Assembly (NCBI GenBank): GCA_947630735.1
Contig: CANRIR010000007.1
Span: forward strand, 1-64,000
From: an uncultured Marvinbryantia sp.
Lineage (GTDB): Bacteria; Bacillota; Clostridia; Lachnospirales; Lachnospiraceae
Direction: 5' to 3'
Length of the DNA: 64,000 bases
Shown: positions 1 through 64,000 of the stretch, piece after piece
Layout: the number at the start of each line of letters is the position of its first letter
How positions within the stretch are numbered: the stretch's first letter is position 1
The notes under the pieces: generated by a model
What the model saw: only the letters and a program-made list of their open reading frames with translations
Databases searched by the model: none
Told to the model about the DNA's origin: nothing
Made by a program: the position numbers and the translations under genes

Positions 1-102
1 AAACGAAAAAGTAATGATATAGTGTGATAGATATTCCTGCTGTTCGGGAAGTGAATCGGAACGATAAATTCCCGTTTACGCTGAGAACAGTTTTTTTCGA
101 GG

Positions 103-172
103 GGTGTGCATTCCCGGATTTTTTCTCAAAATTTTGTCCGAAATTTGGGACAAAAAATTCAAAATGCACACC
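103..172. repeat. Nested inverted repeat (10-bp outer arms 103-112/163-172; inner 8-bp arms 132-139/148-155)
   Basis: GGTGTGCATT...AATGCACACC enclosing TTTTGTCC...GGACAAAA. Confidence 0.75.
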
Positions 173-200
173 TGGAACGAATGTTCCGCGGATCATCCAA

Positions 201-264
201 CATACCTGCGGTATGTCGCCATGTCCCAAGGGATCCGCCAGCTTCGCCGGCCCTCCTTGGGACA
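201..264. repeat. Two further hairpins upstream of the two-component operon
   Basis: CATACC-TGC-GGTATG (201-215) and TGTCCCAAGG...CCTTGGGACA (222-231/255-264). Confidence 0.75.
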
Positions 265-276
265 AAGCCCAGAATA

Positions 277-333
277 TGGTTACAATTTGGTTACATTCCC
301 ACGGTTGCAAGATGCGTGCGGGTATTGTAAAAT
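277..333 (+). promoter_or_regulatory. Putative RR-activated promoter with direct repeats
   Basis: TGGTTACA at 277-284 and 288-295 (11-bp period); TTGCAA 305-310, 17-nt spacer, TAAAAT 328-333. Confidence 0.6.
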
Positions 334-365
334 AGATGGGTAAAAGTAGGAAAGAGAGCCTCGTT

Positions 366-1031
366 ATGCGCGCGAACATCCTTGTGATCGAAGATACAAA
401 ATCTATCAGCGACTTAATCTGCATTAATTTAGAGACCGTGGGCTACACAGCGGTCCCTTTTTATGATGGAAACAAAGCGAGCGAGCATCTGCAAAAGGAG
501 AACCGGTACGACCTGGCGCTTCTGGATATTATGCTGCCGGGCATGGACGGGTTCGCGCTCCTGCCGCAGCTTCGCAGGAGGGGCATACCGGTCATCTTTC
601 TCACGGCCAAAGGCGACCTGCCCAGCAAGATCAGGGGCCTGAAGGAGGGCGCGGAGGATTATCTGGTAAAACCCTTTGAGATGCTGGAACTGCTGGTGCG
701 CGTGGAGAAAGTGCTGGCGCGCTATCAGAAAGAGGAGGAAGTCCTGCGCGTGCGGGACGTGGAGGTCTATCCCAAAGAGCGCGTGGTTAAAAAAGCGGGG
801 CGGGAAATTTCGTTCAAACCCATGGAGTTTGACTGCCTGCTTCTGCTGCTGAAATATAAAAATGTGGCTTTGAGCCGCGAAGAACTTTTAAATTCCCTGT
901 GGGGTGTGGAATTTGAGGGGGAGACGCGCACCATCGACGTGCACATTGCCCGCATCCGCAAAAAACTGGATTTTCAGGATGTCATAAAGACCATCCCCCG
1001 CATTGGGTACCGCCTGGAAGATAAAGTGTGA
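366..1031 (+). CDS. OmpR/PhoB-family response regulator
   Basis: MRANILVIEDTKS receiver start, DIMLPGMDG phosphorylation motif, C-terminal winged-helix RTIDVHIARIRKKL. Confidence 0.95.
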   Translation: MRANILVIEDTKSISDLICINLETVGYTAVPFYDGNKASEHLQKENRYDLALLDIMLPGMDGFALLPQLRRRGIPVIFLTAKGDLPSKIRGLKEGAEDYLVKPFEMLELLVRVEKVLARYQKEEEVLRVRDVEVYPKERVVKKAGREISFKPMEFDCLLLLLKYKNVALSREELLNSLWGVEFEGETRTIDVHIARIRKKLDFQDVIKTIPRIGYRLEDKV

Positions 1032-1050
1032 AAAGAGATTAAAATTTAAC

Positions 1051-1106
1051 GGAAGGAAAAGCCGCGGCGCAAATGGGAGCGGGCCCGCGGCATGGTGTAA
1101 AAAATG
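1051..1106 (+). promoter_or_regulatory. SD-hairpin-AUG repeat element, copy A (short form)
   Basis: GGAAGG then GCCGCGG (1061-1067) ... CCGCGGC (1085-1091), ATGGTGTAA, start codon at 1104; shares CGCAAATGGSAGCGGGCCCGCGGCATGG with copy B. Confidence 0.7.
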
Positions 1107-2528
1107 AAATTGTCTACCAAGATTTCAGCAGCAGCCGTCAGTCTGCTGCTGATTTTGTCTCAGGTTTTCGCCGTCTGGAATCTGACACAGACCAGAAAGC
1201 ATCTGCTGGACACCATCGCGCAGGCGGAGGCCATGCAGATGCAGAGCGATTTCAGCAATTTTTTGCGGGAATATCAAAAGATGCAGCTCTATTTCCAGGA
1301 CGAGCGCGGCGAGTGCTTCTGGGCGAAGGAAAAATTCCGCTCCAATTACAGCGCAAACATGGTGCTGTATTATCGGGGGACGGAGATCTGCAACAGTACG
1401 CCGTATGAGTTTGACGTGCAGGGCCAAAAGGGCGAAAAATTGTCGGATGTTCCCGGCATCCGGTATCTTGGGGACTATATCCAGATGTTCCGCGAAAACG
1501 TGGACGGGCGGAACCTGCTTGTTTTTTCACAGGAGGATAACGAGCATATCTTTAGCGTGGTGCGCGTGCGCGATGTCACCGACGTCTATGAACAGAGCAA
1601 CGCGCTTTTCTGGCGCGGCATCGCCATGTCCGCGCTTCTGTCGGCCTGTCTTCTGATTGTACTGGTTCTCCTGCTGAAGCGGATTTTGAAGCCGTTTTAC
1701 CGCCTGCGCGACGCGGCGAACAGGATTGCGGCGGGAGACTACGCCAGGCGCATTGAACATCCGGGCCGGGACGAGGTGGGCGAGGTGGCGGCCAGCTTTA
1801 ACGGCATGGCGGACCGCGTGCAGGAACATATTCAGGACCTGGCGGAGACCAACGAAAAACAGCGGCGCATGCTGGGCGCTCTGTCCCATGAGCTGAAAAC
1901 GCCCCTCACGGGTATTCAGGGCTACGCGGAGCTGATGCAGAAGGTGGCTCTCTCGCCGGAGCGCCAGATGAACGCCCTGGACTATATCCGGCAGGAGTGC
2001 CGGAGGCTCAACCGGCTGTCGAGAAAGATGCTGCAGCTTACCGAGCTGTCCGGCGAGCAGCAGATAGAGAAGAACCCCGTGTCCGCGAGAGAGCTTTTGG
2101 AAAAGGCGCGCGAGATCACGGTATGGCGTCTGCGGAAGCAAAAGCTGCACCTGGAGATAGAGTGCGGCGGGGATTTTGCCATCGAGGGCGATGAGGATCT
2201 GCTGCTGAGCTTTCTCACGAATCTGATCGACAACGCGGCCAAGGCCAGCAGTCCGGGCAAAACAATCCGGCTTTTGGGAACGCCGGAGGGGCTCTTTGTG
2301 GAGGACGAGGGGGCGGGCATCCCCGAGGAGGAGATCCGGCGCGTCACGGAACCGTTCTATATGGTGGACAAATCGCGCTCGCGCCAGCAGGGGGGAGCGG
2401 GGCTGGGTCTTGCCCTGTGCGCCCAGATTGCGCGGCTGCACGGCGGGACGCTTTCCATTCAAAGCGAGGTGGGGCGCGGGAGCACGATCGGTATGAAATT
2501 TGTTTACAATTCAGCAACATTGCGTTGA
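1104..2528 (+). CDS. Sensor histidine kinase (two TM, HAMP, HisKA, HATPase_c)
   Basis: LSHELKTPLTGIQGY H-box, NLIDNAAKAS N-box, GAGLGLALC G-box. Confidence 0.95.
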   Translation: MKLSTKISAAAVSLLLILSQVFAVWNLTQTRKHLLDTIAQAEAMQMQSDFSNFLREYQKMQLYFQDERGECFWAKEKFRSNYSANMVLYYRGTEICNSTPYEFDVQGQKGEKLSDVPGIRYLGDYIQMFRENVDGRNLLVFSQEDNEHIFSVVRVRDVTDVYEQSNALFWRGIAMSALLSACLLIVLVLLLKRILKPFYRLRDAANRIAAGDYARRIEHPGRDEVGEVAASFNGMADRVQEHIQDLAETNEKQRRMLGALSHELKTPLTGIQGYAELMQKVALSPERQMNALDYIRQECRRLNRLSRKMLQLTELSGEQQIEKNPVSARELLEKAREITVWRLRKQKLHLEIECGGDFAIEGDEDLLLSFLTNLIDNAAKASSPGKTIRLLGTPEGLFVEDEGAGIPEEEIRRVTEPFYMVDKSRSRQQGGAGLGLALCAQIARLHGGTLSIQSEVGRGSTIGMKFVYNSATLR

Positions 2529-2607
2529 TGACACGGCAAACATCCGTGCGCTAAATTTTTATCAGATACCGCGGGAGCGGTCTTAAATTACTGCAGGAGG
2601 ATTCATA

Positions 2608-4281
2608 ATGAGAAAGAGACTGGCTGTCACGTTGATATTTGTTCTGTCCGCGCTCTGCGGCTGCGCGAAGACGCCCGAGCAGGCGGTGGTGCGCGAAAAG
2701 GGGGATCACGGCATCGAGGGCTATCAGGAAGAGACGGAGGTGCAGGGAGAACCCGCGGGCGAGACGGAAACAGGCGGTGCGGACGTGGACGGACTTAACG
2801 GAGCAGAACCTGCGGGAGATTCTGGCGATGCGGATTCTGCGAGCGGAACTGGCGGGGAGGATTTCACGGACGGATCCGACGGAGACGTGCAGCAGGCGAC
2901 GGGCGGAACGGACATGCCGGCAAGTTCAGAGACGAATGTGCTGGCACAGAAGCTGCAGGCCCCGGAGGTCTACCAGGCATCCGTATCTTCGGAGGATGGT
3001 GCGTTTTCCCTCAACTGCGACGCGAAAGTCTTTATCCCGGATGTGGAGAAGGTGCCGGTCTACCGGGTAACGCAGAAAGAGTTCTCGCAGGAATTTATCG
3101 ACCGCGCGACTAACGCCTTTTTTGGCGATGCGCCCGTTTATGACGCGGACTATCTTTACGGAGAGACAAGAGCGGAGATCGAAGAACGCCTGAACAAGTT
3201 AAAGAGCTATATGGCCGCAGGGATTCCGAAGGATTACTATGCTTCCCTTGGATTTACAGACGAGTTCAGCGAAGAAGAGGCGTATGAATTGCTGCAGGCG
3301 GAGATCGATTCCATGGAGGAGAAGTACCAGGAAGCCCCGGAGACCATCGAGAAGGTAGAGGCAAGACCCGCGCTTGAGGACGACGGGAACGGGTCGGCCA
3401 GCTTTTTTGGCTATGTGGAGAACGGAGATGAAAATTACACCTATTATCTGAAAAGATATTCCGGCACGCCGATGGAGATTACCGTTCGGAGGCTCTGCCC
3501 GGAGATCAGCAAAGGGGCGGTTGTTCAGTTCAGCCCCGTACCCGGGAGAGATTCAGATGATGCAGAGACGGACGGGGAGCCGACGCGCGGGGAAATGGAG
3601 GCGGAGGCGGGCATTACTCAGGACGAAGCCGCGCAAAAAGCGGAGGAGTATCTGGAAGCCCTGGATCTCGCGCAGGATTTTTCCTGCGGGGAGGTTGAGC
3701 TGGTGCGGGGATTGTATAACGAATTTACTTCCAACAGCATGCAGACCGCCGGTTATGGATGGCAGGTAAATTGCACAAGAGATGTGGACGGCTTTCCGAT
3801 AACGAACGATCTTGGCGTGGGAGGAGGACTCGAATCCATGGAGAGCACCATCGAGCCGTGGTGCTACGAACATGTCAGCTTTGTTATCGGAAAAGAGGGG
3901 CTTTTGCAGGCGGAGATCATCAATCTGTACGAGGTGGGCGAGCGGCGCATGGAAAACGTGAAGCTGCTGCCGTTTTCCGAGATCGCCGGTATTTTTGAGC
4001 AGATGATGCAGATTAAAAATGCGGACATGAGCGCGCGCCACCAGAACTGGATCAAATACGACATCGCGCGCGCGGCGCTCGGCTATGTGCGCATCTATGA
4101 TCCGACGGTGGACAGCCGGACGGGCACGCTGGTTCCGGCGTGGGATTTCTTTGGAAGCAGTGATGTGGAGATTCACTACGATGGCGAGACGTCCGTGGCG
4201 CACATCTCGGATGTCGGCCACAGCGTACTTACCATCAACGCGGCGGACGGCACCGTGATCGACCGCAGCCTCGGATATTAA
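2608..4281 (+). CDS. Secreted lipoprotein, paralogue 1 (DUF6034-like, family uncertain)
   Basis: Lipobox ALCGC; extensive similarity to the next ORF. Confidence 0.8.
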   Translation: MRKRLAVTLIFVLSALCGCAKTPEQAVVREKGDHGIEGYQEETEVQGEPAGETETGGADVDGLNGAEPAGDSGDADSASGTGGEDFTDGSDGDVQQATGGTDMPASSETNVLAQKLQAPEVYQASVSSEDGAFSLNCDAKVFIPDVEKVPVYRVTQKEFSQEFIDRATNAFFGDAPVYDADYLYGETRAEIEERLNKLKSYMAAGIPKDYYASLGFTDEFSEEEAYELLQAEIDSMEEKYQEAPETIEKVEARPALEDDGNGSASFFGYVENGDENYTYYLKRYSGTPMEITVRRLCPEISKGAVVQFSPVPGRDSDDAETDGEPTRGEMEAEAGITQDEAAQKAEEYLEALDLAQDFSCGEVELVRGLYNEFTSNSMQTAGYGWQVNCTRDVDGFPITNDLGVGGGLESMESTIEPWCYEHVSFVIGKEGLLQAEIINLYEVGERRMENVKLLPFSEIAGIFEQMMQIKNADMSARHQNWIKYDIARAALGYVRIYDPTVDSRTGTLVPAWDFFGSSDVEIHYDGETSVAHISDVGHSVLTINAADGTVIDRSLGY

Positions 4282-4303
4282 CGGCGAAAAGGGGGAGTGA
4301 AAC

Positions 4304-5845
4304 ATGAAGAAAAGACAAACAGTTACCGTTCTGCTTTTATCAGCGCTTGCGCTCGCAGGCTGCGCGAAGACGCCAGAGCAGGCGGTGGTGCGCGAAAAGG
4401 GAGACCGCGGCGTTGAGGGCTACCGGGAAGAGACGGAAAGTTCAGAGACAAACGCGCTGGCGCAGAAGCTCCAGGTACCGGACGTCTACGAGCAGTCGCT
4501 CGTCTCCGACGACGGCAAGTTCAAGCTGGAGTGCAGCGCGGATATTTTTGTGCCGGACGTGGCGAAGGTGCCCATCTATCAGGTAACGCAGAAGGATTTT
4601 TCGCAGGAGCTCATCGACCGTGTGACGAAGACTTTCTTTGGGGACGCGCCCGTCTACGACGCGGAATATCTCTACGGCAGGACGAAAGCGGACATCGAGG
4701 TAAAATTAAATGAGCTGAAGGGCTACATGGCGGAGGGCAACCTGGATCCCTACGGCGTCATTGCGCGCCTGATCGAGCAGGGGGTAAGCGAGGACGAGGC
4801 GAAGCAGGAGTACGACCTGCAGGCGCAGATCGACGCCTGGGAGGAAGCCTATATCAACGCGCCGGAGGAAAAGGAAAAGAAGGAGGTGCAGCCCGGCTTT
4901 TCCGACACCGCGCAGGATGACGCCGGAACCAACTCCAGCGACTATTTTGCCGGCTACGTGGAGACCGAAAACGGCAGCTATTTCTACCAGCTGCAGACCT
5001 GGAGCGCCGAGCCGATCAACATTCGGATCTCGCGGCTGGACCGGGAGAATATGGATTCGAACACCGGCGAGCTGGAGTACCGGGAAGTGATAGGTCTCTG
5101 GGATCAGGAAAAGACGGACGCCTCTCTTACCGAGGAGGAACAGAAGGAGCGCTTAGGGGAGCAGACGGGGCTTACGAAGGAGGAGGCCGTCGCGCAGACG
5201 GATCGCTACCTGGAAAGCCTGGGGCTTCTCGATGCGTTTTCCTGCAAGGACGTGGTGCTGGCCCGCGGCAGCTGGGAAGGAGGGGGCGAGTGGGACGATC
5301 AGCCGGATATGCACGTCAGCTGTTACGGCTGGCAGGTCATCTACACCAGGGACATCGACGGCTTCCCGGTGACATACGAGGTCAATAAAGGCGGGGCTCT
5401 GGAATCCATGGAGAGCACCATCGAGCCCTGGCGCTACGAGACGGTGCAGATAACCGTCAACAAGGACGGCCTTTTGTTCGTCGATATTGAAAATCTGTAC
5501 GATGTGGGCGAGAAGCGCATGGAAAATGTGCAGCTTCTGCCGTTTCCCGAGATCGCCGGAATTTTTGAGCAGATGATCCAGATCCAGAACGCCCAGATGG
5601 AATACACGCTGGAGAACAAGATCCACATTTCCCATGTCTCTCTGGGATATATGCGCATCTACGACCCCACCGTGGAAAATCATGCGGGCACGCTGGTGCC
5701 GGTGTGGGATTTCTTCGGATCGGAGGAAGTGGCGGGCGCTTACGAGGGCGAGTCCTATCAGTTTGTGAACAGCTTTGCAAACGAGAGCTTTCTCACTGTC
5801 AACGCGGCGGACGGCACCGTGATCGACCGCGGGCTGGGGTATTGA
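4304..5845 (+). CDS. Secreted lipoprotein, paralogue 2
   Basis: Lipobox ALAGC; shares TPEQAVVREKGD, LESMESTIEPW, GTVIDRxLGY with the upstream ORF. Confidence 0.8.
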   Translation: MKKRQTVTVLLLSALALAGCAKTPEQAVVREKGDRGVEGYREETESSETNALAQKLQVPDVYEQSLVSDDGKFKLECSADIFVPDVAKVPIYQVTQKDFSQELIDRVTKTFFGDAPVYDAEYLYGRTKADIEVKLNELKGYMAEGNLDPYGVIARLIEQGVSEDEAKQEYDLQAQIDAWEEAYINAPEEKEKKEVQPGFSDTAQDDAGTNSSDYFAGYVETENGSYFYQLQTWSAEPINIRISRLDRENMDSNTGELEYREVIGLWDQEKTDASLTEEEQKERLGEQTGLTKEEAVAQTDRYLESLGLLDAFSCKDVVLARGSWEGGGEWDDQPDMHVSCYGWQVIYTRDIDGFPVTYEVNKGGALESMESTIEPWRYETVQITVNKDGLLFVDIENLYDVGEKRMENVQLLPFPEIAGIFEQMIQIQNAQMEYTLENKIHISHVSLGYMRIYDPTVENHAGTLVPVWDFFGSEEVAGAYEGESYQFVNSFANESFLTVNAADGTVIDRGLGY

Positions 5846-5847
5846 GG

Positions 5848-6729
5848 ATGCGGAACATTCTGTCGGCGCTTCACTACAATTTCCGCGGTTTTTTCCGAAA
5901 TGCGCGCACCGTCATTGTCTTTTTGCTCAGCATGGTTATCTGTTTTCTTTTGAGCGGGCGGGTCTTTGAGGTGGTGGAGCGCTTCCGGACCACCACGCAG
6001 GCGGCGGAGCCGTTTATATGGACGTTCGGCGACGCCACCGCCGTGCTGCTGGTGTCTCTGCTTTTGATCTTTCTCTTTTCGGATCTGCCCAAGCTCACGG
6101 CCTTCACGCCGTTTTTCCTGGTGCGGATCACAAAGCGCAAATGGCTGCTCGCGCAGTTCCTCTACATTGTGCTGGTAACGCTGCTCTACGTGGGGTTTGT
6201 GCTCGCCGTCACGGTGCTGCTGTGCATGAAGCACTCTTTTCTGGGAAATCTCTGGAGCGAGACGGCGGCCATCCTGGGCTATTCTTCCATCGGGCGCACC
6301 TTAAACGTCCCCTCCACGGTAAAAGTGATGGAGAGCATAAGCCCCTGCGGCTGTATGCTGCAGGTGGCGGCCCTGATGCTGGGTTACAGCCTTACCCTGG
6401 GGTTTCTGGTGCTGGTGGGCAACCTTCTGCCGGGCCGCAAATACGGGATGGTCCTGGCGCTCGCTTACAGCCTGTACGGATTTTTGATGGACCCCAACGT
6501 GATGGGAAAGATGCTCGGCATGGAGGATTATGAGCTGTACCGCATCCGCAGCACGGTTGGCTGGATCAGCCCTTTGAACCACGCGGTGTACGGCATGCAC
6601 GATTTCGGGTACGACAACCTTCCCTCGATCGGGCAGTCCATGGCTGTGTTCGGGGGAATCCTGCTGGCGCTGTTCCTTCTGGCCCGCCGGGTCATCCGCA
6701 CCTATAATTTTACGTTTCTCGGGAGCTGA
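5848..6729 (+). CDS. ABC transporter permease-like membrane protein
   Basis: Six or so hydrophobic segments; start MRNILSALHYNF; adjacent to ABC ATPase. Confidence 0.7.
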   Translation: MRNILSALHYNFRGFFRNARTVIVFLLSMVICFLLSGRVFEVVERFRTTTQAAEPFIWTFGDATAVLLVSLLLIFLFSDLPKLTAFTPFFLVRITKRKWLLAQFLYIVLVTLLYVGFVLAVTVLLCMKHSFLGNLWSETAAILGYSSIGRTLNVPSTVKVMESISPCGCMLQVAALMLGYSLTLGFLVLVGNLLPGRKYGMVLALAYSLYGFLMDPNVMGKMLGMEDYELYRIRSTVGWISPLNHAVYGMHDFGYDNLPSIGQSMAVFGGILLALFLLARRVIRTYNFTFLGS

Positions 6730-6733
6730 TACG

Positions 6734-7468
6734 ATGGATCTGAAGAGGATGTTCCAGGACAAAAAATTTTATCTGGCGGTGCTGATCGCCCTTGCGGGCA
6801 TTCTTTTGGGGGCCTCCTATCCGGATCCGAAGGAGGCGGGGCAGAGCGCCCTGGCGAGCGGCACGTTTCTTGCCACCGCCGCGTCGGGCCTGAAATCCGA
6901 CGCCGCTCTTTTTTTCCTGCCGGTGGCGGCGGTGCTCCCCATGGCGGAGGAATTTTTGCGGGAGCGGCAGGGCAATTTTATTCGCTTTCTCTCTGTCCGC
7001 AGGACCAGGCAGGAATACTGCCGGGACAAGGTGCTGACGACGGCGCTCTCCGGCATGCTGGTGTGGCTTTTCGCGGCGGCGCTGGCCGTGCTGTTTTATT
7101 TTTTGCTTTTTTTCGGGTTTGAGGAAGTGTTTGCCGGGCAGGAGGCGCAGGTGCTGGAGCTTGTGCGCGTGCTTCTGCGGGTGTGCTTGGTGTCCGGTGC
7201 CGTCTCGGCGTTCGGGGCGGTGTGCGCCCTGCTCGGCATGTCGGTCTATGTGGCCTTCGGCCTGCCCTTCGTGGCGTTCTACTGCTGCATCATCCTGCGG
7301 GAGCGCTACCTGGAGGAGCTCTACTGCATCGACCCGTCGGAGTGGATCCGCGCGGAGTGCGACTGGGGAGAGAATCAGATGGGCCTGTGGCTGTTTTTGG
7401 TCCTGCTGGCCGTGTTTTTCTCTTTTCTGCACGGCCTGCTTCTGGCGCGGAAACTGGAGGAAGTGTAA
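6734..7468 (+). CDS. Second ABC permease-like membrane protein
   Basis: Multiple hydrophobic segments; directly abuts ATPase gene. Confidence 0.7.
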   Translation: MDLKRMFQDKKFYLAVLIALAGILLGASYPDPKEAGQSALASGTFLATAASGLKSDAALFFLPVAAVLPMAEEFLRERQGNFIRFLSVRRTRQEYCRDKVLTTALSGMLVWLFAAALAVLFYFLLFFGFEEVFAGQEAQVLELVRVLLRVCLVSGAVSAFGAVCALLGMSVYVAFGLPFVAFYCCIILRERYLEELYCIDPSEWIRAECDWGENQMGLWLFLVLLAVFFSFLHGLLLARKLEEV

Positions 7469-8116
7469 ATGGCGGGGAATTATATCGAGCTGTCCCGCGT
7501 GCGCAAATGCTTCGGCGGCGAGGAGGTTTTAAAACCGCTGGACTTTTGCGTGGAGCAGGGGAAGGTGTACGGCATCGTGGGGAACAACGGGTCCGGCAAG
7601 ACGGTGCTGATGAAGTGCATCTGCGGTTTTCTGCCGGTAACCGGGGGAACCGTGAAGGTGGGAGGCAGGATGATCGGAAAAGAAGCGGACTTTCCGGCAA
7701 GCCTGGGCGTCATCATCGAGACGCCCGGTTTTCTGCCCAATCTGAGCGGCAGGAAAAATCTGGAGATCCTGGCGGATCTGCGCGGAAAGCTGAAGCGGCA
7801 GGACATCACGGCCGTCCTTTTGCGGGTGGGGCTGGATCCCGCCCTAAAAAAGCCGGTGTCCAAGTATTCCCTGGGGATGCGCCAGAGGCTCGGCATCGCC
7901 CAGGCCGTGATGGAGAACCCGGAGCTTCTGGTTCTGGACGAGCCCTTCAACGGCCTGGACAAGCACGGGGTGGCGGAGATCCGCGAACTCCTCTTAAAGG
8001 AAAAAGAGAAGGGAAAGACGATCCTGCTCGCAAGCCACAACAGCGAGGACATCCGCATCCTCTGCGACCGGGTGTTTGAGATGGATGCGGGCGTGATGCG
8101 GGAGGTGCGGGTATGA
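7469..8116 (+). CDS. ABC transporter ATP-binding protein
   Basis: Walker A GNNGSGKT, signature YSLGMRQRLGIAQA, Walker B LLVLDEPFNGLD. Confidence 0.95.
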   Translation: MAGNYIELSRVRKCFGGEEVLKPLDFCVEQGKVYGIVGNNGSGKTVLMKCICGFLPVTGGTVKVGGRMIGKEADFPASLGVIIETPGFLPNLSGRKNLEILADLRGKLKRQDITAVLLRVGLDPALKKPVSKYSLGMRQRLGIAQAVMENPELLVLDEPFNGLDKHGVAEIRELLLKEKEKGKTILLASHNSEDIRILCDRVFEMDAGVMREVRV

Positions 8117-9888
8117 GAGAACAAAAGAGCTGTGGGCGGATGCGGGGCGGGTATGTCCGGGCGCTTGCCCTCCTGTGCGGCCTTCTCGCGCAGGCCGCCG
8201 TCTTTTTGCTGGATTTCGCGCCTGCCAGGGCCCTGGAGAGCGGCGGGCAGGTCTTTGGGGAGGCGGAGACGGAAACCGCCGCGGGGCCGCGCGCGGTGCA
8301 CCTGGACATCGACACGGCGCACTGTTACGCCGGTATGGACAATTCCTACGCGCAGGGCTATATTCCGACGGCGGAGGACGGCGCGGTGCGCCTGGTGGTG
8401 CCCTTTGTGGCGGATGGGCCCCTGCGCGGCGGCTGCCTGACGGCGGAGCTTGTGATGGGGGAGAACGCGCCCTTTGTCTACGCGAATATCCGCAGGCAGG
8501 TGCAAAAAGAGACCTACCTGTTTGAACAGAGCACGGACGTCTATCTGTTTTGCTGCGATATTCAGCTGGAGCAGAACAGGCGCGGCGGGAAATACCCGGT
8601 GCTGGTGCGCGCGGTGGGCTATTCGGAGGCGGGGGAGCGGGCGGAGCTCGCCTGCAGGCTTTACATTACCGTCGCGGGCGGCGGTGCGGCCGGTGTGCCC
8701 TCCACGGAGGATCCCGATTATGTGCTGCCGGGACCGGACCACCCTTCGGGGGAGCCCGGGGCGGACGATCCATCTGCGGATCCTTCCACGGAACCATCCA
8801 CAGATCCAGCCACAGATCCGCCCGAGGAGCCGTCCACAGACCCGTCTGCGGAGAAGCCCACGGAGGAGCCCGCGGCAGAACCATTCACGGAGGAACCCGC
8901 GGCGGAAGGACCGGCGGATATTTCGGGAGGAGGCTTTTCGGGAGGCGGCTACGCGGATTACGGCGGTTCTTCGGGAGGCGCGCAGACGGAGAAGATCTAC
9001 CGCCAGCCCAAACTGATGCTGCTGCAGGAGGGGCTGCCGAAAGACGCCCTGCTCGCGGGCCAGAGTATGCCGCTTGCCTTGTCCCTGCAGAACATGAACG
9101 AGAGCGAGGCGATATACAATCTGAAAGTGACGGTAAAACCGGCGCAGGAGCAGCTGTCCCTCTCGGTGTCCACCTTCTATTTCGGCAGGGTTTACCCAAA
9201 GGAGACCATCGCCCTGCCCACACAGGTGAGCGCCGACGCGAACGCCGCAGCCGGGAAGGCCGCGGTAACGCTTTCCTATGAATATGAGAATGAAAAGGGA
9301 ACGTCGTACTCCGGCTCGGAGGAGTTCGTGCTGACGGTGGCCCAGTCGGTCCAGGCGGCGCTGGAGGGGTTTCAGATAGCGGGGCAGGTGTATTCCATGG
9401 AGACGGTGGAATCCCCCGTCCAGATCCGCAACCTGGGGAAAGCCACGATCTACAACGCCCAGGTGGAGCTTGCGGGGGAGGGCCTGTTTGCCACCGGCAC
9501 GGTGTTCGCGGGCAATCTGGAGGCCGGCGCTTCCTACGACGGGACCCTGCGCATTTATGTGGGGAACAAGAATATGGCGTCTATCTCGGACACCGGCGCG
9601 CAGACGGACGACAGTGCCTACGGCGCGGCTTCCGGCACCGTAACCCTCACTTTCGAGGACGCCTCCGGGGAAAAGTTCGCGCAGACGCAGGAGTTTTCCA
9701 CGGTCATCCAAAAACCGCAGATGGTGGAGCTGACCGTGACGGAGGGGGAGAAGCAGACCAACCAGTGGTGGGCGGCCGCCCTGGTGCTGGTGTTTTTGCT
9801 GCTCCTGCTTGTGACGGCGGCGATGGGCGTGCGCTTGAAAAAGAGCAGAAACGCGCTGGCCGATCTGCTGGCCGCGGACAGAAGGTAA
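8113..9888 (+). CDS. Surface protein with Thr/Pro/Asp/Glu linker and C-terminal TM (NEW3/COG1361-like)
   Basis: N-terminal signal, DPSTEPSTDPATDPPEEPSTDPS linker, Ig-like repeats, terminal WWAAALVLVFLLLLLVTAAMG TM. Confidence 0.75.
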   Translation: MREQKSCGRMRGGYVRALALLCGLLAQAAVFLLDFAPARALESGGQVFGEAETETAAGPRAVHLDIDTAHCYAGMDNSYAQGYIPTAEDGAVRLVVPFVADGPLRGGCLTAELVMGENAPFVYANIRRQVQKETYLFEQSTDVYLFCCDIQLEQNRRGGKYPVLVRAVGYSEAGERAELACRLYITVAGGGAAGVPSTEDPDYVLPGPDHPSGEPGADDPSADPSTEPSTDPATDPPEEPSTDPSAEKPTEEPAAEPFTEEPAAEGPADISGGGFSGGGYADYGGSSGGAQTEKIYRQPKLMLLQEGLPKDALLAGQSMPLALSLQNMNESEAIYNLKVTVKPAQEQLSLSVSTFYFGRVYPKETIALPTQVSADANAAAGKAAVTLSYEYENEKGTSYSGSEEFVLTVAQSVQAALEGFQIAGQVYSMETVESPVQIRNLGKATIYNAQVELAGEGLFATGTVFAGNLEAGASYDGTLRIYVGNKNMASISDTGAQTDDSAYGAASGTVTLTFEDASGEKFAQTQEFSTVIQKPQMVELTVTEGEKQTNQWWAAALVLVFLLLLLVTAAMGVRLKKSRNALADLLAADRR

Positions 9889-9906
9889 GGGGGAAAGGCG
9901 GGGCCT

Positions 9907-10596
9907 ATGCGAAGGAGAAAGACATACCTGGACGCCTTCGGGCCTGTTCTGGCCGGGGTGTTTCTGCTGATCCTGTGGCTGGTGGTGTGCACCGTCCAGG
10001 CCCAGCAGCGCCGCGGCGCGCTCTACACGCTGGAGGCGAGTCTGCCGAAGGGCAGGATCACGGAGGAGGTGCTGCTTGAGATGGAGAAGCTGCCGGGGTT
10101 TTGCGGGCGGAGCGTCTGTTACGGGGCGGACGCAAAGATTACCATTGGCATGTACACGGGGCAGGCGGAGATTTTGGGCGTGGATCTGGATGCCGGCATC
10201 CTGACGCTGGTTTTGTCCGCCGGGGAAAAGCCCGCGGGCAGCAGGCCGCTTCTCATCGTCGGGGAGGATTTTTTTCAGAGCCTGAAGGACGCCTACGGGC
10301 ACGCCGCAACCCAGAGGCAGCAGGAGATTTTAAAGCAGCAGCTGGGGGAGCTGGAGGCGAAGATCGCCGTGGAGGGCGCGGAGGGGAAATCCATAGCGGA
10401 CACCGCGCAGTTCCTCGGGATGGCGAAGGAGAGCGGCGTCTACATGGACGCCTCCCTCATGCGGGCATGGCTGGATAAATGGAACCTGCCGTGCCGCATC
10501 CGGCGCGTGTCGCTTGTGATCCGCGGCCTGGCCAACGCCGAAAGCGCGCAGGAGAGCCTTTGCAAGGCCGGTTTTGAGGCGGAACTGACCGGCTAA
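9907..10596 (+). CDS. Membrane-anchored hypothetical protein
   Basis: N-terminal TM (FGPVLAGVFLLILWLVVC) with extracytoplasmic domain; last gene of tight cluster. Confidence 0.65.
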   Translation: MRRRKTYLDAFGPVLAGVFLLILWLVVCTVQAQQRRGALYTLEASLPKGRITEEVLLEMEKLPGFCGRSVCYGADAKITIGMYTGQAEILGVDLDAGILTLVLSAGEKPAGSRPLLIVGEDFFQSLKDAYGHAATQRQQEILKQQLGELEAKIAVEGAEGKSIADTAQFLGMAKESGVYMDASLMRAWLDKWNLPCRIRRVSLVIRGLANAESAQESLCKAGFEAELTG

Positions 10597-10632
10597 ACCG
10601 GGGCCGCAGGGGAGAGATTCCTATAATAAGTG

Positions 10633-10661
10633 TTGAAAAAGCCCATGATTTGTGATAGCAT
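10633..10661 (+). promoter_or_regulatory. Putative upstream recA promoter
   Basis: TTGAAA, 17-nt spacer, TAGCAT. Confidence 0.45.
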
Positions 10662-10705
10662 AAGGGAGGGCAAAAAAGAATGCCCGCGCAAGGGAAAAAT
10701 ATCTG

Positions 10706-10734
10706 TTGACATTTCAAAAAAAGTAGGGTAGTAT
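10706..10734 (+). promoter_or_regulatory. recA sigma-A promoter
   Basis: TTGACA, 17-nt spacer, TAGTAT. Confidence 0.75.
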
Positions 10735-10745
10735 GAAACAAGATA

Positions 10746-10759
10746 CGAACATAAGTTCG
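10746..10759. promoter_or_regulatory. LexA/DinR SOS box
   Basis: CGAACATAAGTTCG matches Gram-positive CGAAC-N4-GTTCG, directly downstream of recA -10. Confidence 0.85.
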
Positions 10760-10781
10760 AATGAAATGAGGAGAGAGGATC

Positions 10782-11873
10782 ATGGGAAAAGACGATAGGA
10801 TGCAGGAAGAAAAGAAAAAGGCGCTGGACGCCGCACTTTCGCAGATAGAGAAGCAGTTTGGCAAGGGTTCCGTCATGAAGCTGGGGGATTCCGGCAGCAA
10901 CCTGAATGTGGAGACGATCCCCACAGGCTCTTTGAGCCTGGACATCGCGCTGGGGCTCGGCGGCATCCCCAAGGGCAGGATCGTGGAGATCTACGGCCCG
11001 GAGTCCAGCGGAAAGACCACCGTGGCGCTGCACATGGTGGCGGAGGTGCAGAAGCGCGGCGGCGTGGCGGGCTTTATCGACGCGGAGCACGCGCTGGATC
11101 CGGCCTACGCGGCGAAGATCGGCGTGGATATTGACAATCTGTACATCTCCCAGCCGGACAACGGCGAGCAGGCCATGGAGATCACGGAGACGCTGGTGCG
11201 CTCCGGCGCTGTGGACATCATCATTGTGGACTCCGTGGCGGCCCTGGTGCCCAAGGCGGAGATCGACGGGGACATGGGGGATTCCCATGTGGGACTGCAG
11301 GCGCGCCTGATGTCCCAGGCCCTGCGCAAGCTGACGGCGGTCATCAGCAAGACCAACTGTGTGGTCATTTTCATCAACCAGCTGCGCGAGAAGATCGGCG
11401 TCATGTTCGGCAACCCGGAGACCACCACCGGCGGGCGCGCTCTGAAATTCTATTCCTCCATCCGGCTGGACGTCCGCAGGGCGGAGACGTTAAAGCAGGC
11501 CGGGGAGGTCATCGGCAACCACACGCGCATCAAGGTGGTAAAGAATAAGATCGCGCCGCCCTTTAAAGAGGCGGAGTTTGACATCATGTTCGGCGAGGGC
11601 ATTTCCAGGGAGGGCGACATCATAGATCTGGCCGCAAACCTGGGGATCGTGGTAAAGAGCGGGGCCTGGTACGCCTACAACGACGCGAAGATCGGCCAGG
11701 GCCGTGAGAACGCGAAGCTGTACCTGCGGGAAAATCCCGCGGTCATGGATGAGATCGAGGCGAAAGTGCGCGAGCACTACGGGCTGCCGGTGGACAACGC
11801 GGGCCGCGCCGCGGATCTTGCCGCGGACGCAGCAGGTGCCGCAGACGCGGATCCGGCCGACGCCGCCAGGTGA
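10782..11873 (+). CDS. recA: Recombinase A
   Basis: [41 protein letters not shown]. Confidence 0.99.
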
Positions 11874-11879
11874 TCCGGC

Positions 11880-12335
11880 ATGGAGCAGGATCTGAAAAAG
11901 CGGGCGCGGCTGCGCTGCATGCACCTTCTGGAGCGGCGGGACTACACGGAAAAGCAGCTGCGCGACAAGCTGCGCATGGGAAAGACGGAATATCCGCCGG
12001 AGGTCATCGACGACGCCATCCGGTATGTGAAGGGCTATCGCTATGTGGACGACGCCCGCTACGCCTGCCGCTATGTGGAGTGCATGAAGGACAGAAAGAG
12101 CCGGAGGCAGATCGAGCAGGAGCTGTACCAGCGCGGCGTCTCCAGGGACCTTGTGCGAAGCGCGTTCGAGCAGTCCGAGAGCGTGCCGGAGGAGGAGCTG
12201 ATACGCGCCTGGATCGAGAAGCGCGGCTACGACGCGGCCGCGGCGGATGTCAAAGAAAAGCGCCGCATGTACGCGTTCCTGGCCAGAAAAGGGTTCTCCG
12301 CTTCCGCCATCGCGAGGGAATTGGATCTCCAATAA
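11880..12335 (+). CDS. recX: Regulatory protein RecX
   Basis: RecX-like three-helix repeats; directly follows recA. Confidence 0.9.
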   Translation: MEQDLKKRARLRCMHLLERRDYTEKQLRDKLRMGKTEYPPEVIDDAIRYVKGYRYVDDARYACRYVECMKDRKSRRQIEQELYQRGVSRDLVRSAFEQSESVPEEELIRAWIEKRGYDAAAADVKEKRRMYAFLARKGFSASAIARELDLQ

Positions 12336-12369
12336 ATTTGGCTTTTTTTGCTTTTTTGCTCTCGTGAAC

Positions 12370-12398
12370 TTGACAGAAGAAAAAAAACAGTATAGAAT
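12370..12398 (+). promoter_or_regulatory. rny promoter
   Basis: TTGACA, 17-nt spacer, TAGAAT. Confidence 0.65.
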
Positions 12399-12444
12399 TG
12401 AGTATTGTAGTCGTACAATGAAAACTTAATAAGGAGGTGCTCCT

Positions 12445-13998
12445 GTGAATGCAGTAACAACGATTATTGTCTGTGTTGCAGTCGCCTTGCTTGCAGCAGC
12501 TATTGGTTGGTTTGGCGCGCTGGTCTATCGGAAGAACGTGACCGAAAAGACGCTTGGAAGCGCAGAGGAAAAAGCCAGAAACATAATAGATGATGCATTG
12601 AAAGTTGCAGAGACGAAGAAGCGCGAAGCACTGCTCGAAGCGAAGGAAGAGACCATGAACCGCAAAAATGAGCTCGACCGGGAAACAAAAGAGAGAAGGG
12701 CAGAGCTGCAGAAGTATGAACGCCGCGTCTTGTCAAAGGAAGAAGCCATTGATAAGAAGTCTGATGCACTGGAAAAACGCGAGACGAGCCTGACAGCCAG
12801 GGAAGAAGAGTTAAAGAAAAAGAGCGTGGAGATCGAGCAGATCCACGAAAAGAAAATGCAGGAACTGGAGCGGATCTCAGGTTTAACCTCCGAACAAGCA
12901 AAAGACTATCTGTTGAAAACTGTTGAAGATGAAGTGAAGAGCGATACCGCCAGACTCTACAAGGAGCTGGAGAGTAGAGCAAAAGAAGAAGCAGGGAAAA
13001 AAGCAAAGGAGTATGTGGCCACTGCCATTCAGCGCTGTGCGGCTGACCATGTGGCGGAGACCACCATTTCCGTGGTGCAGCTTCCGAGCGATGAGATGAA
13101 GGGACGCATCATTGGGCGCGAGGGCCGGAATATCCGCACGCTCGAGACCATGACCGGTGTGGAACTGATCATCGACGATACGCCGGAGGCGGTTATCCTG
13201 TCCAGCTTCGATCCGATCCGGAGAGAAGTTGCAAGGATCGCACTGGAAAAACTGATCGTGGACGGGCGTATCCATCCGGCCAGGATCGAAGAGATGGTAG
13301 AAAAAGCACAAAAAGAAGTAGAAACGATGATTCGCGAGGAAGGCGAAGCAGCGGCTTTAGAAGTAGGAGTACATGGAATACACCCCGAACTGATACGGCT
13401 CCTTGGAAGGATGAAGTTCCGCACCAGCTACGGTCAGAACGCTTTGAAGCATTCGATTGAGGTGGCTCAGCTTTCAGGACTGCTGGCGGGGGAGATCGGC
13501 CTGGATATTCGCCTGGCGAAACGAGCCGGTTTGTTGCATGACATTGGCAAGTCCATCGACCATGAGATGGACGGATCCCACATACAGATCGGTGCGGATC
13601 TCTGTAAGAAATACAAAGAGTCCCCAACCGTCATCAACGCTGTGGAATCCCATCATGGCGATGTAGAACCAGAAACTTTAATTGCATGTATTGTACAGGC
13701 GGCAGACACCATATCGGCTGCGCGCCCGGGTGCAAGAAGAGAAACACTGGAAACATATACCAACAGATTAAAACAGTTAGAGGATATATCAAACAGCTTT
13801 AAGGGCGTTGATAAATCATTTGCTATTCAGGCAGGAAGAGAGATTCGCATTATGGTTGTTCCCGAGAAGGTCAGCGATGCCGACATGGTGCTGATGGCCA
13901 GAGATATTGCCAAGCAGATCGAGGCAGAATTGGAATATCCGGGACAGATCAAAGTCAGCGTGATCAGAGAATCACGCGCAGTAGATTACGCAAAATAA
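12445..13998 (+). CDS. rny: Ribonuclease Y
   Basis: N-terminal TM, coiled coil, KH ([12 protein letters not shown]), HD ([12 protein letters not shown]). Confidence 0.98.
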
Positions 13999-14007
13999 AA
14001 GACGACA

Positions 14008-14043
14008 CCGAATATCCGGCCAAACGGGTATTCGGTGTTTTGC
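14008..14043 (+). terminator. Rho-independent terminator after rny
   Basis: ACACCGAATA-tCCGGCCAAACGGG-TATTCGGTGTTTT. Confidence 0.75.
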
Positions 14044-14067
14044 GTGTATCATGAAACAGGAGATGAC

Positions 14068-15834
14068 ATGCGGGAGAAATTGATAAACTGGCTGAACAAT
14101 CTGAATTTGAAGAAGAAGCTGTGGGGGCTCTATTTTTTCTGCGTGCTTCTTCCGCTCATCGCCACGGACGGCGTTATTCTGTTGAGCCTGTGGCACTCGG
14201 AACAGGTGTCCCAGCGGCACAATATGGAGGAGGAGGCGAACGCAGTGCAGTACGCCATCTCCAATTTCGTGGAATACTCCGCCGTGATTGCGCGGAGCAT
14301 ATACATGAATACCTATGTGCAGGAATTTTTGACCGAGCGGTACGACGGCCCCGCGGACTATGTGGCAAATTACCAGAAGTTTATGCGCAACTCCCTGTTC
14401 GGCGGGAGCGCGGGACTGGAGAACGCCTGGGCCACCATCTATGCGGACAACGACACCATCGTCAACGGCGGCGGCGTCTACCGGCTTTCCGAGGCGGCGG
14501 ACACGCCCTGGTACAGGGAGTTTATGGGCCGCGACACGGACACCATGCTGCTGTTCTTTTACGACGATCTGGTGGTGCCCTACGAGCGGGCGCAGAGAAA
14601 GGTTTTGTTCCTGCGGAAGCTGAACCGCATCTTGAGCGACAATATGGAAAAGCTGCTGGCGATCGAGATCGACTATGGGAGCCTGGAGCGGGACGTGCGG
14701 AACATGTACTATGAATTTCCCGCCTATGTGTGCAGGGGGGACGAGGTCATGCTGACCAACGCGCAGGCCAATATCCTGGGCCAGCCCTTTGAACCGTTCG
14801 CGCTGCAGGACCAGGTGGGGTATGAACAGGATTTCACGCTCTACGGGGAGAAACTGCGCATCTGTGTTCTGAAGCCGGAGGACAACATCCTGCTGCTTTT
14901 GAAGAACAACCTGCCTCTTTTGGCGCTGCTGCTTTTGATCAACATCGTCCTGCCGCAGATCCTGATGAACCTCATCGGGAGCTCCATCACGATACGCCTG
15001 CAGAAACTGAGCCAGGTGTTTGAAAAGGAGAACAGCGACGTGCTGCTGCAGATCCCGGAGGCCAGCGGGAAAGACGAGATCGGTATTCTGATGGAGAACT
15101 ATAACCGCATGGCGCACCGCACCAACGAGCTGATTCAGACGGTGTACAAGGACCGTCTGAAGGAGCAGGAGATCGACATTGCGCGGCAGAAGGCGGAGCT
15201 TCTGGCGCTGCACAGCCAGATCAACCCGCACTTCCTTTTTAACGCGCTGGAGAGCATCCGCATGCACAGCATTGTAAAGGAAGAGTTTGAGACGGCCGGG
15301 ATGGTGGAAAAGCTGGCCGTCATGGAGCGCCAGAATGTGGACTGGACGTCGGACAGCAACACCGTCAGCCAGGAGATGGAGTTTGTGGAGGCCTATCTGG
15401 AGCTGCAGAAATACCGCTTCGGCGACCGGCTCTCCTATCGCCTGGAGGTGGAAAAGGAGTGCAAAGACCTGCGCATCCCCAAGCTGACCATCACCACATT
15501 TGTGGAGAATGCCTGCGTGCACGGCATCGAGAGCAAGACCACGCCGGGCTGGATCTTTGTGCGCGTCTACCGGGAGCGGGACAGCCTGTGCATCGAGGTG
15601 GAGGACACGGGCGGCGGCATGAGCGAGGAAGAGCTGAAATCCATCCGCGTGCGGATGCGCGACGCCAGCATAGAGATGCTCCAGGAAAAAGGAAGGGTGG
15701 GCATTGTAAACGCCTGCCTGCGGATCAGGATGATGACCGGGGACAGGGCAAAGTTCCTGGCGGAGAGCGAGGAGGGGATCGGCACGACGGTGCAGATCCG
15801 GATCCCGCTGGAGGCACTGAGGGAAGAGAGGTAA
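14068..15834 (+). CDS. Sensor histidine kinase, YesM/LytS-type
   Basis: HSQINPHFLFNALESIR, HAMP region, ENACVHGIE, GVGI-like G-box; start MREKLINWL after AGGAG. Confidence 0.93.
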   Translation: MREKLINWLNNLNLKKKLWGLYFFCVLLPLIATDGVILLSLWHSEQVSQRHNMEEEANAVQYAISNFVEYSAVIARSIYMNTYVQEFLTERYDGPADYVANYQKFMRNSLFGGSAGLENAWATIYADNDTIVNGGGVYRLSEAADTPWYREFMGRDTDTMLLFFYDDLVVPYERAQRKVLFLRKLNRILSDNMEKLLAIEIDYGSLERDVRNMYYEFPAYVCRGDEVMLTNAQANILGQPFEPFALQDQVGYEQDFTLYGEKLRICVLKPEDNILLLLKNNLPLLALLLLINIVLPQILMNLIGSSITIRLQKLSQVFEKENSDVLLQIPEASGKDEIGILMENYNRMAHRTNELIQTVYKDRLKEQEIDIARQKAELLALHSQINPHFLFNALESIRMHSIVKEEFETAGMVEKLAVMERQNVDWTSDSNTVSQEMEFVEAYLELQKYRFGDRLSYRLEVEKECKDLRIPKLTITTFVENACVHGIESKTTPGWIFVRVYRERDSLCIEVEDTGGGMSEEELKSIRVRMRDASIEMLQEKGRVGIVNACLRIRMMTGDRAKFLAESEEGIGTTVQIRIPLEALREER

Positions 15835-15840
15835 TGCGCC

Positions 15841-17436
15841 ATGCTGAAAGTGCTGCTTGTGGACGATGAATATTTTATCCTGCAGGGTCTGATGCTGCTC
15901 ATCGACTGGGAAGCGGAGGGCTATGAGATCGCGGCCACCGCCGCGAATGGGCAGGAAGCGCTGGAATATTTAAGAGAGCACAGGGTGGACCTTGTCATCA
16001 CGGACATCGCCATGCCCGTGATGACGGGGCTGGAGCTTATGGAGGCCGTCCACAGCGAGGGCGTTTCCGAGGCCGCCTTTGTGATCTTAAGCGGTTACAG
16101 CGACTTTTCCTTTGCCCGGCAGGCCCTTCGGGACGGCTGCATGGACTATCTGCTGAAACCGGTCAAGAAGGAGGACCTGCAGAACCTGCTGCGCAAATTT
16201 AACCACATGTCCCAGAGCCAGAAGCAGGAGCAGCAGAACCAGAGGCAGTTTGAGGACGCCTACATGGCGCGCAACATCATCGCGCTGCTTTTGGGCAAGC
16301 ACGACGACTACAATCTGGGCTATGTGAAGGACCACATGAAGCTGTCCGGCGGCATCCGCTACATCGAGATCGAGTACTGCAGTCTGGAGGACGTGGACGC
16401 GGAGGAGGGCGAGGCGCGTATTCTCCAGCGCAGGCTCTATCAGATGTGCCGCCAGATCCTGAAGGAGGACGGCGCGCACTGCATTTTCGACGCGAGCCAG
16501 GACAGCGTCAGCTACGGCGTGGGGCTGATCTACTGCGATTACATGGCCCAGGAGGCCGGCACAGACGAGGCGGAATATCTCTCACAGCTCCACAGGAACC
16601 TGGAACTTCTGGCAGGCGGCGAGATCCGGATGCTGGCCGGCAAAAAGGTGTCCGACATTACCCTGCTCTCCCAGTCCTACGGCACGGCCTGTATGCTGCG
16701 GTCCCTGGAAGCCTTTCATAAGAAAAAACCCATCTATTATTATGAGGCGGAAATCCAGGTGCGCCAGGGCGGGATCGCCCTGTGCAAGGAAAATCTGGAC
16801 GCTCTGATCGCCGCCGTGGAGCAGAACGACCCCATGGAGATCCGCAAAGGGGTGGACGCCCTGTTTGCCAGGATGCAGCAGAGCAATATGGCCGGGGACA
16901 GCGTGAACCTGAACATCAACTACCTGCTGTTCCAGCTGGTGCACCTGGCGTCGGAGCTGGACGACGAGGCGGATCAGGAGGAGATCCTGCACTTTATCAG
17001 TGCCAGCTCCTTCGAGGAGGGGATCATGCGTGGCAGCAGCCGCCACCTGACCCGCTTTGCCTGCGAGTACGCCGAGTATCTCATGCAGCTGCGCAGAAAT
17101 GTCTCCAGCGGCGTCCTGCAGGAGATCGAGAAGGAGATCCGCAAAAATTACGCGGAAAACCTGACCCTGCGGGACCTTGGGAAAAAGTATTATGTCAACA
17201 GCTCCTACTTAGGCCAGATCTTCCGGAAAAAATACGGGCAGTCCTTTAAGGATTACCTGAATAATTACAGGATCGCCGAGGCGTCCAAGCAGCTTTTAAA
17301 TACGGACAAAAAGATCGGCCAGATCGCGGAGGACGTGGGCTACCGGGACGGGGACTACTTCATCCGCAAGTTTATCGAGGTAAAGGGCTGCACGCCCTCC
17401 CGTTTCCGAAAAAGTATGGGTCAGACGCTGGACTAG
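15841..17436 (+). CDS. AraC-family response regulator, YesN-type
   Basis: LLVDDEYFILQGL receiver, C-terminal HTH YFIRKFIEVKGCTPSRFR. Confidence 0.95.
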   Translation: MLKVLLVDDEYFILQGLMLLIDWEAEGYEIAATAANGQEALEYLREHRVDLVITDIAMPVMTGLELMEAVHSEGVSEAAFVILSGYSDFSFARQALRDGCMDYLLKPVKKEDLQNLLRKFNHMSQSQKQEQQNQRQFEDAYMARNIIALLLGKHDDYNLGYVKDHMKLSGGIRYIEIEYCSLEDVDAEEGEARILQRRLYQMCRQILKEDGAHCIFDASQDSVSYGVGLIYCDYMAQEAGTDEAEYLSQLHRNLELLAGGEIRMLAGKKVSDITLLSQSYGTACMLRSLEAFHKKKPIYYYEAEIQVRQGGIALCKENLDALIAAVEQNDPMEIRKGVDALFARMQQSNMAGDSVNLNINYLLFQLVHLASELDDEADQEEILHFISASSFEEGIMRGSSRHLTRFACEYAEYLMQLRRNVSSGVLQEIEKEIRKNYAENLTLRDLGKKYYVNSSYLGQIFRKKYGQSFKDYLNNYRIAEASKQLLNTDKKIGQIAEDVGYRDGDYFIRKFIEVKGCTPSRFRKSMGQTLD

Positions 17437-17469
17437 AATTTTTCAGGGTTTTTACTGGATTTTCTCAGG

Positions 17470-17497
17470 TTGTACATTTTTGTATAGAATATATAAT
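17470..17497 (+). promoter_or_regulatory. Promoter of sugar ABC operon
   Basis: TTGTAC (17470-75), 16-nt spacer, TATAAT (17492-97); TCAGG half-sites at 17443 and 17465. Confidence 0.55.
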
Positions 17498-17549
17498 AAA
17501 ATCAGGTTTTGAGGACCGAAGAAAAATATTTTATACAAGGAGGGTAAAC

Positions 17550-19220
17550 ATGAAACTGAGAAAAATGACGGCTCTTTTTGCAGGCACCCTGGCAACTGCG
17601 GCTATGCTGACAGGCACGGCGGCTTTCGCGGAAGAGGGCGAGTACTCGGATGACGAGATCATCAGCTTTACGATGTTCTCCGCTATGCCGGGTTCCGAGA
17701 TCAACGACGACAACGAGATCATGGACATCATCGCACACAAAGTGGGTGCGAAAGTAAAAGAGACTTGGCTGACCGGCCAGACGGCTGCAGAGGCAGTCGG
17801 CACCATCATCGCCAGCGGCGACCTGCCCGATTTCATCGACGGCGGCGACGGCATGATGGCACTCTATGACGAGGGCGCTCTGGTAGCGTGGGACGACTAT
17901 CTTGAGCAGTATCCGAATCTGAAAGAGATGTACACCGACGAGGAGTGGAACTCCTTCCGTCAGGACGACGGCCACATCTACTGGGCAAACGTATTCCAGA
18001 ACAGCTACGGCGAGAACAGAAGCACCACGCACAATGACGAGGCTTTCTGGGTACAGGTAAGAGTTCTGGAGTGGGCAGGCTACCCGGAGATCCACACCTT
18101 AGATCAGTACTTCGATCTGCTGGAGAGCTACTACGAGGCGAACCCGACCATGGAAGACGGCACGCCGAACATCCCGTACACCATCCTGTGCGACGACTGG
18201 AGATACTTCTGCATTGAGAACGCACCGGAATTTTTGGACGGCTATCCGAACGACGGTTCCGTTATCGTAGACAAGAGCGATCCCAACGCTCCGAAGATCG
18301 TGGACTACAACACCACAGAGACCGCTAAGAAATACTTCCAGAAGCTGAACGAAGAGTACAACAAGGGCATGATCGACGGCGAGTTCGCTACCCAGATCTA
18401 CGATGAGTACATCGCAAAGCTTTCCACAGGCGCAGTGCTCGGCATGTGCGACCAGTGGTGGGATTTCGCCTACACGGTAAACGATGTGTTCAAGCAGCAG
18501 GGCCTGGATCTGAAGGGCTGCAACTACGTTCCGCTTGGCCTTACCATCGAAGAGGGTATGGACAACAGATGGCATACATACGATGACACCCTGAACAATT
18601 CCAGCGGCGTTGCGGTTACCACGAGCTGCGAAGATGTGGACGCTGCGTTCAAGTTCATGAACGACATTCTGGATCAGGAGATCCATGACCTCCGCTTCTG
18701 GGGCATCGAGGGCGTTGACTACCTGGTAGACGAGAACGGTCTTTATTACAGAACCGATGAGATGAGAATGCAGGCTGCGGATACCGCTTATCAGGCGTCT
18801 CATTTCTGCCAGTACTCCTATATGCCGCAGTGGCTGGGCACCAGCAGGGATGGCATCAACGCGATGCAGCCCACCGAGCAGACTTCCGAATTCTTCGAGG
18901 GTCTTGCGGATCCGCTGAAGAACTGCTTCGAGGCTTATGGCGCTGAGAACTATCCGGATATGATCGGTTCCATCGTTGAGCACAACGAGCCGTGGTTCCC
19001 GATGTACTCCTTCTCCAACGCGATGACCACCGAGACGGCTGGCGGCGTTGCCTGGACCAAGATGGGCGAAGTGAAGCATGAGTGGCTGCCGCAGGTAGTA
19101 ATGTCCTCCGATTTCGAGGGCACCTGGAGCCAGTACATGGATGCTTACAATGCCACCAATCCGCAGGATTTCCTGGATGAGATGCAGGAAGAGCTGAACA
19201 GAAGGGCCGGCATCGAGTAA
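17550..19220 (+). CDS. Extracellular solute-binding protein (ABC importer, LplA-like)
   Basis: Signal peptide ending TAAFAEEG; precedes LplB/YtcP-type permeases. Confidence 0.88.
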   Translation: MKLRKMTALFAGTLATAAMLTGTAAFAEEGEYSDDEIISFTMFSAMPGSEINDDNEIMDIIAHKVGAKVKETWLTGQTAAEAVGTIIASGDLPDFIDGGDGMMALYDEGALVAWDDYLEQYPNLKEMYTDEEWNSFRQDDGHIYWANVFQNSYGENRSTTHNDEAFWVQVRVLEWAGYPEIHTLDQYFDLLESYYEANPTMEDGTPNIPYTILCDDWRYFCIENAPEFLDGYPNDGSVIVDKSDPNAPKIVDYNTTETAKKYFQKLNEEYNKGMIDGEFATQIYDEYIAKLSTGAVLGMCDQWWDFAYTVNDVFKQQGLDLKGCNYVPLGLTIEEGMDNRWHTYDDTLNNSSGVAVTTSCEDVDAAFKFMNDILDQEIHDLRFWGIEGVDYLVDENGLYYRTDEMRMQAADTAYQASHFCQYSYMPQWLGTSRDGINAMQPTEQTSEFFEGLADPLKNCFEAYGAENYPDMIGSIVEHNEPWFPMYSFSNAMTTETAGGVAWTKMGEVKHEWLPQVVMSSDFEGTWSQYMDAYNATNPQDFLDEMQEELNRRAGIE

Positions 19221-19256
19221 GGCACACCATTCCCCTTGACACAGTGAAAACATGAG

Positions 19257-19298
19257 AAGCAGCCATGGTTGCTGAAAAGTGACTATGGCTGCTTTTTT
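19257..19298 (+). terminator. Intra-operonic terminator/attenuator-like hairpin
   Basis: AAGCAGCCAT...ATGGCTGCTT perfect 10-bp stem followed by T6. Confidence 0.75.
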
Positions 19299-19332
19299 GG
19301 AAAAAGCATACTTTATGGAGAGGAGGCCGGTT

Positions 19333-20274
19333 ATGAAGCGCAAAGCGAAGACAAAGGCAGCGAGAGTGCCGATTACCTGGAAAGAGGTAAAGCGCCAGAA
19401 ATTTTTGATCATCTGCTCTCTGTTATTTGTGATCTACGGCATTATCTTTTACTATGTTCCCCTGGGCGGATGGCTGATGGCTTTCCAGAACTATAAGCCC
19501 AGAACCGGTTTGTTAGGCTCCAAGTTTGTGGGGCTCGACAAGTTTAAATTCCTGTTTTCGGACGCCACCTTCCTGCAGGTTATCCGAAACACGCTTGCCA
19601 TGGGTGTCCTGAACCTGGTGGCCACCTTCGTGATGGCAATTCTGTTTGCGATCCTTTTAAACGAGATCCGGTTTACGATCGGGAAAAAAGTGGTGCAGAC
19701 GATCTCCTACCTGCCGCACTTCCTTTCCTGGATCATCGTTACCGGCATCCTGCACGACGCCCTCTCCAATTCCGGCGTTGTGAACGAGCTGCTGCGAAAC
19801 CTCGGCATCGTGGACAGATCGATCAATTTCTTTGCCAACACCGCGTTTTTCTGGCCCATTGTGGCCTTTGCCAACGTCTGGAAGGAGACCGGGTGGAACG
19901 CCATCATCTATCTGGCGGCCATCACATCCATCGATCCCAGTCTCTATGAGGCGGCGGCCATAGACGGCGCGGGGCGCTGGGCAAAGATCAAAAACATCAC
20001 GCTGCCCAGCATCAAGCCCACCATTATGATCCTGCTTCTGATGAACATCGGCAACGTGCTGAACGCCGGTTTTGAAGTGCAGTACCTGTTGGGCAACGGC
20101 CTGATCAAGAAGGTGTCGGACACTATCGACATCTACGTGCTGACCTGGGGTATCAGTCAGAACGACTACTCCCTCGGTACCGCGGCCGGTATCTTTAAGA
20201 GCGTAGTCGCCATTATCCTCATCGTAGTTGCCAACCAGGTCGCGAAGCGGTCCGGCGAGCAGCGGTTGTTCTAA
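19333..20274 (+). CDS. Sugar ABC transporter permease (LplB-like)
   Basis: EAA-loop EAAAIDGAGRWAKIKNITLP; SD AGGAGG before MKRKAKTK. Confidence 0.92.
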   Translation: MKRKAKTKAARVPITWKEVKRQKFLIICSLLFVIYGIIFYYVPLGGWLMAFQNYKPRTGLLGSKFVGLDKFKFLFSDATFLQVIRNTLAMGVLNLVATFVMAILFAILLNEIRFTIGKKVVQTISYLPHFLSWIIVTGILHDALSNSGVVNELLRNLGIVDRSINFFANTAFFWPIVAFANVWKETGWNAIIYLAAITSIDPSLYEAAAIDGAGRWAKIKNITLPSIKPTIMILLLMNIGNVLNAGFEVQYLLGNGLIKKVSDTIDIYVLTWGISQNDYSLGTAAGIFKSVVAIILIVVANQVAKRSGEQRLF

Positions 20275-20286
20275 GGGGGTGTCGGC

Positions 20287-21198
20287 ATGAAGACGAAGAC
20301 GAAAAGAACAAAAATGAAGACGAAGTGGCCGGATAAGATGTTCGTGGTCTGCAACACGATCTTTATGATCCTGTTTGTGGTGATCACGCTGTACCCGGTG
20401 CTGAACACGGTGGCGATCTCCTTCAACGACGGCGTGGACGCCGTCCGCGGCGGGATCCATCTGTGGCCCCGCAAATTTGTGCTGAAGAATTACGACACGG
20501 TGCTGCATCAGCAGAACATGATCACGGGTGCCGTGGTCACGGTGGCGCGCACTGTGATCGGCACGGTGCTTGCGCTGGTAACGAACGCGCTGCTGGCCTA
20601 CATCGTCAGCCGGAAGCGCTTCCTGTTCCGCTCGCAGCTGGCATTTTTCTGGGTGCTCACTATGTATGTGAACGGCGGTCTGATCCCGGTCCTGCTGGTG
20701 TACCGCAGCCTGGGGCTTACCAATTCCTTCTGGGTGTATGTCATCCCGGGAATGATCAGCGCGTTTAATATGCTCGTCATGCGAACGTACATGGAGGGCC
20801 TCCCGGATTCCCTGGAGGAATCCGCCCAGATAGACGGGGCGGGAGATTTTACCATCTTTACCAGGATCATCTCCCCGCTCTGCAAACCGGTGTATGCGAC
20901 GGTGGCTCTGTTTGTGGCGGTGGGACAGTGGAACTCCTGGTTCGACGCCATGATCTACAACCGCATGAAACCGGAGTACACCACCTTGCAGTACGAATTG
21001 ATGAAGCTGCTCTCCTCGGTTATGCAGCAGAGCGGCAGCGCCACCAATATGGCGAGCGCGGGCCAGGCCGCTACCGTCACGCCGGTATCCGTGCGTGCGG
21101 CCGCGACGGTGGTCACCATGCTGCCCATCATCTGCCTCTACCCGTTCCTGCAGAGATATTTTGTGACGGGCCTTACCATTGGAGGTGTGAAAGAGTAG
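20287..21198 (+). CDS. Sugar ABC transporter permease (YtcP-like)
   Basis: EAA-loop EESAQIDGAGDFTIFTRIISPL. Confidence 0.92.
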   Translation: MKTKTKRTKMKTKWPDKMFVVCNTIFMILFVVITLYPVLNTVAISFNDGVDAVRGGIHLWPRKFVLKNYDTVLHQQNMITGAVVTVARTVIGTVLALVTNALLAYIVSRKRFLFRSQLAFFWVLTMYVNGGLIPVLLVYRSLGLTNSFWVYVIPGMISAFNMLVMRTYMEGLPDSLEESAQIDGAGDFTIFTRIISPLCKPVYATVALFVAVGQWNSWFDAMIYNRMKPEYTTLQYELMKLLSSVMQQSGSATNMASAGQAATVTPVSVRAAATVVTMLPIICLYPFLQRYFVTGLTIGGVKE

Positions 21199-21242
21199 GA
21201 CATCGCCTGCCCTTTTGCTCAAGATAATATTCCTTCTGAAAT

Positions 21243-21288
21243 GTCTCCGGGAGGCGGATGCCATCTGCCTTTCGGAGATGTTTTTTAG
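21243..21288 (+). terminator. Rho-independent terminator
   Basis: TGTCTCCGGGAGGCGGATGCCATCTGCCTTTCGGAGATGTTTTTT. Confidence 0.75.
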
Positions 21289-21463
21289 GTCATGGGAATT
21301 CCGTCGGATTTCCTATGGCCTATCGCACTGCGGCGGACCGGAAGATGCTGCTGCCGCGGAATTTACAAAAAGTGGAAGCCCAAATACAGATATGCGGTTG
21401 CGGACTGTCGGGTTTCATTGTAAAATAAAAATAATACAACCTTGTAAAGGAGGAAGTCGCAGC

Positions 21464-22603
21464 ATGAGACATCGGAGCTATCGGAACGTGTTTGCGGAGG
21501 CGGGGGTCAGCGCCGCCGAGGTACAGGAAAAGACACAAAAATGTTTTGAAGAGATTTTTTACGGGCCGGATTGCTTTTACCACGAGTTTGGTGAGGACAT
21601 GGCCTACATAGAAGACACGGGAAACCACGACGCGCGCACGGAGGGCATGTCCTACGGCATGATGATGTGTGTGCAGATGGACCGCCAAAAAGAGTTTGAC
21701 CGTCTGTGGAAGTGGACGAAGACCTACATGTACATGGAGGAGGGCGTGAACCGCGGGTATTTTGCCTGGTCGGTAAGCCCCGAGGGCGTGCCGAACGCAT
21801 ACGGCCCCGCGCCGGACGGCGAGGAGTACTTTGCCATGGCACTATTTTTCGCCTCCCACCGCTGGGGCGACGGGGAGGGGATCTTCTGCTACTCCAGAGA
21901 GGCGCAAAACATCCTGCACACCTGCCTGCACAAGGAGGAGGACGGCGAGGGCCGCGGCATGTGGGATCCGGACAACCATCTGATCCGCTTTATCACGGAG
22001 TGCGATTTCACAGACCCGTCCTACCACCTGCCCCATTTTTATGAGCTGTTCGGCGAGTGGGCGAACGAGGAGGACAGGCCGTTCTGGAAGGAGGCCGCCA
22101 GGGCCAGCCGCGAGTTTTTGCAGCGCGCCTGCCACCCCGTGACGGGGCTGTGCGCGGAGTACAGCACCTTTGAAGGAGAGCCGTTTTCGGGCCTGCAGGA
22201 TGTGTTCGGAAGACACGACTGGTATTACAGCGACGCGTACCGGACCATCGCCAATATCGGGCTGGACCACGAGTGGTTCGGCAAGAACCTGGGCTGCGCA
22301 TGGCAGACGCGCACGGCCGAACATCTGCAGCGCTTTTTCTGCGAGACCGTGAAGGATCACCCGCGGGCGGTGTACAGCATCGAGGGCGGGATCGAGGGCG
22401 AAGCGGCCTTGCACCCCGTGGCCATCACGGCCACGAACGCGCAGGCTTCCCTGGCGGTGCCTGCCCCGCTGGGCGGCAATGCCCTGGCCTGCGTGCGGGA
22501 GTTCTGGGAGACGCCCCTTCGAAAGGGCGACCGGAGATATTATGACAATTGTCTGTACTTTTTCGCCCTGCTGGCGTTGGGCGGAAATTACCGGATCTAC
22601 TGA
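21464..22603 (+). CDS. GH8 reducing-end xylose-releasing exo-oligoxylanase (Rex-like)
   Basis: HDARTEGMSYGMMMCVQMDRQKEFDRLWKW, no signal peptide. Confidence 0.88.
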   Translation: MRHRSYRNVFAEAGVSAAEVQEKTQKCFEEIFYGPDCFYHEFGEDMAYIEDTGNHDARTEGMSYGMMMCVQMDRQKEFDRLWKWTKTYMYMEEGVNRGYFAWSVSPEGVPNAYGPAPDGEEYFAMALFFASHRWGDGEGIFCYSREAQNILHTCLHKEEDGEGRGMWDPDNHLIRFITECDFTDPSYHLPHFYELFGEWANEEDRPFWKEAARASREFLQRACHPVTGLCAEYSTFEGEPFSGLQDVFGRHDWYYSDAYRTIANIGLDHEWFGKNLGCAWQTRTAEHLQRFFCETVKDHPRAVYSIEGGIEGEAALHPVAITATNAQASLAVPAPLGGNALACVREFWETPLRKGDRRYYDNCLYFFALLALGGNYRIY

Positions 22604-22620
22604 TTGATAAGCATTTGGCT

Positions 22621-22726
22621 GCGGCGGGACGGCCAGCGCAGCTAAAGCAGCCAAAGCAGACGGCGCGGCGGGACGGCCAGCACAGCCAAAGCAGACAGCG
22701 CGGCGGGACGGCCCGAGCAGACGAAC
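22621..22726. repeat. Degenerate tandem repeat, about 3 copies
   Basis: GCGGCGGGACGGCC(AGCRCAGCYAAAGCAG...) starting at 22621, 22665, 22700. Confidence 0.8.
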
Positions 22727-22758
22727 CCGCATGATTCGAGCGAAAAGGGAGGCACACA

Positions 22759-24381
22759 ATGATCACAGCAAAAAATCCTATTCTTCCCGGTTTTCATCCG
22801 GATCCCTCCATCTGCAGGGTGGGGGAAGACTTTTATCTGGTAAATTCTACGTTTTCCTATTTCCCGGGCGTGCCGGTCTACCACAGCAAAGACCTGGCGC
22901 ACTGGGAGCAGATCGGAAATGTGTTGGAGAGGGATTCCCAGGTGCCGCTCACCGGCTTTGGGATCTCCCGCGGCATCTTCGCGCCCACCATCCGGCACCA
23001 TCAGGGGAAATTTTACATGATCACCACCAACGTGTCGTCGGGCGGCAACTTTATCGTGACGGCCGACCGGCCGGAGGGCCCCTGGTCGGAGCCCTATTAT
23101 CTGGGCGAGGACGCGCCCGGCATCGATCCCAGCCTGTTCTTTGACACGGACGGCACCTGCTACTACATCGGGCAGCGGGAGAAGCCTGTGGGCTGCAGAT
23201 ATTACGGCGACACGGAGATCTGGATCCGGAAGCTGAACACGGACACCATGCGCATGGAGGGAGAGACGGCGGTGGTGCTGGACGGCTTTCAGAAAAACGC
23301 CGTCTGGTCGGAGGGGCCCCACCTCTACCACATCGGGGACTATTATTACATCCTCCACGCAGAGAGCGGCACGGCGTTCCACCATTGCGTGGTGGCGGCC
23401 CGCAGCAAAAACGTGTTCGGGCCCTATGAATACTGCCCCTGCAATCCCATTCTCACCCACAGGCACCTGGGGGCGGCCTTCCCCGTCACCTGCGTGGGAC
23501 ATGCGGATCTGGTGGACGACGTCCACGGAAACTGGTATATGATCATGCTGGCCTGCCGCCCGCAGGAGGGCCACACCCTTTTGGGGCGCGAGACCTTCCT
23601 GGCGAAAGTGGAGTGGGAGGACGGCTGGCCGGTGGTAAACCCCGGCGTGGGCCATCTGGAGGAGACGGTGGAACTGCCGCTTGAAGAAAAGTGCGCGGGG
23701 AACATCTTGGGTGCGGCCGATATGCGCCATACCTTTGGCGAAAAAACGCTGCCGCCCTGCTTCCTCTCCCTGAAAAATGACAGGGACCAGGTTCTGTCCC
23801 TGACGGAGTGCCCGGGAGCCCTGCGGCTTTTCATGCGGGAGTCTTCCCTGAAAAATCTCACGCCGCCCGCCTATCTGGGTGTGCGCTGGCTGCACAAAGC
23901 GTTTGAGGCGGAAAGCCTCTTTACCGCCCGTTTTGGAGGGGAGGACGACTGCGCCGGGATGGCGCTGGTGCAGAGCGAGCAGGCGCACATCCGCGTGGAG
24001 TATTTTCAGAAGGATCAAAAGCGCGGGCTGCGCGTGATCCGCTGCGCGGCGGGCGAGGACGTCTGCGTCGTCCAAAAGGACGATGTGGGCGGGCAGGCCG
24101 TGGCGCTGAAGCTGGCTGTCCGCGGGCTTGCGGCGGACGTCTGGGCGGCCGTTGCGCAGACGGCAAAAGAAAAGCCCCTCTCCCTGGATGATGTGCGCGG
24201 CAGCTGGCAGCTTCTGGCAAAGGGAATTGATCTGACCCACATGAGCACGGAGTCCGCGGGAGGCTTTGTGGGCTGCACGGCGGGCATGTACGCCTCCGGG
24301 AACGGAAAGGACGCCGGGGGATATGCGGACTTTGCGGAATTTTCTTATCACGCGTGCGGAGGGAATGAAGGATGGGGCTGA
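22759..24381 (+). CDS. GH43 beta-xylosidase/arabinofuranosidase
   Basis: NPILPGFHPDPSICRVGEDFYLVNSTF, GIDPSLFFD, two-domain GH43 with C-terminal beta-sandwich. Confidence 0.95.
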   Translation: MITAKNPILPGFHPDPSICRVGEDFYLVNSTFSYFPGVPVYHSKDLAHWEQIGNVLERDSQVPLTGFGISRGIFAPTIRHHQGKFYMITTNVSSGGNFIVTADRPEGPWSEPYYLGEDAPGIDPSLFFDTDGTCYYIGQREKPVGCRYYGDTEIWIRKLNTDTMRMEGETAVVLDGFQKNAVWSEGPHLYHIGDYYYILHAESGTAFHHCVVAARSKNVFGPYEYCPCNPILTHRHLGAAFPVTCVGHADLVDDVHGNWYMIMLACRPQEGHTLLGRETFLAKVEWEDGWPVVNPGVGHLEETVELPLEEKCAGNILGAADMRHTFGEKTLPPCFLSLKNDRDQVLSLTECPGALRLFMRESSLKNLTPPAYLGVRWLHKAFEAESLFTARFGGEDDCAGMALVQSEQAHIRVEYFQKDQKRGLRVIRCAAGEDVCVVQKDDVGGQAVALKLAVRGLAADVWAAVAQTAKEKPLSLDDVRGSWQLLAKGIDLTHMSTESAGGFVGCTAGMYASGNGKDAGGYADFAEFSYHACGGNEGWG

Positions 24382-24860
24382 CGACGCTGTGCTACATCGA
24401 GCGGGACGACTGCTATCTGATGCTGCACCGGGTATCTAAAAAACATGATGTCAACAAAGACAAATGGATCGGCGTGGGCGGCCACTTTGAAGCGCACGAG
24501 AGCCCGGAGGAATGTCTGCTCCGGGAGGTAAAAGAGGAGACCGGGCTGAACCTCATCCGCTACCGGTTCCGCGCGCTGGTCACTTTTCTGTGCCACACGG
24601 CGGACGGGCGCTGGGAGTCCGAGTACATGTGCCTCTACACGGCGGACGAATTTACAGGCGAGATGACGGACTGCGACGAGGGCGCCTTAGAGTGGGTGCC
24701 CAAATCCCGCATCGGCGAACTGAACCTGTGGGAGGGGGACAAAATATTTTTCCGCCTCCTCGCAGAGGACCGGCCGTTCTTCTCGCTGAAGCTGATATAC
24801 GAGGGGGATCTGCTCGTCCAGGCGGTTCTGGACGGCGAGGAGATTTCCGGGCGCGCGTGA
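24372..24860 (+). CDS. NUDIX hydrolase (8-oxo-dGTP diphosphatase-like)
   Basis: Nudix box GHFEAHESPEECLLREVKEETGL. Confidence 0.92.
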   Translation: MGLTTLCYIERDDCYLMLHRVSKKHDVNKDKWIGVGGHFEAHESPEECLLREVKEETGLNLIRYRFRALVTFLCHTADGRWESEYMCLYTADEFTGEMTDCDEGALEWVPKSRIGELNLWEGDKIFFRLLAEDRPFFSLKLIYEGDLLVQAVLDGEEISGRA

Positions 24861-24933
24861 GCGCGCGCTTTGTGATGCGCGGCATATCGGGGAGTGTGCC
24901 GCGTATATGCTGTAAAAATTTTTGATTACATAA

Positions 24934-25026
24934 GAAAGGGAGGGCCGCGGGCGATGTTTCCGTCTTTCTTTGCGCCGCGAAACGGCGTCGCAAATGGCAG
25001 CGGGCCCGCGGCATGGGAAAAAAATG
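24934..25026 (+). promoter_or_regulatory. SD-hairpin-AUG repeat element, copy B
   Basis: AAAGGGAGG; GCCGCGGGC 24944-24952 / GCCCGCGGC 25004-25012; inner TTTGCGCCG..CGGCGTCGCAAA; start at 25024. Confidence 0.75.
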
Positions 25027-26142
25027 AATAAAAAAGAGATCGCGGAGATTAAAAAGCAATATACGCAGCAGCGCTGTCCCGCAAGCCGCATCTGCGGGTG
25101 CTACGTGGACGGCGAAAAGAATAAAAAGACGCTGTTCCGGGAGGCGTTTCTGTCGCTGCCGGAGGAGGAATTTTTCAAATACCTGAACATCTTCCGAAAG
25201 ACACTCTCGGGAACCGTGGGGAAAAATCTCCTGAGCATGGAAATTCCGTTCTCGGCCGAGGAGGCGCAGGGCACGCAGGATCTTCTGATGCGGCTGAAAT
25301 ACACGGGCTTGCAGGACGACGCCATCCTGGAGGAGTTTTACGACAAGGTCATAGAATCTTTTTACTACGCGGGAAATTATCTGATCCTGCTCTCCTACGG
25401 GGTCTACGACATCCCCGGGAGATCTTCGGACGGCCTCGAGATGGAGGACGCCTCGGACGAGGTGTACGAGCACATCATCTGCTGCGTCTGCCCGGTCAAT
25501 CTGGCGAAGCCCTGCCTTTCCTACCATGAGCGCGAGAACTGCTTCGCGAGCCGCGCGCAGGACTGGCTTGTGGAGATGCCGCTCATCGGGTTTTTATTCC
25601 CGGCCTTTCACGACCGCAGCGCGGATATCCACAGCCTGCTGTACTACAATCAGAAGCCGGAGATGCCCGGGAGCGATTTTGTGGACGGGATCCTGGGCTG
25701 CGACCTGCCGCTGACGGCGGGAAGCCAGAAAGAGACGTTCCAGACGCTGGTGGAGGAGACCCTGGGCGAGGCGTGCGACTATGAGACGGTCCGCACCATC
25801 TGCGAAAACCTCAACGAGATGATCGAGGAGCAGAAGGAGGAGCCGGAACCGCTGGTGCTGGGCAAACAGGAGGTCAGGCGGCTCCTGGAACAGAGCGGCG
25901 TCTCCGGGGAGCGCATGGAACAGTTCGACGACCGCTACGAGGAGGCCGCGGGCGAGCGGACGTCCTTTGTGGCCGAGAATGTGGCGAGCACCAGAAAATT
26001 TGAGATCCGCACGAAGGACGTGGTGGTCCAGGTAAACCCGGAGCGCAGCGATCTGGTGGAGACTGCTGTGATAGACGGAAAGAAGTGTCTGGTCATCGAG
26101 CTCACGGAGAACGTGGAGGTAAACGGGATCCAGGTGCGCTGA
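25024..26142 (+). CDS. DUF4317 family protein
   Basis: MNKKEIAEIKKQY..RICGCYVDGEKNKK..TLSGTVGKNLLSMEIP recognised as DUF4317-like. Confidence 0.8.
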   Translation: MNKKEIAEIKKQYTQQRCPASRICGCYVDGEKNKKTLFREAFLSLPEEEFFKYLNIFRKTLSGTVGKNLLSMEIPFSAEEAQGTQDLLMRLKYTGLQDDAILEEFYDKVIESFYYAGNYLILLSYGVYDIPGRSSDGLEMEDASDEVYEHIICCVCPVNLAKPCLSYHERENCFASRAQDWLVEMPLIGFLFPAFHDRSADIHSLLYYNQKPEMPGSDFVDGILGCDLPLTAGSQKETFQTLVEETLGEACDYETVRTICENLNEMIEEQKEEPEPLVLGKQEVRRLLEQSGVSGERMEQFDDRYEEAAGERTSFVAENVASTRKFEIRTKDVVVQVNPERSDLVETAVIDGKKCLVIELTENVEVNGIQVR

Positions 26143-26161
26143 GGACAGAGAGGCGGTCGGC

Positions 26162-27313
26162 ATGAAATTTTTTCATATATCGGATCTGCATATCGGGCTG
26201 CGGCTGCTGAACCGGGACCTGCGCGAGGATCAGGAATATATCCTGGACCAGATCGTGGAGGCCGCCAGGCGGGAGCAGCCGGACGCGGTGGCGGTGGCCG
26301 GGGACGTCTACGACAAGGCGGTGCCCTCCGCGGAGGCGGTGGAGGTGTTCGACCGCTTTGTCTCGCGTCTGACGGAGGCGGTTCCGCAGGCCAGCGTGCT
26401 GATCATCAGCGGCAACCACGACAGCGCGCCGCGGCTGGACTGCTTCCGCAGGGTGCTTGCCAAACAGCGCGTGCACATGGTGGGCCTGCCGCCAGGCACG
26501 CAGGAAGAGCAGATAGAAAAAGTCACATTGAGGGACGCATACGGGGAGGTGCATTTTTACCTCCTTCCCTTTGTGCGCCCTTCTATGGTGCGCCAGGTGG
26601 TGGGGACGGATGCGGACGGCGCGCAGCTTACGTACCAGGAGACGGTCCGCCGGCTGATCGCGCGGGAAAAGCTGGATCCGGCGGCCAGAAATGTGCTGGT
26701 CAGCCACCAGTTTTACCTGCCCGCCGGGAAACGCGCAGAGGACGTGGAGCGGATGGACTCGGAGATCCGCACCGCCGGGAACATTGACGAGGTAAGCGCC
26801 GACGTGCTGCAGGCCTTTGACTATGCGGCGCTGGGCCATATCCACAAACCCATGCGGGTGGCCGGGGAGACCAGGAGGTACTGCGGCGCGCCGCTGGCGT
26901 GCTCGGTCAGCGAGGCCGGGCAGGAAAAAGGCGTCGTGATGGTGGAGATGGAGGAGAAAGGGGTGGTGCGCACCCGCGTGCTGCCGCTGCATCCCCTGCG
27001 CCAGGTCCGCGTGATCCGGGGAAGCCTGGAAGAAGTGCTGCGGCAGTCCTGCGGGGACTATGTGTCGGTGCTCCTCACAGACCGGGCGGATCTGGACGTG
27101 ATCGACATGCAGGACCGCATCCGCGCGGCCTTTCCCTTCCTCCTGGAGATCCGCAGGGAGGGCGTGCGCCGCACGCAGAACGGGCGCGACGTGCAGGACG
27201 TGGGCGAGCTGGACCCGTTCGAGCTCTGCTGCGGGTTCCTGAAAGATCTGGATGACGCGGAAAAAGAGATCCTGCGGGATGTGATCAATACCGTGACGGA
27301 GGGAAAAAGATGA
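26162..27313 (+). CDS. sbcD: Exonuclease SbcD
   Basis: FHISDLHIG, GDVYDKAVPS, ISGNHDSAPRL. Confidence 0.95.
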   Translation: MKFFHISDLHIGLRLLNRDLREDQEYILDQIVEAARREQPDAVAVAGDVYDKAVPSAEAVEVFDRFVSRLTEAVPQASVLIISGNHDSAPRLDCFRRVLAKQRVHMVGLPPGTQEEQIEKVTLRDAYGEVHFYLLPFVRPSMVRQVVGTDADGAQLTYQETVRRLIAREKLDPAARNVLVSHQFYLPAGKRAEDVERMDSEIRTAGNIDEVSADVLQAFDYAALGHIHKPMRVAGETRRYCGAPLACSVSEAGQEKGVVMVEMEEKGVVRTRVLPLHPLRQVRVIRGSLEEVLRQSCGDYVSVLLTDRADLDVIDMQDRIRAAFPFLLEIRREGVRRTQNGRDVQDVGELDPFELCCGFLKDLDDAEKEILRDVINTVTEGKR

Positions 27314-30300
27314 GACCACTGCGGCTTTGCATGCGGGCGTTCGGCTCCTATGGCTCAGATACCACCACAATCGATTTCACAAGGCCCGATCAGAACCTGT
27401 TTCTGATCACGGGCGATACGGGTGCCGGGAAGAGCACGATCTTCGACGCCATTGTGTTCGCCCTCTACGGGGAGACCGGTTCCGCCTTCAACAAAAAAGA
27501 GGGCGTCGTGCTGCAGAGCCAGTATGCGGATCTGGACACGGAGCCCTTTGTAGAGTTCTCTTTTCTGGAAGCGGGAAAGACCTACACGGTAAAGCGGGTG
27601 CCGCGCCATCAGAGGCCGGTCAAAAGGGGTGCTCAAAAGGGAGAGCGCGCCAGGGAAGTGACGGGCAGCGTCTCTCTTACCATGCCGGACGGCACGGAAT
27701 ATCCGCCCAAAGAGGCGGACCGGAAGCTGGAAGAACTGGTGGGACTGAATAAAGGCCAGTTTATGCAGGTGGCCATGATCGCGCAGGGCGAATTTATGGA
27801 GCTGCTGCGCGCCAGATCCGACGACCGGAAAGTGATCTTCCGCAAGCTGTTCCACACGGAGATCTTCCAGGAGATTGCGGATGAGCTGCTGGCGCGCAAA
27901 AGGGAAAAAGAGCGGGTGCTGGCGGGCATCAGGACCGAGTGCCTCGCCGCCGCGGCCCGGGTGGTCATTCCGGGATCCTTTGCGCGGGCGCAGGAGATGC
28001 GGCTGGACAAAGAGAAGATGACGCGAGGAGAGCTCGCCGTGATGGAAGGCTTCACGACAAGCTTAGGAGAGCTGTGCGCAAAGCTGGAGGAGGAGACGCA
28101 GAACGCGAACCGCGTCTGCCGGGAGGCGGAGCTTGCCAGAGACCGGGCGCGCGACGCCCGCACAAAGGGCGAACAGCTTGCGGTGTCGTTTGAACAGCTG
28201 GATCGGGCAGAGCAGGAGCTTGCCATTTTGGCGGGACAAAAGAAACAGATGGAGGATGCGGAAGACCTGGCGCGGCGGCTGCGCGCGGCCTATGAGGTGC
28301 GCGCGGAATACCAGCGGTACGCGGACGCCGAGGAGAGCGCGCAAAAGATGCAGCAGGCCCTGGCCGGGCAGCGCGCGCTGCTTCCGGGGCTTCTGGATGC
28401 CGTCCGTGACACGGCCGGGAAAGAGGCATCGCTTGCCGGACAATATCAAAAAGAACTGGAGCGGTTCAGCCGGACGAAGGAGAGGGCGGGCAGGGCCCTG
28501 GAATTGTTCGGGAAGATTGAGGCGGCGCAGGCGGAAACGGCCCGAAAAGAGCGGGAGCTTCTTTTGGCGCGCGGCAGATATGCGGACGTGCTTGCGAAGC
28601 TGGCGGAGCAAAAGACGCAGGAGGAGACTTGCGCGGCGCAGATGCAGGCCCTGGCGGACGCGGAGAAAAAGCTTGCCCTCTGGGAGGCCAAAAAGCGGGA
28701 GGCCGACGAGTGCCAAAAAGCGGCGGATGAACTTTGGCGGGAGCGAAAGCATGTGTGCGCGGACCGGGCAAAGGCGGAGGAATCCCTGCGGGCGTACGGG
28801 CAGGCGCGCGAGGCGTACGCAGAGAAGTCGGCAGACTACGAACAGAAGCGCAGAAAGTTTCTGGACGAGCAGGCGGGCTTTCTGGCGCTTGGCTTAGAGC
28901 CCGGAAAACCGTGCCCGGTGTGCGGCTCGACGGAGCATCCCTGCCCGCACGTATCGGCTGATGCGGACGAGGGGCTCACAAGGGAGGCCCTGGACGAGCT
29001 TCAAAAAGAGACGGAGTTTCTGCGCGCCCGGCAGGAGGAGCTGGCGGCGCAGGCGCGCTCGGATGCCGATCTCTGTAAAGAACGCGAGAAGGCGCTGGGA
29101 CAGATGGAGCAAAGACTCCTTGAACGGCTTGCGGCCGGCGGGAACGCCGTGCCGGAGGGCACGGACGTGCAGAAATTTGTCCAAAGCCTGGCACAGTCCG
29201 TGCGCAAGCAGGGCGAACTGCTGCGGGAGGACGTGCGAAACCACGCCCGGCTGGAGGAGCTTCTGCAAAAGATACGCGCAGACCGGGAGAGACTTTTACA
29301 GGAAGCGGAGAAGCTCAGACAGGATGAGACCGAGGCTGCCGCGGCGCTTGAGGGCAGCAGGGCAAAGCAGAAGAGCCTGGAGGAGTCGAAGGACTACGGG
29401 ACGCGGCGGGACGCAGAACAGGCGCTGAGCCTCGCGGAGGATCAAAAGAACCAGTGCGGGCGTGCCCTGGACGAGGCAAAGGAAAACGCCCGGAAAGCCA
29501 GAGGGGAAAAAGACCGCGCGGAGGCGCTGATCCGCCAGTATGAGGAAGAACTACCGGGAAAGAAGGATATCTGCGCCCGGCGAAAGGACGCCTATGAGAA
29601 GCTGCGAAAGGAGCGGGGGATCCCTGAGGAAGCGTGGAGAACTCTCACGGAACAGCACGGGCCGAAGGCCAGCGAAGAGCTCATGAAGCAGGTGTCGGAT
29701 CACCAGAGAGACCTGGCACAGGCCGGCGCGCGAAAGGAGTCGGCTCTGCAGGCCATCGGTAAGGAGGAGAGGCCGGATCTTGCCGCGCTTACGAAAACTG
29801 TGCGGGAGACCCAGGACAGACTGCAGGCGGCCAGGGAAGCGCAGGAAAAGCTGCGGGACGCCTTCAGACGCAACCGGGAGGTGTACCGCGAACTGGAGGC
29901 AAAGCAGAAAGACCGCAGAAAAGAATTGGAGGAGCATGCGCGCCTGGACGGGCTCTACCGGCTGGTGTCGGGAAATGTGAGCGGCTCGCGCATGGATCTG
30001 GAAACCTATGTGCAGCGCTATTATCTGGAAAAGATCCTGCGCGCGGCCAACCGGCGCTTTGACGCGATGACCGCGGGGCAGTTTGAACTGCGCATGGTCG
30101 ATTTATCGGAAGCGGGGGAGGGCAGGAACCGGGGTCTGGATCTGATGGTCTATTCCAACGTGACCGGAAAGGAGCGGCAGATCCGCACCCTCTCCGGCGG
30201 GGAATCCTTCATGGCCGCCCTTTCCCTGGCGCTCGGCATGGCCGACCAGATCCAGGAACACTCCGCGGCGGTCAATCTGGATATGATGTTTCTCGATGAG

Positions 30301-30483
30301 GGCTTCGGCTCCCTGGACGAACATTCCAGGAACCAGGCCGTGAAGGTGCTCCTCCAGATGGCGGAGGGTTCCAGGCTGATCGGCATCATCTCCCATGTGT
30401 CGGAGCTGAAGCAGGAGATAGAAAACCAGCTGATCGTCAGCAGGGATGAAACCGGAAGCCATGTGAGATGGCAGATCAGCTGA
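27310..30483 (+). CDS. sbcC: Exonuclease subunit SbcC (SMC-like)
   Basis: Walker A GDTGAGKSTIFD, Zn-hook CPVCGSTEHP, LSGGESFMAALSLALGMAD, FLDEGFGSLD. Confidence 0.97.
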   Translation: MRPLRLCMRAFGSYGSDTTTIDFTRPDQNLFLITGDTGAGKSTIFDAIVFALYGETGSAFNKKEGVVLQSQYADLDTEPFVEFSFLEAGKTYTVKRVPRHQRPVKRGAQKGERAREVTGSVSLTMPDGTEYPPKEADRKLEELVGLNKGQFMQVAMIAQGEFMELLRARSDDRKVIFRKLFHTEIFQEIADELLARKREKERVLAGIRTECLAAAARVVIPGSFARAQEMRLDKEKMTRGELAVMEGFTTSLGELCAKLEEETQNANRVCREAELARDRARDARTKGEQLAVSFEQLDRAEQELAILAGQKKQMEDAEDLARRLRAAYEVRAEYQRYADAEESAQKMQQALAGQRALLPGLLDAVRDTAGKEASLAGQYQKELERFSRTKERAGRALELFGKIEAAQAETARKERELLLARGRYADVLAKLAEQKTQEETCAAQMQALADAEKKLALWEAKKREADECQKAADELWRERKHVCADRAKAEESLRAYGQAREAYAEKSADYEQKRRKFLDEQAGFLALGLEPGKPCPVCGSTEHPCPHVSADADEGLTREALDELQKETEFLRARQEELAAQARSDADLCKEREKALGQMEQRLLERLAAGGNAVPEGTDVQKFVQSLAQSVRKQGELLREDVRNHARLEELLQKIRADRERLLQEAEKLRQDETEAAAALEGSRAKQKSLEESKDYGTRRDAEQALSLAEDQKNQCGRALDEAKENARKARGEKDRAEALIRQYEEELPGKKDICARRKDAYEKLRKERGIPEEAWRTLTEQHGPKASEELMKQVSDHQRDLAQAGARKESALQAIGKEERPDLAALTKTVRETQDRLQAAREAQEKLRDAFRRNREVYRELEAKQKDRRKELEEHARLDGLYRLVSGNVSGSRMDLETYVQRYYLEKILRAANRRFDAMTAGQFELRMVDLSEAGEGRNRGLDLMVYSNVTGKERQIRTLSGGESFMAALSLALGMADQIQEHSAAVNLDMMFLDEGFGSLDEHSRNQAVKVLLQMAEGSRLIGIISHVSELKQEIENQLIVSRDETGSHVRWQIS

Positions 30484-30485
30484 CC

Positions 30486-31946
30486 TTACTGGTAGATCAG
30501 GATGCACACATTTTCTTCCATTTCATAGTAGATGGCCGCGGCCACATCCACCGGCAGGTTGATGCAGCCGTGGGATCCGGCATACTGATAGGTCGTGCCG
30601 CCGAACGCGCTCTGCCAGGAGGCGTCGTGCAGGCCCTGCCCGTCGTCGAAGGGCATCCAGTACTGCACTTCCACGTCCCAGGTCTCGCCGGCACCGCCTC
30701 CGCCGCCCTTCAGATTGAAGGGGCTGGCCTTGTAGGGGATGGTAAAGACTCCCTCGTGTGTGGCGCGCTCCGGGGTGGGCAGGCCGGAGATGATGGGACT
30801 CTCCACCACAAGATCGCCGTTTTTATAAAACCACAGATATTGATTGGAGAGGTCCACCTCCACGTAGGTGCCGTTCAGGTCGTCCATGCCGTTGCGGCTG
30901 TAGCCCCAGTGGGCATATACCGGCTCACGGCTGACAGGCTGATTCGCGTAAATGTCCTCGATAAGCTGATAGGCCTCGCCGTCCACATCGATCTGGTAGC
31001 CATAGCTGTTGTATTCGATGGTCATGGTTCCCCGATTGGTGCTCTCAAAAGTGCGGGGAATGCTGTACGTGTCATATTTCGCGGCCAAGTCGTACACAAA
31101 ATCATACACCTTTTCTTCGCTGACGGGGGCGTCCGGCTCGTCCATCAGGATCCAGTCGCGGATGGTATTCCAGTCCACCACTTCTTTTTCGTCGCCAAAT
31201 TCATAGGTGATCTCGGCGTTACAGTATTGTTTATAGATCTCCAGCTCTCTCTCCAGATCCGGATCGTCCTGCTTGATCTTCGGCTGACGGTAAATACTCT
31301 CCGGCACATCCATGGTGACCGTGTCCGTCTCCATGCCGGCGGCCAGGTCTTTGTCGATGGTCTCCTTGACAAGCTTCTGCAGATCTGTGTCTTCAAAATC
31401 CGTGCCGTACACCTCGGGCTGGATGGCATAGCTGTCGCCCTGCTCGATGATCATGGCGTCGGTGGTGGTGACGCGCGGAACGGTAAACCGCTCTGCGGAC
31501 ACTGCTTTGTCAAACACGGCTTCGTCCACGGAGAAGGGGACCGTCATATTATATGTGCTGCCGGCGATCAGGCCGCCGTAGGCAAAATAACTCTGTCCGT
31601 CGATCAGTTCCTGGATCCCTGCCTGCAGTTTTTCGCTGTCCACCTGGTACCCGATCTGTTTGAAGGAAGTGTGCAGCACCTGCTGGTCCTGCTCGTTGAG
31701 GCACAGGTCGTAAGAGTTGTAGGGCCCCTCCAAAAGTTCTGCCGCCTGTGCGGCGGTTTTCCCGCCCACATAAAATCCGTTCAGTGTGGCGTGATGGTAA
31801 AAGTGCCCGTCCATCACTTTTATGTAAATAAGGTCGGCTGCGGCGACGGCTCCCACGACGCCTGCCGCGATGAGTATGCGCCTGCGCCATGCCCGCATCC
31901 GCTCCGCTTTCTTTTTATTTAATCGTTTTCTCCTGCTCCACCTCAT
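30486..31946 (-). CDS. L,D-transpeptidase (YkuD) with PG-binding domain
   Basis: N-terminal TM; C-terminal YAGSHGCINLPVDVA (SHGCINL). Confidence 0.93.
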   Translation of the reverse strand: MRWSRRKRLNKKKAERMRAWRRRILIAAGVVGAVAAADLIYIKVMDGHFYHHATLNGFYVGGKTAAQAAELLEGPYNSYDLCLNEQDQQVLHTSFKQIGYQVDSEKLQAGIQELIDGQSYFAYGGLIAGSTYNMTVPFSVDEAVFDKAVSAERFTVPRVTTTDAMIIEQGDSYAIQPEVYGTDFEDTDLQKLVKETIDKDLAAGMETDTVTMDVPESIYRQPKIKQDDPDLERELEIYKQYCNAEITYEFGDEKEVVDWNTIRDWILMDEPDAPVSEEKVYDFVYDLAAKYDTYSIPRTFESTNRGTMTIEYNSYGYQIDVDGEAYQLIEDIYANQPVSREPVYAHWGYSRNGMDDLNGTYVEVDLSNQYLWFYKNGDLVVESPIISGLPTPERATHEGVFTIPYKASPFNLKGGGGGAGETWDVEVQYWMPFDDGQGLHDASWQSAFGGTTYQYAGSHGCINLPVDVAAAIYYEMEENVCILIYQ

Positions 31947-32047
31947 GAGATACTCCCCGAATTTTGAAATTTTGATAAAATAATGTCGAAACGCATACTA
32001 TTATCTTATACCGAATGGATGAAATGTCAATCCCAATCGAACAATTA

Positions 32048-32076
32048 TTTTCAACTGGCAAAATATGTGCTATACT
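32048..32076 (+). promoter_or_regulatory. Possible udk promoter
   Basis: TTTTCA, 17-nt spacer, TATACT. Confidence 0.4.
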
Positions 32077-32133
32077 GCGGGTGAGAGGATCTGTGGGGAC
32101 ACAGAAAATACCGAAGGAGAAGGGTTGAAAAAT

Positions 32134-32772
32134 ATGGCAGAAGTATTGGTGATCGGGATCGCCGGCGGTTCCGGAAGCGGAAAGACCACGCTGACCAACC
32201 AGATCGCGGCGCAGTTCCGCGAGAGCGTGACCATCATAAAGCACGACGACTATTACAAGGCGCACGACGACATGACCTACGAGGAGCGGTGCCGGCTGAA
32301 CTATGACCATCCGAACGCCTTCGACACGGATCTGATGATCAGCCATTTAAAAGAGCTGCGCGAAGGGAGAGCGGTGCAGTGCCCCGTCTACGACTATACG
32401 GTGCACAACCGCAGCAGGGACACCCTGACCGTCAACCCGGCCAAGGTCATTCTGGTGGAGGGGATCCTCATTTTTGAGAATCCGCGCCTGTGCGAGCTGA
32501 TGGACATCCGCATTTTTGTGGACACCGACCCGGATCTGCGCATCATCCGCAGGATCCAGAGGGACGTGCTCGAGCGGGCGCGCAGCCTGGAATCCGTGAT
32601 CGGCCAGTACCTGAACACGGTGAAGCCCATGCACGAACAGTTTGTGGAGCCGAGCAAGAAGAACGCGGACATCATCGTGCCGGAGGGCGGGTACAACCGG
32701 GTGGCCATGGAGATGATCCGAAACCAGATAGACAATCATCTTCGGGGCGGCCATAGGAGCGAGGGCGTGTAA
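32134..32772 (+). CDS. udk: Uridine kinase
   Basis: VIGIAGGSGSGKTTLTNQI, YDHPNAFDTDLM, VILVEGILIFENPRL. Confidence 0.95.
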   Translation: MAEVLVIGIAGGSGSGKTTLTNQIAAQFRESVTIIKHDDYYKAHDDMTYEERCRLNYDHPNAFDTDLMISHLKELREGRAVQCPVYDYTVHNRSRDTLTVNPAKVILVEGILIFENPRLCELMDIRIFVDTDPDLRIIRRIQRDVLERARSLESVIGQYLNTVKPMHEQFVEPSKKNADIIVPEGGYNRVAMEMIRNQIDNHLRGGHRSEGV

Positions 32773-32850
32773 AAGACGGCCAGGTAAAGAGCGCATTTCC
32801 GGAAGCCGGGAAACGGCCTCTGCCGGATCGCAGTCTTATAGAAGTTTATA

Positions 32851-32945
32851 TGAAAGGGAAAGCTGCGGGCATTTGTTCAGGCATTTTTTGCGGCGCAAAA
32901 CGGCGCTGCAGATCTTTGCGGGCCCGCGGCATGGGATAAGAAATG
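32851..32945 (+). promoter_or_regulatory. SD-hairpin-AUG repeat element, copy C
   Basis: GAAAGGGAAA; GCTGCGGGC 32862-32870 / GCCCGCGGC 32922-32930; inner GCGGCGC..GCGCTGC; start at 32943. Confidence 0.75.
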
Positions 32946-33422
32946 TTTGTGCGCAGATATGAAGAAGCAGACGTTCCCAGGATGACAGAGATCTGGAACG
33001 AGGTTGTGGAGGAGGGCGTGGCGTTTCCCCAGGAAGATTTTCTGGATGAGACGTCGGGCAGGGAATTTTTTGCGGCGCAGACGTATGCGGGCGTGGCCGT
33101 GTGCGACGGCGCGGTTGCAGGCCTGTACATCCTGCACCCCAACAACGTGGGCAGGTGCGGGCACATCAGCAATGCCAGCTATGCGGTCAGCTCCGCGTGC
33201 CGCGGACGGCACATCGGGGAAAAACTGGTCGCGGACTGTCTGCAGAAGGCGGGGGAGCTGGGATTTCGGATCCTGCAGTTCAACGCCGTCGTGGAGAGCA
33301 ATGTCCACGCCAGGCATTTATATGAGCGCCTTGGGTTTATCCAGCTTGGCACCATACCGGGCGGTTTTCGGATGAAGGACGGGCACTATGAAAATATCTG
33401 CCCATATTATCATCTATTATAG
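32943..33422 (+). CDS. GNAT-family N-acetyltransferase
   Basis: SSACRGRHIGEKLVADCLQKAGELGFRILQFNAV..ARHLYERLGFIQLGTIPGGF. Confidence 0.9.
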   Translation: MFVRRYEEADVPRMTEIWNEVVEEGVAFPQEDFLDETSGREFFAAQTYAGVAVCDGAVAGLYILHPNNVGRCGHISNASYAVSSACRGRHIGEKLVADCLQKAGELGFRILQFNAVVESNVHARHLYERLGFIQLGTIPGGFRMKDGHYENICPYYHLL

Positions 33423-33482
33423 AACAAAAATGGAGAATTTGCAGGGAGAACCGGGTGCCGCCAGAATGCGCAGGCGCCGGAC

Positions 33483-33530
33483 AAAAAAAGACAGCCCGCC
33501 TTCGCAGATGGATGCGCGGACTGTCTTTTG
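33483..33530. terminator. Bidirectional terminator between convergent genes
   Basis: AAAAAAAGACAGCCCGC...GCGGACTGTCTTTT. Confidence 0.75.
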
Positions 33531-33537
33531 TGGTATT

Positions 33538-34467
33538 TTACGCGATGATGGTGCCCGTCTTTCCCTCCAGGGCTTCCAGGGCGTGCTCCAGATTCGTGAT
33601 GATGGCGGTGCGGCCCTCCCTCTTGGAGACGAAGTCCACGGAGGCGCGGATCTTCGGCAGCATGGCTGTCTCGCCGAACTGCTTTTTCTCGATATGTTCC
33701 AGCGCTTCCTCCACTGTGATGCGGCCAAGCTCGACGGGGCTGTCCGTGTGGCGGTCGATGTCCACCTTCTCGTCGTTCGTGAGGATCATCAGCACATCCG
33801 CGTCCGTCCCCTCGGCCAGCTTTCCGGCCGTATAATCCTTTTCAATGATGGCGCTTGCGCCCTTTAAGGCATGCGCCTGCTCCATGACCGGGATGCCGCC
33901 GCCCCCGCAGGCGACCACAAGCTGCCCGGCGTCCACCAGGGCGTTGATGGCGTCTATCTCTATGATGGCCTGCGGCCTCGGGGAGGAGACGATCCTGCGG
34001 TACCTGCCGCCGGTTTCCTCCACCACATGGTTCCCCTTGGCCTCCTCTTTCTCAGCCTCTTCCTTTGTCATATACCGGCCGATCACCTTTACCTGGCGGT
34101 AGAAGGCCTCGTCGTAGGGGTCCACCAGCACCTGCGTGATGATGGTGCTGACGGGCTTGTAGATGCCGCGCTTCAAAAGCTCTTCGCGCAGGGCGTTCTG
34201 GATATCGTAGCCGATGTAGCCCTGGCTCATGGCGGAGCAGACCGACATGGGCGCTCCGGTGTAGTCGGAGTGGAAATGCGCAAATTCGTTCATGGCCGTG
34301 TGGATCATGCCCACCTGCGGGGCGTTGCTGTGGGTGATGATCAGCTGGCAGTCGGCCTCCACCAGATCCGCCATCACTTTGGCGGAATTTTTCAGCGCAA
34401 TTTTCTGTTCCGGAAAGGTTGTGCCGAGGGCGCGGTGCCCCAGGGCAATGACCACTTTTTTCTTCAT
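33538..34467 (-). CDS. Carbamate kinase homologue
   Basis: Amino-acid kinase fold, GGRYRRIVSSPRPQAI, VVACGGGGIPV; divergent N-terminal motif VIALGHRALG. Confidence 0.85.
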   Translation of the reverse strand: MKKKVVIALGHRALGTTFPEQKIALKNSAKVMADLVEADCQLIITHSNAPQVGMIHTAMNEFAHFHSDYTGAPMSVCSAMSQGYIGYDIQNALREELLKRGIYKPVSTIITQVLVDPYDEAFYRQVKVIGRYMTKEEAEKEEAKGNHVVEETGGRYRRIVSSPRPQAIIEIDAINALVDAGQLVVACGGGGIPVMEQAHALKGASAIIEKDYTAGKLAEGTDADVLMILTNDEKVDIDRHTDSPVELGRITVEEALEHIEKKQFGETAMLPKIRASVDFVSKREGRTAIITNLEHALEALEGKTGTIIA

Positions 34468-34522
34468 ATCAGACACCTCATATTCCTTTTTCATGACACA
34501 GGATACGCGTGATAGCGCACCG

Positions 34523-34555
34523 AATATCATGGTTTCTTTCACAAACCATGATATT
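34523..34555. repeat. Perfect 13-bp inverted repeat, 7-nt loop
   Basis: AATATCATGGTTT-ctttcac-AAACCATGATATT. Confidence 0.9.
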
Positions 34556-34562
34556 AATTACA

Positions 34563-34591
34563 ATATTACAACGATTGAGGGCGAATTGCAA
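34563..34591 (-). promoter_or_regulatory. Putative sigma-A promoter of carbamate kinase gene
   Basis: Minus strand TTGCAA, 17-nt spacer, TAATAT. Confidence 0.55.
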
Positions 34592-34602
34592 GCAATCCGT
34601 TG

Positions 34603-34630
34603 GCATATTTTTGGGACAGACTCATATATA
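34603..34630 (+). promoter_or_regulatory. Putative sigma-E promoter of spoIIIA operon
   Basis: GCATATT, 13-nt spacer, CATATATA; resembles sigma-E consensus. Confidence 0.6.
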
Positions 34631-34651
34631 TTGAAGTAGAGGAATGGTGCA

Positions 34652-35605
34652 ATGAAGAACCAAGAAGATTTTTTCAACATTTTTTCTGTGAACCTGCGGG
34701 CCGTGCTCAAGAAGCTGAACGTGGATCTTGAGGAGCTGCAGGAGATCCGCATGCGCGTGGACTGTCCTCTGATCGTCATGTGGGCCGGCGCGGAATATTT
34801 TGTGCAGCCGACGGGGGAGGTGACCAGAGAGTGCAGCCGGGGTTATGTGGTAAGCCGGCGGGACCTCCTGGAGACTGTGGAATATATCGCGGATTATTCG
34901 CTGTATGCTTTTGAAGATGAGATACGGCACGGTTTTCTGACCATACAGGGCGGCCACCGCATCGGGATCGCGGGAAAGATCGTGACGGACGGGGAAAAGA
35001 TACGCAGCGTGAAGCATATCTCTTTTCTGAATATCCGCATCTCCCATCAGAAGAAGGGCTGTGCCGATCATGTGCTGCCGTATCTGATCAAGGATGGAGA
35101 ATTCCGCCATACCTTACTCATTTCCCCGCCGCGGTGCGGAAAGACCACGCTGCTGCGGGATATTATACGCCAGCTCTCCAACGGAAACGCCTATTATGCC
35201 GGGTGCACGGTGGGCGTGGTGGATGAGCGCTCGGAGATCGGCGGCGCCTACATGGGGGTGCCCCAGAACGACCTGGGCATCCGCACGGATCTTCTGGACT
35301 GCTGTCCGAAGGCGGAGGGGATGATGATGCTGGTGCGCGCCATGTCGCCCGGGGTCATTGCGGTGGATGAGATCGGGGACTACCGGGACATCCGGGCCAT
35401 CGAGTCCGTGATCCACTGCGGCTGCAAGCTGCTGGCCACCGTGCACGGAGCGTCCATCGACGATGTAAAGCGCAAACCGCTCCTGCAGAGACTTGTGCAG
35501 GAGCGCATTTTTGAGCGCTATGTGATCCTGCATAAGATGGGCCGGGTAAAAGAGATTTTTGATGAGCGCGGCACCGACATCTACGGGGGCGATGGGGCAT
35601 GCTGA
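34652..35605 (+). CDS. spoIIIAA: Stage III sporulation protein AA
   Basis: ATPase with ISPPRCGKTTLLRDIIR; first of AA-AH order. Confidence 0.95.
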   Translation: MKNQEDFFNIFSVNLRAVLKKLNVDLEELQEIRMRVDCPLIVMWAGAEYFVQPTGEVTRECSRGYVVSRRDLLETVEYIADYSLYAFEDEIRHGFLTIQGGHRIGIAGKIVTDGEKIRSVKHISFLNIRISHQKKGCADHVLPYLIKDGEFRHTLLISPPRCGKTTLLRDIIRQLSNGNAYYAGCTVGVVDERSEIGGAYMGVPQNDLGIRTDLLDCCPKAEGMMMLVRAMSPGVIAVDEIGDYRDIRAIESVIHCGCKLLATVHGASIDDVKRKPLLQRLVQERIFERYVILHKMGRVKEIFDERGTDIYGGDGAC

Positions 35606-36117
35606 GATATGCGGGGATGGTTTTGGCGATGGCGGCCTGCACGGCCCTCGGAGTCTGCATGGGTTCCTCCCTGTCGGAGCGAGCGCGCTCTCTGCGGGAG
35701 CTGGAACGCCTTGCGGCGATGCTGCAGCGCGAGATCCAATATGCCGCGACGCCGCTCCAGGAGGCGTTTGGCGTGCTGGCAAAGAGCAGCTATGGGGCGT
35801 TTGCGCGCTTTTTTTCGGAGACGGCCTGTGCCATGGAGCGCAGGAAGGCCGGCACGGTGGAGGATCTTTTCAAACAGTCCGCGGAACTGCTTTTGCAGGG
35901 GACGGGGCTTAGCGGCGAAGACGTGCGGCGGCTGGTCCGGCTGGGCGCGAGGCTGGGGCACGCCGACGCGGGGATGCAGGTGCGCACGCTCGCATTTTAT
36001 CAGGAGGAGCTGGCGCAGATCCGCGCCCGGGCGGAGGAGGACTGCCGCCAAAAAGCGCATGTATACCGCTATCTGGGTTTTCTGGGAGGCTGTTTTCTGG
36101 TTCTGCTGCTGCTGTGA
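35599..36117 (+). CDS. spoIIIAB: Stage III sporulation protein AB
   Basis: Two TM flanking helical domain; synteny. Confidence 0.9.
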   Translation: MLRYAGMVLAMAACTALGVCMGSSLSERARSLRELERLAAMLQREIQYAATPLQEAFGVLAKSSYGAFARFFSETACAMERRKAGTVEDLFKQSAELLLQGTGLSGEDVRRLVRLGARLGHADAGMQVRTLAFYQEELAQIRARAEEDCRQKAHVYRYLGFLGGCFLVLLLL

Positions 36118-36228
36118 ATCCCGCTCTGCCGTGCCGCGGGGCGTGGGGCGCGAGACAGCCTGCACGGCGCCGGGCGGCCGGATATCATGAAATAGGCAGT
36201 GTTTCCGTGCTGCAAAGGAGAGGGACAA

Positions 36229-36423
36229 ATGAGTGTAAATATCATCTTTCGGATAGCGGCGGTGGGGATCCTGATCTCTGTCATCGGGCAGATCTTAAAG
36301 CAGAGCGGAAGGGAAGACCAGGCGTCTCTCGCGTCCCTTGCGGGGATCGTGCTGGTATTGTTCTGGCTGCTTCCTTATATTTATGAGCTATTTGACACGG
36401 TCAAGAGCCTGTTTGCGCTGTGA
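36229..36423 (+). CDS. spoIIIAC: Stage III sporulation protein AC
   Basis: 64-aa membrane protein, synteny; start MSVNIIFRIAAVG. Confidence 0.93.
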   Translation: MSVNIIFRIAAVGILISVIGQILKQSGREDQASLASLAGIVLVLFWLLPYIYELFDTVKSLFAL

Positions 36424-36500
36424 GTTGTCCGACACCATGAAAAAATCTGTTCGCGCTGTGGGCTGACCGGCACATCAAAAAATTGTCTGCGCTGTGAACG
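36410..36500. repeat. Degenerate tandem repeat across spoIIIAC 3' end
   Basis: GTTTGCGCTGTGA (36411), GTTCGCGCTGTGG (36449), GTCTGCGCTGTGA (36485). Confidence 0.65.
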
Positions 36501-36531
36501 TGCCGTGCGAAACGGCGGGAGGATGAAATCT

Positions 36532-36918
36532 ATGGATATGGTTAAAATCGCGGTGCTGGGGATAGCGGGGATCTTGACGTCGCTGTTCCTGCGGGAGTGG
36601 AAAACGCAGTTTTCCGTCCTGATCAGCATGGCCACCTGTATGCTGATCTTTTTCTGCGTCGTCACGCGCATGCAGTCGATGGCGGATGTGTTTTCGCAGA
36701 TGACGCAGTATATCGCTATCCGGGAATCGTATCTTCAGATCCTTCTGAAGATCGTGGGGATCTCCTATGTGGCGGACTTTGCGTCCAACATCTGCAAAGA
36801 CGCTGGATTTTCGGCGGTGGCAGGGCAGATCGAGCTCTCGGGAAAGATCACGGTGCTGGCTGTGAGCACGCCCATTGTGCTGGCTCTTTTGAACACCATC
36901 ACGGAATATCTGAAATGA
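36532..36918 (+). CDS. spoIIIAD: Stage III sporulation protein AD
   Basis: MDMVKIAVLGIAGILTSLFLREWK; SD GGGAGG at 36517-36522; synteny. Confidence 0.92.
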   Translation: MDMVKIAVLGIAGILTSLFLREWKTQFSVLISMATCMLIFFCVVTRMQSMADVFSQMTQYIAIRESYLQILLKIVGISYVADFASNICKDAGFSAVAGQIELSGKITVLAVSTPIVLALLNTITEYLK

Positions 36919-38147
36919 CGCTAAAAGCGGGAGAACGGCGTATGCGGAGGATGTGCGGGCTGTGGATCTTGATCCTGATCGTCTGCTGGACAGGCTTTTC
37001 GGCGGCGGCCTTTTCGGACGCGGACGGTTCCCGGCAAACCGGGGAGCGGGAGACGGCGGACACTTCGGATACTTCCTATCCGGATGCGGAGGATCTGGTG
37101 GACTCCTATCTGGACGAACTGGACCTTCAAAAGATACAGGACAGCATCCGGGAGATGTTCCCGGATGACACCTTTGATCTCCGGGAGAGTGTGGTAAAGC
37201 TGATGCAGGGAAGATCGCCCATAAGCGCGGACAGTGTGAGAGAACTTTTGCTGGACGCCGTGTGCGGCGAGCTTTCCGGCCAGAAGGGCATGATCCTGCA
37301 GATCCTGGTGCTGGCGGTCGCCGCGGCGGTGTTTTCCAATTTTGTGCGGGTATTTGAAAAGAACCAGATCTCGGAGATCGCTTTCTATATGATCTACCTG
37401 CTTTTGTTCGTGATCCTCATGCGGGCCTTCGGGGAACTGGACCGCTCCGTCAGGATCCATCTGGAGCGGATGCTGCACTTTGTGAAGCTCCTGCTGCCGG
37501 CCTATCTGGTGGCGGCCTCTCTGGCGGCCGGCTCCGTGACGGCGGTGGGATTTTATGAGCTGACCCTTACGGTCATATGGGCCGCGCAGACGGTGCTCAC
37601 CTATGTGGTGCTGCCAGGAATCCGGCTCTATGTGCTGTTTCTTTTGATCGATCATCTGGGAAAGGAAGACTATTTTTCCAAATTGGCCGATCTTTTAAAG
37701 CTGGCTGTGGGATGGGTCTTAAAAACGCTGCTGGCGGTCGTGGTGGGAGTGCAGACGGTACAGTCCCTGCTGCTCCCGGCCATTGACGCTTTAAAAAATT
37801 CTGTGTGGAAGCGGGCGGCCGGGGCGATCCCCGTGCTCGGAAATACGTTAAACGCGGTCACGGAAACCGTGCTCGGCACGGCGGTGCTCTTGAAAAACGC
37901 GGTGGGCGCGGCCGGAGTGATCGTGATCGTTCTCATCTGCCTTGCGCCTGTGGCGCGGCTTCTGCTCTGCGCGTTTCTGTACAAAGCTTTAGGAGCCGTG
38001 ATCCAGCCGGTCTCCGACCGGCGCATCACGGAGTGCGTCAGCGGGGTGGGCGAGGGGGCCGCGCTGCTCTTGAAGACACTGTCCATCACGGGCGTCATGT
38101 TTCTGCTCACGCTGGCGCTGGTGACGGCTTCGATCCGAGGTGTGTAA
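36915..38147 (+). CDS. spoIIIAE: Stage III sporulation protein AE
   Basis: Polytopic membrane protein; ATG overlaps spoIIIAD stop (ATGA); synteny. Confidence 0.93.
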   Translation: MTLKAGERRMRRMCGLWILILIVCWTGFSAAAFSDADGSRQTGERETADTSDTSYPDAEDLVDSYLDELDLQKIQDSIREMFPDDTFDLRESVVKLMQGRSPISADSVRELLLDAVCGELSGQKGMILQILVLAVAAAVFSNFVRVFEKNQISEIAFYMIYLLLFVILMRAFGELDRSVRIHLERMLHFVKLLLPAYLVAASLAAGSVTAVGFYELTLTVIWAAQTVLTYVVLPGIRLYVLFLLIDHLGKEDYFSKLADLLKLAVGWVLKTLLAVVVGVQTVQSLLLPAIDALKNSVWKRAAGAIPVLGNTLNAVTETVLGTAVLLKNAVGAAGVIVIVLICLAPVARLLLCAFLYKALGAVIQPVSDRRITECVSGVGEGAALLLKTLSITGVMFLLTLALVTASIRGV

Positions 38148-38699
38148 ATGGATAAACTGTATGACTGGATGCGCGATCTGATCGTCTGTTTCTGTATGCT
38201 GGAACTGTTCTGCCACCTGGTGCGGACGGACGAATACCGCAGATATATCCGCTTTTTCGGCGGGCTGATCGTTCTGCTCCTGGCCCTGGAGCCCGCGGGG
38301 GACCTGTTCTTGGCGGGCCAGACGTTTGAGGAGGCGCTCCGGAGGGCGTTTGTGCGGGAGGAGGCCTATGAGCTCCGGGTGTCCCAGGAAGCGCTGGCAG
38401 ACCTTCAGAATGAGCAGATCGAGGAGGCGTACCGGAGCGAGTTGGAGCGGCAGATGCGGGAGATCGCAAAGGCGAACGGCAGGCAGTGCATTTCGGTGGA
38501 TGTGCGGCTCTCCAAAAGCGAGGGGAACCCGGCGGCCATTTCCTCGGTGCTCATCCGGCTGATGCCGCTCAACAGCAACCTGAACGTGTTTGAAAAAGAG
38601 ACGGACGGCGCGCGGCAGCAGGCCGGAGTGGACAGGATCCGCGCGGAGATCGCGTCCGTCTACGGCGTGGAGGATATTCAGATCTCGGTAAAGGAGTGA
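38148..38699 (+). CDS. spoIIIAF: Stage III sporulation protein AF
   Basis: Two N-terminal TM, synteny. Confidence 0.9.
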   Translation: MDKLYDWMRDLIVCFCMLELFCHLVRTDEYRRYIRFFGGLIVLLLALEPAGDLFLAGQTFEEALRRAFVREEAYELRVSQEALADLQNEQIEEAYRSELERQMREIAKANGRQCISVDVRLSKSEGNPAAISSVLIRLMPLNSNLNVFEKETDGARQQAGVDRIRAEIASVYGVEDIQISVKE

Positions 38700-38702
38700 A
38701 AC

Positions 38703-39278
38703 ATGGACGGGAAATGGCTGGAAAAAATAAAGAAGATCCGGCGCGACCAGTGGGTGATGCTGCTGCTGGCGGGCGTCCTTGCGGCGGTGGTCTTTGTGCC
38801 GTCCGAAAAGACAGAGGAGCCGGAGCCCGCATCCGGGACGGCAGAGACGTCCCGGGAAACTTTGTCGGGCAGCCTGGACGCGGCGCAGATGGAGAGCCGC
38901 CTGGAGCGCATCCTGCGCCGGATGGAGGGGGCCGGGGAGGTGCTGGTCATGATCACGCAGAAAGACAGCGGGGAAAAGATCGTGGAAAAAGACGTCTCCG
39001 CAGCCAGCCGCACCACCCAGGAGCAGGACGGGGGAGGTACTTCCCGCAGCACTGTGGAGCAGGAGAACCAGGAATCCACCGTCTATGGGGCGGACGGCGG
39101 GGACGATTCGCCCTATGTGACCCGGGAGCTGGCTCCCCAGGTGGAGGGAGTGCTGGTGCTGGCCGAGGGCGCGGACGACGCCAATGTGAAAAAAGAGATA
39201 ACGGACGCGGTAATGGCATTATTCGGACTGGAGGCGCATAAAATCAAAGTAGTGAAGATGAATGAAAGGAGAGGATAA
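38703..39278 (+). CDS. spoIIIAG: Stage III sporulation protein AG
   Basis: Single TM, C-terminal ring-building-like domain, synteny. Confidence 0.9.
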   Translation: MDGKWLEKIKKIRRDQWVMLLLAGVLAAVVFVPSEKTEEPEPASGTAETSRETLSGSLDAAQMESRLERILRRMEGAGEVLVMITQKDSGEKIVEKDVSAASRTTQEQDGGGTSRSTVEQENQESTVYGADGGDDSPYVTRELAPQVEGVLVLAEGADDANVKKEITDAVMALFGLEAHKIKVVKMNERRG

Positions 39279-39279
39279 A

Positions 39280-39858
39280 GTGAAGCGGATCGTGAAGAAA
39301 AATCAGATCATCATCACGGCGCTCGCCATCATGATCGCCGTGGCGGGGTACCTGAACTATTCCGGGACGAAGCTGCAGGAGGCGGTAGTGCAGAGCTCCG
39401 CGCAGGAGGAGCAGGTGCTGCTGGAAAACGGAGTGGATGTTTCTTCGGGGGACGACGAGATCACAGATACGCCCGGGGAGGCGGTGCTGACCAGCCTGAC
39501 CGGTTCGAACATGGCGGCGGAGGCAAAGCTGACGCGCGAACAGCTCCGCGCGCAGAATAAAGAGACGCTGATGGAAGTGATCAACAACGGAAATATCACG
39601 GAGGAACAGAAGCAGAACGCCATCGACAGCATCACGTCCCTCACGGACCAGGCGGAGCGGGAGGCGGCGGCCGAGCTCCTTCTGGACGCCAAGGGATTTG
39701 AGGGGAGCGTGGTCAGCATAACCAACGGAAGCGCGGACGTGGTCATCAATATGGCGGAGATTTCGGATGCCCAGAGGGCGCAGATCGAAGATATCGTCAA
39801 GCGCAAGACCGAGATCGCCGGGGAAAACATCGTGATCACGCCGGTGAGCGGGGATTAA
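39280..39858 (+). CDS. spoIIIAH: Stage III sporulation protein AH (GTG start)
   Basis: VKRIVKKNQIIITALAIMIAVAGYLNY; SD GGAGAGGA; synteny. Confidence 0.92.
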   Translation: MKRIVKKNQIIITALAIMIAVAGYLNYSGTKLQEAVVQSSAQEEQVLLENGVDVSSGDDEITDTPGEAVLTSLTGSNMAAEAKLTREQLRAQNKETLMEVINNGNITEEQKQNAIDSITSLTDQAEREAAAELLLDAKGFEGSVVSITNGSADVVINMAEISDAQRAQIEDIVKRKTEIAGENIVITPVSGD

Positions 39859-39880
39859 ATCCAAAGAGCGTAAAACAGAC

Positions 39881-39916
39881 AGGGAGAACTTTCCATGCAG
39901 TGCGGAAGTTCTCCCT
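39881..39916 (+). terminator. Hairpin after spoIIIAH
   Basis: AGGGAGAACTT...AAGTTCTCCCT 11-bp perfect stem. Confidence 0.6.
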
Positions 39917-39937
39917 AAAATTATGCGCAAAGCCTCG

Positions 39938-39966
39938 TTGACACGCTCCCCCGTATTTGGTAAGAT
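39938..39966 (+). promoter_or_regulatory. prfC promoter
   Basis: TTGACA, 17-nt spacer, TAAGAT. Confidence 0.75.
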
Positions 39967-40009
39967 TATCCTGCACATAAATCTGCGCGACAGAAACGGA
40001 GGAACCATT

Positions 40010-41596
40010 TTGAGCGATATTGCGAGTGAGATCAAGAAAAGGCGCACGTTTGCCATCATTTCCCATCCCGACGCGGGAAAGACTACCCTGACGGAAAAAT
40101 TCCTGCTGTACGGCGGGGCTATCAACCTGGCGGGTTCCGTGAAGGGCAAGGCCACCATGCGCCACGCGGTTTCCGACTGGATGGAGATAGAGAAGGAGAG
40201 AGGGATTTCCGTAACCTCCTCGGTACTGCAGTTCAACTACGGCGGCTACTGCATCAATATACTGGACACCCCCGGGCACCAGGACTTCTCGGAGGACACC
40301 TACCGCACCCTTATGGCAGCGGACTCCGCCGTCATGGTCATCGACGCGTCCAAGGGCGTGGAGGCCCAGACCAGGAAACTGTTCAAAGTGTGCGTGATGC
40401 GGCACATCCCCATCTTTACCTTTATCAACAAGATGGACCGCGACGCCAACGACACTTTCGAACTGCTGGATGACATCGAAAAAGAGCTGGGCATCGCCAC
40501 CTGCCCCATCAACTGGCCCATCGGCTCCGGCAAAAACTTCAAGGGAGTCTACGAGCGGGGCAGCAAAAAAGTGACCACCTTTTTCGACACCCAAAAGGGC
40601 ACCAAAGAGGGAGAGTCCAGGGAGATCCCCATCGACTCTGAGGAGCTCACGGAATTTGTGGGGGAGGAAAACAAAGACAGGCTCCTGGAGGAGATCGAAC
40701 TTTTAGACGGCGCGAGCGCGGAGTTCGATCAGGAGCTGGTGAGCCAGGGCAGGCTCTCGCCGGTGTTTTTCGGGTCGGCCCTCACCAATTTCGGCGTGGA
40801 GATCTTTCTGAAGCATTTCCTGCAGATGACCACGCCGCCCCTTCCGCGCATGGCCGACGTCGGACAGATCGATCCCGTCCGGGAGGATTTCTCCGCGTTT
40901 GTGTTTAAGATACAGGCCAACATGAACAAGGCGCACCGGGACCGCATCGCGTTTATGCGCATCTGCTCCGGGAAATTTGAGGCGGGCATGGAGATCTACC
41001 ACGTGCAGGGCGACAAAAAGCAGCGCCTGTCCCAGCCCCAGCAGATGATGGCGCAGGAGCGCCACATCGTGGAGGAGGCCTACGCGGGGGACATCATCGG
41101 CGTGTTCGACCCGGGCATCTACTCCATCGGGGACACCATCTGCATGCCGGGAAAGAAATTTGCCTACGAAGGCATCCCCACCTTCGCGCCGGAGCACTTT
41201 GCCAGGGTGCGGCAGGTGGACACCATGAAGCGCAAGCAGTTTGTGAAGGGCATCACCCAGATCGCCCAGGAGGGCGCCATCCAGATCTTCCAGGAGTTCA
41301 ACACCGGCATGGAGGAGATCATCGTGGGCGTGGTGGGCGTCCTGCAGTTTGAGGTGCTCCGCTACCGGCTGGAGAACGAGTACAACGTGGAGATCCGCAT
41401 GGAAAACCTGCCGTACGAGCACATCCGCTGGATCGAAAACGAGGATATCGACCTGAACAGGCTGACGGGCACGTCGGACATGAAAAAGATACAGGATCTG
41501 AAGGGAAATCCGCTGCTGATCTGGATCAATTCCTGGAGCATCCGGATGACGCAGGAGCGCAATCCCGGCCTGCGGCTCGCGGAGTTCGGCAGGTAG
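40010..41596 (+). CDS. prfC: Peptide chain release factor 3 (TTG start)
   Basis: FAIISHPDAGKTTLTEK, DTPGHQDFSEDTYRTL, NKMDRDANDTFELLD. Confidence 0.95.
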   Translation: MSDIASEIKKRRTFAIISHPDAGKTTLTEKFLLYGGAINLAGSVKGKATMRHAVSDWMEIEKERGISVTSSVLQFNYGGYCINILDTPGHQDFSEDTYRTLMAADSAVMVIDASKGVEAQTRKLFKVCVMRHIPIFTFINKMDRDANDTFELLDDIEKELGIATCPINWPIGSGKNFKGVYERGSKKVTTFFDTQKGTKEGESREIPIDSEELTEFVGEENKDRLLEEIELLDGASAEFDQELVSQGRLSPVFFGSALTNFGVEIFLKHFLQMTTPPLPRMADVGQIDPVREDFSAFVFKIQANMNKAHRDRIAFMRICSGKFEAGMEIYHVQGDKKQRLSQPQQMMAQERHIVEEAYAGDIIGVFDPGIYSIGDTICMPGKKFAYEGIPTFAPEHFARVRQVDTMKRKQFVKGITQIAQEGAIQIFQEFNTGMEEIIVGVVGVLQFEVLRYRLENEYNVEIRMENLPYEHIRWIENEDIDLNRLTGTSDMKKIQDLKGNPLLIWINSWSIRMTQERNPGLRLAEFGR

Positions 41597-41664
41597 GACG
41601 GCCGCGGGGCGTCCCGGGAAGACAAAGGATGCGCAAAACGGGCGGGACGCGCTCAGAAAAACAG

Positions 41665-41693
41665 TTTACAAACATGTTAAAATTTGATAAACT
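41665..41693 (+). promoter_or_regulatory. Promoter upstream of asp23/nusB genes
   Basis: TTTACA, 17-nt spacer, TAAACT. Confidence 0.55.
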
Positions 41694-41768
41694 ATCTGTA
41701 TTAGAAGCGAAAAGCCGCGAAACTGCGGTGCCGTTATAAAATCCTTTCAAGTAAGGAGGCTGGTTATC

Positions 41769-42158
41769 ATGGGAAAGGAAGAACGCCAGAACAGTAATTA
41801 TACCATTATGGACAAAGAAGGGGTAGGACAGGTCCAGATATCGAACGAGGTCATCACCATCATCGCGGGCCTGGCGGCCACGGAGACCAAGGGCGTGGCG
41901 AGCATGGCCGGAAACATTACCAACGAGCTGGTGAGCAGGATAGGCTTAAAGAGCCTATCCAAGGGCGTGAAGGTTACCATAGAGAACGGGGTCGTCAATG
42001 TGGATATGGCATTGAACCTCGACTATGGCTACAGCGTGCCGAAAACCAGTCAGAAAGTACAGGAGAAAGTAAAAGCTGCGATCGAGAACATGACGGGTCT
42101 GACGGTGGAAAACGTCAATATTAAAATTGCCAATGTGACCATGGAAGGCGGCAAATGA
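41769..42158 (+). CDS. Asp23/Gls24 family envelope stress response protein
   Basis: QISNEVITIIAGLAATETKGVASMAGN; adjacent to nusB. Confidence 0.93.
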   Translation: MGKEERQNSNYTIMDKEGVGQVQISNEVITIIAGLAATETKGVASMAGNITNELVSRIGLKSLSKGVKVTIENGVVNVDMALNLDYGYSVPKTSQKVQEKVKAAIENMTGLTVENVNIKIANVTMEGGK

Positions 42159-42221
42159 TCTTTGGATGGGGACCGTTGCAAACAGCTTGCAATAGTCCCA
42201 TTCTTTTATAGGAGCGGACAT

Positions 42222-42632
42222 ATGACCAGAAGAGAGCTCAGGGAGCATATTTTTAAACTTGTGTTTTTGCTGGAATTTTACCAGAAGGACGAGCTGAACA
42301 GCCAGGCCCAGCTCTACCTGGACGAGGTGGAGGAGGCTGCGCCGAACGCAGAGGACGCGGAATATATCTGCGGGAAATTTCACAAAATAGAGGAAAGTCT
42401 TCCGGAGGTGGACTACTGTCTGTCCAGGGAGTCTTCCGGCTGGAAGCTGAGCCGTATGAACAAGGTGGATCTGGCGATCCTGCGCCTTGCGGTCTACGAG
42501 ATCCTGAAGGATGAGGAGATCCCCGTGGGCGTTGCCATCAACGAGGCGGTGGAGCTTGCCAAAAAGTTCGGCGGCGACGACTCGCCCTCCTTTGTGAACG
42601 GGGTCCTGGCGAAAGTGGTAAGGATCAGATAA
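42222..42632 (+). CDS. nusB: Transcription antitermination factor NusB
   Basis: MNKVDLAILRLAVYEILKDEEIPVGVAINEAVELAKKFGGDDSPSFVNGVL. Confidence 0.95.
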   Translation: MTRRELREHIFKLVFLLEFYQKDELNSQAQLYLDEVEEAAPNAEDAEYICGKFHKIEESLPEVDYCLSRESSGWKLSRMNKVDLAILRLAVYEILKDEEIPVGVAINEAVELAKKFGGDDSPSFVNGVLAKVVRIR

Positions 42633-42644
42633 GCGGGTAAGAGC

Positions 42645-43901
42645 ATGAAGAACGTATATTCCGTGGGTCAGATCAACCGCTACATCAAAAATATGTTCGC
42701 GGGGGATTTCCTTCTGAAGCGCGTCTATGTGAAGGGGGAAGTCTCCAACTGCAAATACCACATGTCGGGACACATCTACTTTTCCCTGAAGGATGAGACG
42801 GGCAGCATCGCATGCGTGATGTTTGCCGGGAACCGCACCGGGCTTGCCTTCCGCATGCAAGACGGACAGAGCGTGGTGGCCCTCGGCAGTATCTGCGTGT
42901 ACGAGCGGGACGGAAAATATCAGCTCTACGCGCAGGAGATCATCCTGGACGGGGCAGGTCTTCTGTACGAGCGGTTCGAGGCCCTGAAAAGAGAGCTGGG
43001 AGAAATGGGCATGTTTGCGCCGGAGTATAAGCGGCCCATCCCCGCCTACGCCCGGAAGATCGGCATTGTGACGGCGCCCACCGGGGCGGCCATCCGGGAT
43101 ATCCAGAACATCGCCGCGCGGCGCAACCCCTATGTGCAGCTGATCCTGTATCCGGCCCTGGTGCAGGGACAGGAGGCGGCCCCGTCCATCGTGCGGGGCA
43201 TCGAGACGCTGGACCGCTGCGGCGTGGATGTGATCATCGTGGGGCGGGGCGGCGGCTCCATCGAGGATCTGTGGGCGTTCAACGAGGAGAGCGTGGCCTA
43301 CGCCATTTTCCGCTGCCGGACGCCGGTCATCTCGGCGGTGGGGCACGAGACGGATTTTACCATAGCGGATTATGTGGCGGACCTGCGGGCCCCCACGCCC
43401 TCCGCGGCGGCGGAGCTGGCGGTGGCGGACGTGAGGGCGCTTCTGGAGCAGATCGAGCGCGGCAGGCTGCAGCTTGACCGGCGCATGGGGGATGTGCTGG
43501 CGGCGGCAAGGCTGCGCGCGGAGCACCTGCAGGGCAAGCTGGGCTTTTTAAGCCCCCAAAACCAGATCAGGGAGCAGCGCCAGCTTCTGATCGAAAAAGA
43601 GGAGAGGCTGCAGCATAGGATGAGCGGGATATTGGACGACAGGAAGCACAGGATGCTCCTTTGCATCGAGCGCCTGAAAGGGCTGTCGCCGCTTCACAAG
43701 CTGGAGCAGGGCTACTCCTATGTGACGGACGCCGCGGGGAGCGCGGTCACGAGCACGGCCCGGGTCTCGGCCGGGGACGCGCTGGAGATCTATGTGACGG
43801 ACGGCGTGATCCGCGCGCGGGTGACCGGCACGGGCACGGCGCCGATGTACGAAAAATACGGCCGGGGACGGAACGATAGCGAGGTGAGCACGGATGGCTG
43901 A
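42645..43901 (+). CDS. xseA: Exodeoxyribonuclease VII large subunit
   Basis: YSVGQINRYIKNMF, GRGGGSIEDLWAFNEE, SAVGHETDFTI. Confidence 0.97.
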   Translation: MKNVYSVGQINRYIKNMFAGDFLLKRVYVKGEVSNCKYHMSGHIYFSLKDETGSIACVMFAGNRTGLAFRMQDGQSVVALGSICVYERDGKYQLYAQEIILDGAGLLYERFEALKRELGEMGMFAPEYKRPIPAYARKIGIVTAPTGAAIRDIQNIAARRNPYVQLILYPALVQGQEAAPSIVRGIETLDRCGVDVIIVGRGGGSIEDLWAFNEESVAYAIFRCRTPVISAVGHETDFTIADYVADLRAPTPSAAAELAVADVRALLEQIERGRLQLDRRMGDVLAAARLRAEHLQGKLGFLSPQNQIREQRQLLIEKEERLQHRMSGILDDRKHRMLLCIERLKGLSPLHKLEQGYSYVTDAAGSAVTSTARVSAGDALEIYVTDGVIRARVTGTGTAPMYEKYGRGRNDSEVSTDG

Positions 43902-44112
43902 GACACAGCGGGAACTGACCTTAGAGGAATCCTTTGCAAAACTGGATGAGATCCTGGAAAAGCTGGAGAGCCGCGAGATCGCGCTGGAGGAATCCTTTCA
44001 GATCTATCAGCAGGGCATGGAGCTTTTAAAGCAGTGCAATGAGAAGATCGACCGGGTGGAAAAGAAGATGAAGCTCATCAACGAGGAGGGCGGATTAAGT
44101 GAATTTTCATGA
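43894..44112 (+). CDS. xseB: Exodeoxyribonuclease VII small subunit
   Basis: LTLEESFAKLDEILEKLESREIALEESFQIYQQGMELLK. Confidence 0.95.
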   Translation: MAETQRELTLEESFAKLDEILEKLESREIALEESFQIYQQGMELLKQCNEKIDRVEKKMKLINEEGGLSEFS

Positions 44113-44986
44113 GGAGTTTGCCGCGCGCGCCGCGCAGGTGCAGAACATCGTGTACCGCTACCTGCCAAAGGAGCAGGGCTATCAGAGCACGCTGGCCGAG
44201 GCCGTGAATTACAGCATGACGGCCGGGGGCAAGCGGCTGCGGCCGATGCTCATGCTGGAGACATACCGGCTGTTCGGCGGGACGGAAAGGGTGGTGGAGC
44301 CCTTTATGGCGGCGATCGAGATGATCCACACCCACTCCCTGATCCACGACGACCTGCCGGCGCTGGACAACGATGAGTACCGCAGGGGCCGGAAGACCAC
44401 CCATGTCGCATACGGGGAAGCGATGGCCGTGCTGGCCGGGGACGCGCTCTTAAACCTCGCCTACGAGACGGCCTGCGGGGCCTTCTCCATGGATCCGGGG
44501 GACGGAAGGACGTGCCGCGCCATGGCGGTGCTCGCCAAAAAGACGGGCATCTGCGGGATGCTGGGCGGCCAGTCGGTGGACGTGCAGTCCGAGGGACAGG
44601 CCCTTTCCACGGAAAAGCTGGATTTCATCTACCGGCTGAAGACCGGCGCTCTTCTCGAGGCGCCCATGATGATCGGAGCGATCCTGGCGGGGGCGTCCCA
44701 AAAGGAAGTCGACGCGGCGGAGCAGATCGGCCGGGACATGGGCCTGGCGTTCCAGATCCAGGACGACATCCTGGATGTGACGGGGTCCAGCAGCGAGCTG
44801 GGCAAACCTGTCGGGAGCGATGAGAAAAACCACAAGACCACATATGTGACCGCAAAAGGGCTCGAGGCGGCAAAGCAGGAGACGCAGCGGCTCTCTTTGA
44901 GGGCCGTGGAGGCGCTCAAAAGCCTTCCCGGAGAAAATAAATTTTTGGAGGAACTGGTCGAGGCGCTGGCTTTCCGCCGAAATTGA
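44099..44986 (+). CDS. ispA: Farnesyl/geranyl diphosphate synthase
   Basis: GGKRLRPML, LIHDDLPALDND, FQIQDDILDVTG. Confidence 0.95.
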   Translation: MNFHEEFAARAAQVQNIVYRYLPKEQGYQSTLAEAVNYSMTAGGKRLRPMLMLETYRLFGGTERVVEPFMAAIEMIHTHSLIHDDLPALDNDEYRRGRKTTHVAYGEAMAVLAGDALLNLAYETACGAFSMDPGDGRTCRAMAVLAKKTGICGMLGGQSVDVQSEGQALSTEKLDFIYRLKTGALLEAPMMIGAILAGASQKEVDAAEQIGRDMGLAFQIQDDILDVTGSSSELGKPVGSDEKNHKTTYVTAKGLEAAKQETQRLSLRAVEALKSLPGENKFLEELVEALAFRRN

Positions 44987-44997
44987 CAGGTGAGAAG

Positions 44998-46863
44998 ATG
45001 ATTCTGGACAGGATTCAAAAAGAGAACGACATCAAACAACTGAGCAGAGAAGAACTCCCGCAGCTTGCGGAGGAGATCCGGGCGTTTCTGATCGAGCGGA
45101 TCAGCGAGTGCGGCGGCCACCTGGGCTCCAATTTGGGCGTGGTGGAGCTCACCATGGCGCTTCACTTAAGTTTTACCCTGCCGTCGGATAAGATCATCTG
45201 GGATGTGGGGCACCAGTCCTATACACACAAACTCCTGACGGGGCGCCGGGACGGGTTTGCCACGCTGCGCAAATACGGCGGCATGAGCGGGTTCCCGAAG
45301 CACAGGGAGAGCGACTGCGACGCGTTCGACACCGGGCACAGCTCCACGTCCATATCCGCCGGGCTGGGGTACGCGCAGGCCCGCGACCTGCAGGGCGAGG
45401 AGTATTATGTGGTCTCCGTCATCGGGGACGGCGCCCTCACGGGCGGCATGGCGTGGGAGGCCATGAACAATGCCGCGCGCATGAACACCAACTTCATCAT
45501 TGTGCTGAACGACAACAACATGTCTATCTCCGAGAACGTGGGCGGTCTCTCCATGTACCTGAACACCGTGCGCACCAACGAGGGCTATATGAACCTGAAG
45601 GCTGGGGTGGAGAACACCCTCTCCAAGATCCCGGTGCACGGGGAAAACATCATCCGGCGGGTGCGCCGCACGAAGAACAGTATCAAACAGTTTTTTGTGC
45701 CGGGCATGCTCTTTGAGGAGATGGGGCTCACCTACCTGGGGCCGGTGGACGGCCACAGCATCGACCAGATGGTGCGGGTATTCCGCGAGGCGAAGCGTGT
45801 GAAGGGCGCCGTGCTGGTGCATGTCTGCACGCAGAAGGGACAGGGGTATGAGCCCGCCATGCGGCACCCCGCACGGTTCCACGGGGCCGAGCCCTTTGTG
45901 ATCGAGACGGGGCTGCCGAAAAAGAAGCGCCTGAAGGCAAACTATACGGACGTCTTCTCCACCGTGATGCGAAAGATGGGGGACCGCGAGCCGGACGTGG
46001 TGGCCATCACGGCGGCGATGCCGGACGGCACGGGGCTGAAGCGCTTTCAGATGAAATACCCGGAGCGTTTTTTTGACGTGGGGATCGCGGAGCAGCACGC
46101 CGTCACCTTCGCGGCCGGCATGGCGGCGGCCGGTCTGAGGCCGGTGGTCGCGGTGTACTCCTCTTTCCTGCAGCGCGCCTACGACCAGATCCTGCACGAC
46201 GTCTGCATCCAGAACCTGCATGTGGTCTTCGCCATCGACCGCGCGGGCCTGGTGGGGAGCGACGGCGAGACGCACCAGGGCATCTTCGACCTTTCCTATC
46301 TGTCGTCCATCCCGAATATGTGCGTCATGGCGCCGAAGAACAAGTGGGAGTTGTCGGACATGATGAAGTTCGCCGTCGGCTATGAGGGGCCCATCGCCCT
46401 GCGCTATCCGCGCGGCGAGGCCTACGACGGGCTTTCGAGGTTCCGCATGCCCATAGAGTACGGCAAAAGCGAGGTGCTGTACGACGAGGCGGAGATCGCT
46501 CTTCTGGCCGTGGGGAGCATGGTGAAGACCGCGGTGGAGGTGCGGGAGATGCTGCGCGGCATGGGCTATTCCTGCACGCTGGTGAACGCCAGGTTTGTAA
46601 AGCCCTTTGACGAGGAGCAGGTGATCGTGCTCCAAAAGGAACACAAGCTTCTGGTCACGATGGAGGAAAATGTGAAAAGCGGCGGGTTCGGCGAGGCGGT
46701 GCTGGACTATCTGAACGAGATCGGCAGCACGGTCAGGTTCCTCAACGTGTCCCTGCCGGACGACTATGTGGAGCACGGGAGCGTGGACATTCTGAAGGCC
46801 AATGCCGGGATCGACGCGGAGTCCGTGACAAAGAGGATCGTGGCGGAATACATCGGACTGTGA
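44998..46863 (+). CDS. dxs: 1-deoxy-D-xylulose-5-phosphate synthase
   Basis: GHLGSNLGVVELTMALH, GDGALTGGMAWEAMN, AEQHAVTFAAGMA. Confidence 0.97.
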   Translation: MILDRIQKENDIKQLSREELPQLAEEIRAFLIERISECGGHLGSNLGVVELTMALHLSFTLPSDKIIWDVGHQSYTHKLLTGRRDGFATLRKYGGMSGFPKHRESDCDAFDTGHSSTSISAGLGYAQARDLQGEEYYVVSVIGDGALTGGMAWEAMNNAARMNTNFIIVLNDNNMSISENVGGLSMYLNTVRTNEGYMNLKAGVENTLSKIPVHGENIIRRVRRTKNSIKQFFVPGMLFEEMGLTYLGPVDGHSIDQMVRVFREAKRVKGAVLVHVCTQKGQGYEPAMRHPARFHGAEPFVIETGLPKKKRLKANYTDVFSTVMRKMGDREPDVVAITAAMPDGTGLKRFQMKYPERFFDVGIAEQHAVTFAAGMAAAGLRPVVAVYSSFLQRAYDQILHDVCIQNLHVVFAIDRAGLVGSDGETHQGIFDLSYLSSIPNMCVMAPKNKWELSDMMKFAVGYEGPIALRYPRGEAYDGLSRFRMPIEYGKSEVLYDEAEIALLAVGSMVKTAVEVREMLRGMGYSCTLVNARFVKPFDEEQVIVLQKEHKLLVTMEENVKSGGFGEAVLDYLNEIGSTVRFLNVSLPDDYVEHGSVDILKANAGIDAESVTKRIVAEYIGL

Positions 46864-46876
46864 CGGAGAGGGCGAC

Positions 46877-47689
46877 ATGAAAGAGAGACTGGATATACTC
46901 CTGGTAAAGAGGGGCCTTGCCCCGTCCAGGGAAAAGGCGAAGGCCATGATCATGGCGGGCAGCGTGCTGGTGGACGGCGAGCGCGAGGACAAGGCGGGGA
47001 CCATGTTCCCGGAGACCGCCGATATCGCCGTCCGGGGGAACACGCTGAAATATGTGAGCCGCGGCGGCCTGAAGCTGGAGAAGGCCATGGAGTGCTTCGA
47101 CCTGTCTTTGCAGGGCAGGGTCTGCATGGACGTGGGGGCATCCACCGGGGGATTCACGGACTGCATGCTGCAAAACGGGGCGCAGAAGGTCTACGCCGTG
47201 GATGTGGGCTACGGGCAGCTGGACTGGAAGCTGCGCCAGGATCCGCGGGTCGTCTGCATGGAAAAGACCAATATCCGCTATGTGGAGCCAAAGGATGTGG
47301 GCGAACAGATCGCGTTTGCCTCCATAGACGTGTCGTTCATCTCTCTTACAAAGGTGCTGCTTCCCGTGCGGGAGCTTTTGACCGGAGACGGGGAGGTGGT
47401 CTGCCTGATCAAGCCGCAGTTTGAGGCGGGGCGCGAGAAGGTGGGCAAAAAGGGCGTCGTGCGCGACCCCGCGGTGCATGAGGAGGTCATCGAAAAGGTG
47501 GCATGCTATGCCGGCGAGATCGGCTTCGCGGCGCTGGAGCTGGAGTTTTCCCCGGTCAAGGGGCCGGAGGGGAACATCGAGTATCTGCTGCACCTGAAAA
47601 AGAACGCGCCGCCCGCAGATCCCCTCCCGGTAAAAGAGGTGGTGGACACGGCCCACAGGACACTGGACAGATCGGAGAAGACGGTATGA
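46877..47689 (+). CDS. tlyA: TlyA family rRNA methyltransferase/hemolysin
   Basis: S4 domain RLDILLVKRGLAPSREKAKAMI, DVGASTGGFTDCMLQNGA. Confidence 0.95.
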   Translation: MKERLDILLVKRGLAPSREKAKAMIMAGSVLVDGEREDKAGTMFPETADIAVRGNTLKYVSRGGLKLEKAMECFDLSLQGRVCMDVGASTGGFTDCMLQNGAQKVYAVDVGYGQLDWKLRQDPRVVCMEKTNIRYVEPKDVGEQIAFASIDVSFISLTKVLLPVRELLTGDGEVVCLIKPQFEAGREKVGKKGVVRDPAVHEEVIEKVACYAGEIGFAALELEFSPVKGPEGNIEYLLHLKKNAPPADPLPVKEVVDTAHRTLDRSEKTV

Positions 47690-48543
47690 AAAAGTTTTAT
47701 ATCATCGCAAACAACAGCAAGGACCCGGAGCTTCGCGTGGCGGAGAAGATCCGGCAGTTCCTGACCGCGCTCGGCGCCGAGTGCGCGATCCGGGAATCCT
47801 TACATACCGATTCCGTGCACCGGTTTAAGTTTACCAACCCCGCAAAGGTGCCGCCGGACGCGGACTGCGTGCTGGTCTTGGGCGGGGACGGCACGGTCCT
47901 TCAGGCCTCCCGCGACCTGGTGGATCTGGACATCCCCCTGTTCGGCATCAATCTGGGCACCCTCGGCTACCTTGCGGAGGTGGGGGAGGAGCAGGCCGAG
48001 AGCGCGCTTTCCAGGATCGTCGCGGATGAGTACACCCTGGAGGAGCGCATGATGATCTCCGGCACGGTGTTCCACGACGAGAGGAGCACGGTTTCCGACA
48101 TCGCCCTCAACGACATCGTCATCGCCAGGTCTGGAAAGCTGCGCGTCCTGGATTTCCACATTTTTGTGAACGGCAGGTTCCTGAATTCCTACAGCGCGGA
48201 CGGCATCATCGTCTCCACGCCCACCGGTTCCACCGGCTACAACCTGTCGGCGGGAGGCCCCATCGTCGCGCCCGTGGCCTCCATGATCATGCTGACGCCC
48301 ATCGCGCCCCACACGCTGACGTCGCGCAGCGTCATCCTGCCGGATTCCGCCAGGGTGCGCATCGAGATCGGCCGGCGCGCGGGCAGTGAGACCGCGGACG
48401 CCACGTTCGACGGGGACACCAGCGTGGAAATGATCTGCGGGGATTACATCGAGATACGAAAATCCGACCGCAAGGTGCGATTTGTAAAAGTAGACCAGAT
48501 CAGTTTTCTGGAGATCCTCCGCAGAAAGATGAGCGGAGCGTAA
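47686..48543 (+). CDS. nadK: NAD kinase
   Basis: VLGGDGTVLQASR, FGINLGTLGYLAEV, TPTGSTGYNLSAGGPIV. Confidence 0.96.
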   Translation: MKKFYIIANNSKDPELRVAEKIRQFLTALGAECAIRESLHTDSVHRFKFTNPAKVPPDADCVLVLGGDGTVLQASRDLVDLDIPLFGINLGTLGYLAEVGEEQAESALSRIVADEYTLEERMMISGTVFHDERSTVSDIALNDIVIARSGKLRVLDFHIFVNGRFLNSYSADGIIVSTPTGSTGYNLSAGGPIVAPVASMIMLTPIAPHTLTSRSVILPDSARVRIEIGRRAGSETADATFDGDTSVEMICGDYIEIRKSDRKVRFVKVDQISFLEILRRKMSGA

Positions 48544-48561
48544 CATTTTTTGGAGGGAGTT

Positions 48562-49014
48562 ATGAAAATTGAGAGACACGCAAAGATTGTGGAGCTGATC
48601 AGCCGGCAGGACATCGAGACCCAGGAAGACCTGGCCGAAAAGCTGAAGGAGTCCGGTTTCCAGGTAACCCAGGCGACGGTGTCCAGGGATATCCGCGAGC
48701 TGAAGCTGACCAAGATCTCGGTGAACGGAAAGCAGAAGTACGCCGTCATGGACGCCGTCAGCAGCGTGCTGGACGAAAAGTATCTGCGCGTTCTGCGGGA
48801 CGGCCTGGTGTCCATGGACATGGCCCAGAACATCCTGGTGATCCGCACGGTGGCCGGCATGGCCATGGCGGTGGCGGCGGCCATGGACGCCATGCACTGG
48901 CAGGAGATCGCCGGGTGCATCGCCGGGGACGACACCATTTTCTGCGCGGTCCGCAGCGTGGACGACACGCTGATCGTCATGGATAAAATTCGCAAAATGT
49001 TAGATGTGGAGTAG
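48562..49014 (+). CDS. argR: Arginine repressor
   Basis: MKIERHAKIVELISRQDIETQEDLAEKLKESGFQVTQATVSRDIRELKL. Confidence 0.96.
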   Translation: MKIERHAKIVELISRQDIETQEDLAEKLKESGFQVTQATVSRDIRELKLTKISVNGKQKYAVMDAVSSVLDEKYLRVLRDGLVSMDMAQNILVIRTVAGMAMAVAAAMDAMHWQEIAGCIAGDDTIFCAVRSVDDTLIVMDKIRKMLDVE

Positions 49015-49017
49015 TGT

Positions 49018-50697
49018 ATGTTAGTAAATCTGCATGTGAAAAACATGGCGCTCATCCGGGAGCTGGACGTTGATTTCGGCGAAGGGCTGAACATTCTCAC
49101 CGGGGAGACGGGCGCCGGAAAGTCCATATTGATCGGATCGATCAATGTGGCGCTTGGAATGCAAAATTTTAAGGGCTTTGCCAGGGAGGACGCAGATACG
49201 GCACTGGCGGAGCTGATTTTTTCCGTGGAGGACGAGGCCCTGCGCCAAAAGATCGAGGCGCTGGACATCCCGGTGGAGGACGGTCAGGTGATCATCAGCC
49301 GCCGCCTCTCCAACGGCCGCAGCATCAGCAAGGTAAACGGGGAGACCGTCCCGGTCTCCACGGTCCGCGAGCTGGCCGCGCTTTTGATCGACATCCACGG
49401 CCAGCACGAGCACCAGTCGCTCCTCTACCAGAAGAACCACCTGCGCATCCTGGACGAGTTTGCGAAGGAGGAGCTGAAAAGCTATAAAGAGACCGGCCGG
49501 GCGCTCTTTGAGGAGTACGCGGACCTGAAAAAAAAGATGGAGCGCTCCTCCCTGGACGAGGCGTCCAGAAAGAAGGAGGCCGATTTCCTGCAGTTTGAGG
49601 TGGACGAGATCGACGCCTGCGCCCTGCGGCCCGGGGAGGACGGGGAGCTGGAGCGGCGGTACCGGAAGATGGCGAACGCCAGAAAGATCGCTCAGGATGT
49701 CTCCGAGGCATATCAGATGACCGCGGAGGGACGGCCCTGCGCGTCGGATCTGGTGTCCTCCGGTCTGCAGAGGCTGCTCGCGGTGTCCTCTTATGACCGG
49801 GAGCTGGAGGGGTTTGCCGATCAGCTGGGCGAGATCGAAAATCTGCTGGCGGATCTCAACCGGGAACTCTCGGCCTATCTGGACGGCCTGACTTTTGATG
49901 AGACGGAATTTTTACAGATCGAAGAGCGTCTGGACAAGATCAATCATTTAAAATCAAAATACGGAGGCTCCATAGAGGAGATCCTTTCTTACCGGGACGA
50001 AAAAGAAACGCGTCTGCAGGAACTTCTGGATTACGATACATATATCGCGGATCTTGAGAAAAAATACAGGCAGAGCGAAAAAAAACTGCGGGAAAACGCG
50101 GAGGCGATGTCAAAGATCCGCTGCCGCTGCGCGGACCGGCTGGCGAAGGCCATCACGGAGCAGCTGCTGGATCTGAATTTTCTGGAGACCACCTTCACGG
50201 TCCGCGTGGAGCCGGGCACTTCTCTAAGGGCGGACGGTTTCGACGAGGTGTGCTTCCTCATCCGCCTGAACCCGGGCGCGCCTCTGCGGCCGCTGGCCGA
50301 GGTGGCTTCCGGCGGCGAGCTCTCCAGGATCATGCTGGCCATCAAGACGGTGATGGCCGCGGGCGATGAGATCCCGTCCCTGATCTTCGACGAGATCGAC
50401 GTGGGCATCAGCGGCAGGACGGCCCAGAAGGTCTCGGAAAAAATGGCGGTCATCGCGGCGAACCGCCAGGTGCTGTGCATCACGCACCTGGCCCAGATCG
50501 CGGCCATGGCGGACCATCACTATCTGATCGAAAAGTCCGTCCGTGATCAGTCCACCGTCACGTCCATCCGCCGTCTGGACCGCTTTGAGAGCGTCGAGGA
50601 GCTGGCGCGCATCTTAGGCGGGGCGAAGATCACGGACCTGACCCTGCAGAGCGCGCGCGAAATGAAGGAAATGGCAGACACAACAAAAAAATACTAG
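49018..50697 (+). CDS. recN: DNA repair protein RecN
   Basis: LTGETGAGKSILIGSI, DIHGQHEHQSLL, LIFDEIDVGISGRTAQKV. Confidence 0.97.
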   Translation: MLVNLHVKNMALIRELDVDFGEGLNILTGETGAGKSILIGSINVALGMQNFKGFAREDADTALAELIFSVEDEALRQKIEALDIPVEDGQVIISRRLSNGRSISKVNGETVPVSTVRELAALLIDIHGQHEHQSLLYQKNHLRILDEFAKEELKSYKETGRALFEEYADLKKKMERSSLDEASRKKEADFLQFEVDEIDACALRPGEDGELERRYRKMANARKIAQDVSEAYQMTAEGRPCASDLVSSGLQRLLAVSSYDRELEGFADQLGEIENLLADLNRELSAYLDGLTFDETEFLQIEERLDKINHLKSKYGGSIEEILSYRDEKETRLQELLDYDTYIADLEKKYRQSEKKLRENAEAMSKIRCRCADRLAKAITEQLLDLNFLETTFTVRVEPGTSLRADGFDEVCFLIRLNPGAPLRPLAEVASGGELSRIMLAIKTVMAAGDEIPSLIFDEIDVGISGRTAQKVSEKMAVIAANRQVLCITHLAQIAAMADHHYLIEKSVRDQSTVTSIRRLDRFESVEELARILGGAKITDLTLQSAREMKEMADTTKKY

Positions 50698-50698
50698 A

Positions 50699-50725
50699 GT
50701 ACATTTGCGAAATACTCACATACTA
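50699..50725 (+). promoter_or_regulatory. Putative sigma-G/F-type promoter of spoIVB
   Basis: GTACA, 15-nt spacer, CATACTA. Confidence 0.45.
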
Positions 50726-50759
50726 AGGGAGGATACCGAAAGGATGTGAGTATTTTGCA
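50706..50759. repeat. 16-bp inverted repeat (one G:U) spanning the spoIVB start
   Basis: TGCGAAATACTCACAT (50706-50721) / ATGTGAGTATTTTGCA (50744-50759); 22-nt loop with AAGGGAGG. Confidence 0.9.
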
Positions 50760-51993
50760 TAAGTGTCATAAACGCGGGTATCTGTTTCTGACCGCGGTCC
50801 TTTTGCTGGCCGCGTCCCTCTGGTGGCTTGTGCTGTTCCAGCGTATACCGGATCACATCCGGGTGGCAGAGGACAGCAGGCAGGCAAAATACCTGGGCAA
50901 TCTTCTCCCGGGCTGGATCGACGAGGAGGTCATGGAGGCGGCGGGGCAGCAGGCGTCCGATATTCCGCGTGAAAACCTTCATATATCAGGGCAGGATTCC
51001 TACACGCTCAAGTGCAGCCTGCTGGGCATACTGCCCATCAAGGATGTGCAGGTGGATGTGGTGGAGAGGCAGAAGCTGATCCCCAGCGGCATCCCGGTGG
51101 GAATTTATATGAAAACAAACGGCGTGCTGATCGTTGGGACCGGGGAAGTCTCGGATATCAACGGCATCCGGCAGGAGCCCGGCGGGGAGGTGGTGCAGTC
51201 GGGAGACTACATCCTGTCTGTGAACGATGTGCCGGTCACGGAGAAAGAAGAAGTGATGGATCAGATCAGCCAGGCTGCGGGCGGCCAGGTAAAACTGACG
51301 GTGCTGCGCAGGGGCGAGCGGACGGATCTGCTGGTCCCCGTGGTGCAGACGGATTCCTCGGAGTATAAGGCCGGCATCTGGATCCGCGACGACACCCAGG
51401 GGATCGGGACGCTCACCTACCTGGACCAGAACGGGAACTTCGGAGCGCTGGGACACGGGATCAGCGACATCGACACCAGCACGCTGCTGGACCTGGAGTA
51501 CGGCACCCTGTACCGGACGGACATCCGGACGGTCATAAAAGGGACGAACGGCGCGCCGGGCGAGCTGGCGGGCACCATCCGCTACAGCGGCGATGAGGTG
51601 CTGGGCAGCATCAGCGACAACACCGGCATCGGCATATTCGGGACGATCACGGCGGACAGCGCGGACCTGGCCTACTGCGGCGCGATGGATATCGCCTACA
51701 AGCAGGAGGTAAAAAAAGGTCCCGCACAGATCCTGAGCGCCGTGGACGGCGAGGTGAAAGCCTACGACATTGAGATCGAAAAGATCAGCCTCAACAGCGG
51801 CGACGCCAACAAGAGCATGGTCATCCGCGTGACGGACGACAGGCTGCTGGAACTGACGGGCGGGATCGTGCAGGGCATGTCGGGCAGCCCCATCCTCCAG
51901 GACGGGCGGATCGTGGGCGCGGTGACCCATGTGTTCGTCAACGACCCGACAAAGGGCTATGGGATCTTTGTGGAGACGATGATGGAGCATTGA
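50746..51993 (+). CDS. spoIVB: SpoIVB serine peptidase (GTG start; TTG at 50755 possible)
   Basis: PDZ region and C-terminal GMSGSPILQDGRIVGAVTHVFVNDP. Confidence 0.95.
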   Translation: MSILHKCHKRGYLFLTAVLLLAASLWWLVLFQRIPDHIRVAEDSRQAKYLGNLLPGWIDEEVMEAAGQQASDIPRENLHISGQDSYTLKCSLLGILPIKDVQVDVVERQKLIPSGIPVGIYMKTNGVLIVGTGEVSDINGIRQEPGGEVVQSGDYILSVNDVPVTEKEEVMDQISQAAGGQVKLTVLRRGERTDLLVPVVQTDSSEYKAGIWIRDDTQGIGTLTYLDQNGNFGALGHGISDIDTSTLLDLEYGTLYRTDIRTVIKGTNGAPGELAGTIRYSGDEVLGSISDNTGIGIFGTITADSADLAYCGAMDIAYKQEVKKGPAQILSAVDGEVKAYDIEIEKISLNSGDANKSMVIRVTDDRLLELTGGIVQGMSGSPILQDGRIVGAVTHVFVNDPTKGYGIFVETMMEH

Positions 51994-52010
51994 GACCGGA
52001 CGCAGATCAG

Positions 52011-52062
52011 AAAGAATAAATTTGTGCGGGCCAGGGCACGGACAAATTTATTCTTTTATTTT
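52011..52062 (+). terminator. Terminator after spoIVB
   Basis: Perfect 15-bp stem AAAGAATAAATTTGT...ACAAATTTATTCTTT then T-rich. Confidence 0.85.
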
Positions 52063-52063
52063 A

Positions 52064-52092
52064 TTGAAAAAAAACCGGCTTCATGGTATATT
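52064..52092 (+). promoter_or_regulatory. Hydrogenase promoter
   Basis: TTGAAA, 17-nt spacer, TATATT. Confidence 0.65.
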
Positions 52093-52139
52093 CAGGGGCA
52101 AAGGGCAGGATTGCCCGGCCAAAGGAGAAGGATGAGATT

Positions 52140-53654
52140 ATGAGAGGAATTTATACGTCGGTCAACGACATCCGAAAGAGAGTGTTCGCGGAGGTGGCGC
52201 GGCTCTCTTATGATTATAAGGACGGGGATCTCTCCCAGATGGAGCAGATCCCGTACCGGGTCATCCCGGGCGAGGTGTCTACATACCGCGAGAGCGTGTT
52301 TCTGGAGCGCGCCATCGTAAAAGAGCGCATGCGCCTCGCCATGGGACTCAACCTGCGGAAGTTCACGGAGCACGCGCCGGTGTCGGAGGGCGCGCAGGAG
52401 TGCGTAAAGCCGGAGAAGTACTACCAGCCCCCGCTGATCAACATCATCAAGTTTGCATGCCACAAATGTCCGGACAACGTGGTGCGCGTGACGGACGCCT
52501 GCCAGGGCTGCCTCGCGCATCCCTGCAAGGAGATCTGCCCCAAGGGGGCCGTCCGCTTTGAAAACGGGCGCTCTGTCATCGATCAGGACAAATGCATCAA
52601 GTGCGGCAAGTGTGTGAGCGTCTGCCAGTACAGCGCCATCGTGAAGCAGGAGCGCCCCTGCGCGAAGGCCTGCGGCATGAACGCCATCCGCTCCGACGAG
52701 CTGGGCCGCGCCGACATCGATCAGGAGAAATGCGTCTCCTGCGGCATGTGCCTGGCAAACTGCCCGTTCGGGGCGATCGCGGACAAGGCGCAGATTTTCC
52801 AGACGATCCAGGCCCTCAAGAGTGACACGCCCGTTTACGCGGCCATCGCGCCCGCCATTGCGGGGCAGTTTGGGGCCAAGCTGACCCCGGGCAAGATCCG
52901 CTCCGCCTTCAAGGCGCTGGGGTTCGCGGATGCCATCGAGGTGGCCATCGGCGCGGACCTGTGCACCATCCAGGAGGCGAAGGACTTTGTGGAGGAGGTT
53001 CCGGAAAAGCTCCCCTTCATGGCCACGTCCTGCTGTCCGGCCTGGTCGGCCATGGCGAAAAAGCTGTTCCCGGAGTACGCGAACTGCATCTCCATGGCCC
53101 TCACGCCCATGGTGCTCACCGGAAGGCTCATCAAGAAAGAACACCCGGGCTGCAAAGTGGCGTTCATCGGGCCCTGCGCGGCGAAGAAATTGGAGGCGAG
53201 CCGCAGGACCATCCGCAGCGACGTGGACTTTGTGCTCACGTTCGAGGAAGTGATGGGCATGTTTGAGGCGAAGGAAGTGGATTTTGACAAGCTGGAGGAA
53301 GTGGACTGCATGCACGGGGCCAGCGGCGACGGACGCGGGTTCGCGGTGAGCGGCGGCGTCGCGGAGGCGGTGGTCAACTGCGCGAAGGAGTTCTATCCGG
53401 ACCGCGAGATCAAGGTGGAGCGCGCGGAGGGCCTGGCCGACTGCCGCAAGCTCCTCGCCATGGCGAAGGCGGGCAAATACAACGGCTACCTCCTGGAGGG
53501 CATGGCCTGCCCGGGCGGCTGTGTGGCGGGCGCCGGCACGGTGCAGCCCATCGCGAAATCCACGGCCGCCGTCAACCTGCACAAAAAAGTGTCCACAAAC
53601 AAGCACGCCTACCAGAGCAACTACAAGGAAGTGCTGCGGGACATCGAAGAGTAG
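52140..53654 (+). CDS. [FeFe]-hydrogenase, probable group B
   Basis: 4Fe-4S motifs; H-cluster motifs TSCCPAW, GPCAAKK, EGMACPGGCVAGAG. Confidence 0.92.
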   Translation: MRGIYTSVNDIRKRVFAEVARLSYDYKDGDLSQMEQIPYRVIPGEVSTYRESVFLERAIVKERMRLAMGLNLRKFTEHAPVSEGAQECVKPEKYYQPPLINIIKFACHKCPDNVVRVTDACQGCLAHPCKEICPKGAVRFENGRSVIDQDKCIKCGKCVSVCQYSAIVKQERPCAKACGMNAIRSDELGRADIDQEKCVSCGMCLANCPFGAIADKAQIFQTIQALKSDTPVYAAIAPAIAGQFGAKLTPGKIRSAFKALGFADAIEVAIGADLCTIQEAKDFVEEVPEKLPFMATSCCPAWSAMAKKLFPEYANCISMALTPMVLTGRLIKKEHPGCKVAFIGPCAAKKLEASRRTIRSDVDFVLTFEEVMGMFEAKEVDFDKLEEVDCMHGASGDGRGFAVSGGVAEAVVNCAKEFYPDREIKVERAEGLADCRKLLAMAKAGKYNGYLLEGMACPGGCVAGAGTVQPIAKSTAAVNLHKKVSTNKHAYQSNYKEVLRDIEE

Positions 53655-53669
53655 GAGAAAAAAGACAAT

Positions 53670-54770
53670 ATGAAAGTAATTTTACAGAACCTCACAAAGG
53701 TATTCCCGGGCAGGGGCAGGAAGGCGAAGGAAGTCGTCGCGGTGAAGGACTTTAATTTTGAGATCCCGGACGGCAGGCTGATCGGGCTTTTAGGCCCCTC
53801 CGGCTGCGGCAAGAGCACGGCCTTAAACTTGCTGTGCGGCCTTCTGCAGCCCACCGAGGGAAAGATCTTTTTCGGCGACGACGATGTGACGCAGCTCGCG
53901 GCGGAGAAGCGCGGGGTGGGCATGGTCTTTCAGAACTACGCGCTCTACCCCCATCTGACGGTGCGGCAGAACATCCTGTTCCCCCTGGAAAACTTAAAGG
54001 GGGCGGACCGGCCCTCCAAAGAGGAGATGAACCAAAGGGCGCAGGAGGCGGCAAAGCTGGTGCAGATCGACGAGCTGATGGACCGCAGGCCCGCGGAGCT
54101 CTCCGGCGGCCAGCAGCAGCGCGTAGCCATCGCCCGCGCCCTGGTAAAGATGCCGCGCATCCTTCTGATGGACGAGCCGCTCTCCAACCTGGACGCGCGC
54201 CTGCGCCTCCAGACGCGGGAGGAGATCCGCAGGATCCAGCGGGAGACGAAGATTACCACGATCTTTGTGACCCACGACCAGGAGGAGGCCATGAGCATCT
54301 CGGATCTGATCGTGGTCATGAAAGAGGGCGTGGTGCAGCAGATCGGGAAACCCCAGGACGTCTACGACGATCCGGTCAATCTGTTTGTGGCCAAGTTTCT
54401 GGGCACGCCGCCCATCAACGTGTTCTACGGGAACGTGAGGGCGGGCAGGCTCTATATCGGTGAGGAGGCCGTGCTGGACGTGCAGGGCGTGCCGGACCAG
54501 GAAGTGTATGCGGCCATCCGTCCGGAGGGCTTTGAGCTGAAGGCGGACGGGCGGCTTACCTGCGGCCTGAACCGCGTGGAAGTGATGGGGCGCGACATCA
54601 GCGTGGTGTCCGCACACGCGTGCGCCGAGAGTGATTCCATCCGATCCATTATCAGCGCGAAAAATCAGGTGGACGCCTCGGCCGGTTCCGTGTCGTTCGA
54701 CATCCGGCCGGACAAGATCTTCCTCTTTCGCAAAGACAACGAGGAGCGGATCCGCGTCAGCGCGGGGTAA
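53670..54770 (+). CDS. Sugar ABC transporter ATP-binding protein (UgpC/MsmK-like)
   Basis: GPSGCGKSTALNLLCGL, ELSGGQQQRVAIARALV, C-terminal TOBE domain. Confidence 0.95.
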   Translation: MKVILQNLTKVFPGRGRKAKEVVAVKDFNFEIPDGRLIGLLGPSGCGKSTALNLLCGLLQPTEGKIFFGDDDVTQLAAEKRGVGMVFQNYALYPHLTVRQNILFPLENLKGADRPSKEEMNQRAQEAAKLVQIDELMDRRPAELSGGQQQRVAIARALVKMPRILLMDEPLSNLDARLRLQTREEIRRIQRETKITTIFVTHDQEEAMSISDLIVVMKEGVVQQIGKPQDVYDDPVNLFVAKFLGTPPINVFYGNVRAGRLYIGEEAVLDVQGVPDQEVYAAIRPEGFELKADGRLTCGLNRVEVMGRDISVVSAHACAESDSIRSIISAKNQVDASAGSVSFDIRPDKIFLFRKDNEERIRVSAG

Positions 54771-54782
54771 GGAGAGACGGCT

Positions 54783-55679
54783 ATGGAAAAAAAAGGACTC
54801 AAGGGCTGGCTGTATCTTCTGCCGGCCATACTGTTTCTGGGATTCTTTCTGGTATATCCCCTGATCGACGTGTTCATCTATTCCGCGGAGGAAGGCTATA
54901 ATTTTGCGTCGCAGACCAGCAGCGGCGTGGGGCTCTACAACTATTCCTATGTGCTCCACGACCCCTATTTTCTGCAGGCGGTAAAGAATACCTTTATCCT
55001 GGTGGTGGTCACGGTGCCGCTCTCCACGGGCATCGCGCTTCTGATCTCGGTGGGGCTGAACTCCATCCGCCCCCTGCGGAACCTGTACCAGACCGTCTAC
55101 TTTCTGCCCTACGTGACGAACACGCTGGCGGTGGGCCTGGTATTTATGATCCTGTTTAAGCGGACGCCCTACACGGACGGCCTGGTCAACCTGTTTCTGA
55201 GCTGGTTCGGCAGAGGCCCGGTCGATTTTATCGACGGCCCCTACGCGGCGAAAATGTTCGTGCTCTGCCTGTACACGATATGGGTGGTCATGCCGTTCAA
55301 GATCCTCATCCTCACCAGCGCGCTGGCCTCCGTGAACCAGAGCTACTACAACGCGGCGCGGGTAGACGGCACCTCAAAGCTGCGGATCTTTACCCGCATC
55401 ACTCTGCCCATGATCTCGCCCACCATCGTGTACCTGGTCATCACGGGCTTTATCGGCGCGTTCAAGGCGTACAGCGACGCGGTGGCCCTGTTCGGCACGG
55501 ATCTGAACACGGCCGGGATGAACACCATCGTGGGCTATGTGTACGACATGCTGTACGGCAGCAGCGGCGGATATCCGTCCTACGCGTCCGCGGCGGCCGT
55601 CATCCTGTTTGTCATCGTGCTGACGATCACCTGCATCAACCTGATCGTCAGCAAAAAGCATGTGTATTATGTGAATTAA
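54783..55679 (+). CDS. Sugar ABC transporter permease
   Basis: EAA loop YYNAARVDGTSKLRIFTRITLPMISPT. Confidence 0.95.
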   Translation: MEKKGLKGWLYLLPAILFLGFFLVYPLIDVFIYSAEEGYNFASQTSSGVGLYNYSYVLHDPYFLQAVKNTFILVVVTVPLSTGIALLISVGLNSIRPLRNLYQTVYFLPYVTNTLAVGLVFMILFKRTPYTDGLVNLFLSWFGRGPVDFIDGPYAAKMFVLCLYTIWVVMPFKILILTSALASVNQSYYNAARVDGTSKLRIFTRITLPMISPTIVYLVITGFIGAFKAYSDAVALFGTDLNTAGMNTIVGYVYDMLYGSSGGYPSYASAAAVILFVIVLTITCINLIVSKKHVYYVN

Positions 55680-55712
55680 AACCGGGCGAGGCCTGCCGCG
55701 CCGGAGAAAGAT

Positions 55713-56588
55713 ATGGAAAAAGAGATGGATCTGAAAAAAACAGAAGGAATGGACCGGGCGGGGAGGATCGCGGGAAAGACGGCCACGTATGTGCTGCTCA
55801 CATTCTGGGCGCTGATCGTTTTGTTCCCCTTTTACTGGATGGTGCTCTCCTCCGTAAAGAGTTACAGCGCATACAATTCGGAATATATCCCGCGGCTGTT
55901 TACGCTTTCGCCCACCCTGGAAAACTACCGGGAGGCGTTCACGGCGGTGCCGCTGGCGCGCTATTTTGCCAACACCGTACTCTTTACAGCCGGGACCACG
56001 GGGCTGATGCTGGTGGTGACGGTCCTCTCGGCCTACGCGTTCGCGCGGCTCAACTTCCGGGGGAAGAACCTCACGTTTACCCTGTTTCTTTCCCTGATGA
56101 TGATCCCCAACGAGCTGGTGGTCATCACAAACTATGTGACCGTTACCAATCTGGATCTGCGCAACACATTTTCCGGCCTGATCCTGCCCTCGGTGGCCTC
56201 CGTGTTTTACATTTATCTGCTGAAGGAGAATTTTGAGCAGGTGCCGGATCAGCTCTACTACGCGGCCAAGGTGGACGGGACGTCGGACTTCAAATATCTG
56301 TGGAAGGTCATGATGCCCATCTGCAAGCCCACCATCGTCACGATCGCCATCCTGAAGGCGATCGAGTGTTGGAACTCCTACGTGTGGCCGCGCCTTGTCA
56401 CAGACGACAAGATGTATTTCCTGGTGTCCAACGGGATCCAGGAGATCCGGGAGAACGGCTTCGGGCGGGAGAATATCCCGGCCATGATGGCGGCCGTGGT
56501 GGTCATCTCCGTCCCGCTGATCGTGCTGTTCCTGGTGTTCCGCAACGCCATCATGGCGGGCGTGTCGAGAGGGGGGACGAAGGGATGA
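55713..56588 (+). CDS. Sugar ABC transporter permease
   Basis: EAA loop YYAAKVDGTSDFKYLWKVMMPICKPT. Confidence 0.95.
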   Translation: MEKEMDLKKTEGMDRAGRIAGKTATYVLLTFWALIVLFPFYWMVLSSVKSYSAYNSEYIPRLFTLSPTLENYREAFTAVPLARYFANTVLFTAGTTGLMLVVTVLSAYAFARLNFRGKNLTFTLFLSLMMIPNELVVITNYVTVTNLDLRNTFSGLILPSVASVFYIYLLKENFEQVPDQLYYAAKVDGTSDFKYLWKVMMPICKPTIVTIAILKAIECWNSYVWPRLVTDDKMYFLVSNGIQEIRENGFGRENIPAMMAAVVVISVPLIVLFLVFRNAIMAGVSRGGTKG

Positions 56589-58198
56589 AAAAAAGCAGGA
56601 GAGCAGGGATGCTTTTTCTGTCGGCGCTGGTCGCCTGCGCGTGCCTTTCGGGCTGCCACGGAAAGACCGGACAGAGATCCTTTGAGATCCCGGAGGAGTT
56701 TGACACGGCGAAGCAGTATGAGATCACGTTCTGGGCCAAAAACGATACCAACAAGACGCAGACGCGCATCTATGAGAACGCCATCGCCGCGTTTGAGGAG
56801 CTGTACCCCAACATCACGGTCAACATGCGCCTCTACACCGACTACGGCAGGATCTACAACGACGTGATAACCAACATCTCCACCGACACCACGCCCAACG
56901 TGTGCATCACCTATCCCGACCACATCGCCACCTATCTGACGGGCGGCGATACCGTAGTGCCCTTAAACGGGCTGTTCGACGACGAAAAGTACGGGCTGGG
57001 CGGGAGCGAGGTGCTCTTCGACGCGCCCGCGAAGGAGGAGATCATCCCGCAGTTTCTGGAAGAGTGCTCCTTCGGCGGGACCTATTACGCGATCCCCTAT
57101 ATGCGCTCCACGGAGGCCTGCTATGTAAACAAGACCTTTGTGGAAAAGCTGGGCTATGAGCTGCCGGACGTGCTCACCTGGGATTTTGTCTGGGAGGTTT
57201 CGGACGCGGCGGCCAAAAAGAACGCGGACGGCACGTTCGCCCTGAACGGGCAGAACGTGATGATCCCGTTTCTGTATAAATCCACCGACAACATGATGAT
57301 CCAGATGCTGAAGCAGAAAGACGCCGGCTATTCCACGCCGGACGGCGAGATCCAGATCTTCAGCGACACGACGGAGGAACTGCTCTACAACATCGCGGAC
57401 CATGTGAAGAAGGGGGCCTTTTCCACCTTCAAGATCTCCAGCTACCCGGCGAACTTCTTAAACGCCGGCCAGTGTGTGTTTGCGGTGGACTCCACGGCGG
57501 GCGCTACCTGGATGGGCACGGACGCGCCCCTCATCGACATCAGCGCGGACAAGATCGTGGAGTTTGAGACGGCGGTGCTGCCCGTGCCGCAGTTTGACCC
57601 GGAGCATCCGCAGATGATCTCCCAGGGCCCGTCGGTGTGCGTCTTCAACAAGGCGGATCCCCAGGAAGTGCTGGCCTCCTGGCTGTTCGCCCAGTATCTT
57701 CTGACCAATGAGGTGCAGATCGCCTACTCCGAGACGGAGGGCTATGTGCCGGTCACCGCAAAGGCGCAGCAGTCCCCGGAATATCGGGACTATCTCGCGC
57801 GAAGCGGCGAGGACAACGCGGCCCACTACCGCGTGAAGATCGAGGCGGCAGAGCTGCTTTTGGACCACACGGACGACACCTTTGTGACGCCGGTGTTCAA
57901 CGGCTCCGCTTCCCTGCGCGACGCGGCCGGGCAGCTGATCGAGCATGTGACGAAATCCGTCCGCCGCAAGCAGACGGTGGATGAGACGTATATGAAGGAT
58001 CTGTACGCGGACATAACATCGCTGTACCACCTGGAGCAGGGCGTGTCCCAGGGAGGGGGAAGCCTCGCGGGGAAGGCGGATCTTGGGCCCCTGCCGCCCA
58101 CTGCCGTGGCCCTTCTTGCGGCCCTCGCCGCGGCCTGGGCGCTCATCCTTCTGTACGCGCTTCGCAGGGTGTGGAAAAAGAGGCGCGGGGAAAAATGA
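56585..58198 (+). CDS. Solute-binding lipoprotein with C-terminal TM
   Basis: Lipobox CLSGC; SBP fold EITFWAKNDTN; C-terminal TAVALLAALAAAWALILLYALRRVWKKRRG. Confidence 0.88.
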   Translation: MKKSRRAGMLFLSALVACACLSGCHGKTGQRSFEIPEEFDTAKQYEITFWAKNDTNKTQTRIYENAIAAFEELYPNITVNMRLYTDYGRIYNDVITNISTDTTPNVCITYPDHIATYLTGGDTVVPLNGLFDDEKYGLGGSEVLFDAPAKEEIIPQFLEECSFGGTYYAIPYMRSTEACYVNKTFVEKLGYELPDVLTWDFVWEVSDAAAKKNADGTFALNGQNVMIPFLYKSTDNMMIQMLKQKDAGYSTPDGEIQIFSDTTEELLYNIADHVKKGAFSTFKISSYPANFLNAGQCVFAVDSTAGATWMGTDAPLIDISADKIVEFETAVLPVPQFDPEHPQMISQGPSVCVFNKADPQEVLASWLFAQYLLTNEVQIAYSETEGYVPVTAKAQQSPEYRDYLARSGEDNAAHYRVKIEAAELLLDHTDDTFVTPVFNGSASLRDAAGQLIEHVTKSVRRKQTVDETYMKDLYADITSLYHLEQGVSQGGGSLAGKADLGPLPPTAVALLAALAAAWALILLYALRRVWKKRRGEK

Positions 58199-58288
58199 TG
58201 GAATCGGACAGATAATAATTGATTTCCTGTTTTTTTCGTGTATAATAGGGTATGAATCTGAACAGAAAGTTCAAAAGGAGGACAAAAA

Positions 58289-59023
58289 ATGAAGAAGCTA
58301 GCTTTATTTGTGACATTGGCGCTGAGCCTTGCCTTCGGCGGCGCGGTTATGGCGGAGGAAGAGACGGATGTCAAGTCCGAGGGCGTCATGACGTATGAGG
58401 AGTACGTGGCGGCGGACCTGGATTCCGAGGTTGTGGTAGAGACGTATGTGCAGGCAAAGCAGTCCTGGTGGGAGGATCAGGCTACGGTCTACACGCAGGA
58501 TAAGGACGGCGCGTATTTCCTGTACAATATGGCGTGCTCCGAGGAAGATTACGACAAGCTGGAAGTCGGCACCAAGATCAAGGTGACCGGTTTCAAATCC
58601 GAGTGGTCCGGCGAGGTGGAGATCGTGGACGCCACCTTCGAGATCGAGGAGGGCGAGTACATTGCCCCGGTGACGGATGTGACGGAGTTCCTCGGCAAGG
58701 ACGAGCTGATTGACTACCAGAACCAGTTTGTATCCTTTAAGGGCCTGACCGTCGAGGCGTCCAAGGACGCGGACGGCAACGAGGCGGCCTTCCTGTACAA
58801 CTGGGACGGCTCCGGCGAGGACGGCAACGACCTGTACTTCAACGCTTCCTTAAACGGCGAGACCTACACCTTCACGGTGGAGTCCTATCTGTGCGACAAC
58901 ACCACGGACGTCTACAAGGCGGTAAAGGAACTGGAAGTGGGCGATGTCATCGATATGGAAGGTTTCCTGTACTGGTATGAGGGCGTGAACCCGCACATCA
59001 CAGCGGTAAAGGAAGCAGAGTAA
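58289..59023 (+). CDS. Secreted acidic protein with duplicated OB-like segments
   Basis: Signal peptide ...GGAVMAEEE; repeated VxVETYVQAKQSWW../VSFKGLTVEAS.. architecture. Confidence 0.6.
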   Translation: MKKLALFVTLALSLAFGGAVMAEEETDVKSEGVMTYEEYVAADLDSEVVVETYVQAKQSWWEDQATVYTQDKDGAYFLYNMACSEEDYDKLEVGTKIKVTGFKSEWSGEVEIVDATFEIEEGEYIAPVTDVTEFLGKDELIDYQNQFVSFKGLTVEASKDADGNEAAFLYNWDGSGEDGNDLYFNASLNGETYTFTVESYLCDNTTDVYKAVKELEVGDVIDMEGFLYWYEGVNPHITAVKEAE

Positions 59024-59089
59024 CGGATCTGTCCTGCGCGGACCGGGCCGGCAGGAAAGCGGCCCCGGACAGAGCGTGCGGACATGTGA

Positions 59090-59131
59090 GAAAGGACGGC
59101 AAGGGCGGCGCACAGGCGCCGTCCTTCTTTA
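59090..59131 (+). terminator. Terminator after secreted protein gene
   Basis: AAAGGACGGC...GCCGTCCTTCTTT. Confidence 0.75.
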
Positions 59132-59142
59132 CGCAGACGATC

Positions 59143-59158
59143 GTCCGCACAGGCGGAC
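59143..59158. promoter_or_regulatory. Inverted repeat upstream of winged-helix gene
   Basis: GTCCGC-ACAG-GCGGAC. Confidence 0.4.
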
Positions 59159-59180
59159 CGTCCGCCGGGGAGGAATGAGG

Positions 59181-60137
59181 ATGGAGAAGACGGCTCAGAT
59201 CTTGAAGGATATACTGCACGTGGAGGTGGAGCCCTCCGCTTCCGCGGCTGCGCGCACACTGCCCCTGTTTTTGCGGGAACAGTTTGGCGCTTATGTGCTC
59301 TCGGTGGAACATACGGAGGTGCTGTTTGCAGACCCGCGGGCGAAGATGTCCTTTTCCGCTCTGCGCAGGTACTGGGAGCAGCTGGAACAGTACGCGAAGC
59401 TGCCCTGCGTCCTGTGCCTGGACGGGGCCACCCGCTATGCGAAGGAGAGGCTGATCAGGCTGGGCATTCCCTTTATCCTGGATGCGGAGAATCTCTATCT
59501 GCCTTTTCTGGGCGTCGTCCTGCAGAAAAAGAGGGAGGCGCAGCCCCCGCACATCCAAAAACTCACGCCCATCGCCCAGAAAATGGTGCTGCTGGCGCTG
59601 TATGAAAAGTGGCAGCGGGTGTCCTGTCGGGAGATCAGCGAGCGGATGGGGGTGTCCCGGATGACGGCCTCCAGAAATCTGCTGGAGCTGCAGGCGCTGG
59701 ACCTCCCGCTGGTGGAGACAGGAGGCGGGGCAAAGTTTTATGCCTTCGGCGGAACACGCAGGCAGCTGTTTGAACTGTGCAGCCCGTATTTCCAGGATCC
59801 GGTGGCAAAGGTCTGCGCGCTGGAGGAGGTCCCGCAGGGCCTGGACTGCCTGGGCGGCCGCTCCGCCGTCTCCGGGAGGAACATGCTCGCGGATCACAGA
59901 TACCTGACCTTTGCGCTGACGCGTGAGGAGTGCCGGAACCGGAAGGTGGAGGAATACCCGCAGTGCCGCCCGGAAGACGCGGCCTGTGTGGTGCATGTGC
60001 TGCGGTACAAGATCCAGATGGGAAAAGCCATAGATCCGATAAGCGCCATCCTGTCCGTCACGCAGACGGAGATGCCGGATATGCGCGACAGGGCGCTGAT
60101 GAAGCGCATCCTGGACGGAGCCCTGCTGGAAAGATAG
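59181..60137 (+). CDS. Winged-helix (MarR-like) DNA-binding protein
   Basis: Central HTH VSCREISERMGVSRMTASRNLLELQ; N-terminal LPCVLCLDGATRYAKERLIRLGIPFI domain. Confidence 0.7.
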   Translation: MEKTAQILKDILHVEVEPSASAAARTLPLFLREQFGAYVLSVEHTEVLFADPRAKMSFSALRRYWEQLEQYAKLPCVLCLDGATRYAKERLIRLGIPFILDAENLYLPFLGVVLQKKREAQPPHIQKLTPIAQKMVLLALYEKWQRVSCREISERMGVSRMTASRNLLELQALDLPLVETGGGAKFYAFGGTRRQLFELCSPYFQDPVAKVCALEEVPQGLDCLGGRSAVSGRNMLADHRYLTFALTREECRNRKVEEYPQCRPEDAACVVHVLRYKIQMGKAIDPISAILSVTQTEMPDMRDRALMKRILDGALLER

Positions 60138-60174
60138 AAAGATCTTAAAAACGCTAGAAATTCTTAGAAATCAT

Positions 60175-60203
60175 TTGCTTTTATCTTGCACATCTGCTAT
60201 TAT
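60175..60203 (+). promoter_or_regulatory. Promoter of GGDEF-EAL gene
   Basis: TTGCTT, 17-nt spacer, TATTAT. Confidence 0.55.
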
Positions 60204-60296
60204 TAGATAAAAGGGAGACTGTTTTTTACAGTTCCCCGGAACGGACGAAGAACCGGGACCAGGAACGCTGCAGTTAAGAAAAATGAGGGATGCAGG

Positions 60297-62729
60297 ATGA
60301 AGATTAAGCATATGCTGTACAGCCTTCTTCTGATATTCACGCTGCTGCCCATCTGTATTTTCGGGGTCATCATGATCCAGGAGAATGACCGCCGGGTGGA
60401 GCGCGTGATGCGGGACGACATGACGGCCATCAGCGGTGCGCAGATCATGGAGATCAACGATTTCTGTGTGACGAGGCAGCAGGAAATGCTGCGGATATCC
60501 GAATATTCCATGCTGGAGGACGCGCTGCTGGCAAGCCTTGGCAGAAGAGAGCACCAGAGCGACGAGCAGATCCAGTATATGAAAGACATGATGTATGCCA
60601 CCATAGAGCACACGTCATGTCTTGAAAGCATGTCTGTCATAAACAGCAGATTCCAGACGGTGGCGGTCAGCGACGACTACGCCATCCGCGGCGAGGAGGG
60701 CCTGAAAACCGTCAATGTGGATTACGCCGCGGGCGGATTTTCCATCGGCGACATCTACGAGCGCGAGACCCCGAACGGCCCGCAGCGCATGGTCGCCGCG
60801 GTGCAGAGCATCGATTATGGGAATGAGATCATCGGCTATATCGTGGAGGAGATCCCGGTCACCTATTTCGACCATATGCGCAAGGAGACCGGACTTTGGG
60901 AGGACGGAACGCTCTATCTGCTGGATGGGAACGGACAGCTGATCACGGCGGGCACCCCCTCTGAGGAATCCCGCCTGCAGCTGGCCACCAGCGAGAAAGA
61001 GCGGGAAAATTTCACAAAGGCTTGGAACGAGATCGATCACGACAAAGTGCATTCCGGCATGATCTCCTACAACATGGGGCATGACACCTACCTGACGTAT
61101 TTTTCCGATTTCGAAAATACCAACTGGGGGATCCGGCTGTCGGTCAACTTAAGCGCGTACAAGGCCAGCGTCAACAGCTACGCGAGGCTTGTCATACTGG
61201 TGATGATCTGCCTGGCGCTTGCCCTGGCGGTAACCTCCTATTTCCTGACCAGGCGCATCTCCAAGCCGGTCAACTGCATCGCCGAGGTGCTGGACCGGGT
61301 GCAGAAGGAGCAGAATTATTCCCTGCGCGTGAAAAATGCGGGAAAGGATGAGATGGGCTTTCTGGCGGAGAAGACCAACGCCCTGCTGGACTATGTGGAG
61401 CAGGAGCGCTACGAGATCCAGCAGTCGGAGCGGGATCCGCTCACGGGCATGAAGGACCAGAAGGCGATAGAAAAAGAAATGCAGGAGAAGGTGGCGCGGG
61501 CGATCCAGGACGATACCCGCATCGCCGTTGGATATGTGGATGTGGACGACTTCCGCGAGATCAACAACCAGTACGGCCACGCGGAGGCGGATCAGTGCAT
61601 CCGCTATGTGGCGACCGTGCTGGAGAATACGGTTCCCGGCATCGTGGGAAGGAGCAGTGGGGACTCGTTCGTGTTCTGTGTGGAACAGGTGGAGAACACG
61701 GAGCAGATCCGCAAGCTGTCCGCTTTGATCCTGGATAAATTAAACGAGGGCTATTTCAGCCATATGGCCAACTGTCAGATCCCGCTGCCGAGCAGCATCG
61801 GCGTCGCGGTGGACGCCGGCCGGCGCATGAGTTTCAGCAGCCTGATGTACCAGGGCGCGGAGGCCCTGTACCAGGCGAAGGGAAAAGGCAAAAATACCTA
61901 CCACATCATCTCCAGGGAGGAGATGGGCAGCGCGTACGGCTCCAACGAGAGGGTGCTCGCCCTTCTGCAGGCGCTGCGCCGCAGCATCGAGGACGGGTGC
62001 CGGGGCTTTTATCTGTGCTACCAGCCCCTGATCCACGCCACGAACAACCGCGTGATCGGAGCGGAGTCGCTTCTCAGGTGGAACAGCGAAGCGTTTGGGG
62101 AAGTGTCGCCGGGCATCTTCATCCCGCTGATCGAGGACGACGCCTGCTTCTACAATCTGGGCAACTGGATCCTGCGGCAGTCGCTTCTGGAGATGCGGGA
62201 TATGCTGAAGACGGATCCCGATTTCCGGATCCATGTGAACGTGTCCTACTCCCAGCTGGTGCGGCGGGAATTCCGGGATTCCGTCATGGACATCCTGCGC
62301 GAGACGGGCTTTCCGTCCCGCAATCTGTGCCTGGAGCTGACGGAGCGGTGCCGTGCCCTGGATCTGGATTATCTGAAGGAAGTTATGACATTCTTCCACG
62401 CACAGGGGATCAGCATTGCCCTGGACGATTTCGGGACCGGTTTTTCCTCCCTGAATCTTCTGCGGCAGCTCCCGGTGGACAACATCAAGATCGACCAGTC
62501 CTTTGTCGCGAACGTGCGCGGGAACGCCGCGGATCAGGCGATCGTCCGGTCCGTGATCCAGTGCGCGGAGAGCATCGACGTCGAAGTGTGCGCGGAGGGC
62601 GTGGAGACAGATCAGATACGCGAGTACCTGCTGCGCTATCCGCAGCTGGTGCATCAGGGTTTCCTTTACTCCAGGCCTGTGCGGCTTGCACAGTTTGAAA
62701 AGTATTACCAGGAGCATCGGATCGCATAG
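60297..62729 (+). CDS. Membrane sensor with HAMP, degenerate GGDEF and EAL domains
   Basis: SSGDSF in place of GGDEF; GAESLLRW, ELTER, LDDFGTGFSSLN, KIDQSFV, EGVET. Confidence 0.93.
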   Translation: MKIKHMLYSLLLIFTLLPICIFGVIMIQENDRRVERVMRDDMTAISGAQIMEINDFCVTRQQEMLRISEYSMLEDALLASLGRREHQSDEQIQYMKDMMYATIEHTSCLESMSVINSRFQTVAVSDDYAIRGEEGLKTVNVDYAAGGFSIGDIYERETPNGPQRMVAAVQSIDYGNEIIGYIVEEIPVTYFDHMRKETGLWEDGTLYLLDGNGQLITAGTPSEESRLQLATSEKERENFTKAWNEIDHDKVHSGMISYNMGHDTYLTYFSDFENTNWGIRLSVNLSAYKASVNSYARLVILVMICLALALAVTSYFLTRRISKPVNCIAEVLDRVQKEQNYSLRVKNAGKDEMGFLAEKTNALLDYVEQERYEIQQSERDPLTGMKDQKAIEKEMQEKVARAIQDDTRIAVGYVDVDDFREINNQYGHAEADQCIRYVATVLENTVPGIVGRSSGDSFVFCVEQVENTEQIRKLSALILDKLNEGYFSHMANCQIPLPSSIGVAVDAGRRMSFSSLMYQGAEALYQAKGKGKNTYHIISREEMGSAYGSNERVLALLQALRRSIEDGCRGFYLCYQPLIHATNNRVIGAESLLRWNSEAFGEVSPGIFIPLIEDDACFYNLGNWILRQSLLEMRDMLKTDPDFRIHVNVSYSQLVRREFRDSVMDILRETGFPSRNLCLELTERCRALDLDYLKEVMTFFHAQGISIALDDFGTGFSSLNLLRQLPVDNIKIDQSFVANVRGNAADQAIVRSVIQCAESIDVEVCAEGVETDQIREYLLRYPQLVHQGFLYSRPVRLAQFEKYYQEHRIA

Positions 62730-62750
62730 AAAGAAAGGACAGAGAGATAT

Positions 62751-63593
62751 ATGGCAATACGGATCATTACCGATTCCGCTGCGGATTATTCTGCGCAGGA
62801 GATCGAAAGGCGCGGGATCACCTGCATCCCCATGACGATCTCCTTCGGGGAAGAACAATTTCTGGACGGTGTGGATCTGACCAAGGAGCAGTTTTATGAA
62901 AAACTGCTGGAAAACAAGGATTTTCCAAAAACATCGCAGCCTTCTCCCACCACGTTCATCAACTGTTTTGAGGAGGCGAAGGCGGCGGGGGATGAAGTCA
63001 TTGTGATCCTCATCGCGGGCGTTTTGAGCGGCACGATCCAGAGCGCCCTGCTGGCGAAGGATATGGTGGAATATGACGCGATCCATGTCGTGGACAGTCA
63101 GAACGCCACTTTGGGGATGCGTTTCCTGGTGGACCGCGCGGTGTTCCTGCGGGACCAGGGCTGCAGCGCAGAGCAGATCGTGGAGGAGCTGGATGCCCTA
63201 AAACCGCGCATCCGGCTGTATGCCGGTCTGGACACCCTGGAGTATCTGCAGAAAGGCGGAAGGCTTTCAAAGAGCCAGGCCGTGCTGGGGAACCTGGTCA
63301 ATTTAAAACCCGTGATCACGGTCACGGAACTGGGAGAAGTCTCCCTGTGCGGCAGGCAGATCGGCATGCGCCACGCGTTTAAGCAGATCGCGGGCATCCT
63401 GGAGGAGGAAGCGCCGGATGTGGCTTACCCGGTATATTTTATCTACGCCTACGACAAAAAGAACTGCGTGAATTTCATCCAGTATCTGAAAAAGAAGGGG
63501 ATGGATTTCGGCACGCCGAAGCTGCGCGGGATCGGCGCTACCATCGGCAGCCATATCGGCACGGGCGCCTTTGGGATCGTATATGTAAAATAA
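62751..63593 (+). CDS. DegV family fatty-acid binding protein
   Basis: IRIITDSAADYSAQEIERRGI, SGTIQSA, GLDTLEYLQKGGRLSKSQAVLG. Confidence 0.95.
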   Translation: MAIRIITDSAADYSAQEIERRGITCIPMTISFGEEQFLDGVDLTKEQFYEKLLENKDFPKTSQPSPTTFINCFEEAKAAGDEVIVILIAGVLSGTIQSALLAKDMVEYDAIHVVDSQNATLGMRFLVDRAVFLRDQGCSAEQIVEELDALKPRIRLYAGLDTLEYLQKGGRLSKSQAVLGNLVNLKPVITVTELGEVSLCGRQIGMRHAFKQIAGILEEEAPDVAYPVYFIYAYDKKNCVNFIQYLKKKGMDFGTPKLRGIGATIGSHIGTGAFGIVYVK

Positions 63594-63639
63594 TGGAAAG
63601 AACACAGGAAAAAAGATCGGGAAAGGATAGAAGAAAAGT

Positions 63640-64000
63640 ATGATGAATAAGAAGAAATGGATAGCTTTTGCGCTTGCCTGCGGTATGATGGTCTCTCTGA
63701 CCGGCCAGGCGGCGGTGATGGGTTCGGAGGGAGATGTCTTTATCGGAGATGATCCCTATGGCGGATCGGGCGATGTGCCTCAGGGCGATTATCAGGATCC
63801 GAATGTCAACGTGGATCCCGGCATAGATGTTCCGCCGGCTACAGAGCAGCCTCCGGTTGATGAGCCGCCGGCTACAGAACAGCCTCCGGCTGACGAGCCG
63901 CCGGCAGTGGAACCGCCCGCGACGGAGGATCCGGGAGCGGAAGGGCCGGTCTATGTGCCGGAGGATCCGGCAGCCACGGAAGATGCCGGCCAGCAGTGGA
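63640..64000 (+). CDS. Secreted Pro/Glu-rich surface protein, truncated by window end
   Basis: Open frame from ATGATGAATAAGAAG with signal peptide MMNKKKWIAFALACGMMVSLTGQAA; absent from the ORF track because there is no stop. Confidence 0.75.
   Translation, partial: MMNKKKWIAFALACGMMVSLTGQAAVMGSEGDVFIGDDPYGGSGDVPQGDYQDPNVNVDPGIDVPPATEQPPVDEPPATEQPPADEPPAVEPPATEDPGAEGPVYVPEDPAATEDAGQQW

Follow-up and report, generated by a model that had tools for sequence, protein, structure and literature searches.

How can translation begin at a gene whose Shine-Dalgarno (SD) sequence is separated from the start codon by a hairpin, and why do unrelated genes share such a leader? The question is raised by three genes in the window, the whole 64,000-nucleotide stretch of DNA analyzed here, which encode a HAMP sensor kinase, a DUF4317 protein, and a GNAT acetyltransferase, and whose leaders (copies A, B, and C) all lie on the forward strand. 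The element to which these leaders belong is dispersed and apparently mobile, and its probable role is that of a portable split ribosome-binding site, with a hairpin bridging the SD and the AUG. Many unrelated genes have the element (about 40-125 nt) abutting their start codon, and with it an SD that the element itself supplies. The SD is followed after 0-4 nt by hairpin P2, which has a variable loop, then by a spacer of ~12 nt carrying the conserved ATGRTACAAANN, and then by the AUG. In the proposed mechanism, folding of P2 would remove the intervening nucleotides, so that the 30S subunit would meet the SD and the AUG at a constant unpaired distance of ~13-14 nt.

A family of leaders at start codons

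In copy B, the SD AAAGGGAGG (24935..24943), with a best anti-SD match of -10.9 kcal/mol compared with -4.2 kcal/mol in the normal zone, is followed by S5, the 5′ arm of the bridging hairpin P2 (GCCGCGGGC, 24944..24952). The loop of exactly 51 nt holds an inner hairpin, P3 (TTTGCGCCGC...GCGTCGCAAA, 24970..24994, ends approximate), and is closed by S3, the 3′ arm of P2 (GCCCGCGGC, 25004..25012). A stem-to-start spacer of 11 nt (25013..25023) leads to the start codon of the DUF4317 gene (25024..25026), for which PF14199 matches from residue 1 of both profile and protein. Copy C consists of a purine-rich SD, GAAAGGGAAA (32852..32861, ends approximate), S5 GCTGCGGGC (32862..32870), a loop also of 51 nt, S3 GCCCGCGGC (32922..32930), and a 12-nt spacer before the start codon of the GNAT acetyltransferase gene (32943..32945; PF00583). 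Copy A is internally shortened. Its purine-rich SD CGGAAGGAAAA (1050..1060) is followed by S5 GCCGCGG (1061..1067) and S3 CCGCGGC (1085..1091), most of the internal loop sequence is gone, leaving a loop far smaller than 51 nt, and a 12-nt spacer precedes the start codon of the HAMP sensor-kinase gene (1104..1106; PF00672 HAMP). All three are partly eroded members of the family, in which the upstream P1 arm of complete copies is missing.

Every position that the initial annotation had given for these copies proved correct on re-reading of the sequence, as did the equal loop length of copies B and C. Its claim that no good SD lies near the ATG also holds, since the best anti-SD match in the -20..-1 zone is -3.1 (A), -4.2 (B), and -4.0 (C) kcal/mol, compared with a median of -8.6 kcal/mol in the same zone of 38 orthologous leaders from sister species. 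Taken alone, the three window copies are only suggestive of a real element. All three share the 17-mer GCGGGCCCGCGGCATGG without a mismatch, and with up to three mismatches it has 4 window matches vs 1.0 expected, a count that is not overwhelming by itself. Single-sequence folding z-scores are modest relative to shuffles (-0.6, -1.3, and -2.9), and no match to an Rfam family was found in the window.

The source genome (G000), the window's own assembly, is an incomplete draft of 2.26 Mb that is 79% complete. To judge by the very large size of its family and by DUF4317, the host is probably a member of the Lachnospiraceae. Comparison of copy B with this genome by blast revealed more copies before nth and a GH2 gene, and a covariance model built from four of its copies recovered 14, with E-values from 7e-24 to 6e-6. 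All 14 matches end exactly at a start ATG. The target genes, identified by profile in some cases and by eye in others, encode DUF4317, GNAT, the HAMP sensor kinase, Nth, a product on contig 21, a lipoprotein, IlvD, GreA, a membrane protein, GH2, a 32-aa membrane protein, TyrS, DnaK, and XylB. A pattern search for the spacer consensus added two copies, before pstB-like and GH3-like genes (named by eye), for a total of at least 16. Thus, the copies at this range of E-values establish a real family, and the three copies originally described stand, though not as the full number.

The source genome contains two DnaK genes (L151 on G000:C15, and G000:C14:9838), and the closest sister orthologues of the element-bearing dnaK (G001 and G002; 81-82%) begin with TTG. 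A remnant at G000:C45:8120-8221 (L153) has the SD, S5, and loop sequence without S3 or a start codon, and scores an E-value of about 1.4.

In other genomes, the distribution of the element is patchy. The covariance model found it in none of the seven other genomes of the same genus. Among 397 genomes of the bacterial family, searched with the 14-copy model under strict screening filters, it was found in four, and full scoring at E<=0.001 gave 27 copies in G036, 4 in G148, 2 in G230, and 1 in G177. G036, which belongs to another genus, has about 39 copies once spacer-pattern finds are added, while the few remaining copies are spread over two or three further genera. A search of 392 genomes of the class, again with strict filters, matched the window's own genome only. 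Targets outside the source genome include argG, hpt, and rpiB, identified by profile, and gmk, leuD, glgP, queA, an acyl carrier protein gene, and others named by eye. The initial annotation had held that mostly intergenic matches would speak against the element; over all genomes examined, 48 of 49 covariance-model matches at E<=0.001 end exactly at a start codon, which lies about 9-14 nt past the stem.

A match in G351 (E=3.5e-4) is off the start codon and was rejected as chance, given that about 0.4 matches are expected from 397 genomes at E<=0.001 each. An exact 16-mer was also rejected as a family marker, as the matches listed are mostly to unrelated GC-rich genomes, with one Lachnospiraceae match that lies inside other sequence. 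No Rfam match was found for the window or the family loci; a GA-cis RNA (RF02987) at L162:6-90, above its gathering score, is unrelated to the element.

The resemblance among the leaders might be ascribed to chance or to GC-rich noise, given that a short exact pattern arises randomly in many GC-rich genomes and that the folding scores are modest. However, this explanation has almost no probability left, because it is refuted by model E-values down to 7e-24, by the placement of 14/14 copies at start codons, by the absence of the element from seven sister genomes, and by its recovery in other genera.

Pairing and spacing between SD and start codon

The initial annotation had taken pairing to be retained between copies, and covariation bears this out. 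In the 14-copy alignment from the source genome, 98% of outer-stem cells are paired, and at one position the pair is GC in 5 copies, GU in 5, and AU in 4. None of 500 shuffles and none of the slid controls reaches the covariation score of this alignment, though the score is not a probability since the copies are related and the alignment was fitted to the structure. Across 48 copies, outer-stem pair 4 is GC in 18, AU in 18, and CG in 6. Within a copy, the two arms pair in 96% of cells, a figure somewhat inflated by picking arms for best pairing, compared with 66-78% when arms are exchanged between G000 and G036.

Natural variants extend this pattern. Several copies have tiny stems (GCC-AAA-GGC, GCC-AGA-GGC, and GCCG-GTAAA-CGGC), while in metK (TGCGGAA-GGG-TTCCGCA) and an argF-like gene (CCGC-GTAT-GCGG) a stem of unrelated sequence occupies the same slot. 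Across the family, the hairpin sequence varies while pairing persists, either through compensatory changes or through a wholly different stem. Two copies have no hairpin at all, one before a pcrA-like gene in G036 (AAAGG-CATGATACAAAAT-ATG, spacing 13 nt) and one before the GH3 gene in the source genome (AAAGG-GCATGGTATAAAAT-ATG, spacing 14 nt). Their spacing equals the effective spacing of hairpin copies. In the internally deleted copy before the pstB-like gene (L290, G000:C13), S3 CCTGC pairs with GCAGG beside an apparent old SD, suggesting that a new bridging stem may derive from flanking DNA.

Spacing was compared over a tabulated set of 64 copies, 62 with an insert and two without a hairpin, in which SDs were assigned by hand curation and counts are not independent since the copies are related to each other. 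The best anti-SD match has a median of -3.1 kcal/mol in the -20..-1 zone vs -8.6 kcal/mol farther upstream, where the greater length of the zone is a bias in favor of an upstream SD. The 38 orthologous leaders from sister species have a normal SD at a spacing of 6 nt. Counted linearly, 13-105 nt (mean 62, sd 24) separate the end of the SD from the ATG, whereas the minimum-energy folds leave 13.5 nt (sd 1.9) unpaired, a distance that does not correlate with linear length (rho 0.08). In 49 of the 62 copies with an insert, a single hairpin has one foot no more than 4 nt from the SD and the other 10-14 nt before the ATG, where dinucleotide shuffles expect 2.9. The remaining 13 miss this strict layout, among them four differently arranged copies in G148. 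Compared with shuffles, the unpaired-distance test by itself gives no signal, because shuffled sequences fold too, and thus only the spread and the foot placement carry weight.

Such bridging has a precedent in bacteriophage T4, where structure between the SD and AUG of genes 25 and 38 cuts the spacing from 27 to 11 nt and from 22 to 5 nt, respectively, and where disrupting the structure lowers initiation (PMC3014915). Two features of a split site of this type are found in the element as well. There is a far SD without an adequate near one, dnaK being a partial exception with GGAG near its ATG, and in the computed folds an SD-AUG helix cuts the spacing to a usable range. The effective spacing of 13-14 nt exceeds the usual ~6 nt and is near the 11 nt of gene 25. 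In contrast to the T4 sites, which belong to single phage genes, have spacers of 22 and 27 nt, and are neither repeated nor mobile, the element has an insert of up to about 90 nt, stands before dozens of bacterial genes, and may form a second helix. From these folds, ribosomes would be expected to use the element's SD with the hairpin folded.

Another explanation, which is quite improbable, is that the distal SD is not used, and that translation starts at an AUG within the spacer (GGCAUGG) or independently of an SD, with the hairpin affecting RNA stability only. A leader hairpin could indeed protect RNA, and the spacer AUG is present in 31/64 copies, in frame and open in 21. Yet the other 33 lack it, in a further 10 it is closed or not in frame, in the hairpin-free copies it would lie only 1-2 nt from the SD, and family profiles start at the downstream AUG, making the spacer AUG unlikely as the true start. 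An in-frame start 4-13 nt past the SD exists in only 1/64 copies. In addition, this explanation accounts for neither the distal SD nor the constant effective spacing.

If bridging by P2 is correct, the family is a natural library, in which about 64 copies span insert lengths of 0-90 nt at a constant effective spacing and open the old question of 30S tolerance of structure between SD and AUG to direct tests. Programs that call start codons by an SD within 20 nt could mis-annotate element-bearing genes. No dispersed version of a hairpin-bridged SD-AUG was found in the open-access papers searched. Hairpin bridging is already known from single phage genes; the new aspect would be a dispersed, lineage-specific family that supplies it.

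Apparent insertion into ribosome-binding sites

Sister species carry ordinary leaders at the same genes, with the SD ~6 nt from the ATG in the orthologues inspected. An empty site is seen at greA, where G003 and the source genome align through promoter and leader as far as GGAAGGTGTAG. The source genome then has about 107 nt extra between the old SD and the ATG, at which homology resumes. Similarly, the gap between the MATE gene and nth is about 95 nt in the source genome vs about 25-29 nt in two sisters. In several other copies, an old SD (GAGGAG, GGAGG, or AAAGGGAG) is retained directly 5′ of the element. Thus, the element seems to slot into the short gap between SD and ATG, bringing a new SD, and it presumably moves as a unit. 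If so, bacterial ribosome-binding sites could be replaced wholesale by a moving part, at dnaK, tyrS, greA, ilvD, and many other genes. The G003 nth leader, GGAAACTGCGGGGGATAAAAATG (L252), may be a deletion scar, given its likeness to the 5′ portion of the element.

It is quite possible, though somewhat short of probable, that the element is a selfish palindromic repeat of the MITE/REP type, which lands in the spacer of ribosome-binding sites and is tolerated there because it is purine-rich and loops out, with no role for the host. Its multiple copies and insertion polymorphism among relatives are those of a MITE/REP-like repeat, and the absence from all sister genomes, the functionally unrelated targets, the empty site at greA, and the many internal deletion derivatives all agree with this explanation. 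Like BOX, RUP, and SPRITE of pneumococcus, Correia elements, and REP/MITE repeats, the element is short, palindromic, multicopy, and patchy, with deletion derivatives (PMC3049150 and general knowledge). However, those repeats are spread over intergenic DNA, as a random repeat should also populate neutral intergenic sites, whereas nearly all recognizable copies of the element end at a start codon and bring an SD that the gene appears to use. Decayed copies away from a start codon are few, namely the remnant on G000:C45 and one in an htpG-like leader of G036.

By eye, neither terminal inverted repeats nor a target duplication was seen at greA, where the ends of the element are approximate. A Y1/RAYT transposase was considered as the mobilizer and found no support, as it also occurs in element-free sisters, is absent in G148, and is not flanked by the element. 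Searches for a carrier found none in plasmid, phage, and viral-contig collections, as plasmids and phages gave no match and the one viral-contig match, inside a phage coding region, was attributed to chance. A selfish repeat of this kind itself needs bridging, and is therefore compatible with the split-site mechanism.

The decayed copy in the htpG-like leader (L323, G036:C27:30900-31500; L310, G036:C112:330-580) lacks an SD and lies 3′ of a CIRCE-like inverted repeat and 5′ of an intact ordinary SD. This leader is nearly identical on the two G036 contigs.

The second helix P1

In complete copies, the initial stretch of the hairpin loop can pair with an arm that lies 5′ of the SD (AAGATTGAAAAA or a variant), giving a second helix, P1, with the SD in its loop. 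P1 covaries, as the arms are GATTG:CAATC in 8 copies, GAGTG:CACTC in 7, and GTTTG:CAAAC in 2, with few mixed sets, and both main versions are present within G036. The energies of the nested P1 and P2 forms differ by 0-9 kcal/mol, a small gap that usually favors P1. Since S5 runs nearly into the P1 partner, P1 and P2 may stack into an H-type pseudoknot whose loop 1 contains the SD. Should the two helices be unable to coexist, they would instead act as a switch, because the P1 form keeps the SD far from the AUG. That P1 forms such a pseudoknot with P2, or competes with it as an on/off switch, is a conjecture for complete copies; it does not apply to the window copies, in which P1 has been lost.

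Pseudoknotted translational control is found in preQ1 riboswitches and the leaders of ribosomal-protein operons, and the element would resemble these if its SD does lie in the loop of a pseudoknot. Unlike in these leaders, the core hairpin lies between the SD and the AUG rather than over the SD, the targets are too diverse for one metabolite, and there is no Rfam match.

It is rather doubtful that the family is a riboregulator regulon, in which P1 and P2, or a protein or ligand reading them, switch the translation of many genes together. The covariation of P1, the small energy differences between the nested forms, and the position of the SD within the P1 loop are in keeping with a regulon. However, the targets share no pathway, the loop contents are not conserved, and many copies, including the three in the window, lack P1 yet have P2. 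The retention of P2 in P1-less copies suggests that bridging is the core function and P1 an optional layer. A broader scheme, in which a mobile family specifically targets the gap between SD and start, swaps in a split site able to form a pseudoknot, and so brings dozens of housekeeping genes under a common P1/P2 switch, is unlikely. The two possibilities that had been offered at the outset, a riboregulator or a looped-out mobile repeat, are both compatible with the split-site reading, with the empty site pointing to insertion and the second covarying helix to possible regulation. Two P1-less copies, before the GH2 gene and xylB (L148 and L152), are preceded on their 5′ side by a palindrome, ATCATGRYCTGC...GCAGRYCATGAT, which is perhaps another small repeat or a terminator.

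Follow-up and report, generated by a model that had tools for sequence, protein, structure and literature searches.

The junction between recN and spoIVB carries, on a forespore-type promoter, a sequence arm that pairs with the Shine-Dalgarno and start region of spoIVB, and this pairing covaries across the bacterial family to which the analysed DNA belongs. The window, as the whole 64-kb stretch under analysis is called here, shares with its family an arrangement in which the housekeeping gene recN directly precedes the sporulation protease gene spoIVB. The pairing probably acts as a cis-acting RNA clamp, a reading we hold with good though not full confidence, through which only transcripts from its own forespore promoter would allow spoIVB to be translated. 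Read-through RNA from recN would carry both arms, and pairing of the promoter-derived 5' arm with the Shine-Dalgarno and start codon would block the ribosome. By definition, a -10 element is absent from its own transcript. A transcript from the sigma-G-type promoter would start about 7 nt past the -10 box, lack the 5' arm and be free for translation. In many relatives, a recN terminator in the loop would form a first lock, which the same start site would weaken as well; in the lineage of the window, half of this terminator appears to be gone, leaving the clamp as the sole lock seen. We lean slightly towards a broader reading, a family-wide two-lock gate in which terminator and translational clamp are both keyed to the forespore start site and opened by one initiation, with a Shine-Dalgarno whose sequence evolved to be complementary to the -10 region of the same gene. 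SpoIVB is a signalling protease, and this role is a possible reason for keeping the gene off.

The recN-spoIVB junction in the window

The features of the junction are collected in Table 1. The identity of spoIVB is given by NCBIfam TIGR02860 (E 4e-111, exceeding the cut-off in a scan begun at GTG 50746). The stem pairs exactly as first described, over 16 bp with one G:U, and wider arms of 24 nt around it are 83% complementary. The RNA fold of positions 50690-50800 has an energy of -36.6 kcal/mol (z = -4.0), which none of 200 shuffles equalled. Among the 11 inverted repeats of the window (at least 16 nt, arms at most 60 nt apart), the spoIVB stem is second on the list, and among 99 junctions of the family the window's own arm pairing is the strongest. 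An Rfam search of the window matched no known RNA family. Past spoIVB, a further strong inverted repeat with 22-nt arms of 91% complementarity lies at 52011-52056; it is likely a terminator separating spoIVB from the [FeFe] hydrogenase gene.

Table 1. Positions of the genes and of the promoter, clamp and start features at the junction.
Feature	Position	Strand	Basis and remarks
recN	49018..50697	+	ORF; NCBIfam TIGR00634, E 8e-150, exceeds cut-off; upstream gene, putative source of read-through
-35-like element GTACA	50699..50703	+	4/5 match to B. subtilis sigma-G GNATA
Clamp 5' arm	50706..50721	+	complement of Shine-Dalgarno/start region; overlaps promoter spacer and -10 box
-10 box CATACTA, sigma-G-type promoter	50719..50725	+	fits CAWAMTA
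5'-arm remnant of recN terminator, other half absent	50726..50737	+	same-genus comparison
Predicted sigma-G transcription start	50731..50733	+	from promoter spacing, about 6-8 nt past the -10 box
Shine-Dalgarno region GAAAGGATGTGA	50738..50749	+	duplex with 16S 3' end; kept in relatives
Clamp 3' arm	50744..50759	+	spans half of Shine-Dalgarno plus TTG start
spoIVB	50755..51993	+	412 aa; TTG 50755 likely true start, from relatives

The promoter-like elements, GTACA and CATACTA with a 15-nt spacer, are also present as claimed. By sequence they qualify as a promoter of the sigma-G type, the -10 and -35 consensus sequences of B. subtilis sigma-G being reported as CAWAMTA and GNATA (PMC3416734). 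The -35-like element of the window is imperfect; four relatives of the same genus retain GAGTACA. An account of C. difficile describes the forespore consensus as closely resembling its B. subtilis counterpart and records a sigma-G promoter for spoIVB (PMC3789822). Transcription from this promoter should begin about 7 nt past the box, near 50732, and the predicted start lies 3' of the 5' arm because the arm overlaps the promoter spacer and the -10 box.

The translational part of the original prediction, which took GTG 50746 as the start codon and AAGGGAGG (50725-50732) as the ribosome site, has to be revised. GTG 50746 falls within the Shine-Dalgarno region, relatives place the start at the position of TTG 50755, and AAGGGAGG corresponds in the alignment to the 5' arm of a terminator still present in relatives. 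At the five readable same-genus junctions, a conserved block AAAGGATGTGAG precedes a TTG or ATG at that position, and TTG 50755 is therefore most likely the true start of spoIVB. The GAAAGGATGTGA region forms a duplex of -15.1 kcal/mol with the 3' end of 16S RNA, and the clamp 3' arm contains the second half of this Shine-Dalgarno together with the start codon. A caveat attached to the prediction, that a sigma-G transcript would lose its ribosome site AAGGGAGG, is void since the probable Shine-Dalgarno sits 3' of the predicted sigma-G start.

Promoter and terminator at the junctions of the family

A spoIVB match was found in 258 of the 397 genomes searched in the window's family, for which the originally named Lachnospiraceae is plausible, and in the records of named genomes spoIVB was present at 3 loci only. 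From 178 loci taken, 19 had no recN match; the remaining 159 were brought to 140 junctions by removing 7 duplicates (5, then 2 more), 9 loci from outside the family and, without need, 3 from within it (L039, L043 and L044, two of them with a CATAMTA box). All 140 junctions have a recN end and a called spoIVB start. Starts in relatives were chosen by Shine-Dalgarno strength and codon, blind to the 5' arm, and that of one locus (L022) was shifted by hand. A CATAMTA box lies between recN and spoIVB in 99 of the 140 junctions, the set analysed here; 34 have no such box, and 7 were left aside for a bad start or length. A TGAAA-like -35 element matching at four or more of five positions occurs in 71 of the 99, against a background of 22% in shifted controls, and 58 of these 71 are at 14 nt.

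From the missing U-run, the stem had been said not to be a standard recN terminator. This is correct for the window, where the plus strand of the recN-spoIVB gap has no terminator-like site, that is, no GC-rich stem followed by a U-run; it does not extend to the relatives, for all five readable same-genus junctions hold a terminator-like hairpin in the loop. The hairpin follows the -10 box and precedes the Shine-Dalgarno, and the window keeps its first half only. In one relative (G006), the terminator that aligns with AAGGGAGG of the window reads GAGAGGATACC..GGTATCCTTTTT; in another (G001), CGAAAGG occurs twice, in the terminator loop and before ATGTGAG. The window may possibly have lost its terminator by a deletion between such CGAAAGG repeats in the loop and the Shine-Dalgarno. 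Set against locus L031, the region at 50726-50738 looks as if the recN terminator had been lost in the lineage of the window.

With a strict finder, a terminator was detected between box and start in 50 of the 99 junctions. In 26 of these 50, the first base of its stem is the last base of the box, and in 42 the stem begins within k+3 to k+12. A looser test finds a terminator in 58 of the 99, with 53 of the 58 beginning by k+12. As this stem usually begins where the -10 box ends, the predicted sigma-G start would fall inside the terminator 5' arm, and for these 53 junctions an RNA begun at k+13 would be without 54% of the hairpin energy on average. At one locus (L010), the CATACTA box past recN is itself within the 5' arm of a terminator-like hairpin, another form of overlap between promoter and terminator. 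Two further ideas on how stem and terminator relate were given up. Compensation of a lost terminator by a stronger stem is unsupported (-11.55 in junctions without a strict terminator vs -10.48, p = 0.33). An attenuator-type switch between clamp and terminator was dropped because the terminator does not include the clamp arms and the two structures do not compete.

The position of the stem also invites a reading centred on recN, by which it would be mainly a 3'-end or processing element of the recN mRNA, for protection or for cutting by a double-strand RNase, and would hide the spoIVB start only secondarily. A long stem right past the recN stop could serve in this manner in the window, and relatives have a terminator there, yet such a role leaves unexplained why one arm is the Shine-Dalgarno and start region of spoIVB and why the pairing is kept around a complete terminator. 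We regard it as improbable.

Pairing between promoter and start region

The conservation of the putative translational clamp was examined by a swap test, in which each 22-nt 5' arm, its 3' end lying in the box, was paired in turn with the 30-nt start windows of all 99 junctions. Native arms have a mean energy of -11.01 kcal/mol vs -8.05 kcal/mol for swapped arms (permutation sd 0.22, z about -13.6, n = 99), and no permutation in 20,000 reached the native mean. A non-redundant subset of 93 junctions gives z -13.2. Ten of 13 shifted controls range from z -2.4 to +1.5; these had the 5' arm moved (-12, -22, -44, -66, -88 or -110 nt), the start window moved (+30, +60 or +90 nt) or the two together (-44 and +30 nt). 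The other three, with the 5' arm shifted by -6, +6 and +12 and in strong overlap with the real arm or box, give z -7.7, -14.1 and -8.8. The pairing signal fades where box and start are at least 130 nt apart (z -2.5, 23 junctions), and an unanchored signal is also present in the 34 boxless junctions (z -4.7). A useful stem is missing from 25 of the 99 junctions, where the pairing is weaker than -7 kcal/mol.

Individual base pairs were counted in the 51 junctions with RTGTG in the start window, a motif that fixes the pairing register; the 48 junctions without it were omitted. Beyond the core, pair k-4 is formed in 43 of the 51 (21.5 when shuffled), as CG in 9, AT in 10, TA in 15, GC in 5 and G-U in the remainder. 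Pair k-5 is formed in 39 (23.2 when shuffled), as TA in 15, CG in 11, AT in 4, GC in 2 and again G-U in the remainder. All four Watson-Crick types are present at both positions, with at least 11 changes of type at k-4 and at least 12 at k-5 on a recN tree built with FastTree from the C-terminal parts of recN for 97 of the 99 junctions; only Watson-Crick rows carry tree labels (39 at k-4, 32 at k-5). Over k-3 to k-8, A-C mismatches number 6 where 17.0 are expected and G-U pairs 31 where 38.8 are expected. Since A-C is depleted far more than G-U, pairing in RNA is favoured over a repeat in DNA. Together, the excess of native over swapped pairing and the covariation support selection for an RNA stem that would silence recN read-through transcripts. 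The original prediction had named conservation of the stem in relatives as a check, and the pairing is indeed kept by compensatory change across the family. The proposed promoter-dependent occlusion of the start accordingly fares well in two respects, the covarying pairing and the coincidence of the 5' arm, in 99 of 140 junctions, with a promoter of forespore type, and less so in its details of start codon, Shine-Dalgarno and lost terminator.

The depletion of A-C mismatches bears directly on another explanation, in which a dimeric regulator would bind the inverted repeat as DNA over the promoter and the RNA complementarity would be a by-product. The 5' arm does lie on the promoter, inverted repeats near promoters are often operators, and matched half-sites could change together as their regulator evolves; a DNA repeat, however, would not distinguish A-C from G-U. 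In addition, the -10 box and the start are separated by anything between 34 and 354 nt, and all distance classes pair better than swapped arms do, if less so at 130 nt or more; the second arm, moreover, coincides with the Shine-Dalgarno. An operator thus appears very unlikely.

The predicted effect of the RNA clamp can be expressed as the cost of opening the start region. Over the 99 junctions, the mean cost is 9.86 kcal/mol in the read-through RNA and 6.93 in the predicted sigma-G transcript; it is 6.64 with the arm deleted in silico and 9.95 in a control with 22 nt deleted elsewhere. The values for the window are 22.2 kcal/mol for read-through, 4.7 for the predicted sigma-G transcript, 11.0 with the arm removed and 22.1 for the control. 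The gain exceeds 2 kcal/mol in 55 of the 99 junctions, and in 32 the start region opens no more easily in the predicted sigma-G transcript than in the read-through RNA.

If the functional transcript started upstream and contained both arms, the stem would instead dampen or time the translation of all spoIVB mRNA, much as a 5-bp leader hairpin of B. subtilis sigG lowers translation 2-4 fold (PMC5942855). The conserved sigma-G-type -10 and -35 elements over the 5' arm speak against an upstream start, as do the terminator-like hairpins between promoter and start (50/99 and 58/99 in the strict and looser counts), and its chances seem slim. Mere coincidence, in which TCA followed by the -10 box, a sequence resembling the 16S anti-Shine-Dalgarno, would pair with any Shine-Dalgarno, accords with swapped arms still pairing at about -8 kcal/mol, beyond the non-overlapping shifted controls, but is contradicted by the swap test, with native pairing far above swapped and covarying positions outside the shared core, and is practically negligible.

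Specificity and known parallels

Should the gate be real, one promoter position would control both transcription and translation, and compensatory evolution would keep this solution across many genera. A -10 region complementary to a gene's own Shine-Dalgarno would then be a signature for developmentally gated genes behind constitutive ones. Two patterns with exact core arms, each run in 299 genomes, match 14 and 26 places, vs 7 and 8 for the reversed control. The recN-spoIVB junction accounts for 15 of these 40 loci. In the remaining 25 the pairing spans just 5-7 nt, of which 5 are imposed by the pattern, so there is no sign of a genome-wide set of genes with the same gate in its strict form. 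In 60 genomes, a narrower pattern matched nothing but the site in the window; a three-part pattern matched 4 places in 250 genomes, and a promoter-only pattern 2 places in 30 genomes, neither of them spoIVB and both, by eye, gene interiors.

Other forespore genes of the family were inspected as well. At the sigE-sigG junction, where a start was called in 26 of 29 loci, no comparable arrangement was seen by eye. Upstream of sigG in several relatives (e.g. L195, L202, L211, L212), a GTGAGAAT..TTTTA-like block recurs by eye, perhaps a sigma-F-type promoter. At locus L260, on the minus strand of G175 contig C41 at about 4926-4989, a GerXA-like gene for spore germination (NCBIfam NF052514, E 1e-93, under its cut-off) stands behind another gene and is an exception in having the promoter, terminator and Shine-Dalgarno arranged as at spoIVB: CACATACTA, a terminator stem from the end of the box, and then GGATGTGA. 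Its pairing, however, is confined to the 5 bp that the pattern imposes. A promoter inside a terminator may be common at forespore genes of the family.

A literature search for such a clamp at spoIVB, with poor coverage of subscription papers, found no description of one. The nearest phage parallel is the lysozyme gene e of T4, whose early RNA hides the ribosome site while the late RNA starts within the hairpin and is without the 5' arm. Unlike gene e, spoIVB is not a phage gene, and the promoters differ. Intrinsic terminators that overlap downstream promoters are a general notion too, and the relatives' recN terminator, its stem starting at the -10 box, resembles them; in contrast to a plain overlap, spoIVB would add a further lock at the level of translation, opened by that same start. 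For sigG (spoIIIG) of B. subtilis, it has been proposed that read-through RNA from the spoIIG operon is kept from being translated by a hairpin of at least 20 bp, which cannot form in RNA from PsigG (PMC5942855, citing Masuda 1988 and Sun 1991). There, too, a forespore gene stands behind another gene, and the proposed promoter-dependent hairpin follows the logic suggested for spoIVB. Unlike sigG, spoIVB is another gene in another bacterial group, its covariation is family-wide, and its junctions often nest between the arms a terminator whose stem starts from the -10 box. While the logic is thus known from B. subtilis sigG, spoIVB as the gene, the family-wide covariation and the nested terminator look new.
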